In this document: one piece after another, positions 1 through 35,394 of the stretch
Layout of the letters: each line of letters opens with the position of its first letter
Numbering within the stretch: position 1 is the first letter of the stretch
NCBI GenBank assembly: GCA_946183925.1
Contig: CAMHDS010000019.1
Coordinates: forward strand, 1 to 35,394
DNA from: an uncultured Fibrobacter sp.
Lineage (GTDB): Bacteria > Fibrobacterota > Fibrobacteria > Fibrobacterales > Fibrobacteraceae
Direction of reading: 5' to 3'
DNA: 35,394 nt
The notes under the pieces: model-generated
The model's input: only the letters and a program-made list of their open reading frames with translations
Databases searched by the model: none
What the model was told of the DNA's origin: nothing
Program-made: the position numbers and the translations under genes

Positions 1-835
1 CCTGCACGGAATTTTCGTCCAGACCATAAGGAGAAATTTCCCTATCGGCAAAAATCCTGAGGTAGTAGGCCAGCCCCTTGAGGGTCGTAGAATCCAGCAG
101 GGCACTGCGGTAACCTGCAGAAGTCTTCGTGATGAAATCTCCGCCAAAGCTCCAGATGAAGGGCGCCATGTGCTGCGGTCCGGTCCAGTCTCCCTTTCCA
201 GGCAAGGCGAAGGGCGCCACCTTGGTAGCACTATCGGAACCGCCAGCGGCGTTTTTCGCGAAAGCCCGCAGCACGCCTATAAATTCGGAGTAGGAATCCA
301 CCTCCTCTTTTTTCAGCGCAAGCTTTTTCCACATCTTCTCGTTGGCGTACAGGGCCCTCACGTCCACAAACCACGGGAAAGAATACACCAGGGAATCCTG
401 GGGCAAGCGGGCCGCCTTGAAACTCTCCTTGAAGAATCGTGTGGCCCCTACCTGTTCCAGGTAGGAGTCCAAAGGTTCAATCGCCCCGGACGAAGCAAAG
501 AAAGGAACCCAGGTAGAGCCCAACTGCAAAACGTCCGGACCATTGCCGTTCGCTGCCGCAGAATCTGCACTGTTCAGCGCCTTGGAAATTTCGGCAAAGG
601 CCTCGCCCCAATTCAGGAACCTGATGCTTACAGGGATTTTCGTTTCGCGCTGGAACCGTTTGACAATGCGTCCAAGCGCCCGCTGGGAACCGATACCGTT
701 GTCCATGACCCAAAGGGAAAGGGTATCGTCCGGAGGCGCCACCAGGGCAGGCTGCGATGCCAGAGAATGCACCGGAAAAAGGCACACCAGGGCAAGCGTC
801 AAGACGATAAAAACATTTTTTGCAAACCGGGTCAT
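1..835 (-). CDS. Extracellular solute-binding protein (family 1, sugar type), 3' end outside window
   Basis: The reading frame is open from an ATG at 835 to the window edge, giving about 278 residues, so the C-terminus is missing. Residues 1-27 look like a Sec signal peptide: a basic start, a hydrophobic stretch (FIVLTLALVCLF), then SLA before the likely cleavage site. The mature part resembles family 1 periplasmic binding proteins of ABC sugar importers, with an opening beta strand (LSLWVMDNG), the early helix RALGRIVKRFQRE, and GPDVLQLGSTWVPFFASSGAIEPL around residues 99-121. The start codon overlaps the aroA stop in an ATGA arrangement, so translation is probably coupled to aroA. The expected role is capture of a sugar or oligosaccharide, but the ligand cannot be read. 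No permease gene is visible; it could lie beyond the edge. Confidence 0.8.
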   Translation of the reverse strand, partial: MTRFAKNVFIVLTLALVCLFPVHSLASQPALVAPPDDTLSLWVMDNGIGSQRALGRIVKRFQRETKIPVSIRFLNWGEAFAEISKALNSADSAAANGNGPDVLQLGSTWVPFFASSGAIEPLDSYLEQVGATRFFKESFKAARLPQDSLVYSFPWFVDVRALYANEKMWKKLALKKEEVDSYSEFIGVLRAFAKNAAGGSDSATKVAPFALPGKGDWTGPQHMAPFIWSFGGDFITKTSAGYRSALLDSTTLKGLAYYLRIFADREISPYGLDENSVQ

Positions 836-2154
836 TTGGCGAACCGTTTGAAATCCTCGAAGAAACTCGGGTAGGTCTTGTTCACGCAAGCGGGGTCCAG
901 AATCTTGATGGACACACCACCCAAAGAAACAAGGCTAAAGCACATGGCCATGCGATGGTCGTTGTAAGTCTCGATGGCGGCACTTTGCAAATCTTTTGGC
1001 GGGGTCACCGTGATAGAGTCCATCGATTCGCGAACTTCGGCGCCTACCTTGCGGAGCTCTGCGGCCATGGCGGCAATGCGGTCCGTCTCCTTCACGCGCC
1101 AGCTGGCAATACCCGAAATGGTCATAGGACCGTCGGCAAAAAGCGCAAGTACGGCAAGAGTCATGGCAGCATCGGGAATTTCTACGGCGTTGAATTCGCC
1201 GAGACTCTTCAGCTTGCCCTTGGGGCCCGTGCATTCCACCCAGTCGGGGCCAAGCCTTACCTGCACGCCCATACGCTCCAGCACATGCACAAAGGCAAGG
1301 TCTCCCTGGATACTTTCGGAACCCATGCCCAAGACCTTGACGCTGCCTCCCGAGATGGCGGCGGCGGCCAGCGGGTAACTGGCAGAACTGGCGTCGCCCT
1401 CGACGGTGTAGTCCCCAGGGCTCTGGTAAACTCCCTTGGGCACGTAGAAATCGGAAAGCCCTTCGTGCTTGACCTCTATGCCGAAACATTTCATCACGTC
1501 CAGGGTCAAAAGCACGTAGGGCGCCGAAATCAATTCTCCCTCTACATGAATGTGCAAGGGTTCGTCGCAATAGGGCGCACAAATCAAGAGGGCCGTCAGG
1601 TACTGGCTAGAAATGTTTCCGCGCACAGAAACAGAACCGCCCTTAAGCCCGTCCGCCTTGATGCGGACCGGCGGGTAACCTTCCGTCTCCTCGTAGGCGA
1701 CATCCGCTCCAAGGCTCTGGAGGGCTTCCACCAAATCCAGGATGGGGCGTTCCCGCATGCGTTCTTCGCCCCGCAAGACAAATTCCCCGTGACCAAGGGT
1801 CAGGGCCGCCGTCAAGGACCGCATGGCCGTGCCCGCGTTTCCGAGGAACAGCTCCACGGGAGCACCCGACTGAGTCGCAGGTGCATCCACGGGGCCCGCG
1901 TTTCCGCAGACAACCGCCTCCGAAAAATCATCCGAAAACTCGATTTGCACGCCCAGTTTCTGCAGGGCCTCGCCCATGTAGCGGGTATCGTCGCTTTTCA
2001 GCAGGTTGTGCAACCTGGTTTTTCCGTTTGCCAGGGCCGAAATCAAAAAAGCGCGGTTCGTGATACTCTTGGAGCCCGGTAACTGGATAGTCCCCTCGAA
2101 GGACTTGAAAGCGGGCAACTGCTCAAAACTCTTGCGGAACTGAAAATCTTCCAT
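832..2154 (-). CDS. aroA: 3-phosphoshikimate 1-carboxyvinyltransferase (EPSP synthase)
   Basis: This 440-residue protein should catalyse the sixth step of the shikimate pathway, transferring enolpyruvyl from PEP to shikimate 3-phosphate in the cytoplasm. Family hallmarks are clear. LPGSKSITNRA (residues 25-35) carries the substrate-binding Lys-Ser and Arg. GNAGTAMR (105-112) is the PEP-binding glycine-rich loop, and RERP (134-137) follows. Further on are DASSASYPLAAAA, IPDAAMTLAVLALFADG, RVKETDRIAAMA with the catalytic Lys/Glu region, and the C-terminal TYNDHRMAM. The length is normal for the family. The ATG at 2154 lies 33 bp from the divergent thioesterase start, so the two genes share a short AT-rich promoter region. 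The stop overlaps the solute-binding protein start by 4 nt. Confidence 0.97.
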   Translation of the reverse strand: MEDFQFRKSFEQLPAFKSFEGTIQLPGSKSITNRAFLISALANGKTRLHNLLKSDDTRYMGEALQKLGVQIEFSDDFSEAVVCGNAGPVDAPATQSGAPVELFLGNAGTAMRSLTAALTLGHGEFVLRGEERMRERPILDLVEALQSLGADVAYEETEGYPPVRIKADGLKGGSVSVRGNISSQYLTALLICAPYCDEPLHIHVEGELISAPYVLLTLDVMKCFGIEVKHEGLSDFYVPKGVYQSPGDYTVEGDASSASYPLAAAAISGGSVKVLGMGSESIQGDLAFVHVLERMGVQVRLGPDWVECTGPKGKLKSLGEFNAVEIPDAAMTLAVLALFADGPMTISGIASWRVKETDRIAAMAAELRKVGAEVRESMDSITVTPPKDLQSAAIETYNDHRMAMCFSLVSLGGVSIKILDPACVNKTYPSFFEDFKRFAK

Positions 2155-2187
2155 ACGTAAAAATTATACATTTTTGAGACGGAGTCG

Positions 2188-3000
2188 ATGGAGCTCCACT
2201 CCGCAAAAGAGGCCGCAAAGGCAGCCCCTGCAAACCAGAGCCGCGAGGAACCTATGGAACCAGAAATCACTACCAAGGAATTCGAAGTCCGCTTTTCGGA
2301 TTGCGACCTCCACAGCCGACTGAAACTTTCCAACCTGTTCCTGTTCATGGAAGAAACCGCCATCGCCGACGCCGAAGCAAACGGTTTCGGCCTCTGGAAA
2401 ATGATGAAGGCGGGCTACACCACCGTCATCACCCGCATCAAGCTCCGGATTTTGCACGTTCCCCTGTGGGGCGAAAAAATTTCCATTTCCACCTGGGCCA
2501 AGGAATTCTACAAGGACAAGGTGTGCCTCAAAGACTATTCCATCTTGGATGCCCGGGGGAACGCCATCGCCCAGGCCACATCGTCGTGGCTCCTGGTGAA
2601 CCTCAAGACAGGCAAGTCCGAAAACCCGGCCAATAGCCCTTACCCCATCCCGCTGTTTCCGGGCAAGAATGCCCTGCCCGAGATGATGGACATTCTGGAC
2701 CCGAGTATCGACCCCGCCGTTGTGCAGCAGGAGACCGCCCACTACAGCGACCTGGACATGAACCAGCACGTGAACCACTGCCGATATGTAGATTGGGTCA
2801 CCGACGTGCTCAGCAAAGAAGAAATCAAGGACCGGGGCATCCGTTCCATACAAATGAACTACATCCAGCAGATTCCCCTAGGCGAAAAGGTGAACCTGGT
2901 GCGTTTCAAGAACACCAACCACCACGCCTATATCTTTGGCATGAACGCGGCCGACATGACCAGGTGCCATTTCCAGGCCCGCATCGGGTTCAGGGACTAA
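2188..3000 (+). CDS. Acyl-ACP thioesterase (FatA/FatB-like, double hotdog)
   Basis: The protein should hydrolyse acyl-acyl carrier protein to release free fatty acids in the cytoplasm. It has the two-hotdog layout of the plant/bacterial acyl-ACP thioesterase family. The first half begins FEVRFSDCDLHSRLKLSNLFLFMEE. The second half carries the catalytic Asn/His signature in SDLDMNQHVNHCRYVDWV, roughly residues 190-207. Two starts are possible. The ATG at 2188 follows a GGAG and sits just after a TATACAT-like -10. The in-frame ATG at 2254 has a better-placed GAGGA and would remove 22 atypical Ala/Lys-rich residues, leaving 248 aa, nearer the family norm. The outer start is given here, but 2254 may be the true one. 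The 3' end overlaps the convergent gene by 11 bp. Confidence 0.9.
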   Translation: MELHSAKEAAKAAPANQSREEPMEPEITTKEFEVRFSDCDLHSRLKLSNLFLFMEETAIADAEANGFGLWKMMKAGYTTVITRIKLRILHVPLWGEKISISTWAKEFYKDKVCLKDYSILDARGNAIAQATSSWLLVNLKTGKSENPANSPYPIPLFPGKNALPEMMDILDPSIDPAVVQQETAHYSDLDMNQHVNHCRYVDWVTDVLSKEEIKDRGIRSIQMNYIQQIPLGEKVNLVRFKNTNHHAYIFGMNAADMTRCHFQARIGFRD

Positions 3001-3904
3001 TCACGCCCATCCCCGGCCACAGTTCAAAGCAGGCGCTCCCGTCCTTATCCGTGCGGAAAAACCGCAGGGAATCGCCCAGCACGTATTTCAGTTTCTGCAC
3101 GACCTGTTCCGACGGGTGGCCGTAAGGGTTTGTTACCCCAACGCTTGCCACCGCATATTCCGGCGACACCTGCGCGAGGAACTGGAGACCGCTGCTTCCT
3201 GCAGAACCGTGATGCCCCACCTGCAACAAGTCCGCCGTTAGGGTTGGCGACAGCTCCAGCAGACCTCGCTCTCCCAGGCTGTCCAGGTCACCCGTCAAAA
3301 GAGCCGAAGCCTTGCCCCACTCCACCTGCAGCACGACACTCCCGTGATTTCCCGACACCACGTCATAGTCCGTAGGCCACAGCACCCGAATGTCCGGCAC
3401 CTCCCCGAAACCGGGAAACCCGTCACCAGATGAACCACCCGACGACTCAAATTGCAATGTGCGGCCCCGCAAAAGCGTATCCACCGGAATTCCCCGCTTG
3501 TGAGCTATATACAGCACGCTATCCCGCCATACGCCGCCTGCCGTATCGGGCCCTACGAAAAGATGTTTCACCCGAATGTCCTTTAGCTCCACAAACCCGC
3601 CTACATGGTCCCGATGGTTGTGGCTCAACACCACACACTCCAGTTCCTGGACTCCCCTGGCCCTGAGGCTGTCGGCCACTCCCGCCGAATCGGGCCCCGC
3701 GTCGTAGAGAGAGAAACGTCCATCATACTCCAGCAGTACCGCAAGTCCCTGCCCCACGTCCAGCACCGTCACACGCAGGGGGCGTTCTTCTTCCCCCGCC
3801 TCGCTCACCCAGGTGCAACCCACCGGCACAAAGCAGCACAGGGCTACAACAACGGCAACACATAAGGGCATCCTGGCCCAGACAACAAGCAAAAATCGAG
3901 CCAT
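2990..3904 (-). CDS. ComEC/Rec2-type metallo-beta-lactamase-fold lipoprotein
   Basis: This 304-residue protein has the MBL-fold hydrolase domain found at the C-terminus of ComEC, without the membrane channel. Visible motifs are LDVGQG (48-53), the metal-binding HNHRDH (95-100), TGDLD (204-208) and GHHGS (230-234), all typical of this subfamily. The N-terminus has a hydrophobic segment (LCVAVVVALCCFVPVGC), so Cys30 could be a lipidation site. Its -3 residue is Pro, so the lipobox is imperfect and a plain signal or anchor remains possible. The ATG at 3904 is supported by a strong AGGAGG six bases upstream. The predicted location is outside the cytoplasmic membrane, with possible nuclease or phosphodiesterase activity. 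The substrate is unknown and a role in DNA uptake is not shown. Confidence 0.85.
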   Translation of the reverse strand: MARFLLVVWARMPLCVAVVVALCCFVPVGCTWVSEAGEEERPLRVTVLDVGQGLAVLLEYDGRFSLYDAGPDSAGVADSLRARGVQELECVVLSHNHRDHVGGFVELKDIRVKHLFVGPDTAGGVWRDSVLYIAHKRGIPVDTLLRGRTLQFESSGGSSGDGFPGFGEVPDIRVLWPTDYDVVSGNHGSVVLQVEWGKASALLTGDLDSLGERGLLELSPTLTADLLQVGHHGSAGSSGLQFLAQVSPEYAVASVGVTNPYGHPSEQVVQKLKYVLGDSLRFFRTDKDGSACFELWPGMGVISP

Positions 3905-3932
3905 AAAACCTCCTAAAAAAAAGGCCCTTTAC

Positions 3933-3992
3933 CTTTATAGACGCTTTTTTCGCCCCAAAAAGGCCTTGATAAAAAAATTTTGCTATCTTTCC
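3933..3992. promoter_or_regulatory. Divergent promoter region with -10-like elements
   Basis: On the plus strand, CTATCTTTCC at 3983-3992 lies about 35 bp before the ATG at 4025 and looks like a -10 region. The same ten bases occur upstream of the decarboxylase operon (7208-7217, minus). On the minus strand, a TATAAA lies about 30 bp upstream of the MBL gene. No clear -35 boxes are visible. Confidence 0.4.
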
Positions 3993-4024
3993 ACCACAAT
4001 GGCGAACAAGCCTCTGGAGACACT

Positions 4025-4390
4025 ATGCAGTTACCCAAGTACAAAAAGAAAAAGCGCATCAAGCTGAAAATCTGCCAGGAACCCGGCTGCGGTCGTGAGT
4101 TCTGGGGCCACCCCATCGCCAAGTACTGCGAACTGCACCGCGACATCAAGCAGCGTCAGAAGCAGAAGAAGAGCATGGACAGCATCGAGTCCAAGAACAT
4201 CATCTTCCGCCACAATTATACGGAGTCCATGGACCTCACCTTCAAGTGCTGTCTGGAAGGCTGCGACGAAAAGTTCACCATCAAGGTGTTCCCCAAGCAG
4301 ACGGTTTACCCCCGCTTCTGCATGGAACACCGGAACGACTTCAAGCGGGAAAACTTCCTGCGCATCATGGCCAAAAAGGGCAACGACTAG
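4025..4390 (+). CDS. Small basic protein with two CCCH-like Cys/His modules, function unknown
   Basis: I do not recognise the family. The 121-residue product starts with a very basic stretch (KYKKKKRIKLK). It then carries two similar metal-ligand patterns: Cys17-x4-Cys22-x12-Cys35-x2-His38, and Cys75/Cys76 with Cys80-x18-Cys99-x2-His102. The shared layout (CxxPGC or CLEGC, then YC-x-LH or FC-x-EH) suggests a duplicated zinc-binding unit. The linker is charged and Gln/Lys-rich (residues 41-52). Nucleic-acid binding is a reasonable guess but is not demonstrated. The ATG at 4025 has GGAG upstream; a TTG at 3980 in the same frame lies inside the likely promoter and is rejected. A hairpin terminator follows 44 bp after the stop. 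Confidence 0.75.
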   Translation: MQLPKYKKKKRIKLKICQEPGCGREFWGHPIAKYCELHRDIKQRQKQKKSMDSIESKNIIFRHNYTESMDLTFKCCLEGCDEKFTIKVFPKQTVYPRFCMEHRNDFKRENFLRIMAKKGND

Positions 4391-4433
4391 CCGCTGGCCG
4401 CTAAAAACGGACCTTTCCCCTTAAAAATGGAAA

Positions 4434-4466
4434 CCACCCCTTGAAATTTGGGGTGGCTTTTTTATA
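4434..4466 (+). terminator. Rho-independent terminator
   Basis: CCACCCC (4434-4440) pairs with GGGGTGG (4450-4456) across a 9-nt loop and is followed by a T-rich run. It ends the transcript of the Cys/His protein just before tRNA-His. Confidence 0.8.
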
Positions 4467-4468
4467 TT
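4463..4468 (+). promoter_or_regulatory. -10 element of the tRNA-His promoter
   Basis: TATATT lies 15 bp before the tRNA 5' end, inside the T-rich tail of the preceding terminator. No convincing -35 is seen. Confidence 0.5.
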
Positions 4469-4483
4469 TGGGCTCACACTCAT

Positions 4484-4558
4484 GGTGGGTGTAGCTCAAT
4501 TGGTTAGAGTCCCAGATTGTGATTCTGGATGTTGTCGGTTCGAGTCCGGTCACCCACC
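4484..4558 (+). tRNA. tRNA-His (GTG anticodon)
   Basis: The acceptor strand GTGGGTG (4485-4491) pairs fully with CACCCAC (4551-4557). The anticodon stem CCAGA/TCTGG encloses loop TTGTGAT, with anticodon GTG at 4519-4521. The extra 5' G typical of tRNA-His is encoded at 4484, opposite C73 at 4558. The T arm is GGTTCGAGTCC. The 3' CCA is not encoded (CTT follows), so CCA must be added after transcription. Confidence 0.96.
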
Positions 4559-4562
4559 CTTC

Positions 4563-4590
4563 AAAATCCCGCGATTTCTCGCGGGATTTT
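4563..4590 (+). terminator. Terminator after tRNA-His
   Basis: A perfect 12-bp inverted repeat, AAAATCCCGCGA / TCGCGGGATTTT, has a 4-nt TTTC loop and starts 4 bp after the tRNA. The stem itself supplies the A and T tracts, so it could stop transcripts from either side. Confidence 0.85.
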
Positions 4591-4604
4591 CTGTTTCTGA
4601 CAAG

Positions 4605-4637
4605 TAAAAAAAGGAGCCTCCGAATGAGTCGGAGGCT
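4605..4637 (-). terminator. Terminator of the decarboxylase operon
   Basis: AGCCTCCGA / TCGGAGGCT (4615-4623 / 4629-4637) forms a 9-bp stem with a 5-nt loop. On the minus strand it is followed by CC and a run of seven T, about 70 bp past the oadB stop. Confidence 0.8.
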
Positions 4638-4658
4638 TTTCCTATTAGATGCGGGTTT

Positions 4659-4692
4659 GCGATTGCTTCAGGGCTTCGCCCTTCGCAATGAC
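4659..4692. repeat. Intergenic palindromic repeat (ATTGC...GCAAT type)
   Basis: An imperfect palindrome has outer arms ATTGC (4662-4666) and GCAAT (4685-4689) and a central AGGGC-TTC-GCCCT hairpin (4670-4682). It ends about 12 bp before the oadB stop and has no T-run. It resembles the dispersed REP-like repeats found in many genomes. Confidence 0.6.
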
Positions 4693-4703
4693 TACGCCCT
4701 AGG

Positions 4704-5864
4704 CTACGAAAGCCTACTAATCATATAACCGGCACAGACTGCGGTACCGATCACGCCGGCCACGTTCGGGCCCATGGCGTGCATCAGCAAGAAGTTCTGC
4801 GGGTCATACTTGGCACCTTCCACCTGAGACACGCGAGCAGCCATCGGCACGGCGGACACGCCAGCAGAACCGATGAGCGGGTTCACAGGGTTGTTGGGAG
4901 TGCACTTGTTCATGATCTTGGCAAGGAAGAGGCCTGCTGCGGTCGAGAAACCGAAGGCCACCACACCCATAGCGATAATCATGAGAGTCTGCGGACGGAG
5001 GAAGATGTCGGCAGACATCGTGAGGCCCACGGAAGTACCGAGGAAGATCGTCACGATGTTCATGAGTTCGTTGGAGGAGGTCTTCACCAAGCGTTCGACA
5101 ACGCCGGCTTCCTTGAAGATGTTACCAAGCATGAGCATGATGATAAGAGCAGAAGCATCGGGCACCACGAGGATGCACACGATCATCACCATCACGGCAA
5201 ACACGATGCGTTCGGCCTTGGACACCTTGCGCAGAGCCTTCATACGGATCTTGCGTTCCTTGTCGTTGGTCATGAGGCGCATAATAGGCGGCTGAATCAG
5301 CGGAACGAGGGCCATGTAAGTGTAAGCTGCCACGGCGATAGGTCCGATGAGGTGCTTTGCTAATTTGTTCGCAGTAAAGATGGAGGTCGGACCGTCGGCA
5401 CCGCCGATGATACCGATAGAGGCTGCTTCACCGAGAGTAAAGCCACCGAAAGCCACGGCGCAGAACATGGTCGCAAACACGCCGAACTGAGCGCCACCGC
5501 CGAGGAGCAGCGTACGCGGGTTAGCGATAAGCGGTCCGAAGTCCGTCATGGCACCCACGCCCAAGAAGATGATGGGCGGGAAGAGTTCCAGGTGGATACC
5601 CTGGCTGATGTAGTAATAGAGGCCGGCCGTCGGGGTAAACATACCTTCGATGCTCCAGCCGCCATCGTAGAATCCCGCGCTCGGGATGTTCACCGCCAGT
5701 GCGCCGAGGGAAATCGGCAAGAGCAGCAGCGGCTCGTACTTTTTGACAATCGCCAAGTACATCAGGACGAAACTCACGATCCACATAATCACCATAGGGC
5801 CGGTGACGTACGTGAATCCGGTGTCGCCTGCGAACTCAACGACCGAATTTAAGAGTGAACTCAT
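4704..5864 (-). CDS. oadB: Na+-translocating decarboxylase beta subunit
   Basis: This 386-residue polytopic membrane protein belongs to the OadB/GcdB/MmdB family. In that family the beta subunit releases CO2 from carboxybiotin and couples this to outward Na+ transport. The Na+-site signature GIIGGADGPTSIF (residues 151-163, Asp157) is intact, as are GVGAMTDFGPLIANP, the late NPLIGSAGVSAVPMAARVSQ and HAMGPNVAGVIGTAV. Length and the spread of hydrophobic segments are normal. It is the last gene of a three-gene operon, 13 bp after the biotin carrier. The carboxyltransferase alpha subunit is not in the window, so the substrate (oxaloacetate, methylmalonyl-CoA or other) cannot be assigned. Confidence 0.95.
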   Translation of the reverse strand: MSSLLNSVVEFAGDTGFTYVTGPMVIMWIVSFVLMYLAIVKKYEPLLLLPISLGALAVNIPSAGFYDGGWSIEGMFTPTAGLYYYISQGIHLELFPPIIFLGVGAMTDFGPLIANPRTLLLGGGAQFGVFATMFCAVAFGGFTLGEAASIGIIGGADGPTSIFTANKLAKHLIGPIAVAAYTYMALVPLIQPPIMRLMTNDKERKIRMKALRKVSKAERIVFAVMVMIVCILVVPDASALIIMLMLGNIFKEAGVVERLVKTSSNELMNIVTIFLGTSVGLTMSADIFLRPQTLMIIAMGVVAFGFSTAAGLFLAKIMNKCTPNNPVNPLIGSAGVSAVPMAARVSQVEGAKYDPQNFLLMHAMGPNVAGVIGTAVCAGYMISRLS

Positions 5865-5877
5865 TTAACTGTACCTC

Positions 5878-6240
5878 TTAGGCAATGGTCATGAGGGTCT
5901 GACCGTCAACAACGGTATCGGTTTCCTTGACGGCGATGGAGTTCACGGTACCGGCGCAAGGAGCCACCACCGGGTTTTCCATCTTGAGGGCTTCGATGAT
6001 AGCCACTTCCTGGTTGGCTTCAACCTTATCGCCAACCTTGACCTTCAGTTTGAACACGGAACCGGCCAGCGGGCACTTCACTTCGGTACCACCGGCAGCG
6101 GCAGGGGCTGCAGCAGGAGCAGCGGCAGCGGGGGCAGCGGCCACGGGAGCAGCAGGAGCTGCGGCAACGGCGGAATCAAGAACTTCTACTTCGACGTCGT
6201 AGGTCTTGCCTTCGAAACTGATACGGACTGTTTTCTTCAT
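5878..6240 (-). CDS. Biotin carboxyl carrier subunit of a Na+-pump decarboxylase
   Basis: This 120-residue protein carries the biotin that shuttles CO2 between the carboxyltransferase and the beta subunit. It has a short N-terminal strand region (KKTVRISFEGKTYDVEVEVLD), then an Ala/Pro-rich flexible linker (about residues 24-50), and a biotinyl domain at 53-120. Lys86 in EALKMENP is the biotinylation site. This matches the MmdC/GcdC-type gamma subunits in length and order. It sits between the membrane anchor and the beta subunit. The Ala-rich linker is encoded by GC-rich GCN-codon repeats, which may be prone to length change. Confidence 0.93.
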   Translation of the reverse strand: MKKTVRISFEGKTYDVEVEVLDSAVAAAPAAPVAAAPAAAAPAAAPAAAGGTEVKCPLAGSVFKLKVKVGDKVEANQEVAIIEALKMENPVVAPCAGTVNSIAVKETDTVVDGQTLMTIA

Positions 6241-6286
6241 TTTGATTTTTCCTGGCTTTAAGCCTGTTGAGTTTTAAAAGTTTGCC

Positions 6287-7156
6287 TTACTTGACAATCG
6301 TCCAAGCAGGGGAGTTAATGTTTCTGTAGGCGGTCACGCGGCAGGGCTGACCAATGGCCTGGGTCGCAGCGGCGGTCACCAGGGCAAGGAACTGATCGTT
6401 GGTCATGCCGGGGTGTTCTTCCAGGGCGGCCACGGCGGCAATGCCGAGGAAAGCCTGGAGCTGCTTGTTGGTGAAGCCCGGGTGGACGCTCTTCGCGTTC
6501 GGATCCCAGTCACAGTGGGCAGGGCCGATAGCGGCAGGAGCAGCGGCGGCAGCAGGAGTTGCCTTGACCGCAGGTGCCGGAGCCTTGACCTTGTTGAGAC
6601 CCAGCTTCGCCATAATGAAGTTCATGAGGTAGCAGAGCACCGTGAGGCCGATAATCACCACCATCACCACTATGAGGCCGGTGGCCTGGAATTCAACCAG
6701 GGAGCCGATGCCGAAGGTGTCGGATTCGCCCTTGCAGCCCTGTTCGGTGGAGTACTGGCCCTTGCAGTAGGTGGAACCCAGTTTTGCCTTCGCGATGGGG
6801 AGCACCTTGTGGCCAGCAGCGTTCTCGATAGAATCGCGGACATCGCGGGCAAGCACTGCCTGTTCGTAAGTCTTGTAAAGCACGGCGTGGTTGCCAGCAT
6901 GGGTTTCCACAATCTTGTAGACCATGGAATCGTCCATGTGGGGCATGGAGAGCTGTGCCTGCACCTGGGCTGCATCGGAAGCCTGCATCAGGGCGAGCTG
7001 TTCGTCGAACTTGCCCTTCACCTGTGCTACAGGTTCGCTTGCCACAAGCGCCGGTTGTTCAGCCGCTTCAACGGCTGCTGCGACTGCTGCATTCTGAGGT
7101 GCAGAATCCACAACCTGGGCCGAGGAATCAGCTGTGAGTTGTTCTGTTTCGTTCAT
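6287..7156 (-). CDS. OadG/MmdD-like membrane-anchor subunit with long N-terminal extension
   Basis: The 289-residue product has a single hydrophobic helix at about 158-181, an Ala/Pro-rich linker at 190-210, and a C-terminal alpha-helical segment. That segment contains GFTNKQLQAFLGIAAVAALEE and ends RVTAYRNINSPAWTIVK, the kind of tail seen in decarboxylase delta subunits. Position and linker support a role assembling the alpha subunit and biotin carrier onto the membrane. It is unusual that about 155 residues precede the membrane helix. They are acidic and Ala/Gln-rich and include two Cys in SKYCKG/QGCKG-like context (Cys131 and Cys141). Canonical OadG starts almost directly with its helix. 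By the usual topology this extension would face outward. It is the first gene of the operon, 46 bp before the carrier gene. Confidence 0.75.
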   Translation of the reverse strand: MNETEQLTADSSAQVVDSAPQNAAVAAAVEAAEQPALVASEPVAQVKGKFDEQLALMQASDAAQVQAQLSMPHMDDSMVYKIVETHAGNHAVLYKTYEQAVLARDVRDSIENAAGHKVLPIAKAKLGSTYCKGQYSTEQGCKGESDTFGIGSLVEFQATGLIVVMVVIIGLTVLCYLMNFIMAKLGLNKVKAPAPAVKATPAAAAAPAAIGPAHCDWDPNAKSVHPGFTNKQLQAFLGIAAVAALEEHPGMTNDQFLALVTAAATQAIGQPCRVTAYRNINSPAWTIVK

Positions 7157-7207
7157 ATTGGAATCTGTCCATTTAATTAAGTGAACTGTTAATAAAAATC
7201 AACGGGG

Positions 7208-7217
7208 GGAAAGATAG
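7208..7217 (-). promoter_or_regulatory. -10-like element of the decarboxylase operon
   Basis: Minus-strand CTATCTTTCC lies about 50 bp before the first ATG and is identical to the element at 3983-3992. A -35 box is not clear, because the region upstream is a repeat array. Confidence 0.4.
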
Positions 7218-7218
7218 T

Positions 7219-7255
7219 AATTAGGGGCCAGGGATTAGGGGTCTAGGATTAAGAA
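7219..7255 (+). repeat. Heptamer array A (TTAGG type)
   Basis: About five 7-bp units, for example TTAGGGG at 7221 and again at 7235, fill the area between the STAS gene and the decarboxylase operon. One unit is shifted by a base. The rest of the gap (7256-7401) shows no gene; only a weak TGAGCC/GGCTCA inverted repeat near the STAS stop is visible. Confidence 0.6.
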
Positions 7256-7401
7256 AATGACGGGAAGGACGTTCTTTTTCACGAAAGCCTGTGCTGACGG
7301 TTTGCGGTTCAAGCACCAAAACTGCCATTTTTTTCAAAAGATTTGGCACGACGAGATCCACTTCCACGAAATCCCAAAGGCGCACTGAGCCGCCCTAGGG
7401 C

Positions 7402-7698
7402 TCATTCAATCGTCAAGATGTTGCTGAAGCCAGTCACCTTGAAAATGTCGTTGATGTCGGAATTCACGTTCTTCACAATCATCTGTCCCTGCTTACTCAT
7501 GACCTTCTGGGCCATAAACAGGATTCGAAGTCCTGCCGAAGAAACGTAGGCCAGGTTCTGGAAATCAAACACCAGGGTTTTCACCCCGTCCAGCTTACCC
7601 ACGACTTCCGCTTCCAGCTGCGGGGCAGTCAAGGTGTCCAAGCGCCCTTCAAGGGCAAGGGTCAGCTTATCGTTTTCAGTAGTCTTGGTAATCTGCAT
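7402..7698 (-). CDS. STAS-domain anti-anti-sigma factor (SpoIIAA/RsbV-like)
   Basis: This 98-residue single-domain protein has the STAS fold of anti-sigma factor antagonists. The pattern runs LTLALEGRLDTLTAPQLEAEV, then LVFDFQNLAYVSSAGLRILF, where Ser53/Ser54 sits in the phosphorylation loop. In the family, the unphosphorylated form binds the anti-sigma kinase and frees the target. It lies 21 bp downstream of the phosphatase/ATPase fusion gene and is almost certainly co-transcribed, so that protein is its likely partner for both phosphorylation and dephosphorylation. No cognate sigma factor lies next to it. Confidence 0.93.
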   Translation of the reverse strand: MQITKTTENDKLTLALEGRLDTLTAPQLEAEVVGKLDGVKTLVFDFQNLAYVSSAGLRILFMAQKVMSKQGQMIVKNVNSDINDIFKVTGFSNILTIE

Positions 7699-7719
7699 AA
7701 GATTGTTCCTTTTTTTTAT

Positions 7720-10173
7720 TTACAAAGTCTTGGTGATGGCCAGTTCGTTCTTGTCGCCGTTCCTGCGGTAACAGACACTATCCATGGTCTTTTTCACGAT
7801 AAATATCCCAAGTCCTCCGATGTCCCTTTCTTCAAGAGGCAGGGTCACGTCAGGGTCCGCCTGCTTGATAGGATCGTAGGGTTTACCGTTGTCGATAAAG
7901 GTAAGCCTTGCCGAAAGCGTCGCCTTTCGGACTTCCACAATCAAGGTCACCTCGGTAGCTCCTGAGAACTTGACAATGTTACTGTAGATTTCATCGATGG
8001 CGATATTGATTTGCATCTGGGACTTCATGGAGCCTTCCATGGGAGCAAGGATTCCCTCCACAAACGCCGTCAGAATATCCTGGTTCTCGGGAACAACGTC
8101 CACAATCTTTTCGTAGCGCTCCCAGGCGTCCTTCATCTGCATTTTCTTTGCACCGTCCATAGGCGTGAGGATATCCTGCACAAAGGACTTGAGAGCACCC
8201 TTGTCGTTTTCGGCCACGTTCACCGTCTTTTCGTAGCGTTCCCATACGGGTTCGTCGCTTCCGTTGAACTTAACAGCAAGCATGGTAATGTCATCGAACT
8301 GCGGAGCCTTCTGCACAAAGCCGTCCAGCTCCCTCTTGACCTGCGTGCACGTGTCAGAAGTGTTCTGCCGGCCTCCCCTTTTCAAGGCATCCAGAAGCCT
8401 GTCGTTGCCAAACAGTTCATCCTTGTCGTTGGTCGCTTCCGTCACACCATCGGTATAGAGGAACAGGGTATCGCCTTTCTTGAGGTCATAGGTCTGCTTG
8501 GTATATACAGTATCTTCCATAGCCGCCATAACCAGTTCCGAGCGGCTAGGAATAAACTCTACCGAGCCGTCTTCGTGGCGAACCGCAGGAGGATTGTGTC
8601 CGGCAGAGGCAAACTCCACATGTCCCGTGCGCAAGTCGATAATACCCGCCCAGACCGTTACGAACATCATCAAATTGTTACGCTTTGCCAGGGCATAGTT
8701 CGTCTTGTTAAAGGCATCCACTACAGACTTCAAGTTCTTCGACATGGTTCGGAGGATTATTCGAGCCACCATCATGAACAGAGCCGCTGCAACGCCCTTT
8801 CCGGAAACATCGCCCACCACAACGCAAAGATGGTCGTTGTCTATCTTGAAGAAATCGTAGAAGTCGCCTCCCACTTCTTTTGCGGGGCGCAAGAAGGGGG
8901 CAAGTTCATGGCGGTCGTCTTCGGAATTTTCGTCGCGCTCGGCTCCGGGCAACATGGAAAGCTGAATATTGCGGGCAAGATCCAGCTCCCGCTCAATCCG
9001 TTTCATGTCTTTCTCTTTTTCGATATGCGACTTGAGCGTAGAAAGCATATTCGAGAACGCCGTCGCAAATTCCGCCACCTCGTCACGGCCAGACACCTTC
9101 GGAATATCCACATCGAAATTTCCACCACCAAGTTTCTTTGCCGCAAAAACGAGTTCCTTGAGAGGCTTTGCCACTCTGAAAGAAATCAGCAAGATGATGA
9201 CAAGGATAACGCCATAACCACCTAGGGCAAGTATCAAGAAAAGCTTGCGGGTGTCTCTCTGGTCTTGCAAAAACTTCTGGACGGGCCACACCACCATAAA
9301 TGTCCAATTGTTGGAGTTGATTTTGGTGTAGTAAACGGCCGATTCTTCTCCGCCAGCCACCGTTCCCATAAACAGCCCGCTTGGATCCCTATTTTTTCTG
9401 TCAAAGTCAACGGTGCTGTTGCCGCGGATTTCCTTGACCACTATTTCACGATTTCTTTTCCCTTGAGCAATGCTTTTAGGGTAAGCAACAGCCACATTAT
9501 TTTCCGAAGTAATTAGGGCATAGCCCCCGTTGGAAACGGGAATAGTCGCTATTTCGTCTTTAAGGAACTCGATAGACATATCAACGGCCAAAACACCCGC
9601 CAAAACGTCATCGCCATTTTTGTCCTTCTGGAAAATAGGGACGGTATAGACGGCAATGGGTTCGGGAACGAACTCACCGATAAAAGGTTCCTGCCAACGG
9701 CTGGTCCTGCCTTCCTTGGTGCTGGAATACCATTCCTTGTCCTGGTAATTGGCTCCCGTAACCAGGCGGATTTCGTTTTCGGTAAAGCGGGCAAGACGCA
9801 TAAATTCACCCTTGGGGGTTTCCGGGCCCATGCCAGGTTCATAGGCCAGCACCACAGCCACAATCTGGGGAATCAGGTTACGGGCGTTGGTAAGGGAATG
9901 CAACAGGAAGGTATCCAAATCCGCCTTGGCCATTCTCCTCTTGCCTAGGGTTTCTGCAATGTCATCACCCACAAGTTTCCCTGAATTGAACAGCCTGTCA
10001 ATGTAGTTCACATTGGCCCGGCTGGTTTCCTCACCGTTTTCAATAGTAATCTTGTTCAGTATGTCCTGAGTCTTTTGGCCCATGATGGCAAAAATCAAGC
10101 CAAACACGACCGTAATAGCCGCCAAGATCATCATGGACTGCTTAAAGGCCAGCCCTCGGAAATTAAAACCCAT
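7720..10173 (-). CDS. Membrane sensor SpoIIE-type phosphatase fused to an anti-sigma-type HATPase domain
   Basis: The 817-residue protein combines several modules. A membrane helix lies near residues 10-30 and is followed by an extracytoplasmic sensor region of Cache type (about 35-310). A second helix (LFLILALGGYGVILVIILLI) and a HAMP segment come next. A PP2C/SpoIIE phosphatase follows, with motifs GGDFYDFF, VGDVSGKGVAAALFM, SAGHNPP and FLYTDGVTEA. The C-terminal GHKL ATPase of RsbW type has an N box (AIDEIYSNI), DNGKPYDP and GGLGIFIVK. Residues 644-683 and 684-723 are a tandem 40-residue duplication. One protein therefore appears to hold both the kinase and the phosphatase for the STAS partner downstream. 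The start at 10173 has GAGG upstream; an earlier ATG at 10236 lies in the promoter region. Confidence 0.92.
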   Translation of the reverse strand: MGFNFRGLAFKQSMMILAAITVVFGLIFAIMGQKTQDILNKITIENGEETSRANVNYIDRLFNSGKLVGDDIAETLGKRRMAKADLDTFLLHSLTNARNLIPQIVAVVLAYEPGMGPETPKGEFMRLARFTENEIRLVTGANYQDKEWYSSTKEGRTSRWQEPFIGEFVPEPIAVYTVPIFQKDKNGDDVLAGVLAVDMSIEFLKDEIATIPVSNGGYALITSENNVAVAYPKSIAQGKRNREIVVKEIRGNSTVDFDRKNRDPSGLFMGTVAGGEESAVYYTKINSNNWTFMVVWPVQKFLQDQRDTRKLFLILALGGYGVILVIILLISFRVAKPLKELVFAAKKLGGGNFDVDIPKVSGRDEVAEFATAFSNMLSTLKSHIEKEKDMKRIERELDLARNIQLSMLPGAERDENSEDDRHELAPFLRPAKEVGGDFYDFFKIDNDHLCVVVGDVSGKGVAAALFMMVARIILRTMSKNLKSVVDAFNKTNYALAKRNNLMMFVTVWAGIIDLRTGHVEFASAGHNPPAVRHEDGSVEFIPSRSELVMAAMEDTVYTKQTYDLKKGDTLFLYTDGVTEATNDKDELFGNDRLLDALKRGGRQNTSDTCTQVKRELDGFVQKAPQFDDITMLAVKFNGSDEPVWERYEKTVNVAENDKGALKSFVQDILTPMDGAKKMQMKDAWERYEKIVDVVPENQDILTAFVEGILAPMEGSMKSQMQINIAIDEIYSNIVKFSGATEVTLIVEVRKATLSARLTFIDNGKPYDPIKQADPDVTLPLEERDIGGLGIFIVKKTMDSVCYRRNGDKNELAITKTL
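8005..8244 (-). repeat. Exact-period 120-bp coding duplication
   Basis: Copy 1 (8125-8244) and copy 2 (8005-8124) encode 40-residue segments that both start WERYEK and contain the pattern FVxxILxPMxGxxKxQM. They have diverged in DNA and protein but keep the exact length. They are the linker and first helix of the C-terminal ATPase domain. Confidence 0.85.
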
Positions 10174-10267
10174 AAAGAACCTCTTATTATCTACAGATAG
10201 GTTAAGGTCATTGGACAAAATGTATATAAAACACATCCAAAGTAAATGGACTGACCGGGCAAAACCC

Positions 10268-10972
10268 CTAAAATTGGAGCCACCCCGTAGGGAGTGCCGT
10301 CACGGGAACAATCCGCCGGACAGTCTGGCCGTCGCTGCCGACCACTACCGCCATCCCGGTCAAAAAATTCATCCAACGCTGGGGCGTAAACTTCATACCG
10401 CAAAAGTGTGTAAGGCAGGGCACCACCCAGGCGTCGTGGGTCACGAACACGTTAACGCGGGCATGCCCCTTTTCAAGCATCATGGAAAGCATCTCCTCGG
10501 AGCGTTCCGCCAAGGGGTAAAAAGGAGCATCTGCGTCTTGCGTTTCCGTCACTTCAGCATCGCGGGAATTTGCCGTCAACCACTCACAGATACCCTCGTA
10601 AAACCCTGCCTGCAGCACAGCCTCATAGGCGGCATAATTTTGAACAAAGTATTCCGCCAGGCAGTCCAGCTTTTCCACCTCGGGGTTCTTGACACCGCAA
10701 CCCTTGCCGATAAACTCGGCCGTTTCCACACAACGCCCCACAGGGCTAGAGAAAAAGCACACATCGGTGGGCGTTTCGCCTCCAGCAGAGACAACCCGGC
10801 CCAAACCAAGGGCTTGCTCCCGCCCACACTCCGTCAGACCCACGTGGGCGCCATAATCCGGATCGTTTGGCGTAATGTGGTTCCGTTCACCGTGCCGCAC
10901 CAGCAAGCAAACCCGCTCGTCGGGAGCGAGAGATTCAAAGAAGTCCTGGGCGCTTACAAAATCGTTTGTCAT
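10268..10972 (-). CDS. Histidine phosphatase superfamily protein (phosphoglycerate mutase-like)
   Basis: The 234-residue product has the superfamily's catalytic RHG motif in LLVRHGERNH (Arg26, His27). It also has the conserved second Arg in SSPVGRCVETAE (Arg80) and the distal His in VFVTHDAW (His179). The region between, EYFVQNYAAYEAVLQAGFYEG, varies in this family and does not identify a substrate. It could be a phosphatase or a mutase; the missing extended mutase loops favour a phosphatase. It begins 4 bp after the PAP2 gene and is probably co-transcribed with it. Confidence 0.87.
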   Translation of the reverse strand: MTNDFVSAQDFFESLAPDERVCLLVRHGERNHITPNDPDYGAHVGLTECGREQALGLGRVVSAGGETPTDVCFFSSPVGRCVETAEFIGKGCGVKNPEVEKLDCLAEYFVQNYAAYEAVLQAGFYEGICEWLTANSRDAEVTETQDADAPFYPLAERSEEMLSMMLEKGHARVNVFVTHDAWVVPCLTHFCGMKFTPQRWMNFLTGMAVVVGSDGQTVRRIVPVTALPTGWLQF

Positions 10973-10976
10973 CGGC

Positions 10977-11507
10977 TTAGAAAATCATTATCCACAGCAG
11001 GTGTCCAAGCACAAAGCTCACGATACCCAGCACAAAGCCGCACAGAATGTCCGTCAGCCAGTGCACGCCAAAGTACACCCGCAAGAGCCCCCAGGTCAAG
11101 GGCAAAATCAGCATGATCCAGCCGTACCGGGGCACACTGTAAAAGACGGCACTGGCTACCGCCAAGTTGTTCATGGTATGCCCCGAAGGAAAGCTGTACT
11201 TGTCCAGGGGCGGCACTTCCGCCTTGATTTGCGGATTTGCGGCAAAGGGGCGAGGCCGCTTGGTGTTCAGCTTTACCACCTCGTAAATAATGAGGCTTAC
11301 CGCCAGGGCCATCAGGGCCTGCCACAAAATGGGCAAGAACGCTTCCCAGCCCACCATCACGAGAATGAACAGCGCAAAGGCGCCCCAGATGTAGCCGTCA
11401 CCAAGCCGCACATAAAAGCGGAGCCGGTCGTTTACCTTCTCCGAGAAATGCCGGTTGGTCCAATAGACCGACACCCGGTTGTCAAACTCTGCGATTTTCT
11501 TGAACAT
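10977..11507 (-). CDS. PAP2-family membrane phosphatase
   Basis: The 176-residue membrane protein contains the three phosphatase motifs of the PAP2 superfamily: KLNTKRPRP (79-87), PSGH (107-110), and Arg143-x5-His149-x3-Asp153 within GLLRVYFGVHWLTD. Several hydrophobic helices surround them. Likely substrates are lipid phosphates such as undecaprenyl diphosphate or phosphatidylglycerol phosphate, with the active site facing outward, but this cannot be decided. The ATG at 11507 was chosen over a TTG at 11573 because it gives a natural family N-terminus and has AAGG just upstream. The gene overlaps nothing and leads into the histidine phosphatase. Confidence 0.9.
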   Translation of the reverse strand: MFKKIAEFDNRVSVYWTNRHFSEKVNDRLRFYVRLGDGYIWGAFALFILVMVGWEAFLPILWQALMALAVSLIIYEVVKLNTKRPRPFAANPQIKAEVPPLDKYSFPSGHTMNNLAVASAVFYSVPRYGWIMLILPLTWGLLRVYFGVHWLTDILCGFVLGIVSFVLGHLLWIMIF

Positions 11508-11595
11508 CGCCTTGAATTTAGTTTTTTTCGTACCCCAAAAGCCAGGACCAAACCAAAATGCTATTATTCCCAATGCTAATTAAAATATCCGGTCT

Positions 11596-11636
11596 AGATC
11601 CTTCGACTTCGTCCTAAGGACTCCGCTCAGGATGAC
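11596..11636. repeat. Palindromic repeat ending in CAGGATGAC
   Basis: Nested inverted repeats have outer ATCCT/AGGAT (11598-11602 / 11629-11633) and inner GTCC-TAA-GGAC. The outer sequence resembles the tcatcctgagcg element at about 23680. It lies between PAP2 and ackA. Confidence 0.6.
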
Positions 11637-11640
11637 GTCC

Positions 11641-11675
11641 CTAGCCCCTAGGCCCTAAATCCTAACCCCTAAGTA
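11641..11675 (-). repeat. Heptamer array B (TTAGG type, inverted)
   Basis: Five strictly phased 7-bp units (CTAGCCC, CTAGGCC and so on in plus-strand reading) carry CTA at the same position in every unit. The array ends 3 bp before the ackA ATG, so it takes up the space where a ribosome-binding site would normally be. Confidence 0.75.
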
Positions 11676-11678
11676 ACT

Positions 11679-12851
11679 ATGCGCGTACTCGTTCTTAATT
11701 GCGGCAGTTCCTCGGTCAAGTTCGCCGTTATCGACACCCAGACCAAACAGTCCATCTCCAGCGGCCTCGTCGAAAACATCGGCGTGAACGGCCACGTAAA
11801 GGCCAAGGGCCCGGTCGGAAACATCGACTTCAATTTCGACTGCCCGACTCATGCCGAAGCCGTCGCTGAAGTACAGAAGTTCCTCGCCGAACAGAAGCTC
11901 ACCGACACCATCGAAGCCATCGGCCACCGCGTAGTGCATGGCGGCAAGTACGTCAAGAGCGAAAGGGTGACGCAAGAAGTCATCGATTACATCCGCAGCA
12001 TCACGCTGTTCGCCCCGCTGCATGAACCCGCACACGCCACCGGTATGGAATGCGCCACCAAGTTCTTCCCGGGCCTCCCGCAGGTCGCCGTGTTCGACAC
12101 CGCCTTCCACCAGACCATGCCGCGCAAGGCCTACCTCTACGGCATTCCCTACAAGTTCTACGAAGAAGACAAGATCCGCCGCTACGGCGCACACGGCACA
12201 AGCCACCGCTTCGTGACCGGCGAAGCCGCCAAGATTCTCGGCAAAAAGCCGGAAGACTGCTGCTTCATCACGGCTCACCTCGGTAACGGTTCCAGCTGCT
12301 CCGCCATTTTGAACGGTAAGTGCGTTGACACCACCATGGGCTTCACCCCGCTCGAGGGCCTCATCATGGGCACTCGCTCCGGAAGCATCGACCCGGCCGT
12401 GCTCTTCTTCATCAGCAAGAAGTACGGTTACGATATTGACCGCCTCGACAAGCTCGTGAACAAGGAATCGGGCCTTCTCGGCCTCTCCGGACTCTCTAAC
12501 GACATGCGCACTTTGACGCAGGCCGCAAGCGAAGGCCACGTCGGCGCACAGATCGCCCTCGAAACCTTCGCCTACAGGCTCACCCGCGAAATCGGCGGCA
12601 TCGCCATGGCACTCCCGCGCATCGACGCGCTGGTGTTCACCGGCGGTATCGGCGAGAACAGCAAGCTCGTCCGCAAGATGGCGATGGACAACCTCAAGAT
12701 TCTCGGCTACCAGATCGACGAAGCCCGCAACGAGAAGAACGGCAAGGAATCCGGCCACATCATTAGCAAGGACGGCACCCCCACCGCGATGGTGGTCGCC
12801 ACCAACGAAGAACTGCTGATTGCACTGGATACAGAAGCTCTGGTCAAATAA
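11679..12851 (+). CDS. ackA: Acetate kinase
   Basis: The 390-residue enzyme interconverts acetate plus ATP and acetyl phosphate, the last step of acetate formation in fermentation. Catalytic features are complete: Asn7 in VLNCGSSSVK, Arg84 in GHRVVHGG, Asp140 in VFDTAFH, His172/His176 in AHGTSH, Arg233 in MGTRSGSIDPA, HLGNGSSCSAI, FTGGIGENS, and the late TNEELLIA glutamate. The phosphotransacetylase gene is not adjacent. No Shine-Dalgarno is visible; instead a heptamer repeat array runs up to 3 bp before the ATG. The gene is strongly biased to GC-ending codons, suggesting high expression. It converges on the ABC-F gene across a repeat-filled 68-bp gap. Confidence 0.98.
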   Translation: MRVLVLNCGSSSVKFAVIDTQTKQSISSGLVENIGVNGHVKAKGPVGNIDFNFDCPTHAEAVAEVQKFLAEQKLTDTIEAIGHRVVHGGKYVKSERVTQEVIDYIRSITLFAPLHEPAHATGMECATKFFPGLPQVAVFDTAFHQTMPRKAYLYGIPYKFYEEDKIRRYGAHGTSHRFVTGEAAKILGKKPEDCCFITAHLGNGSSCSAILNGKCVDTTMGFTPLEGLIMGTRSGSIDPAVLFFISKKYGYDIDRLDKLVNKESGLLGLSGLSNDMRTLTQAASEGHVGAQIALETFAYRLTREIGGIAMALPRIDALVFTGGIGENSKLVRKMAMDNLKILGYQIDEARNEKNGKESGHIISKDGTPTAMVVATNEELLIALDTEALVK

Positions 12852-12855
12852 TTCT

Positions 12856-12918
12856 GAATTCGGAGTTCGGAATTCGGAATTGAATTTCAGATTTTCAACT
12901 CCGAATTCTGAAATCCGA
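12856..12918. repeat. Heptamer array C (GAATTCG type) with inverted second half
   Basis: Nine 7-bp units fill the ackA / ABC-F gap. The first four are GAATTCG-like and the last three are their reverse complement (ACTCCGA-like). GAATTCGGAGTT (12856-12867) and AACTCCGAATTC (12897-12908) therefore form a perfect 12-bp stem. It could act as a two-way terminator hairpin, although no T-run follows. Confidence 0.8.
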
Positions 12919-12919
12919 A

Positions 12920-14731
12920 CTAAAACGCATCTAATTCTTCAAAGCGCTCGTAAGCTTTTTCGAGCGCCTTTTCTCTTTCCGCAATCTCCCCCTGCAGTTC
13001 CACAATCCGGGCCGCATTGGTATAAACTTCGGGCTTCGAAAGTTCCGTCTGGCGCTGGGCGATTTCCGCTTCCAGAGTCTCGATTTTTTCAGGCAGGGCG
13101 GCGTATTCCCGCTCCTCGTTGTAACTGCGCTTTTTCTTTTTGGGCGCCTCGGCAGGGGTAGCTCTCGCAGCGACGGAGCCCTGCTGGCCTCGAGCCTGTT
13201 CCCTTTCGGCCTTGGCACGAGCAACGCTGGCGGCTTCCTTTTCACGCTGTTTCCGGTTGGCCTCGTAATCGCTGTAACCACCCACCGCTTCAAAGACATT
13301 CCCGTTTTCTTCGATGGCCAGAATCTCCGTAGCCACCGAATCCAAGAAAGCCCGGTCGTGACTCACCGTCAAAACCGTTCCCTTGTAGTCCGCAATCAAA
13401 TCTGCCAGAAGGTCCAGAGTTTCCATGTCCAAATCGTTGGTAGGTTCGTCCAGCACCAGCACGTTGCTGGGGTGGCTAAAGAGGCAGGCCAGCAGCAGAC
13501 GGTTCCGTTCACCGCCCGAAAGTGCGCTGATAGGGCCTCGGGCCCTGTCCGCCGAAAACAGAAAATCCTGCAGGTAACTCAGCACATGGCGTTTCACGCC
13601 GTTCAGCGTAATGTAGGCCTGACCGTCGCCGATGTTTTCCACCAGGGACTTGTCTTCCCGAAGCCTGGTCCGCATCTGGTCAAAGTAGGCCACCTGCAGG
13701 TTCGTCCCCAGCCGAACCGTTCCGCTTTCCGGAGCAAGTTCTCCCAAAATCAACCGCAAGAGTGTGGTCTTTCCCGAACCGTTGGGCCCCACGATTCCTA
13801 TGCGGTCACCACGAAAAATTTCCGTGGTGAGGTTACTGATTAGGGGCGAGCCGTCATAAGAATAATTCACGTCGGTAAGGCGAGCCACCAGACGGCCGGA
13901 CTTTTCCGCCTCGGTTATCTGCATGTTCACGTTCCCCACGCGGGAGCGCCTGGCCGCCCGTTCCTCGCGCATCTTGATGAGGGTGCGGACCCGGCCCTCG
14001 TTCCTGGTACGGCGTGCCTGGATTCCTTTGCGAATCCAGACTTCTTCTTCGGCCAGTTTCTTGTCGAAAAGGGCGTTGGCCTTTTCCTCTTCGGCCAAAG
14101 CCTGGTCCCTGAACTGCACGAACTTGTCGTAAGGGAAATCCCAGCAGCGCACGCGGCCACGGTCCAGGTCAAAAATCCGGGAAGCCACCCTCCGGACAAA
14201 AGCCCGGTCGTGACTCACAAAAAGGACGGCACAGTTCAGGCGGGTGACGATTCCCTCCAACCACTGTATGGCGGGAATGTCCAGATGGTTGGTGGGTTCG
14301 TCCAGCAAAAGCAGATCCGGGTCCTGAGCGAGGGCCCGTGCAAAGAGCACGCGACGCTTTTGCCCGCCAGAAAGGCTGTCGAATAAAGCGTCGGCATCAA
14401 TGCCCGTTTTGCCGAGGACCGCCTCGGCATGGGCATTGTGCAGGCCCTCGGAGGATATACCTCCCATCACCACGTCCCGCACGGTTCCCTCCATGTGGGC
14501 GGGAATCTCCTGGATCATGCGGGAAATCCGCAAGCCGGACTTCTTGATGACCTCGCCGGACTGCACTTCCATTTCGTCTGTAAGCACCTTCAGCAAGGTA
14601 CTTTTGCCGCAACCGTTTCGGCCTACCAGGCAAATCCGGTCTCCGGCCTCGATATCAAAGCACACGTTGTCCAGCAGGGGGGCGTTCGCCCCGATGCGCA
14701 AAAGCAGGTTCTTTGCAGACAGAATGGGCAT
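12920..14731 (-). CDS. ABC-F family ATPase (Uup-like)
   Basis: The 603-residue protein has two nucleotide-binding domains and no membrane segments, as in ABC-F proteins that act on the ribosome. Domain 1 has Walker A GRNGCGKS (37-44), signature LSGGQ (120-124) and LLLLDEPTNHLD (140-151). Domain 2 has GPNGSGKT, LSGGERNR and VLVLDEPTNDLD. The linker between the domains is Arg/Lys-rich (RRTRNEGRVRTLIKMREERAA in part). The C-terminal 100 residues form a charged coiled coil, with KKKKRSYNEEREYAALPEKIE leading into it, which is the Uup layout. It starts 2 bp after the nagZ-like gene, so the two are co-transcribed. The stop lies immediately next to array C. Confidence 0.93.
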   Translation of the reverse strand: MPILSAKNLLLRIGANAPLLDNVCFDIEAGDRICLVGRNGCGKSTLLKVLTDEMEVQSGEVIKKSGLRISRMIQEIPAHMEGTVRDVVMGGISSEGLHNAHAEAVLGKTGIDADALFDSLSGGQKRRVLFARALAQDPDLLLLDEPTNHLDIPAIQWLEGIVTRLNCAVLFVSHDRAFVRRVASRIFDLDRGRVRCWDFPYDKFVQFRDQALAEEEKANALFDKKLAEEEVWIRKGIQARRTRNEGRVRTLIKMREERAARRSRVGNVNMQITEAEKSGRLVARLTDVNYSYDGSPLISNLTTEIFRGDRIGIVGPNGSGKTTLLRLILGELAPESGTVRLGTNLQVAYFDQMRTRLREDKSLVENIGDGQAYITLNGVKRHVLSYLQDFLFSADRARGPISALSGGERNRLLLACLFSHPSNVLVLDEPTNDLDMETLDLLADLIADYKGTVLTVSHDRAFLDSVATEILAIEENGNVFEAVGGYSDYEANRKQREKEAASVARAKAEREQARGQQGSVAARATPAEAPKKKKRSYNEEREYAALPEKIETLEAEIAQRQTELSKPEVYTNAARIVELQGEIAEREKALEKAYERFEELDAF

Positions 14732-14733
14732 GC

Positions 14734-15906
14734 CTATCTCTTGATGCTCTTTTTCAGCTCCAGAATCCGACGCACGCTTTCGTCTATGCGGGATTCCTTG
14801 ATTTCGCCCTTCTCTACCGCCGCCATCACGGCATCAAAAGCCTTTACAAAGTCAAGAGGGCAAAGCACAATGTCGATTCCCGCCTGAATCGCCTTTACGG
14901 CGGATTCTTCTACGCCAAATTCCTGCACAATGGCACCCATGTCCATGGCGTCGGCCACGATGATGCCCTTGAAGCCCAGTTCACCCCGCAATTTCTCCTG
15001 CAAAATCACCGGCGAAAGGGTGGAGGGCAGGTTGTTTCCCGTCACCTTCGGGGCGGCAATATGGGCCGTCATAATCATCTGGGCTCCGGCATCGATTCCC
15101 GCCTTGAAAGGAACCATCTCGCAGGTCTTCATTTCCTCCCAGGTCTTCTGGGTAGCCACGTAACCCGTGTGGGTATCCGCCTTCACGTCGCCGTGGCCCG
15201 GGAAATGCTTAAGGGTTCCCACCACCTTTGCAGAGTCAAGCCCCTGCAAATAGGCCTGCACCATGTCGGCCACCACTTCCGGGGTGTCCGAAAATGCACG
15301 GGGGCCAATCACGATGTTTTCCGGATTGGTGTTCACGTCGGCCACCGGCGCAAAGTCAATGTCAAAGCCATACTCCCGAACATAGGAACCGATGGTAAAG
15401 GCCATCTTATAGACCTCGTTCGGGTCCCCGGCCTCGGCAACAGCAGCCATGCTTTCGTACTTGGGAACATCAAAGGTTCCGTTGTTGGCAATGCGGGCCA
15501 CCCGACCGCCTTCCTCGTCAATGGCCAGCAGGGGCAAGCCCTTCAGTTTCCGGATATCCTCGACAAAGGTGGCCAGCTGGGACTTGTCCTTTATATTGTG
15601 GGCAAAGAGAATCATGCCGCCGATAGGGTAATCCTCGTTTACCGCAAGCATGGTCCGGTTTACCTCCTGCAGGCTGTAATCCGGAAGCTCCGTATAGCTT
15701 TTCCAGTGGATGCTCGTGTCCAGGGCCTCCGGCCGCACCAAAAACATCTGGCCAACCTTTTCCCGGAGTGACATGTTTTCTATGGCAAAGGGATCCTTAC
15801 AGCAATCCTCCGATGCACTGGTAGAGGAATCCGCGTTAGAACAGGAGTCTAACAAAAAAAGTAGCATACCGAGGGCGGCCCAACGGGCCACAAAAAGTCC
15901 CTTCAT
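14734..15906 (-). CDS. Beta-N-acetylhexosaminidase-like GH3 lipoprotein
   Basis: The 390-residue protein is a glycoside hydrolase family 3 enzyme of NagZ type. It shows LAIDEEGGRVAR (128-138), FAPVADVN, the KHFPGHGD loop (233-240) with the Asp244/His246 acid-base dyad (KADTHTGY), and the nucleophile in GIIVADAMDMGAI. NagZ removes terminal GlcNAc from peptidoglycan fragments. Unlike cytoplasmic NagZ, this one has a lipoprotein signal (LLFLLDSC, Cys22) followed by a Ser/Asp-rich spacer, so it should act on the envelope side. CTGGAGCC upstream supports the ATG at 15906. The promoter is shared with the divergent ECF sigma gene through an AT-rich stretch. Confidence 0.92.
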   Translation of the reverse strand: MKGLFVARWAALGMLLFLLDSCSNADSSTSASEDCCKDPFAIENMSLREKVGQMFLVRPEALDTSIHWKSYTELPDYSLQEVNRTMLAVNEDYPIGGMILFAHNIKDKSQLATFVEDIRKLKGLPLLAIDEEGGRVARIANNGTFDVPKYESMAAVAEAGDPNEVYKMAFTIGSYVREYGFDIDFAPVADVNTNPENIVIGPRAFSDTPEVVADMVQAYLQGLDSAKVVGTLKHFPGHGDVKADTHTGYVATQKTWEEMKTCEMVPFKAGIDAGAQMIMTAHIAAPKVTGNNLPSTLSPVILQEKLRGELGFKGIIVADAMDMGAIVQEFGVEESAVKAIQAGIDIVLCPLDFVKAFDAVMAAVEKGEIKESRIDESVRRILELKKSIKR

Positions 15907-15949
15907 ATTGGCTCCAGTTGATTACTTTAGGCGTTTTTTGAATTTTTCG

Positions 15950-15968
15950 CAAAATTTATATTTTTTTG
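15950..15968. promoter_or_regulatory. Divergent AT-rich promoter of nagZ-like and ECF genes
   Basis: A TATAAA/TTTATA element in this A/T run is suitably placed to act as a -10 in either direction, 45-50 bp from each start codon. No ECF-type GGAAC...TCT consensus is evident. Confidence 0.35.
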
Positions 15969-16004
15969 CAACCATCCCCCACCCCCGCACATCCAAATAG
16001 CAGA

Positions 16005-16547
16005 ATGAACGAAAGAGGTGTCTTGAACGGCTTGAAAAGCGGCAGCCGCGAAGCTCTTGCCATACTCTGGCAAGAACATAGCGGCCATGTGCTGAATCTC
16101 GCCTTCCGGATGCTCAAGGACCGGGACCAGGCCGAAGACATACTGATGGATGTCTTTGTCCAGGTGCCCAGATCCGTTCAGAAATTCCGTGGCGAGAGCA
16201 ATCTCGGCACCTGGCTCTACAGGCTCACCGTCAACGCCTGCCTCATGAAACTCCGGGCAGAGCGTAGGCATGCCGAACTGGAAGAAGAAAACTGGGACAC
16301 TATCGTCGAAAGCGCCCTGGGCACAGAAGAAAAGGAACAGGAGTTTGATACAGAACTTTTAACCCTTGGGCTAAACCAGCTGCCCGCCGAAACCCGGAGC
16401 ATGCTCTGGCTCAAGGACGCCGAGGGGCTAGACATCAAGGATTTGACAGAGATTTACCGCATGCCCGACGGAACCATCAAGGCAAGGCTCAGCAGGGCGA
16501 GGCACTTTGTAAAGGACTTTTTGACAAGGAAACAGAAAAATGCGTGA
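16005..16547 (+). CDS. ECF-type RNA polymerase sigma factor
   Basis: The 180-residue protein has only regions sigma2 and sigma4. Region 2 covers ALAILWQEHSGHVLNLAFRM, then LKDRDQAEDILMDVF and the promoter-melting segment RGESNLGTWLYRLTVNAC. Region 4 is LPAETRSMLWLKDAEGLDIKDL followed by the recognition helix MPDGTIKARLSRAR. It would direct RNA polymerase to a stress regulon. The ATG at 16005 was chosen over a TTG at 15966, which lies in the promoter; no strong ribosome site is seen. The 3' end overlaps the next gene by 8 nt, linking it to a probable anti-sigma partner. Confidence 0.93.
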   Translation: MNERGVLNGLKSGSREALAILWQEHSGHVLNLAFRMLKDRDQAEDILMDVFVQVPRSVQKFRGESNLGTWLYRLTVNACLMKLRAERRHAELEEENWDTIVESALGTEEKEQEFDTELLTLGLNQLPAETRSMLWLKDAEGLDIKDLTEIYRMPDGTIKARLSRARHFVKDFLTRKQKNA

Positions 16548-16926
16548 TTCCATCGACTTTTCCAAAATGGAACGGATTACGCCTAGGGAAGATTCCTGGG
16601 ACAAGGTCTGCGCACGGCTCGACAAGGCCGAAAAAGAGCGCACCCTCAAGTTCAGCTTCTTCTCCGCCATTCCCATCGCCGCAAGTTTCCTGCTGGTGGG
16701 TTTCAGCCTGTTCCTCAGGTCTATCGACGCCCAGGAAACCGCTCCGGCCGTCAAGAACCAGGTCGCCGCATCCGACATGGCTTCAGCCGACGTCGCCGCA
16801 TCTCAAGCCGACAGCGCCGTCAATCTGAGCAACTGGTACAGCAACCTCGGGCAGAGCGATGCCGACCTGGAATCTTTAGACGAATTTCAATTCATCAGTT
16901 ATCTCTTAAAAAAGGAGGATAAGTAA
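16540..16926 (+). CDS. Putative membrane anti-sigma factor
   Basis: The 128-residue product has a charged N-terminus of about 37 residues (MRDSIDFSKMERITPREDSW...), one membrane helix (FFSAIPIAASFLLVGFSLFL, about 39-59), and an outward segment of about 65 residues rich in Ala, Ser and Asp. This is the usual topology of single-pass anti-sigma factors. Its 8-nt overlap with the sigma gene and 1-nt overlap with the next gene support the assignment. No zinc-binding HxxxCxxC anti-sigma motif is present. Sequence identity to a known family is not evident, so the call rests on topology and context. Confidence 0.65.
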   Translation: MRDSIDFSKMERITPREDSWDKVCARLDKAEKERTLKFSFFSAIPIAASFLLVGFSLFLRSIDAQETAPAVKNQVAASDMASADVAASQADSAVNLSNWYSNLGQSDADLESLDEFQFISYLLKKEDK

Positions 16927-17534
16927 TGAAAAACTCCGTTAAAATATTCGTGGCAAGCCTCATCGTGCTTGCCTGCGCCGTAGGGTTCTTCCTCGGCACA
17001 TGTTGCAGTGTGCACTGTTGCCACAAGCATTCTTGCGACCGCATGGACGCTCCCGAAAAGGTGGCAGCAGCGCCACACGAAGGCCATTTCAAGAAAGGCC
17101 ACGAAGGCAAGGGTTTCCAAAAAAACTGGCCCCACCCGGCCATGTTCGATTCCCTGCTGCAGGTGACTCCAGAGCAAAAGACCGCCCTGGAAAAGCACCG
17201 CGAAGAAACCGGCAAGGCCTTCAAGGAACTCCATGGGCAAAAGATGTCTGCCGAAAAGGAACTGAAAGATGCCCTGGACAACGGCGACGAGACAAAAATT
17301 GACGAGGCCAGGGTTAAAATCCTCGACGCCCAAAAGGCCCTACTGGACAACCGTATCAGCGGAGTCAAGAGTCTCAACAAGATTCTCACCAAGGAACAGC
17401 AAGAGAAGCTCCGCCAAATCATGAACGAGAACTTCGAAAAGTTTAAAAAAGGCCATCATGGCAAGCGGGGCCCTCGGGAAAGCGGGCCTACACCTCCCCC
17501 CGAACGGGAAGCTCCGCCCCATGAGGCCCCATAA
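16926..17534 (+). CDS. Spy/CpxP/CnrX-like protein with Cys/His-rich N-terminus
   Basis: The 202-residue protein begins with a hydrophobic anchor or signal (7-25). Next comes a dense cluster of five Cys and three His (Cys26, 27, 31, 32, 37; His30, 33, 35), a likely metal or redox site. The middle forms long helices with two LTxxQ-type motifs, VTPEQ (80-84) and LTKEQQ (154-159), as in Spy, CpxP, ZraP and the CnrX sensor family. The tail is Pro/Glu-rich with GHHGK. A near-perfect AAGGAGG precedes the ATG, and the start shares one base with the previous stop. With the ECF and anti-sigma genes it forms a layout like CnrH-CnrY-CnrX, so envelope metal sensing is plausible but unproven. Confidence 0.75.
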   Translation: MKNSVKIFVASLIVLACAVGFFLGTCCSVHCCHKHSCDRMDAPEKVAAAPHEGHFKKGHEGKGFQKNWPHPAMFDSLLQVTPEQKTALEKHREETGKAFKELHGQKMSAEKELKDALDNGDETKIDEARVKILDAQKALLDNRISGVKSLNKILTKEQQEKLRQIMNENFEKFKKGHHGKRGPRESGPTPPPEREAPPHEAP

Positions 17535-17561
17535 TTCACACAAAATTCCTTGATACGCAAC

Positions 17562-17599
17562 AAGGTCCCGACAAAACCGCCGGGACCTTTCTTGTTTTT
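17562..17599 (+). terminator. Terminator of the ECF operon
   Basis: AAGGTCCCG (17562-17570) pairs with CGGGACCTT (17581-17589) over a 10-nt loop, and outer AACAAG/CTTGTT bases can extend the stem. A T-rich tail follows. Confidence 0.8.
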
Positions 17600-17610
17600 A
17601 GATTATTTCG

Positions 17611-18435
17611 CTAGTCCTCTTCGCCCTCGATATCAGCAGCACCATTACCGTGCAAGGCCACCAAGCGCACCCCGTTCAGGGTCAGGTAGGGGTCATAAGT
17701 ATCAATCACCTTGCTGTGTCCCATGACCATGCGGCCCCAGCCCCCCGTGGCAAACACAGGGACCTTTTTCTTGCCCATCTCGGCCTTGATTTTGGCCACC
17801 AGGGTTTCAAGCTCCGCCATGAATCCGTACAAGAGGCCCGCACGGATGGCGTCGTCGGTATTGTTGGCAATCACGTGTTCCGGCCATTCGATGCTCACCG
17901 GCAAGAGTCTTGCCGCCTTCTCGGTCAAAACATCCAGACTGGCGCTGATACCGGGAATAATGATACCCCCCGCAAAGCCACCATCCTTCATCACGTCAAA
18001 GGTAGTAGCCGTTCCCATATCTACCACGATGGCATCCTTGTAGCCACGGTCTCGAAGAGCAATGATATTGCAAAGACGGTCAGAACCTAGCGAAGCGGGG
18101 TTCGGGTAGGCGATAGGGCAACCCAGGCAGTTGTCGGAACTCACCACCTGCACGGGACGCTTCAAAAGAGTCTGCAGAGCCTTGATCCACGGACGCTCAT
18201 GGGCGGGCACCACCGTCGAAAGCCCCACGTGGGTAATGGTCGATGGCTTAATTTCAGAAAAGCGGACAAGGCCGCCAATGCGGTTCATCACCTCGTCGCT
18301 AGTAGTTTCCTTTCGGGTGGTAAGCCTCCAGTGGTCCACCACCTTGTCGCCTTTAAAAATTCCCAAAACCGTGTGGGAGTTGCCCACATCCACCACAAAA
18401 GAGAAGGTATCTGACTTTTTCAAATTCTTCTTCAT
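17611..18435 (-). CDS. coaX: Type III pantothenate kinase
   Basis: The 274-residue enzyme phosphorylates pantothenate, the first step of coenzyme A synthesis. Motifs of the CoaX family are present: VVDVGNSHTVLGIFKG (14-29) for the phosphate/ATP site, the GSDRLCNIIAL substrate loop (117-127), and VVDMGTATTFDV (137-148), followed by GGIIIPGISASLDVLTEKAARLP-type residues. The ATG at 18435 is preferred over an in-frame TTG at 18441. It lies 7 bp after the nadC stop, so the two cofactor genes (NAD and CoA) form an operon. Confidence 0.96.
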   Translation of the reverse strand: MKKNLKKSDTFSFVVDVGNSHTVLGIFKGDKVVDHWRLTTRKETTSDEVMNRIGGLVRFSEIKPSTITHVGLSTVVPAHERPWIKALQTLLKRPVQVVSSDNCLGCPIAYPNPASLGSDRLCNIIALRDRGYKDAIVVDMGTATTFDVMKDGGFAGGIIIPGISASLDVLTEKAARLLPVSIEWPEHVIANNTDDAIRAGLLYGFMAELETLVAKIKAEMGKKKVPVFATGGWGRMVMGHSKVIDTYDPYLTLNGVRLVALHGNGAADIEGEED

Positions 18436-18442
18436 GCGCAAA

Positions 18443-19306
18443 TCAAATTCTCATCGAAATGTCAAGAGCTTTCACGCTATGGGTTAACGCCCCTACTGAA
18501 ATATAATCAAGACCAAGGGTGGCAATTTCCTTCGCGCGCTCCAAGGTCATATTGCCGGAGCCTTCCACCAGGCACTTGTCTCCACTTTCCTTGATGATTT
18601 TCAGGGCCTCGGCCATCATCTCGTTGCTCATGTTATCCAGCATGATGACATCTACGCCCTTGTTGAGGAGAGCCCGCAACTGGTCGAAGTTTTCCACTTC
18701 CATTTCCACCATCAAGCCTTGCTTGTTGTTCTTCTTCACCACTTTAAGGGCTTCCAGAACGCCACCTGCGGCTGCGATGTGGTTGTCCTTCACCAGCACC
18801 ATGTCGAAAAGACCCATACGGTGGTTGGAACCGCCACCTACGCGTACGGCATATTTTTGCAGCGTGCGGAAACCGGGCACGGTCTTGCGGGTATCCAGCA
18901 CCTTGGTCTTGCCACCCTTCAGGGCTTCCTGGAAGGTGTGTGCCACGGTAGCCACGCCCGAAAGCTGCTGGATAAAGTTCAAAAGGGTCCGTTCACCAGT
19001 CAAGAGTTCATGGGTCGTACCGTCCATTTCGGCAATCAGGTCGCCCTTTTTGACCACGTCGCCGTCTTTCTTGTGGAGCGTCACCTTCACATTGGCCTTC
19101 AGTTCCTGGAAAACCAGTTCAATTACCGGGAGGCCTGCCAGCACGCCGTCTTCTTTCGCTATCAGGCGGGCATGTTGCCTCTGGTCGGCGGGAATAGTCC
19201 ATTCGCTGGTCACATCGCCGGTCCGCACGTCTTCGGCCAATGCGAGACGGATCATGGTAAGAGCATCGTTAACTGGGAAAATCGGGGTTGAGCAATCTCC
19301 ATACAT
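18443..19306 (-). CDS. nadC: Nicotinate-nucleotide pyrophosphorylase (carboxylating)
   Basis: The 287-residue enzyme makes nicotinate mononucleotide from quinolinate and PRPP in NAD synthesis. Diagnostic motifs are EDVRTGDVTS (25-34), ERTLLNFIQ (105-113), DTRKTVPGFR (138-147), GGGSNHRMGLFD (157-168) and KDNH (173-176), then the EVENFDQL and MLDNMS strands of the barrel. Length is normal. A perfect TATAAT sits directly before the ATG at 19306, leaving no room for a leader, so the true transcript start must be either further upstream or inside the first codons. The next in-frame ATG (19255) would cut the family N-terminal helix short and is less likely. Quinolinate synthase genes are not nearby. 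Confidence 0.96.
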   Translation of the reverse strand: MYGDCSTPIFPVNDALTMIRLALAEDVRTGDVTSEWTIPADQRQHARLIAKEDGVLAGLPVIELVFQELKANVKVTLHKKDGDVVKKGDLIAEMDGTTHELLTGERTLLNFIQQLSGVATVAHTFQEALKGGKTKVLDTRKTVPGFRTLQKYAVRVGGGSNHRMGLFDMVLVKDNHIAAAGGVLEALKVVKKNNKQGLMVEMEVENFDQLRALLNKGVDVIMLDNMSNEMMAEALKIIKESGDKCLVEGSGNMTLERAKEIATLGLDYISVGALTHSVKALDISMRI

Positions 19307-19313
19307 AATTATA

Positions 19314-19455
19314 ACCTAGGGGTTAGGGTATGAGGTATGAGGTCGGGGCGATGCCCCTCTGAGGTATGAGGTTATTAAATAAAAAGCTCAAAGGGAGCCG
19401 GAGGCGACCGACCTCATCACTCAAAGCGAGTGTAACGAGCGACCCCATAACTCTA
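19314..19455. repeat. Heptamer array D (GTATGAG / ACCTCAT) with palindromes
   Basis: The left arm has TTAGG- and GTATGAG-type 7-bp units and encloses a GGGGC-GAT-GCCCC hairpin (19345-19357). The right arm has units such as ACCTCAT and CACTCAA. A segment CTCAAAGCGAG follows that recurs at 22403 and, in variant form, at 33945. The last unit contains the stop codon of the downstream sugar transferase. No gene lies in this 146-bp gap. Confidence 0.65.
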
Positions 19456-20904
19456 TTGTGCTCCTTTTCCGGTCAGTACCACATATACCGTCCGCACGAG
19501 AATCTGGAAATCCAGAAGCAGGCTCATGTTCTCGTAATAATACATATCGTACTGCAGCTTGATTTGAACATCCTCAATGCTATTGTCATAATGGTGGCGC
19601 ACCTGAGCCCAACCGGTAAGACCGGGCTTCATCTTGAGGCGTCCTATATAAAAGGGAATCTGCTCACGGAGCTTGCCGATGAATACCGCGCGTTCTGGGC
19701 GGGGGCCCACCATACTCATGTCGCCTTTCAGCACGCATAAAATTTGGGGGAGTTCATCAATGCGGGTCTTGCGCAAAAAATGCCCCACACGGGTAATGCG
19801 GGGGTCCTTCTTAGTGGCCCACTGGGCTCCAAACTTTTCGGCATCCGTCCGCATGGTGCGGAACTTGTATACTGTAAAGGGTTTACCATACAGTCCAATG
19901 CGCTCTTGAGAATAAAAAATGGGGCCATGATCATCCAGTTTAATGGCGATTGCCGCCAACAGACACACTGGCAGGGAACAAAGCCCAATAATTCCACCAA
20001 TGAGAATATCTAAGAATCGCTTTATCTGAACCTGCCAAGGAGGCATGGCAAGGGCAAAAAGTTCCTGCAATTCAAATCCATGAACCAGGTTGCTCTTGAA
20101 CCGGCCATTGACAGCGGGATAAAGTTCTGGCACAATATAGATATGCAAGGGAAGTTCACAAACCCATACCAGCACACGCATGATTTCTTGCGGAGAAGAA
20201 CTGTCGTGAGCAATGATAATTCCCGAAACGTGATGCTTCTTGACCAAGGTCGGCAGGTCCGAATACTTACCCAAAACCGGGACTCCACAATAATGGTGGT
20301 CTATCACCTGGTAGCGTTCATCCACAAATCCCACCACCCGCTGCCCCACCTCAGGAGCTTTCTTCAGAGCCTCTGCAATGTTCTTGCCGGATTCCGTACA
20401 GCCAAGGACCAGCACCTTGTTCGCCCCGTAACCCCGACGGAGCAACGACCTTAGCCCAAGGTACAGCACCATGCGGAACGCAGCGACCAGCACCAATACA
20501 AAGACACCATAGACCAAGATCCAGGTAAAGCGGGAACCATAGATGTAGTTGCCAGTCAGGGGAGCACCGGCGGCCACCTTGCCCATAAACTCAGAGCCAA
20601 ACAGCCCGACAATAATCAGGACAACACCCACAAAAACCGCCCGCAGAACCCGCAGCACCTGCAAGGTTCTGGACTGCAACAGCCATGTACGATAAAGCCC
20701 CGTGAAAGTAAACCAGGCAAGCCAACAGATATTCAGAGCACACCCAATATGCCAGTATGCATCTAAGGTTTTAGAAGTGTCGAACTTTTCGGCAATCCAG
20801 CCACTGTGGAACTGGACCCAGTACGCCAAGACAAAACAGATTGTCAGGGCGAGAAAGTCCGAAAGGAGCAGAAGCACCCTTTCTAATGTGGCTGCACGAA
20901 TCAT
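19453..20904 (-). CDS. Polyprenyl-phosphate hexose-1-phosphate transferase (WbaP/WcaJ-like)
   Basis: The 483-residue membrane enzyme should start polysaccharide repeat-unit synthesis by moving a sugar phosphate onto undecaprenyl phosphate. Four or five N-terminal hydrophobic helices (about 10-135) precede a nucleotide-fold region starting VLVLGCTESGKNIAEAL. The C-terminal catalytic domain starts IKRFLDILIGGIIGL and contains FYSQERIGLYGKPFTVYKFRTM, RKTRIDELPQIL and KGDMSMVGPRPE, then MKPGLTGWAQV. All polyprenyl glycosylphosphotransferase motifs are intact. It lies 41 bp after hom. A TAGATT 8 bp before its ATG could be a weak -10, so it may have its own promoter. Its acceptor sugar cannot be read. 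Confidence 0.94.
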   Translation of the reverse strand: MIRAATLERVLLLLSDFLALTICFVLAYWVQFHSGWIAEKFDTSKTLDAYWHIGCALNICWLAWFTFTGLYRTWLLQSRTLQVLRVLRAVFVGVVLIIVGLFGSEFMGKVAAGAPLTGNYIYGSRFTWILVYGVFVLVLVAAFRMVLYLGLRSLLRRGYGANKVLVLGCTESGKNIAEALKKAPEVGQRVVGFVDERYQVIDHHYCGVPVLGKYSDLPTLVKKHHVSGIIIAHDSSSPQEIMRVLVWVCELPLHIYIVPELYPAVNGRFKSNLVHGFELQELFALAMPPWQVQIKRFLDILIGGIIGLCSLPVCLLAAIAIKLDDHGPIFYSQERIGLYGKPFTVYKFRTMRTDAEKFGAQWATKKDPRITRVGHFLRKTRIDELPQILCVLKGDMSMVGPRPERAVFIGKLREQIPFYIGRLKMKPGLTGWAQVRHHYDNSIEDVQIKLQYDMYYYENMSLLLDFQILVRTVYVVLTGKGAQ

Positions 20905-20945
20905 ACTGGTCTAATCTACAAAATGGTCCGTCCGGAAACCAGTTT

Positions 20946-22235
20946 TTAGACCAGGAATCGAATAACCTGGCTTTTCTCTACGATTTCGGGCAGGGCGTCG
21001 ATAGCGTCCACCGCCTTCGAGGCCTTGCTGTCCTGGGTCTTTTCAGTAATGACCACGATGGAAACCTTACCCGGGTCCTTCACGTTTTTCTGGATGATGG
21101 TCTCGATGGAGATGTTGTTTTCGGCCAGAACACTCGTAATCTTGGCAAGCACGCCACAGGCGTCGCGGGAGGTAAAGCGCAGGTAGTAACGAGAGGACGT
21201 TTCCGAAATCGGCACCAGCGTGGCGGAATTTTCCACATTGAACCAGCCCATGGGGAGCGCCTTGCGGCTACCCATATCTACAGAGCGGGCCAAAGACACC
21301 AAATCGGCCACCACGGCAGAGGCCGTCGGGAGGCGACCCGCACCGGCACCGGTCTGTACCGTTTCGCCCAGGTTATCGCACTTGAGGTAAACCGCATTAA
21401 TCACGCCGTTCACGTTGGAGAGCAGGTTCTCGTTAGAGACAAAACAGGGATGCACACGGGCATCCACGCGGTCGCCATCGCGATGATAGATTCCGAGGAG
21501 CTTGACACAGCAACCGATTTCCTTGGCAAAGGCAATATCCTGGGCGGTAATCTTGGAAATGCCCGTCACGTGAATCTTTTCAAAATCCACCCGCTTGCCG
21601 CTGCAGAGGCTGGCAAGGAGAGCCGTCTTGTGGGCGGAGTCGATACCTTCGATATCGAAGGTGGGGTCCGCTTCGGCAAAGCCCAGCTTCTGGGCGTCCT
21701 TCAGCACCACGTCAAAGTCCAGGCCTTCGTCGGCCATGCGGCTGAGGATGTAGTTGCAGGTGCCGTTGATAATGCAGCTCAGGCTTTCTACCGTAGAGCC
21801 AAGCAGACCTTCTTGCAGGCTCCGGATAATAGGAATGCCACCTCCTACAGCGGCTTCGAACAGCACATGCAGTCCGTTCTTGGCAGCCAGGGGGAAAATT
21901 TCGTGGCCGTACTTGGCAAGGAGGGCCTTGTTCGCGGTCACCACGTGCTTGCCGCTTTCAAGGGCAGCCAAGATCCACTTGCGGGGCATGTTGTAGCCGC
22001 CGGCCAGTTCCACCAGCACATCGATGTCGTTGCCGGCAATCATTTCGTCGGCGTTGGTCGAAACCTTGTAGCCTTTCGCCTTGTAGGGGGCCACTTCTTC
22101 TTCGGACTTGGCGCAAATGCAGGCCAGTTCCATTTCCACACCGAGCTTTTCCTTATACTCGGCAATTTTCTGCTCCAGAATCTGGATAACTCCGCCACCG
22201 ACGGTTCCCGTTCCAATAAGACCAATACGCAACAT
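20946..22235 (-). CDS. hom: Homoserine dehydrogenase with C-terminal ACT domain
   Basis: The 429-residue enzyme reduces aspartate semialdehyde to homoserine, the branch to threonine and methionine. The N-terminal Rossmann motif is GTGTVGGGV (8-16). VTANKALLAKYG, GTCNYILSRM and ADPTFDIEGIDSAHK carry the nucleotide and catalytic Asp/Lys regions. From about residue 345 an ACT domain follows (YYLRFTSRDACGVLAKITSVL), typical of the feedback-controlled form. It is not fused to aspartokinase. GGAG seven bases upstream supports the ATG at 22235. Its placement between two polysaccharide-initiating transferases seems incidental. Confidence 0.97.
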   Translation of the reverse strand: MLRIGLIGTGTVGGGVIQILEQKIAEYKEKLGVEMELACICAKSEEEVAPYKAKGYKVSTNADEMIAGNDIDVLVELAGGYNMPRKWILAALESGKHVVTANKALLAKYGHEIFPLAAKNGLHVLFEAAVGGGIPIIRSLQEGLLGSTVESLSCIINGTCNYILSRMADEGLDFDVVLKDAQKLGFAEADPTFDIEGIDSAHKTALLASLCSGKRVDFEKIHVTGISKITAQDIAFAKEIGCCVKLLGIYHRDGDRVDARVHPCFVSNENLLSNVNGVINAVYLKCDNLGETVQTGAGAGRLPTASAVVADLVSLARSVDMGSRKALPMGWFNVENSATLVPISETSSRYYLRFTSRDACGVLAKITSVLAENNISIETIIQKNVKDPGKVSIVVITEKTQDSKASKAVDAIDALPEIVEKSQVIRFLV

Positions 22236-22275
22236 AAGGCGTCTCCATTTTGAATTTTACGGCGGTAAATGTAGT

Positions 22276-22317
22276 AATTAGGGGTTAGGAGTTAGAGACT
22301 AGGGGCTAGGGTTTCAG
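22276..22317 (+). repeat. Heptamer array E (TTAGG type)
   Basis: Six units of the form NNNTAGG or close variants (AATTAGG, GGTTAGG and so on) run in strict 7-bp phase. They lie about 40 bp upstream of hom and 130 bp upstream of the divergent sugar transferase. Confidence 0.75.
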
Positions 22318-22365
22318 GTCACAAAGCTTCGTTTCATGCAAAACTTTTGAAACCTAATGTTTCTC

Positions 22366-22428
22366 ACCTCAAAGCGACCCGCAAGGGGAGCGACCTCACA
22401 CCTCAAAGCGAGTGCAGCGAACGAGCCG
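22366..22428. repeat. CACCTCAAAGCGA repeats with palindrome
   Basis: Two copies of CACCTCAAAGCGA occur at about 22367 and 22399, separated by a CCCGCAAGGGG hairpin. The same block follows array D and, as CACCTCAAAGCAAG, array H. It lies directly upstream of the promoter of the second sugar transferase. Confidence 0.6.
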
Positions 22429-22433
22429 ATTGC

Positions 22434-22439
22434 TATATT
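22434..22439 (+). promoter_or_regulatory. -10 element 7 bp before ATG (leaderless candidate)
   Basis: TATATT is followed by only 7 nt before the sugar transferase ATG at 22447. No Shine-Dalgarno is present, so the transcript would start at or next to the A of the ATG. Confidence 0.5.
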
Positions 22440-22446
22440 TACTCCC

Positions 22447-23619
22447 ATGGAACAGGAATCGGTAAATCCGGCCATTGACTCTATACTCACAGAGCAGCGG
22501 CTGAAAAACATCGTCTATCCGGCCCGGCTTTTCCGGGCGCGGCTGAACGAGGAGTTCCTGCGGGCGAACCGCACCCGCAAGCCCTTCATCTTTATCCAGA
22601 TTTATGCCCACCAGTTCGACCTGCTGGGCTGGGCCTGGCCAAACCAGACGATCGAGCAGACCTGGCGAATCAGCCTCCTTACCATGTTCTCCCACCTCCG
22701 GTTCATCGATGTCATCGGCTACCTTTCCGATGGTAACGGTATCGGTGTCATCCTGCTGAATTCGGACCTTTCCACCCTGGAGAACATCCGCAAGGAGATT
22801 CTCCACAGGCTAAACGACGCGGGCCTTATCCAGAACCTGCGGCACAAGCCCAGAAAGCCCATTTTCAAGGCCTACCTGTACACAGGACTGCAAGAAAAAG
22901 AAAATCTTGAACTGGCGGATACCATCAAGGAATTCAACAGCACCAACGGCAGTTTCTTCCGTGTTGACCGCCTGAACATGGACCATATCTGGCCCCACCC
23001 CCACAAGATCCGTTTTCGGCATATCATCAAGCGGTGCGTGGACTTTACAGGCGCCCTGCTGGGCCTGATTATCCTTTCGCCGGTGCTTTTATTCTGTGCC
23101 CTGGCCGTAAAGATCAGCGACCCCAAGGGGCCCATCATCTTCAAGCAGACCCGCGTGGGCAAGAACGGCTCGCTGTTTACCATGTACAAGTTCCGAAGCA
23201 TGTACGTAGATGCCGAAGAACGCAAAAAAGAGCTCATGGCCCTGAACGAGACCGGCGGCAAGACCTTCAAAATCAAGAACGACCCCCGTATCTACCCCTT
23301 CGGCCGTATTCTCCGCAAGTTCAGCCTCGACGAACTGCCCCAGCTGGTGAACATCATCAACGGCGACATGTCCATCGTGGGGCCCCGTCCGCCTCTCCCC
23401 GAAGAGGTGGAAACCTACGAACCCTGGCACCGCATGCGCCTTTCCGTAACCCCCGGACTCACCTGCATCTGGCAGGTCAGCGGCCGCAGCAACATCAGTT
23501 TCGAAGGGCAGATGCGCCTGGACAACGACTACATCCGCCGTGGCGGCAAGCTGGCCGACGACTTCAAGCTCATCCTCAAGACCTTCAAGGTCGTTTTCAA
23601 GGGCGAAGGGGCGTATTAG
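22447..23619 (+). CDS. Sugar-phosphate transferase with degenerate GGDEF-like N-terminal domain
   Basis: The 390-residue protein ends with a short-form polyprenyl sugar-phosphate transferase domain. Its parts are one membrane helix (about 199-222), IIFKQTRVGKNGSLFTMYKFRSM (230-252), RKFSLDELPQLVNIINGDMSIVGPRPP (290-316), and TPGLTCIWQVSGRS. The first 180 residues are not a membrane domain. They show the strand/helix pattern of a nucleotidyl-cyclase-like fold: KPFIFIQIYAHQFDLL, then LRFIDVIGYLSDGNGIGVILLN and LENIRKEILHRL. This resembles a GGDEF domain whose GGDEF loop is replaced by SDGNG, so it is probably not catalytic. The ATG at 22447 is preferred over one at 22357, which lies in repeat DNA. 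It likely starts a second glycan. Confidence 0.88.
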   Translation: MEQESVNPAIDSILTEQRLKNIVYPARLFRARLNEEFLRANRTRKPFIFIQIYAHQFDLLGWAWPNQTIEQTWRISLLTMFSHLRFIDVIGYLSDGNGIGVILLNSDLSTLENIRKEILHRLNDAGLIQNLRHKPRKPIFKAYLYTGLQEKENLELADTIKEFNSTNGSFFRVDRLNMDHIWPHPHKIRFRHIIKRCVDFTGALLGLIILSPVLLFCALAVKISDPKGPIIFKQTRVGKNGSLFTMYKFRSMYVDAEERKKELMALNETGGKTFKIKNDPRIYPFGRILRKFSLDELPQLVNIINGDMSIVGPRPPLPEEVETYEPWHRMRLSVTPGLTCIWQVSGRSNISFEGQMRLDNDYIRRGGKLADDFKLILKTFKVVFKGEGAY

Positions 23620-23662
23620 GGGTTAGGATTTAGGGGCTAGGTAATAGGTCTTAGGTTTTAGG
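23614..23662 (+). repeat. Heptamer array F (NNNTAGG), includes a stop codon
   Basis: Seven consecutive 7-bp units have TAGG at an invariant position and variable first three bases. The first unit, TATTAGG, contains the TAG stop of the sugar transferase. Confidence 0.85.
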
Positions 23663-23942
23663 GCCGCAGGTTTCAAGAAGTGTCATCCTGAGCGATTCCT
23701 TTTTTCGTCATCCTCGCGAAGGCGAGGATCTGCTTAATATGTCTGTGGTTAGGGGAAAGCCTTCCGCACCACCTAAAGGTGGCCATGTACACTAAGGCCT
23801 AAAGGCCAAGTGTCCAAAGGTCGCTTCTGCCACGTCGTCATGGCGGGTCCCACCCCGCCATCTAGCCGTGTCATCCGCTACCCCTTCTAGCGGGGGCTCT
23901 CCCCCCGCAACGCCCCCGTTTGTCTTGCAGCCGTAAACTTTG
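23663..23942. other. Gene-free interval with a series of six hairpins
   Basis: No coding sequence is seen here. It holds consecutive short inverted repeats: ATCCTCGC-GAAG-GCGAGGAT (23710-23729), CCACC-TAAA-GGTGG (23769-23782), a bulged ACACT..GGCC-TAAA-GGCC..AGTGT (23789-23813), ATGGCGGG/CCCGCCAT (23840-23861), CCGCTA/TAGCGG (23875-23893), and GCGGGGG/CCCCCGC (23890-23908). The last two overlap and are mutually exclusive. None is followed by a convincing T-run. The first resembles dispersed palindromic repeats. Confidence 0.7.
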
Positions 23943-23948
23943 TATATT
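23920..23948 (+). promoter_or_regulatory. Promoter of the DUF58 gene (near-leaderless)
   Basis: TTGTCT (23920-23925) and TATATT (23943-23948) are 17 bp apart. Only 9 nt separate the -10 from the ATG at 23958, and no ribosome-binding site is seen. Confidence 0.55.
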
Positions 23949-23957
23949 GTGGGCGAA

Positions 23958-24848
23958 ATGCTAGACAAAGAAGTTTTAAAGACCGTCAACCGAATTGAGC
24001 TTTCTGTGCGCGGAACGCTGGACACCGTCATGACCGGCGCCTACCACAGTTCCTTCAAAGGGAACGGTATGGAATTCAGCGAAGTCCGGGAATACATGCC
24101 GGGCGACGACGTGCGTACTATCGACTGGAACGTGACCGCACGAACCGGCACACCCTATGTAAAAAAGTTTATCGAGGAGCGCGAAATGACCATGCTCCTC
24201 ATGGTCGACGCCTCCAGCAGTTCCGAATTCGGTTCGGGAAAGCAGATGAAGGGCGAAGTCATGGCAACCTTGACCGCACTTCTCGCCTTTGCCGCCATCA
24301 AGAACAACGACAAGGTAGGCCTGCTAATCTATACCGATCAGGTGGAACTGTTTATTCCGCCGGAAAAAGGCCGCAAGCACGTGCTGCGGCTTATCCGCGA
24401 AATCCTCTATTTCAAGCCGCAGCACCACGGCACCAACACCCAAGTGGCGCTGGAATATGCCGGCAAGATTTTGAACAGACGTGCCGTGGTCGTGGTGATG
24501 AGCGACTTTCTGGACCAGGGTTTCGAAAATGCCTTCAAGATTCTGCGCAAGCGCCACGACGTGCTTGCGGTCTCCGTGGTGGACCCCCGCGAAACGGAAC
24601 TGCCCCCCGCAGGCCTCGTAGAGCTAGAAGATCCCGAAACCGGAGAAACTCTCCTGATCGATACTGGCGATGCCACCTTCCGCGAAGCCTTCGCCCGGGA
24701 GGCAAAGCGCCAGGGTAAGGCCACCAAGGAACTGTTCCAGCGTATGTCCATCGATTTTGTGCGCATCGAGACCCACGACGACTTCAAGGACACCGTGGCC
24801 CCGCTTATCGAGCATTTCAGACGCCGCGCCAAGATGGCGAGAATGTAA
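23958..24848 (+). CDS. DUF58 / von Willebrand A-like domain protein
   Basis: The 296-residue cytoplasmic protein carries the DUF58 core: GNGMEFSEVREYMPGDDVRTIDWNVTARTGTPYVKKFIEE (roughly 36-75) in the family's conserved spacing. It then has a vWA-like fold with a DxSxS metal-site motif at Asp84-Ser86-Ser88 (VDASSSS). DUF58 proteins usually sit beside a MoxR-type AAA+ ATPase and BatA/BatB-like proteins and are thought to help assemble or activate envelope complexes. None of those partners is adjacent here, so it is a stand-alone copy. The ATG at 23958 is chosen; an upstream TTG in frame lies inside the promoter. A palindromic repeat follows 10 bp after the stop. Confidence 0.9.
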   Translation: MLDKEVLKTVNRIELSVRGTLDTVMTGAYHSSFKGNGMEFSEVREYMPGDDVRTIDWNVTARTGTPYVKKFIEEREMTMLLMVDASSSSEFGSGKQMKGEVMATLTALLAFAAIKNNDKVGLLIYTDQVELFIPPEKGRKHVLRLIREILYFKPQHHGTNTQVALEYAGKILNRRAVVVVMSDFLDQGFENAFKILRKRHDVLAVSVVDPRETELPPAGLVELEDPETGETLLIDTGDATFREAFAREAKRQGKATKELFQRMSIDFVRIETHDDFKDTVAPLIEHFRRRAKMARM

Positions 24849-24858
24849 CAGTTGCCAG

Positions 24859-24879
24859 ATTCCGGCTCAAGGCCGGAAT
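24859..24879. repeat. Palindromic repeat with TCAAG loop, supplies the EF-G-like gene end
   Basis: ATTCCGGC (24859-24866) pairs with GCCGGAAT (24872-24879) around TCAAG. It lies between two convergent genes. On the minus strand it encodes the last residues and the stop of the EF-G-like gene. The same stem length and loop occur inside the trmB-like gene at 31433-31453. Confidence 0.75.
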
Positions 24880-26873
24880 GCCGCAGGAATCGGCCGATAC
24901 CCGAGCAACTTCATGCTGTAGAGCGCAGTGCCCTTGCTGATGCTGCGCACGCCGGTAGCATAACCGAAAATTTTCCGCAGCGGGACTTCCGCTTTCAAAA
25001 AATGGGTCTTGCCGTCACCGCCGATTTCTTTCACCTTGCCGTCCCGTGACTGGATATCGCCGGTCACAAGACCTGCAAAGTTCACGGGGCATTCCAGCGA
25101 AAGCTCCATGATGGGTTCGTAAAGTTCCACATCGGCAGGCTTGATCAGCTTTGTAACCGCATCAGCGCAGGCCTTCTTGATCATAGGCGGGAGCGCCCCC
25201 TCGGTCCAGGTGAACTCGTGGACCTCAAAGCGCACGCCTACCAGCGCTCCCTTGCCGAGAATCCCGACTTCGGCAGATTCCAGCAGGGCGGAACGCACAC
25301 CGGCCAGAATCTCGCGGGGAGCAGTCTCCAAAAATTCCGCAGAAAGCCGTATATCATGGGCATCGCCTTCCAAAGGCGTCGCCGAAAGCTTGATAGAAAT
25401 CTTGTGGGGCCCAAGCTGGAACGAATTTTCTACGGGACCCACCTCGCGACATAAACGCTCTTGCCAGCGCACCTCGGGGCTACCCGCCTTCACTTCGCAA
25501 CCGAATTCCCGTTTCAGGCGCGAAAGCAGCACATCCAGCTGCACCTCGCCTACGGTATGCAAGTACCAGAAACCACCGTCATCCTTCTGGACGCGGAAAC
25601 TGGGATCCATACGGCCCAGCATGTTCAGGCTCTTATCTACATGCAAAAAGTCCTCTGAACCCAGGCACTCCACGCGGGTCTGCAAAAGGGGCTGATACTT
25701 GTCGCGGATGGAGGCTCGAGGCTCGAGGCTCGGGGTTCGAGGTTCGGGGTTCGTGCCTCGCGCCTCACTTCTCTCGTCTCTCGTCTCTCGCCTCTCGTCT
25801 AAATAAATCACCTCTCCAAGTTCCGTCTCGAAAGGGGTACGCATCGCGTAAATATCGCCCGAACGGATTTCATCTACTGGCACCAGCAGGTTCGCCTTCA
25901 GTCTCGAAAACTCAAAACCCGCTGGCCACGCCTTCCGTTCCAAATCCGTGTGGCTCCGGAATATGGAAATCTCCCCCACGCCCTTGAAATACCGGAGGCG
26001 TATCACCTGGCCCAGTTCGCCCTTGTCAAAGGCGGGAACCTCGGGCAAAAAGAAGGTCAATGCCGTCACGAGACTCCGCACGCCAAAACCTTCCATGGCA
26101 GAGCCTGCGTAGCACAAGGCGTAATCATCGCTTGCCGCCAGGGCCTTCAGCCCCCGTAAAAGAATCTTCGCCGGCACAGGTTTCCCTTCCATGGCCAGTT
26201 TCAAAATTTCGTCGTCAAAATTGCTGGCAAATTCCACCGCCTCGGCGTAATGCTTTTTTAAGTCGTGGGCCTGATCCCAACCGTCATCCACGTTCCAGCC
26301 TTCGTCCACCACCTCTTCGCCGGTAGCGGAATGTTCCAGGCGGCTTTTGCTCAGCACGTCCAGCACGCCGGTCATCTTGCCGTCCCGGTATTCCGGCAGA
26401 GTCATGAGCACCGGACGCACGCCCAGAACCTCTTCGATGTTGATAAGGGTTTCGTCCAGGGAATAGTCGGGATTGTCCAGCTTGTTCACGAACAAAATCG
26501 TCCGAACGCCCGCCTCCCGGAGTTTCTTGAAAGCGGCCACTGTCTGGGTCTCTACACCGCTGGCGGCACTCACCACAAGGATTGCCCCTTCCACCGCCGT
26601 GAGAGCCGTATCCACCTCGGCACCAAAATCCACGTGACCCGGCGTATCGATAAAATTGAACCAGGTATCCTTCCACTCAAAGTGGGCCACGCCGCTTTCG
26701 ATGGTGATGCCCCTGTCCTTTTCTTCGGGCAGGTAGTCCATGGTGGCAAGGCCTTCTTCTACGCGGCCCGGACGACGCACCTCCCCTGCCGTGAACAGAA
26801 TCCGTTCCGACAAAGTGGTCTTGCCCGCATCCACGTGGGCAAGGATGGCGATGTTCCGGACAGGCTGCGACAT
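24867..26873 (-). CDS. EF-G-like translational GTPase (EF-G2/TetM-related)
   Basis: The 668-residue protein has the five-domain plan of EF-G relatives. The G domain has AHVDAGKTT (12-20), RGITI (54-58), DTPGH (76-80) and NKLD (130-133). Domain II covers about 285-355. Domain III contains HTVGEVQLDVLLSRLKREFG. Domains IV and V are present, with LYEPIMELSLECP, GDIQSRDGKV and FGYATGVRSISKG. It likely acts on ribosomes, but its closeness to both EF-G2 and ribosome-protection proteins leaves the role open. It is shorter than canonical EF-G. Residues 359-388, at the domain II/III border, are an Arg/Glu/Pro-rich insert encoded by a 13-unit heptamer array. The gene follows the coiled-coil gene by 4 bp. 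Confidence 0.9.
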   Translation of the reverse strand: MSQPVRNIAILAHVDAGKTTLSERILFTAGEVRRPGRVEEGLATMDYLPEEKDRGITIESGVAHFEWKDTWFNFIDTPGHVDFGAEVDTALTAVEGAILVVSAASGVETQTVAAFKKLREAGVRTILFVNKLDNPDYSLDETLINIEEVLGVRPVLMTLPEYRDGKMTGVLDVLSKSRLEHSATGEEVVDEGWNVDDGWDQAHDLKKHYAEAVEFASNFDDEILKLAMEGKPVPAKILLRGLKALAASDDYALCYAGSAMEGFGVRSLVTALTFFLPEVPAFDKGELGQVIRLRYFKGVGEISIFRSHTDLERKAWPAGFEFSRLKANLLVPVDEIRSGDIYAMRTPFETELGEVIYLDERRETRDERSEARGTNPEPRTPSLEPRASIRDKYQPLLQTRVECLGSEDFLHVDKSLNMLGRMDPSFRVQKDDGGFWYLHTVGEVQLDVLLSRLKREFGCEVKAGSPEVRWQERLCREVGPVENSFQLGPHKISIKLSATPLEGDAHDIRLSAEFLETAPREILAGVRSALLESAEVGILGKGALVGVRFEVHEFTWTEGALPPMIKKACADAVTKLIKPADVELYEPIMELSLECPVNFAGLVTGDIQSRDGKVKEIGGDGKTHFLKAEVPLRKIFGYATGVRSISKGTALYSMKLLGYRPIPAAFRP
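25710..25800 (-). repeat. In-frame heptamer array I inside the EF-G-like gene
   Basis: Thirteen 7-bp units occupy 91 bp of coding sequence. Read on the coding strand, the first units are AGACGAG/AGGCGAG-like, the middle ones AACCCCG-like and the last AGCCTCG-like, roughly an inverted version of the first. The reading frame stays open throughout. Confidence 0.85.
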
Positions 26874-26877
26874 GGGC

Positions 26878-27231
26878 CTATTTTTTCAGTTGCGATTCCA
26901 GAAATTCCACACGGGCGGCCAAGTCCGCATAAAGCTTTTCCAAGGTTTCCAGGCGGGCATCGTGCTCCCGGTCCTTGATGGACTGGCGATGCAGTTCCGA
27001 ATCCTGCTCCTCGTTCTTGGAGTCCACGGAATTCAGGCGGAAATCGTGTTCCGCGTCCTTTGCCACCTGGGCCTTGATCTTGAATTCCTGCTCCCGTTCC
27101 TTGCTGTAGAGGGAATCGATACGCAGGTCGTGCTCGTAATCCTTTTCGGCCTGGGCATCCAGGCGGGCGTCGTGTTCCTGGTCCTTTTTCACAAGTTCGG
27201 ATATGCGTTTATCCCGTTCAGCGTCTTGCAT
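26878..27231 (-). CDS. Coiled-coil protein with six 14-residue repeats, function unknown
   Basis: I do not recognise the family. The 117-residue acidic/basic protein is almost entirely predicted coiled coil. Residues 16-99 are six tandem 14-residue repeats (two heptads each) with consensus K-D-x-E-H-D-x-R-L followed by five variable residues. Repeats 1, 2, 4 and 6 keep EHD; repeats 3 and 5 have EQE and EQD. The C-terminus (LYADLAARVEFLESQLKK) continues the coil with leucines. No signal peptide or membrane segment is seen. The ATG at 27231 has AAGGGGG upstream; a longer reading from 27306 would start in repeat DNA. It precedes the EF-G-like gene by 4 bp and is probably co-transcribed. Confidence 0.8.
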   Translation of the reverse strand: MQDAERDKRISELVKKDQEHDARLDAQAEKDYEHDLRIDSLYSKEREQEFKIKAQVAKDAEHDFRLNSVDSKNEEQDSELHRQSIKDREHDARLETLEKLYADLAARVEFLESQLKK

Positions 27232-27264
27232 AAAGCCCCCTTTGTTTCTTCTAAAGATATAAAA

Positions 27265-27348
27265 GTGGAATGCTAGATGTGGAATGTGGAATGCATAATT
27301 CCACACCTCACATTACACATTGCGGCGTAGCCGCCCACATTCCACATT
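27265..27348. repeat. Heptamer array G (GTGGAAT / CCACATT)
   Basis: Twelve units in unbroken 7-bp phase (84 bp) begin with GTGGAAT-like units and end with CCACATT-like units, their inverse. A GCGGCGTAGCCGC palindrome fills exactly two units in the middle. The array overlaps the first bases of the glnN stop codon. Confidence 0.85.
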
Positions 27349-29464
27349 AGTAAATGAACAGCATTTCCCTGTACTTGGGCAAGGGCCAGCAGTCGTCGGG
27401 CACGATTTTTTCCAGGGCGTCCACCACGCCGCGGAGTTCCGCCATGGCGTCGAGAATATCCTCGTGGTCCTTCTCCAGGCAGGCCTCCATCTTGGCAATG
27501 GCGGCCATCAGCTTCGAAGAACCTTCGCCCAGAGCCTTGGCGTAGCTGTCCAAGCCAGGGAATCCCTGGTTCAGGGCCATTTCGTTTGTCTTGAGGGCCT
27601 TGGAGTAAGAATCCACCACCTTGGGCAAAATCACGTTCTTCGCCAGGTCACGGGCGATTTCCCCTTCGATATGGATACGCTTGTGGAAATCCTCCACGTT
27701 CACTTCGTAGCGGGATTCCATCTCGCGACGGTTCATCACGCCGTACTTCTCGAACAGGGCCACGTTCTCGTCTTTCACCAGGGCCTTCATGGCTTCCATG
27801 GAGGTCTTGATGTTGGGGAGTCCTCGACGTTCCGCTTCGGCAATCCATTCGTCGGTATAGCCGTTGCCGTTGAAGATTACGCGCTTGTGTTCCTTCACGA
27901 TTTTCTGGAGAATCTTCTGCAGCCCCGTGTGGAAATTCTTCTCGTCCAGTTTTTCCAGCTGTTCCGCAATCATGTCAAAAGCTTCGGCCACGATGGTGTT
28001 CAGTACCACGTTAGGTTCGGAACAGCTCTGGCTAGAGCCAGGAGCACGGAACTCGAACTTGTTTCCCGTAAAGGCGAAGGGACTCGTGCGGTTACGGTCG
28101 GTAGCGTCCCGAGGGAGCGGCGGCAAGGCGTCGGCGCCAATCCGCATGGCACCCGCCTGCTTGCTGGACTTGGGCACGCCCTGTTCCAGCTGGTCGATTA
28201 CGTCCATCAGCTGGTCACCAAGGTAGATAGACATAATCGCCGGAGGCGCCTCGTTGGCCCCCAGACGATGGTCGTTGCCCGCTCCCGCCACCGTCATGCG
28301 GAGTAGGTCAGCGTGGGTATCCACCGCATAAATCACGGCGCAGAGGGCCGTCAAGAAAACCGCATTCTGGTGAGGGTCCTTGCCAGGGTTCAGCAGGTTT
28401 CCGTGACCGTAAGTAATGCTCCAGTTGTTGTGCTTGCCCGAACCGTTCACGCCGGCAAAGGGCTTCTCGTGGAGCAGGCAAACCAGCCCGTGCCTGTCCG
28501 CCACCTGACGGAGCACTTCCATAATCTGCATGTTGTGGTCGCAGGCCAGGTTCACCTCTTCAAAGATGGGAGCCAGTTCGAACTGGGCAGGGGCCACCTC
28601 GTTGTGGCGGGTCTTGGCCGGAATGCCCAGTTTCCACAGTTCCATTTCCACATCGTTCATAAAGTTCAAGATGCGGGTAGGGATGCTACCGAAGTAGTGG
28701 TCGTCCATCTGCTGGTGCTTGGCAGGTGTTGCCCCGAAAATGGTGCGCCCCGCCTGGTACAGGTCCGGCCGTTGCAGGTAAAAGCGCTTGTCGATCAAGA
28801 AATATTCCTGCTCGGCGCCAAGAGTCACGGTGGTCTTCTTGGGACTCGCCTTAAAACAGGTCATGAGCCTACGGGTAGACTTGGAAAGGGCCTGCAAGCT
28901 GCGGAGCAGGGGCGTCTTCTTGTCCAGGGCCTCGCCGGTATAGCTGCAAAACGCCGTCGGAATACAAAGGGTTGCGCCATTGCCGTGACGCTTGATAAAA
29001 GCGGGGCTGGTGGGGTCCCAGGCGGTGTAGCCCCGGGCCTCGAAGGTGGAGCGCAGCCCCCCGCTGGGGAAGCTGGAAGCATCCGGCTCACCCACAATCA
29101 GGTTCTTGCCGCTGAACACCATGATGGGCTTGCCCTCTTCCAGTTCCAAGAAGGAATCGTGCTTTTCGGCGGTAGAGCCGGTAAGGGGCTGGAACCAGTG
29201 GGTAAAGTGGGTGGCGCCACGGTCCAGGGCCCAGCGCTTCATGGCATGGGCCACTTCGCTTGCGATGTTGGCGTCCAGGGGAGCGCCCTCGTCGATGGTG
29301 GCCAAAAGCTTTTCGCAGGTTTCCTTGGAAAGGTAGTTCCGCATGGCCCGGGCGTTGAACACGTCTTCGCCGAAATAGTCGATGTTTGCCGGCGTGGCGG
29401 GCTTGATGGGGGTGGCGGGTGCCGAAGCGATATCGTTGACGGTATTCTTGCGGGTACTGATCAT
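27347..29464 (-). CDS. glnN: Glutamine synthetase type III
   Basis: The 705-residue enzyme makes glutamine from glutamate, ammonia and ATP. Its length and motifs are those of the large type III (GlnN) family found in Bacteroidetes, Fibrobacter and others: GLRSTFEARGYTAWDPTSPAFI, TLGAEQEYFLIDKRF, PAKTRHNEVAPAQFEL, CLLHEKPFAGVNGSGKHNNWS, and RIGADALPPLPRDATDRNRTSPFAFTGNKFEFR. The C-terminal 150 residues form the type-specific helical tail. AGGA six bases upstream supports the ATG at 29464. Upstream is a sigma54-type promoter and two TTACA-N4-TGTAA palindromes, and the divergent neighbour is a sigma54 activator, so nitrogen control is likely. The stop touches array G. Confidence 0.97.
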   Translation of the reverse strand: MISTRKNTVNDIASAPATPIKPATPANIDYFGEDVFNARAMRNYLSKETCEKLLATIDEGAPLDANIASEVAHAMKRWALDRGATHFTHWFQPLTGSTAEKHDSFLELEEGKPIMVFSGKNLIVGEPDASSFPSGGLRSTFEARGYTAWDPTSPAFIKRHGNGATLCIPTAFCSYTGEALDKKTPLLRSLQALSKSTRRLMTCFKASPKKTTVTLGAEQEYFLIDKRFYLQRPDLYQAGRTIFGATPAKHQQMDDHYFGSIPTRILNFMNDVEMELWKLGIPAKTRHNEVAPAQFELAPIFEEVNLACDHNMQIMEVLRQVADRHGLVCLLHEKPFAGVNGSGKHNNWSITYGHGNLLNPGKDPHQNAVFLTALCAVIYAVDTHADLLRMTVAGAGNDHRLGANEAPPAIMSIYLGDQLMDVIDQLEQGVPKSSKQAGAMRIGADALPPLPRDATDRNRTSPFAFTGNKFEFRAPGSSQSCSEPNVVLNTIVAEAFDMIAEQLEKLDEKNFHTGLQKILQKIVKEHKRVIFNGNGYTDEWIAEAERRGLPNIKTSMEAMKALVKDENVALFEKYGVMNRREMESRYEVNVEDFHKRIHIEGEIARDLAKNVILPKVVDSYSKALKTNEMALNQGFPGLDSYAKALGEGSSKLMAAIAKMEACLEKDHEDILDAMAELRGVVDALEKIVPDDCWPLPKYREMLFIY

Positions 29465-29527
29465 AGTGCGTCCTTTTGTTTCGGGGCGAAAAATAGAAAG
29501 GAGAACGGGAGCTTTGCAGTGAAAAAA

Positions 29528-29544
29528 TGGCAAATTTCAGGCCA
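29528..29544 (-). promoter_or_regulatory. Sigma54 (-24/-12) promoter of glnN
   Basis: On the minus strand TGGCCTGAAATTTGCCA matches the sigma54 consensus TGGCAC-N5-TTGC. The -24 GG and -12 GC are exactly 10 nt apart. Transcription would start about 50 nt before the glnN ATG. Confidence 0.75.
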
Positions 29545-29549
29545 TTTTC

Positions 29550-29594
29550 TTTACATTTTTGTAAAATTCATCACTATTATTACATATTTGTAAA
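29550..29594. promoter_or_regulatory. Two TTACA-N4-TGTAA palindromes (candidate activator sites)
   Basis: TTTACATTTTTGTAAA (29550-29565) and ATTACATATTTGTAAA (29579-29594) share arms, 4-nt spacing and a following ATTCA. Their centres are 29 bp apart. They lie just upstream of the sigma54 promoter and between the divergent genes. Confidence 0.65.
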
Positions 29595-29624
29595 ATTCAA
29601 ACAAAACAAACCGCCTAACAATCC

Positions 29625-29630
29625 TATATT
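29625..29630 (+). promoter_or_regulatory. -10 element 6 bp before ATG (leaderless candidate)
   Basis: TATATT ends 6 nt before the activator ATG at 29637. No ribosome-binding site is present, so the mRNA would begin at the start codon. Confidence 0.5.
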
Positions 29631-29636
29631 TAGGCC

Positions 29637-30782
29637 ATGGAATTCAACGCCCTGCAAACAGAGGCCCTGCGCCAAATCGACGACGCCCTGCACCATATCC
29701 GTGCCAAGGACCGCCTGAGGCAAAGGTTGCAAGAAATCATCGGCAACAATTTCGCCGCCGTCGAAACGGGGTACCAGAAGAAATTCCAGGAACTTCGCGA
29801 CCTCATGGGCGGCACTCCCAGCGAACTCATCGGGAACACCCGCGCCATGCAAGAGGTAGAGCGGCAGGTGCGACAAATCGCAAGTAGCGACGCCGTGGTG
29901 CTCATCCGCGGGGCGGCGGGCACCGGCAAGGAACACACTGCAAGGACTTTACACCGCATGTCCGAAAGGGCGAGCGGGCCCTTTGTCATCTTGAACTGCG
30001 ATTCCCTGAACGCAGGCGAAGGATTCAACTCCCTGGAAAGTGAACTGTTCGGCTACGAAAGGGGCGCCTTCACTGGCGCCACCGCGCGCCACCTAGGCAA
30101 GGCGGAGCAGGCAAACGGCGGCACCCTTTTTATAGACGAGGTCGGCTCCCTGCCCCTTGCCGCACAGACCAAGCTTTTGCAGTTCCTGCAAGACCGGCGT
30201 TTCAGCCGCCTGGGGAGCAACATCTTCCAAAACGCAAACATCCGGATTATCGCCAGCACCGGCAAGGACCTGGAAACCCTGATGCAGCAGGGGCTTTTCC
30301 GCGAAGACCTCTACTACCGCCTGAACATTTTCCAGATCAAGCTGCCGGAACTGTCCCAACGCAAAACGGACATTTTGCTTTTGGCAGACCATTTCATCGC
30401 CAAGATGAACCTGAAATACGGCAAGAAAATCCAGAGGCTCAGCACTCCCGCCATCGACATGCTCATGAGCTACCACTGGCCGGGCAACGTGCGGGAACTG
30501 GAAAACTGCATCGAACATGCCTGCCTCGCCACCACAGACGTAAGCATCAACGCCTACGACCTTCCGCCTACATTGCAGACCGACGTTACCTCCGGCACGT
30601 CGCTCATTCCAGAAGGTCCGGCGTCGCTCTCCACGCTACTCCGCTCCTACGAAAAAGAAATCCTGATGGAAGCCCTGCGCAAAAACAACGGGAACCTGAG
30701 CGCCGCCGGCCGCGACCTGCAGGTAAGCCCCCGCATGATGCATTACAAGGTGAACAAGTACGGCATCGAGGTAAAGGAATGA
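29637..30782 (+). CDS. Sigma54-dependent transcriptional activator (NtrC/NifA family)
   Basis: The 381-residue protein has a complete sigma54-activating AAA+ domain: Walker A GAAGTGKE (92-99), sigma54-contact loop GAFTGA (143-148), and Walker B GGTLFIDEVG (161-170). The arginine-finger region FREDLYYRLNIF and YHWPGNVRELENC follow. A Fis-type helix-turn-helix ends the protein (EILMEALRKNNGNLSAAGRDL and onward). The N-terminus is only about 65 residues, predicted helical, with no receiver domain and no full GAF domain. Control is therefore probably by protein contact or expression level, not phosphorylation. Its divergent placement from glnN and the sigma54 promoter there suggest glnN as a target. 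The stop overlaps the next start (ATGA). Confidence 0.94.
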   Translation: MEFNALQTEALRQIDDALHHIRAKDRLRQRLQEIIGNNFAAVETGYQKKFQELRDLMGGTPSELIGNTRAMQEVERQVRQIASSDAVVLIRGAAGTGKEHTARTLHRMSERASGPFVILNCDSLNAGEGFNSLESELFGYERGAFTGATARHLGKAEQANGGTLFIDEVGSLPLAAQTKLLQFLQDRRFSRLGSNIFQNANIRIIASTGKDLETLMQQGLFREDLYYRLNIFQIKLPELSQRKTDILLLADHFIAKMNLKYGKKIQRLSTPAIDMLMSYHWPGNVRELENCIEHACLATTDVSINAYDLPPTLQTDVTSGTSLIPEGPASLSTLLRSYEKEILMEALRKNNGNLSAAGRDLQVSPRMMHYKVNKYGIEVKE

Positions 30783-31576
30783 ACAACGCTCGCGAAGTCC
30801 TGTCCAACCAAGACGGCCCTTTCAAGGATTTGGAAAAGCTGGTCCGCAAGTACGCCGCCACCGAATACAAGAGGCCCATCGCCGACCACACCCGGAATGC
30901 TTTCGCCGATGCGGAACGTTTCATTGCAGACTTTTACATCAAAGGGCGTGCCCAGTCCAAAGGAACATCCCGCTTGCCACTGCCAGTCATTCTGGATTCA
31001 GGTTGCGGCACCGGCGAAAGCACGCAACATCTGGCAAGGCGCTTTCCGGACTATCCCGTCATCGGCATCGACAAGTCCGCCTTACGCCTGGACAAGGCGG
31101 GCAGAGCCTTCGACACCGCTCAGTCCCGCGGCACCGAGGCACAAACCAACATCGCACGACAAAATGTGCCTAAAAACATTTTCTACGTCCGGGCGGAACT
31201 CATCGACTTTTGGCGGCTCGCCTTGGACAAGGTAACAAGCGGGCAATGGGTCATTCCCTATCACGCCCTCTACTACCCCAACCCCTGGCCCAAGCAGAGC
31301 GAAGCGGGCAGGCGTTTCCACCTGCACCCCATATTCCCCACCCTGTTGCAGCTAGCACAAGAAACGGAGTTGCGGACCAACTGGGAAATCTACGCACGTG
31401 AATTTGCACAGGCGGCGGGTATAGTCAAGGAGATCCCCGGTCAAGCCGGGGATGACAATGTAGTAGTGAAATCCGTTAGCTGCGAGGCTTTTTCGCCGAG
31501 GCAGCCCATCACCGCCTTCGAACGCAAATACAAGAATGCCCGCCAGCAGTTGTGGCGGGTCTTGGTCCATCGATAA
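30779..31576 (+). CDS. TrmB-like SAM-dependent methyltransferase
   Basis: The 265-residue protein has a class I methyltransferase fold: ILDSGCGTGESTQHLARRFP (71-90) binds SAM and VIGIDKSALRLDKA is strand 2. The motif YYPNPWPKQSEAGRRFHLHPIFPTLL (165-190) matches the catalytic loop of tRNA (guanine46-N7)-methyltransferases. It is longer than typical TrmB at the N-terminus (about 65 residues before the SAM site) and its closing region differs, so it may be a divergent TrmB or a related RNA methyltransferase. Residues 218-226 (EIPGQAGDD region) are encoded by a palindromic repeat. Translation is coupled to the activator gene by a 4-nt overlap. The stop is 9 bp from the convergent gene. Confidence 0.8.
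   Translation: MNNAREVLSNQDGPFKDLEKLVRKYAATEYKRPIADHTRNAFADAERFIADFYIKGRAQSKGTSRLPLPVILDSGCGTGESTQHLARRFPDYPVIGIDKSALRLDKAGRAFDTAQSRGTEAQTNIARQNVPKNIFYVRAELIDFWRLALDKVTSGQWVIPYHALYYPNPWPKQSEAGRRFHLHPIFPTLLQLAQETELRTNWEIYAREFAQAAGIVKEIPGQAGDDNVVVKSVSCEAFSPRQPITAFERKYKNARQQLWRVLVHR
31431..31457. repeat. Palindromic repeat inside the trmB-like gene
   Basis: ATCCCCGG (31433-31440) pairs perfectly with CCGGGGAT (31446-31453) around a TCAAG loop and is followed by GAC. Stem length and loop match the element at 24859-24879. Confidence 0.8.
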
Positions 31577-31585
31577 TCAAAAAAA

Positions 31586-32791
31586 TTAATTCCGTTCTTC
31601 CAGCCACTTCACGAAGGTGGGCACGTTCTTGGTGAACTGCACCCGCACATGGGAGTCCTGCAAAATCAGGAATTCCGTGAGGCCGTATTTCTTGCCTTCG
31701 GCGCCCCAGTCATAGGTATAGCCCAGGCGGGTCCAGGGGTAGCCCGTTTTCTTGACGTAGGCCTTTGCACGACTGTCGTCGAACCAGCGCTTGAACGAGA
31801 GCTTGAACTCCTTGTCGTAGGTGTAGTCGTCAAAGCTTTCGTCAAACTTCAGTGTCATAGAATCCAGCTTCACGTCGGTCTGGTAAGCCGGGCGCACCAG
31901 GTCTATGGGCTTCACCCACAAGGCAGAGAAATGGGTATACTTCGCGCTTGCACGAATTCCCAGCAGTTGCTTGAAGCGGACATCCCAATCCTTTACGCCA
32001 GCATTGTTCGACTTATACCAGGAATACAGTTCCTTTTCCGAAACTACCCATACTTCCTGCGACATGACCAACGTATCCGTATCGTAAATGTCAGGCCTAT
32101 CGTGGAAGGTAATCACCAGCACGCGGGTAGAATCCCTATCCCAAGTAATCCCGTCCGATTCAGGGGTAATGGTGACCAGAGGGTAAATCTCATCTTGTTT
32201 CGCTTCAGCCGCATCGGCAATAGCCGCCTCGTATTTCACCTGCAGCAAGGAATCCGAATCCATGCCCGTCGATACGGTCCGCCCTCTCGGGGTCACTACG
32301 TCACAGTAAGGAATCATGTGGAAGCCGGTGGCCACCTTGTGCTTCTCGAAAAATTCAATGAGCAGGTCGTCGTTCTGGGTAAACAGCTTGTCTCCTTCCA
32401 CAAAGGAAACCACCGTCTTGCAGAATCCCGATTCCGGCACCACCAGGCCCGACGCCCCGTCCTTGCGGGTAGTGTCCAGCACGAACTTGTGCTTGTCCTC
32501 GCCACAGGCGTATTCATAGTATTTCAGGGTTGCAACTCCAGGGCCCATCTCCTGCACAAAGAGGTTGTCCTGGTCTTCGCTATAGGCGGGTTTCACCAGC
32601 ACCGTAGAATCTCCCAGCTGCATATACTGGGGGCTGGCCTCGCTGCAGTAGAAGGCGGGCTGCCTGAACACGCCGATAACGCCTGACTTGTTCTTGAAAA
32701 ATTCCGGGTCATCTACCTTGGGCCCACCAGCGCACCCCCAAAAAGAAAGGGCGACTGTCCCAACCAAAGCACTCAAAAAAATCTTTTTCAT
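31586..32791 (-). CDS. Putative lipoprotein, function unknown
   Basis: I do not recognise a domain. The 401-residue product starts with a lipoprotein-like signal (MKKIFLSALVGTVALSFWGC, Cys20). Its lipobox has Trp at -2, which is unusual. The mature part is rich in aromatic and charged residues, including KYYEYACGEDKHKFVLDTT, WDRDSTRVLVITFHDRPDIYD and FDESFDDYTYDKEFKLSF, suggesting a beta-rich envelope protein. The ATG at 32791 gives the natural signal peptide; an earlier ATG at 32872 would overlap the upstream acyltransferase. It follows that gene by 16 bp, so both may be co-transcribed. It ends 9 bp from the convergent trmB-like gene, with no terminator visible between them. Confidence 0.7.
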   Translation of the reverse strand: MKKIFLSALVGTVALSFWGCAGGPKVDDPEFFKNKSGVIGVFRQPAFYCSEASPQYMQLGDSTVLVKPAYSEDQDNLFVQEMGPGVATLKYYEYACGEDKHKFVLDTTRKDGASGLVVPESGFCKTVVSFVEGDKLFTQNDDLLIEFFEKHKVATGFHMIPYCDVVTPRGRTVSTGMDSDSLLQVKYEAAIADAAEAKQDEIYPLVTITPESDGITWDRDSTRVLVITFHDRPDIYDTDTLVMSQEVWVVSEKELYSWYKSNNAGVKDWDVRFKQLLGIRASAKYTHFSALWVKPIDLVRPAYQTDVKLDSMTLKFDESFDDYTYDKEFKLSFKRWFDDSRAKAYVKKTGYPWTRLGYTYDWGAEGKKYGLTEFLILQDSHVRVQFTKNVPTFVKWLEERN

Positions 32792-32807
32792 CACAGATAC
32801 AAGATAG

Positions 32808-33833
32808 CTATTGGCGGCTTTTTTGCTTGCCGGCAAGCCATGGAATAAAACGATTAATGAACAGAATTTCAAGAACCAGGATTACCAGCGAAACCAAGGT
32901 AAGCGGGACACAAACCAAAAGCGAACTATGCAAATACCCTACATCCATACGGAACAGAGAAACTGTCGCTCCTATCAAGATTGCTTGAACCATCATGTGC
33001 AAAGCAAAAATGGTCAAGGTATTCTGGCCCAAGAAATCCAAAACCCTGTTTCCGGGAATCATCTTGCACAGTGAAACAAAACCTATCAATCCTGCATTGC
33101 ACATCAATGCCTGCATCAACAGGTACTCCCATGTCGCAGACGCATGATCACGCAGCCAAAACGCCAGCGCAAAAATAATAGCAGAAACAGCAACGAACGC
33201 ACAAGACCGTCCCTTCGAATTCAAGGTCCGTTCAACAAGGTTACACCGACTAAAAACAAATCCTGTCGAAAAAAAGAAAAGATAAAAACAGGCCTGATCC
33301 ACGTTCCAAACAGCATGAGGGAAATGCCTAATGTCCATGTATGTCCAATAAAAAATTCCATAGACAAAAAGACCCACAACGACAGAAGCTATCAAAAATT
33401 TATTTCGTAAGCGGAGCAAAATCCAAAAAGCTATTTCAACAACAAAAAGGCAGGTCAAAAACCAAAGCGGAGTAACAAAGATTCCGCTATTCACTCCATA
33501 AAGAATCTGCAACAGAGCATCGGCCACAGAAGTATCCGCCGCATGGCCGCTCAAGCCAAAGTTGCGTCTCACAAAGAACCAGAAAGCAAAAAGTATAGCT
33601 GAAAATCCAAAATACGGGACAAGGAGCGTTCGTACCTTCTTCAGGAACATTTTTCCAAAAGGCATTGATGCCGAAGAACCGAAGGTATAGCCAGAAAGAA
33701 AAAAGAACACCGGCAGTACAAAGGCAAAAATCACCTCGTTCACCAGATAAATGGACTCTAAGTGACCCAAGGCCACAAGAACTATGGCTAGGGCCCTGCA
33801 ATTGTCAATCCAGGTAATCCGCCGCGGTATCAT
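32808..33833 (-). CDS. Acyltransferase 3 family membrane protein
   Basis: The 341-residue protein has about ten hydrophobic helices and the Acyl_transf_3 hallmarks: an N-terminal RRITWIDNCRALAIVLVALGH, with the conserved His24, then PVFFFLSGYTFG. Members O-acylate surface glycans or other envelope molecules (OafA, fucose O-acetylase types). The donor and acceptor cannot be read. Codon use is clearly more AT-rich than the neighbours, with many AAA, ATT and TTT codons. This suggests recent transfer or relaxed selection, as is common for surface-glycan genes. A terminator for the upstream rpsA lies just before it. No strong ribosome-binding site is seen. Confidence 0.9.
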   Translation of the reverse strand: MIPRRITWIDNCRALAIVLVALGHLESIYLVNEVIFAFVLPVFFFLSGYTFGSSASMPFGKMFLKKVRTLLVPYFGFSAILFAFWFFVRRNFGLSGHAADTSVADALLQILYGVNSGIFVTPLWFLTCLFVVEIAFWILLRLRNKFLIASVVVGLFVYGIFYWTYMDIRHFPHAVWNVDQACFYLFFFSTGFVFSRCNLVERTLNSKGRSCAFVAVSAIIFALAFWLRDHASATWEYLLMQALMCNAGLIGFVSLCKMIPGNRVLDFLGQNTLTIFALHMMVQAILIGATVSLFRMDVGYLHSSLLVCVPLTLVSLVILVLEILFINRFIPWLAGKQKSRQ

Positions 33834-33850
33834 AGAACAATAATAAAAAG

Positions 33851-33877
33851 AAACCCCGCGGTTTTATCCGCGGGATT
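33851..33877 (-). terminator. Terminator of rpsA
   Basis: On the minus strand CCCGCGG-ATAAAA-CCGCGGG (33855-33874) is followed by GTTTCTTTTTATTATT. It lies about 120 bp after the rpsA stop and just before the acyltransferase start. Confidence 0.85.
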
Positions 33878-33940
33878 CCTTTAAGCGACTGGTTAGCGAT
33901 GAGTCCCAGGTGTTTTCATTTTGCACGAAGCGCCATTATT

Positions 33941-33996
33941 TCACCTCAAAGCAAGCCATAGGCTTGCGAACTCATCACTCATAACCCACAACTCAT
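33941..33996. repeat. Heptamer array H (AACTCAT type) with palindrome
   Basis: Eight 7-bp units run up to and overlap the first base of the rpsA stop. Four are AACTCAT, CACTCAT, AACCCAC and AACTCAT. A palindromic AAGCAAGCCATAGGCTTGCG sits in the same phase. An inverted partner (GGTTAGCGATGAGT) lies at about 33888-33901. Confidence 0.75.
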
Positions 33997-35394
33997 TAGG
34001 CTTCTTCAGCCGGCTTTTCGGCAGCTTCGTCAGCAGCCTTCTCAGCCTTCTTCTTGGTGCTCTTCTTCTTGGGGGCGGCGGCTTCACCGATGGTGGTGCC
34101 AGATTCGCCCGGCTTGTGAGAGTCCATCCAAGCCTTGAGCTCGGCGGATTCACGGTTCTTGAAGTAGTCCACGACGGAGAGGAAGATCTTCCTGTTGTTG
34201 AGGTCGATTTCGGTCACAACGGCCGGAACTTCGTCGCCAACCTTGAAAGCATCGGCCGGAACCTTGATGTATTCAGCGGTGAGCTTGGAAACCGGGATGA
34301 AGCCTTCGATACCATCAGCGAGTTCAACCACGACACCGCGGTCGAGCATGCGGATGATCTTGCCCTTCACTTCGGTGTCCACGGGATAGGTGGATTCCAC
34401 AGAATCCCACGGATCTTCGGTGAGGTGCTTCATGGACAGAGAAATGCGGCGCTTTTCCTTATCAACGGCGAGCACGACGCATTCGACCTTGTCACCCTTC
34501 TTGACCATTTCGTTCGGGTGGGTGATCTTCTTGGTCCAGGACATGTCGGAAACGTGGATGAGGCCGTCCACACCTTCCTTGATTTCGACGAAGGCGCCGA
34601 AGGAAGCGATGTTACGGATTTCACCAACCACGCGGGCACCCGGCGGAAGTTCAGTTTCGATAGAATCCCACGGATCGCTTTCGAGCTGCTTCATGCCGAG
34701 AGAGATGCGTTCGGCATCTTCTTCGACCTTGAGCACCACGGCTTCCACTTCCTGACCGATGGTGAGGATCTTGGACGGGTGCTTGACATGCTGGGTCCAG
34801 GACATTTCGGAAACGTGGATGAGGCCTTCGACGCCGCTATCCAGTTCAACGAATGCACCGTAATCGGTAATGGACACAACCTTACCCTTAACGATAGCGC
34901 CTTCCGGATAGCGTTCGGCGATGTCCTTCCACGGATGCGGCTTAAGCTGCTTCATGCCGAGAGAGATACGTTCCTTCTTGTCGTTGAAGTCGAGAACCAT
35001 AACTTCGACTTCCTGGCCGAGCTGGAGCATTTCGGTCGGGTGGTTGATGCGCTTGTAGCTCATGTCGGTGATGTGGAGGAGGCCGTCTACGCCGCCGAGG
35101 TCAATGAATGCACCGAAGTCGGTGATGTTCTTGACGATACCCTTGCGGACCTGACCCTTCTCGAGAGTTTCGAGAACGTCGCCACGCTGCTTGTTGCGTT
35201 CTTCTTCGAGAACCACACGGCGAGAAACGACGATGTTGCGACGGGCCTTGTTGACCTTGATAACCTTGAGATCGAATTCCTGGCCGATGAGGGCGTTGAT
35301 GTCCGGGATCTGACGGAGGTCGATCTGGGAACCCGGCAAGAAGGCGTCGATGCCGAACAGGTCGACAACCACACCGCCCTTGATACGCTTCGTG
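33996..35394 (-). CDS. rpsA: 30S ribosomal protein S1, 5' end outside window
   Basis: The frame is open to the window edge, giving about 465 residues. It starts mid-domain with the typical TKRIKGGVVVDLFGIDAFLPGSQ, so the N-terminus is missing. Four or more S1 RNA-binding repeats follow, each ending in a version of RISLGMKQL: GGVDGLLHITDMSY, SGVEGLIHVSEMSWTQHVKHP, EGVDGLIHVSDMSWTKKITHP and DGIEGFIPVSKL. Each is separated by DPWxSIE-type linkers. S1 helps mRNA binding and unwinding on the 30S subunit. The C-terminus is an Ala/Lys/Glu-rich tail (KKKSTKKKAEKAADEAAEKPAEEA in part). Codon use is highly biased, fitting high expression. Confidence 0.96.
   Translation of the reverse strand, partial: TKRIKGGVVVDLFGIDAFLPGSQIDLRQIPDINALIGQEFDLKVIKVNKARRNIVVSRRVVLEEERNKQRGDVLETLEKGQVRKGIVKNITDFGAFIDLGGVDGLLHITDMSYKRINHPTEMLQLGQEVEVMVLDFNDKKERISLGMKQLKPHPWKDIAERYPEGAIVKGKVVSITDYGAFVELDSGVEGLIHVSEMSWTQHVKHPSKILTIGQEVEAVVLKVEEDAERISLGMKQLESDPWDSIETELPPGARVVGEIRNIASFGAFVEIKEGVDGLIHVSDMSWTKKITHPNEMVKKGDKVECVVLAVDKEKRRISLSMKHLTEDPWDSVESTYPVDTEVKGKIIRMLDRGVVVELADGIEGFIPVSKLTAEYIKVPADAFKVGDEVPAVVTEIDLNNRKIFLSVVDYFKNRESAELKAWMDSHKPGESGTTIGEAAAPKKKSTKKKAEKAADEAAEKPAEEA

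Follow-up and report, generated by a model that had tools for sequence, protein, structure and literature searches.

Period-7 repeat arrays at gene borders in Fibrobacter and their possible origin as arms of short fold-back elements

Heptamer arrays of the window and their period

The analysed stretch of DNA (the window) encompasses 35,394 nucleotides of contig 19 of a Fibrobacter MAG (2.76 Mb, 81% complete), whose homoserine dehydrogenase shows 99% identity to rumen Fibrobacter records. A first-pass annotation had described tandem heptamers at eight intergenic places of this window, with a strict period of 7 bp, units that differ between loci and in many cases an inverted second arm. We have scored arrays as log-odds runs of lag-p identity with shuffled sequences as null (dinucleotide shuffles for the window), using a lag-7 cut-off of ≥9.5 in the window and a strict cut-off of T≥12 in a 428 kb sample of the home genome. 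At lag 7, seven of the eight places score at least 9.5 (11637-11672, 12850-12921, 19317-19343, 22272-22323, 23616-23662, 27277-27323 and 33970-33995), with 7219-7255 being weak. The strongest array of the window, which was absent from the earlier list, resides inside a coding gene (25702-25800, score 50.2). Genes were called with a small script of our own that was trained on Fibrobacter codon usage, and their starts are thus approximate and their stops reliable.

7219-7255 (+), weak TAGG-family array (TTAGGGG CCAGGGA TTAGGGG; lag-7 score 5.1, lag-14 score 11.4, TRF period 14), adjoined by a promoter-like box of the gene at 6287-7156 (-)
11637-11672 (-), TAGG-family array reading CCCTAGC... on the minus strand (score 14.2), at the right edge of its gap, 6 bp ahead of the ackA start
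12850-12921 (no strand), filled ackA-uup gap with left arm AATTCGG and right arm CCGAATT (arm match 0.88)
19312-19455 (no strand), composite element of the nadC gap with a TTAGGGT/ATGAGGT arm, GAGCGACC-type palindromes and an ACTCA right side
22272-22323 (+), TAGGGG array separating the promoters of two divergent genes, hom and the sugar-transferase gene
23616-23662 (+), TTAGGGG/CTAGGTA array with its first base at the sugar-transferase stop codon
24867-26873 (-), EF-G-like GTPase gene (668-aa ORF) with an array at residues ~357-390
25702-25800 (no strand), paired-arm array with a TCGAGGC and a TCTCTCG arm, in frame in the EF-G-like gene
27265-27348 (no strand), glutamine synthetase III gap with a GTGGAAT left arm, a GCGGCGTAGCCGC hairpin and a CCACATT right arm
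33966-33995 (-), AACTCAT array in right-edge orientation, whose last unit abuts the S1 gene with no base in between

The product of the EF-G-like gene is a paralogue whose best NCBIfam matches fall far under the cut-offs for EF-G and tetracycline-protection proteins and whose hypervariable linker (~residues 357-390) tolerates in-frame repeat elements. The window also contains a 120-aa ORF at 5878-6240 (-) with CGGCAG-rich tandem repeats at 6093-6171 (periods 6, 15 and 39).

The period is strictly 7, and over 428 kb of the home genome the observation withstands the refuting condition that the annotation had set, a lag-7 signal not exceeding that at lags 6 and 8. In non-coding DNA of the window, we find seven arrays of period 7 compared to 0.06 in shuffled sequences, and none of period 6 or 8. 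In the home genome (64 kb of non-coding DNA within the 428 kb), there are 36 arrays of period 7 compared to 0.0 after shuffling, three of period 6 and none of period 8, with lags 14, 21 and 28 being raised as multiples of 7. In 854 kb sampled around hom from about 44 species of the genus, period 7 yields 95 arrays, period 6 yields 19 and period 8 yields 4. Nearly all compared genomes are MAGs, with one per species and samples of 15-430 kb for the relatives. Despite this source, there is a negligible probability that the arrays constitute a chance product or a low-complexity artefact of metagenome assembly, since the shuffled controls rule out a chance origin in both the window and the genome sample and the same arrays recur in independently assembled genomes from many studies.

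Within the sampled stretches, the distribution of arrays is sporadic. A genome from another family of the class (G027) is rich in arrays, as is G038, whereas their congeners G029 and G031 show none, and neither does the F. intestinalis clade, where their absence from 65 kb is provisional due to the small sample. In a G+C-rich genome from another family in the order, we observe one long degenerate region of paired heptamer-like repeats (L149:12544-12729), so that such repeats may extend further within the phylum.

Architecture and strand polarity of the elements

Most long arrays form one arm of an inverted, fold-back pair. A complete element measures ~40-320 bp and consists of two inverted arms surrounding a mostly unique centre, with the size of an arm set at ~4-6 tandem units of 7 bp. 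In the window, the inverted second arm is clear at 12856, 25702 and 27265 and partly so at 19314, but it is not a property of all eight places. That units differ between loci was correctly noted, and this diversity is real but mostly a matter of few families, each recurring at many loci: in the home genome, 60 of 65 arrays belong to the three loose families nnnTAGG, nnTGAGT/ACTCA and AATTCGG, with GACGAGA and a few others besides.

The paired architecture is cleanest in G027, where an arm of ~4-6 units located a few bases from a gene is followed by a unique centre of ~25-125 bp and by the inverse arm against the next gene. All 17 pairs of arrays less than 200 bp apart in this genome are inverted matches, compared to about a tenth of pairs beyond 1.5 kb; an arm-match test restricted to the home genome was weak, as neighbouring elements were merged. 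The unit families of G027 recur at many loci but its centres do not, and only two of the 35 centres have a REP-like stretch in common, with the remainder being unrelated. We did not see a folding signal in the centres of G027.

A short core, GGCGCCAAAGGCGC, is common to four elements of the home genome. A core resembling ATAATTTGGCGCCAAAGGCGCGA.TATAA is found between ACTCA-type arms at L119:19611-19932, L120:11146-11313, L123:19758-19915 and L135:16590-16757, and these elements possibly define a sub-family sharing one centre. Another type of small palindromic repeat (CCTCAAAGCGA...GAGCGACCTCA) occupies more than ten places per genome in the home genome (19312-19455 of the window among them), G016 and G022, often beside heptamer arms.

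The arrays display a polarity. On the plus strand, those bordering a gap on its left side tend to be G-rich and those on its right side C-rich, as manifested in ratios of 17:3 (left) versus 3:16 (right) in the home genome (p=2e-5), 19:5 versus 11:46 in its relatives (p=6e-7) and 19:5 versus 3:17 in G027 (p=5e-5). Within Fibrobacter, the C content of the 5' arm is only 4-9%. The trend is alike for nearly all strand arrangements of the neighbouring genes, and the rule is tied to the edge of the element or gap and not to the direction of transcription.

Turnover at orthologous gene junctions

Turnover is evident at the junction between the sugar-transferase gene and nadC. In its ancestral state, the stop and start codons overlap (CAGTAATG / CAGTAATGTACGG) and there is no gap, as observed in ~21 species, among them outgroups and the F. 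intestinalis clade. An element of 43-172 bp is placed exactly at this overlap site in 35 other species, with units from at least nine unrelated families. Mapped on the hom-gene tree, the eleven states of the junction require at least 30 changes, a number that rests on the tree of a single gene and that is inflated by allele exchange between species, since near-identical elements in distant species identify some of the changes as such exchange. There is no evident target-site duplication at this junction, and insertion sites elsewhere are too diverged to show one. In L035, L037, L044, L045 and L080, different heptamer arms of the nadC gap are followed by a common outer tail, aaccgaaggttataat, before the ATG, suggesting in situ replacement of the arms with the ribosome-binding tail being kept. 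A side observation concerns L053-L056 and L078 (labelled Bacteroidaceae / Candidatus Colenecus, from horse gut), whose homoserine dehydrogenase is 83-87% identical to that of Fibrobacter, likely reflecting gene transfer or mis-labelling, and is not surrounded by heptamer arrays.

The comparison of orthologous gaps, which the annotation had recommended and which we carried out at species level, reveals units gained and lost and whole elements replaced between sister species at other junctions as well. The ackA-uup element is missing in L036 and L040, which contain a gap of 42 bp, and the gap orthologous to 22272-22323 is either empty or carries other heptamer families in other species. At the 3' end of the sugar-transferase gene, the array ranges from ~7 to 18 units among six close relatives, is replaced by (ATGTGGA)n in L034/L040 and is empty in L010/L072. 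Even within the EF-G-like gene, arrays that keep the reading frame and are built of stop-free units (GACGAGA, or AATTCGG in L012/L013) alternate with array-free alleles in L009/L010/L034/L036/L040.

The two arms of an element are paired at birth and subsequently drift, as they match within each element but not within a single line of descent. The own-arm match at nadC is 12.86, compared to 7.67±0.53 after permutation with arms of other species (0 of 5000 permutations), whereas in the ATGTG descent group (ten species, n=10, with low power) own arms do not match better than others (13.3 versus 13.7, p=0.82).

These results bear on the suggestion of the annotation that a 7-nt register is under selection, a reading that we have considered with the arms as protein-binding or RNA-hairpin signals such as translation stops, terminators, insulators or G-quadruplexes. 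Arrays do reside at gene borders, many units contain TAG or TGA and would thereby provide stops in all frames, and the C-poor 5' arms would pair only with the opposite arm. Additionally, quadruplex formation in vitro is described for G-rich heptamers of Xanthomonas and Nostoc (PMC4692102). Judged from sequence, only the TAGGGG family of Fibrobacter could do this, as opposed to AATTCGG, GACGAGA and ATGTGGA. There is no excess of stop codons at 3' gene edges, with stops on the outward strand being equally frequent at starts and ends of genes, and we thus reject a function in translation stop. We also reject a maintained RNA hairpin, given the lacking own-arm advantage in the descent group and the lacking folding signal in the centres of G027. 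Arrays moreover also occur where the flanking genes diverge and within a coding sequence, sister-species gaps are empty and unit sequences are unrelated. The polarity that follows the gap edge, the stop-codon test, the turnover of units and the complementarity that is not kept between arms all disfavour a selected register or hairpin, which was not borne out and which we regard as unlikely.

Origin of the elements and relation to known repeats

Once present, arrays slip by whole units. Among clean insertions and deletions of at least 3 nt, 23 of 32 inside arrays are multiples of 7 compared to 6 of 38 outside (p=2e-6), a count that requires a filter for clean flanks as replaced elements are otherwise aligned to each other. 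Neutral slippage of a DNA polymerase, preferentially by 7 nt, might have built the arrays from local sequence, with template switching across a short inverted repeat copying the second arm and no mobile element being involved. Besides the 7-bp steps, this would account for the unique centres, and it finds a parallel in the dominance of heptamers among long bacterial repeats, where they constitute the commonest class of 5-11 nt in many bacteria, for which a polymerase footprint of 7 nt was suggested (Mrazek 2007, cited through PMC4692102 and PMC4679880). However, slippage from chance seeds should leave arrays of 2-3 units, and these are not commoner than in shuffles, with the excess starting at 4 units and peaking at 4-5, so that arms look as if they were made as units of set size. 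Similarly, 2-copy 7-mers are not enriched outside arrays, where masking somewhat lowers the exact count at period 7 and leaves the one-mismatch count unaffected. We have therefore rejected generic 7-nt slippage from chance seeds, although a 2-copy seed could be short-lived and hence invisible. The insertion site at nadC has no spare DNA, one unit recurs at many loci, and arms that do not stay matched argue against continuing arm-to-arm copying. Loss of mismatch repair is rejected as a cause, with MutS being intact and scoring above the cut-off in 39 of 41 genomes. Compared to the insertion of fold-back elements, slippage with template switching thus performs better on the unique centres. It performs less well on the target that lacks a gap, on the absence of seeds and on units being shared among loci, and we consider it a tentative and rather improbable alternative.

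The active process making or templating 7-bp units that the annotation had envisaged is supported by the gain and loss of whole units and the replacement of elements; for templating by a reverse transcriptase or a Y1 transposase, both enzymes are absent from the home genome and from the array-rich G027. Our search for a maker covered these two families. The REP-type Y1 transposase (PF01797) was not found in the home genome, its two nearest relatives G016 and G022 and the 98%-complete G027, and reverse transcriptase (PF00078) was not found in the home genome, G003, G009 and G027, which led us to reject both RAYT and reverse transcriptase as makers in the genomes searched; the cognate Y1 transposase that characterizes REPIN/RAYT systems is thus lacking. 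Templated synthesis or mobilisation by a resident telomerase-like reverse transcriptase or a REP-associated Y1 transposase might be suggested by TAGGGG units, which we take to resemble telomeric heptamers, and by a polarity of arms presumably reminiscent of paired REP sequences. It would have to rely on an enzyme too divergent for the Pfam models and to cope with several unit families in one genome, and is largely refuted and very improbable.

We give about an even chance to a reading in which most arrays represent the arms of short inserted fold-back elements, made by a putative enzyme and modified by slippage in steps of 7 bp. This reading builds on the observed insertion into the gap-less nadC junction, the pairing of arms at birth, their discrete size, the 7-bp steps, the rapid turnover and the unique centres. 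In such a scheme, matched pairs of arms would arrive ready-made at gene borders, most likely by insertion of a fold-back (MITE-like) element or by a hairpin-templated event that would write both arms at once. Each arm would afterwards gain or lose whole units by slippage and drift independently, and recombination in the genes on either side would carry elements from one species to another. The elements look neutral or selfish, with purifying selection probably retaining copies that contact a start or stop codon or preserve the reading frame. The unique centres are odd for a MITE, there is no target-site duplication to be seen at nadC and Y1 is absent from the home genome and G027, all of which weigh against fold-back insertion. 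In general, the fast appearance, change and loss at gene borders points to an unrecognised insertion-and-slippage process and not to a gene-control code.

Eukaryotic Foldback elements and bacterial MITEs combine long inverted arms of tandem repeats with a variable centre and differ in presence between relatives. The Fibrobacter elements share these features, including the inverted tandem-repeat arms around a variable loop that typify Foldback elements, but they are devoid of an identified transposase (among the Y1 and RT families searched), of a target-site duplication at nadC and of common centres. They differ from MITEs, which share terminal repeats and internal sequence, in that arm families are shared whereas centres are unique, except for the GGCGCCAAAGGCGC core.

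Our search of a limited set of literature has retrieved no paper on heptamers of Fibrobacter. With tandem 7-bp units far above chance, a chiefly intergenic location and whole-unit differences in copy number among relatives, the arrays correspond to heptanucleotide LSSRs or STRRs, and the likeness to cyanobacterial repeats noted in the annotation is apt. They are not STRRs in the strict sense, which belong to cyanobacterial hosts and named units such as CCCCART, since the host is a member of the Fibrobacterota with units nnnTAGG, nnTGAGT and AATTCGG. Close parallels are found in the GGGAATC repeats of Xanthomonas (PMC4692102), which are located between genes near stop codons, vary in array length between species and often form two convergent (inverted) arrays whose 5' side carries the G-rich strand, an arrangement that we also find in Fibrobacter. 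Whereas each Xanthomonas genome has a single unit family and two of the species have 83% of positions conserved (PMC4692102), Fibrobacter contains several families and its junctions are empty or refilled between sister species. Degenerate 7-bp units are equally a property of cyanobacterial STRRs (Nostoc GGGGA(T/C)T; P6b of the trnL intron, TDNGATT and NNTGAGT), where heptamers of P6b flank a stem-loop, show whole-unit indels and undergo class replacement at one locus, with the class NNTGAGT being identical to a Fibrobacter unit family (PMC4476775). The trnL case is a single intron locus (PMC4476775) and the Nostoc GGGGAYT arrays are rarely paired, whereas the Fibrobacter elements are paired and found genome-wide at gene borders. 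The TAACTGA repeats of Beggiatoaceae, some Cyanobacteria and Bacteroidetes (PMC4679880) are likewise intergenic and sporadically distributed, and their reverse complement TCAGTTA is a Fibrobacter unit, but they comprise a single unit in mostly 2-6 copies upstream of start codons, with all but one set being direct.

The dominance of 7-bp units among longer bacterial tandem repeats has remained an open remark in the literature. In Fibrobacter, a genus with dozens of sequenced species, a single junction is empty, filled and refilled by different heptamer elements, so that birth, pairing, slippage and loss can be traced phylogenetically and put to the test in cultures. The finding that arms are paired at birth and unmatched later, together with the missing seeds of 2-3 units, argues against polymerase slippage as sole origin. 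It is conceivable, though doubtful at present, that prokaryotes harbor a type of fold-back mobile element whose ends consist of about five interchangeable 7-bp units, inserted by a putative enzyme as a matched pair around arbitrary DNA, with the heptamers of Xanthomonas, Nostoc and Beggiatoaceae being relics of the same process. We read the Fibrobacter elements as a fast-turnover variant of the known bacterial heptanucleotide repeats, in which several unit families per genome, the pairing by element and the very fast turnover at fixed gene junctions are new.

Follow-up and report, generated by a model that had tools for sequence, protein, structure and literature searches.

A divergent glutamine synthetase-bEBP pair of Fibrobacter that has probably exchanged sigma54 for a housekeeping promoter

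The stretch of DNA analyzed here (the window) is a 35,394-nucleotide contig of a Fibrobacter MAG of 2.76 Mb and 81% completeness. Fibrobacter is among the major cellulose-degrading bacteria of the rumen, an environment in which ammonia is a main nitrogen source. The window carries a gene for a type III glutamine synthetase, glnN-1, and, divergent from it, the gene for a short bEBP. The glnN-1 product contains the Pfam domains GSIII_N, Gln-synt_C, and Gln-synt_C-ter, and full-length copies are 84 to 100% identical across the genus. All 30 bEBP loci retrieved for the genus show the divergent glnN-bEBP arrangement, as do 2 more reached via glnN. A first-pass annotation had read the locus as a local sigma54 circuit, and the parts that it named (two palindromes, a TGGC-N7-TTGC motif, glnN, and a divergent activator with GAFTGA and a Fis-type HTH) were all found in the window; rpoN is likewise present in the genome (Sigma54_DBD, E=1e-52). 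The features of the locus are as follows.

27347 to 29464, minus strand: glnN-1, type III glutamine synthetase, 705 aa, the copy that accompanies the short bEBP
29488 to 29495, minus strand: putative housekeeping-type -10/-7 box TATTTTTC (conserved CTAnnTTT) of glnN-1
29512 to 29518, minus strand: -35-like TGCAAAG, weakly conserved, ~17 bp upstream of the box
29529 to 29544, minus strand: sigma54-like motif TGGCCTGAAATTTGCC, private to the window strain and probably not functional
29551 to 29564, no strand: proximal palindrome TTACA-N4-TGTAA, TTACATTTTTGTAA, exact, kept across the genus
29580 to 29593, no strand: distal palindrome TTACA-N4-TGTAA, TTACATATTTGTAA, exact, kept across the genus
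29625 to 29632, plus strand: likely -7 box TATATTTA of the bEBP gene, from the sequence and its relatives
29637 to 30782, plus strand: short bEBP, 381 aa, AAA+ with GAFTGA, lid, and Fis-type HTH, without a GAF domain

The short bEBP comprises Sigma54_activat, AAA lid, and HTH_8 domains, and residues 1 to 63 gave no Pfam match to an N-terminal receiver or GAF domain. NCBIfam nifA was among its best scores, far below the cut-off of that model. An ORF resembling a methyltransferase (30779 to 31576; weak match to Methyltransf_4/TrmB) overlaps the bEBP stop codon (ATGA) and is likely cotranscribed with it. The genome also holds a further bEBP fragment (G000:C100:6-806, L136), in which a degenerate loop, GALVGV, replaces GAFTGA.

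The two palindromes are 29 bp apart from start to start. When the window was shuffled and one mismatch was allowed, two matches were reached in 4 of 100 shuffles. A single other exact N4 site exists in the genome, within a pectate-lyase-like ORF, and was dropped as a regulatory site because it lies inside a coding region. With the strict pattern, one N4 pair per genome was found in 30 of 41 Fibrobacter genomes and none with a reversed control pattern; the pair thus occurs far more often than chance would allow. Among the remaining 11 genomes, the pair is present with mismatches in G009, G024, G025, G033, G036, and G063, the copy of G020 lies near a contig end, and the short bEBP was not seen in G011, G015, G018, and G032. 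Neither a glnN of the glnN-1 type nor a short-bEBP match was found in G011 and G015, and G032 has a glnN copy of the glnN-1 branch (82% identity) with neither the N4 pair nor the bEBP beside it. All 43 GTDB loci with glnN in reach carry the pair, with at most one mismatch per site and a distance of 28 to 29 bp. The N4 pair and the short bEBP go together with glnN-1 throughout the genus, the pair being lost where the bEBP is lost. Of the three findings that would have refuted the first-pass annotation, two, an absent rpoN and unconserved palindromes, did not occur.

The pair could instead be the operator of an unrelated regulator, for example one of the CRP/FNR type, with the bEBP a bystander, given that a 5-N4-5 palindrome resembles FNR-type sites and that its upstream location is appropriate for class I activation. 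We regard this as quite unlikely, as the pair and the short bEBP are present and absent together and the regulon of a sister bEBP, described below, uses these half-sites too, likewise arranged in pairs.

The sigma54-like motif TGGCCTGAAATTTGCC has the GG-N10-GC spacing that is correct for a -24/-12 promoter, and its score, obtained with consensus weights set by hand, corresponds to a p of 0.007 relative to the 185-bp region shuffled at the mononucleotide level. It deviates from TGGCACR-N4-TTGCW, the form frequent in the genus, and only 6 bp separate its -24 element from the proximal palindrome. Across 57 distinct glnN/bEBP promoter regions, TGGC-N7-TTGC occurs at this place in the window strain alone; L157 has it at a different place, overlapping the CTAnnTTT box, and none of the 43 GTDB loci has it between the N4 pair and the ATG. 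In strains with identical or nearly identical GlnN, CGGC, AGGC, or CAGC stands in place of TGGC, so that the first T has become C or A and one strain is without the GG. We therefore consider the motif private to the window strain. GG-N10-GC cores are present in 16 of the 57 linkers; those outside the window's closest relatives are either at other places or without the TGGC/TTGC context, and the cores were rejected as promoters. As a caution, a lone and correctly spaced -24/-12 match, even beside a bEBP gene, can be a coincidence confined to one strain.

Sites of the TGGCACR-N4-TTGCW form number ~14 to 19 each in G003, G005, G014, G025, and G033, against 0 to 4 control matches. Each of the 16 TTACA-N5-TGTAA pairs found, with sites 30 to 31 bp apart, has a near-perfect sigma54 promoter downstream, at 52 to 100 bp for the nearest one, and pairs with such promoters precede gltB, the second glnN (glnN-2), dapF, and a PurF-like gene. 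In G014, P-II, AmtB, the PurF-like glutamine amidotransferase, GltB, and the second glnN are encoded close to a 509-aa GAF-type bEBP, with an aminotransferase after it, and in sister genomes dapF and carA have the same type of site. At L121, L122, L123, L124, L125, and L139, N5 sites or pairs with sigma54 promoters were observed before glnK, gltB, glnN-2, the PurF-like gene, carA, dapF, and a pyrG-like gene, a candidate nitrogen regulon with several glutamine-using enzymes among its members. No account of a Fibrobacter nitrogen regulon was found in full-text literature searches.

Both glnN copies are present in most Fibrobacter genomes; in that of the window, glnN-2 is a fragment at a contig end. 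A sigma54 promoter precedes glnN-2 in 16 of 18 genomes, which served as the positive control for the glnN-1 test. Judged by these sites, the canonical sigma54 nitrogen circuit of Fibrobacter controls glnN-2, the other copy than glnN-1. In other families (L043 and L049), glnN lies directly downstream of a bEBP and has a -24/-12 motif, and sigma54 control of glnN therefore looks ancestral.

Could glnN-1 of the window strain nevertheless be transcribed from the -24/-12 promoter at 29529 to 29544, with the divergent bEBP activating from the palindromes? The exact spacing and p value of the motif, the rpoN gene, and the intact GAFTGA of the window's bEBP speak for such a model. We consider it very unlikely, since the motif is found at this place in 1 of 57 regions and is altered in near-identical strains, since its distance of 6 bp from the palindrome compares with 52 to 100 bp at genuine pairs, and since a conserved alternative promoter exists. 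What remains of the annotated circuit is a palindrome pair that belongs to glnN and its bEBP; the -24/-12 promoter proposed to drive glnN-1 is not supported. Sigma54 control of this gene is also disfavored by the presence of the canonical circuit on the other glnN copy and by the loss of the GAFTGA threonine, a sigma54-contact residue, in several lineages of the short bEBP.

Leu, Ile, or Ala has taken the place of this threonine (GAFLGA, GAFIGA, or GAFAGA) in three or more lineages of the short type. A paralogue of the short bEBP carries a GAF domain, which the short type has lost, and the short and GAF-type bEBPs form sister groups (99/90). GAFTGA is intact in 20 of 20 GAF-type bEBPs, and the mean identity of the AAA+ domain is 73% for the short type versus 92% for the GAF type. 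By these sequence comparisons, the short bEBP is the faster evolving of the two and its AAA+ domain the less constrained. The window's own bEBP retains the arginine-finger region, Walker A and B, and GAFTGA. This counts against an exit from sigma54, as these elements would be unneeded if the contact had been lost everywhere. Sister strains of the window (G016, G082, and G084) have GAF-type bEBPs of 93% identity; this protein was not found in the incomplete assembly of the window.

The HTHs of the two types have an SPRMM core in common, which fits the half-site TTACA common to the N4 and N5 pairs, and the GAF-type bEBP could also bind the N4 pair. That the GAF-type nitrogen bEBP, or both bEBPs, act on this pair and tie glnN-1 to the main nitrogen regulon would agree with the common half-site, the equal layout of the pairs, and the related HTHs. 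The spacer is, however, consistently N4 here versus N5 in the regulon, the pair distances are 28 to 29 versus 30 to 31 bp, and genomes that have the GAF-type but not the short bEBP, such as G032, lack the N4 pair. This reading is unlikely, and we take the short bEBP to be the probable binder of the N4 pair.

In the 57 distinct regions, 54 to 56 bp separate the proximal palindrome from a CTAnnTTT box. These regions were collected within a 52- to 57-bp search range and partly by requiring a box near the expected place, so that the tight spacing is partly due to selection. An earlier list made without box selection gave the same 54 to 56 bp, barring three rows where an earlier box was picked. The distance from the box to the palindrome is fixed and that to the ATG varies from ~6 to 215 nt. 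The box resembles the Bacteroidota -7 element TAnnTTTG. The -35-like element upstream of it is weak, which counts against a housekeeping promoter. Within 240 kb of G033, CTA..TTT was found before unrelated genes in 17 of 82 regions, whereas shuffled sequence gave 2.8 and the reverse strand 6; TATAAT showed no enrichment upstream of genes in these 82 regions. The linker between the pair and the box contains A or A/T tracts at 11-bp steps (positions 3, 13 to 15, and 24 to 26), a phasing reminiscent of UP elements or of a phased bend.

On the other side of the pair, TATATTTA lies 31 bp beyond the distal palindrome, and in several relatives the corresponding distance is 21 or 31 bp. It ends 4 nt before the bEBP ATG, and the bEBP mRNA may therefore be leaderless. 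In G033:C2 (L301-L312), TAnnTTT boxes are most frequent 11 to 20 nt before start codons, a peak that suggests that many Fibrobacter transcripts have very short leaders or none. One further copy of the element TTCTCTCCTAG was observed in G036, in an apparently unrelated coding context.

Because the sigma54 promoter is absent from nearly all copies, glnN-1 is probably run from an ordinary promoter. We think it probable that glnN-1 and its short bEBP arose by duplication of a glnN-activator pair, left sigma54, and now use a housekeeping promoter. In this model, the duplicated glnN-bEBP pair would have acquired N4 in place of N5 sites, lost its -24/-12 promoter, and adopted the housekeeping one; the ancestral layout (GAF-type bEBP, N5 pairs, and consensus -24/-12) would survive at glnN-2 and at other nitrogen genes. 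In dimeric or higher oligomeric form, the short bEBP would bind the TTACA-N4-TGTAA pair and control glnN-1 from a sigmaA-type promoter whose CTAnnTTT box stands 54 to 56 bp downstream of the pair. Transcription of glnN-1 presumably starts just past this box, and the palindrome centers are predicted to lie near -74 and -103 relative to that start. The sign of control is somewhat more likely to be activation than repression. The short bEBP probably autoregulates as well, since the pair lies just upstream of, or overlaps, its own promoter.

Systems with some of these properties are known. In Caulobacter and Rhodobacter, bEBPs without GAFTGA act at sigma70 promoters, and Caulobacter crescentus NtrC is required for glnA expression (PMC10274813). 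The NtrC proteins of C. crescentus and Rhodobacter capsulatus are nitrogen-control bEBPs that work at housekeeping promoters without sigma54 contact, as proposed here. They have the GAFTGA loop deleted and the receiver domain kept, whereas the Fibrobacter proteins show single threonine substitutions in at least three lineages, have neither a receiver nor a GAF domain, and have a divergently encoded type III enzyme as their probable target. NifA-type bEBPs with a GAF domain have an AAA+ and HTH_8 architecture like that of the short bEBP, but the latter is without the GAF domain and has no nif genes beside it in the window. Enterobacterial NtrC/sigma54 control of glnA likewise uses paired palindromic sites upstream of a glutamine synthetase gene; glnN-1 differs in having no conserved sigma54 promoter, a regulator without a sensor domain, another half-site, and another enzyme class. 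The cyanobacterial glnN controlled by NtcA is a type III glutamine synthetase gene with a housekeeping promoter and an upstream activator, as we propose for glnN-1, although NtcA is a CRP-family activator with GTA-N8-TAC sites and not a bEBP.

The general idea of a bEBP working off sigma54 therefore has precedent, while the specific case and the regulon appear undescribed in the literature searched. The comparison yields a concrete candidate regulon, made up of the GAF-type bEBP, the TTACA-N5-TGTAA pair, and sigma54. Its sister circuit, with nearly the same DNA code and sigma54 seemingly dropped, offers a test of how a bEBP changes its polymerase partner, and the lineages that lost the sigma54-contact residue in parallel can serve as natural replicates.

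Finally, a conserved 5' leader was observed at the transcript start of the short bEBP (L008-L023, L153-L169, and L286-L291; e.g., G068:C4:35751-35813). It consists of UCUCUCCUAGA and, after it, a GC-rich hairpin that has a variable loop and shows compensatory changes. A covariance model detected this leader in 23 of 61 Fibrobacter genomes, once in each, adjoining the short bEBP in the cases compared, and none in the window's clade; no Rfam family matched. A more elaborate reading, in which a bEBP family midway in its exit from sigma54, with ATPase and GAFTGA still intact in some species and the contact residue lost in parallel in others, serves a housekeeping glnN promoter and, having no sensor domain, receives its signal via this structured leader RNA on its own mRNA, seems unlikely to us. 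In G025, a match to the Cobalamin riboswitch (RF00174) lies downstream of the short bEBP leader (L278:2889-3011).
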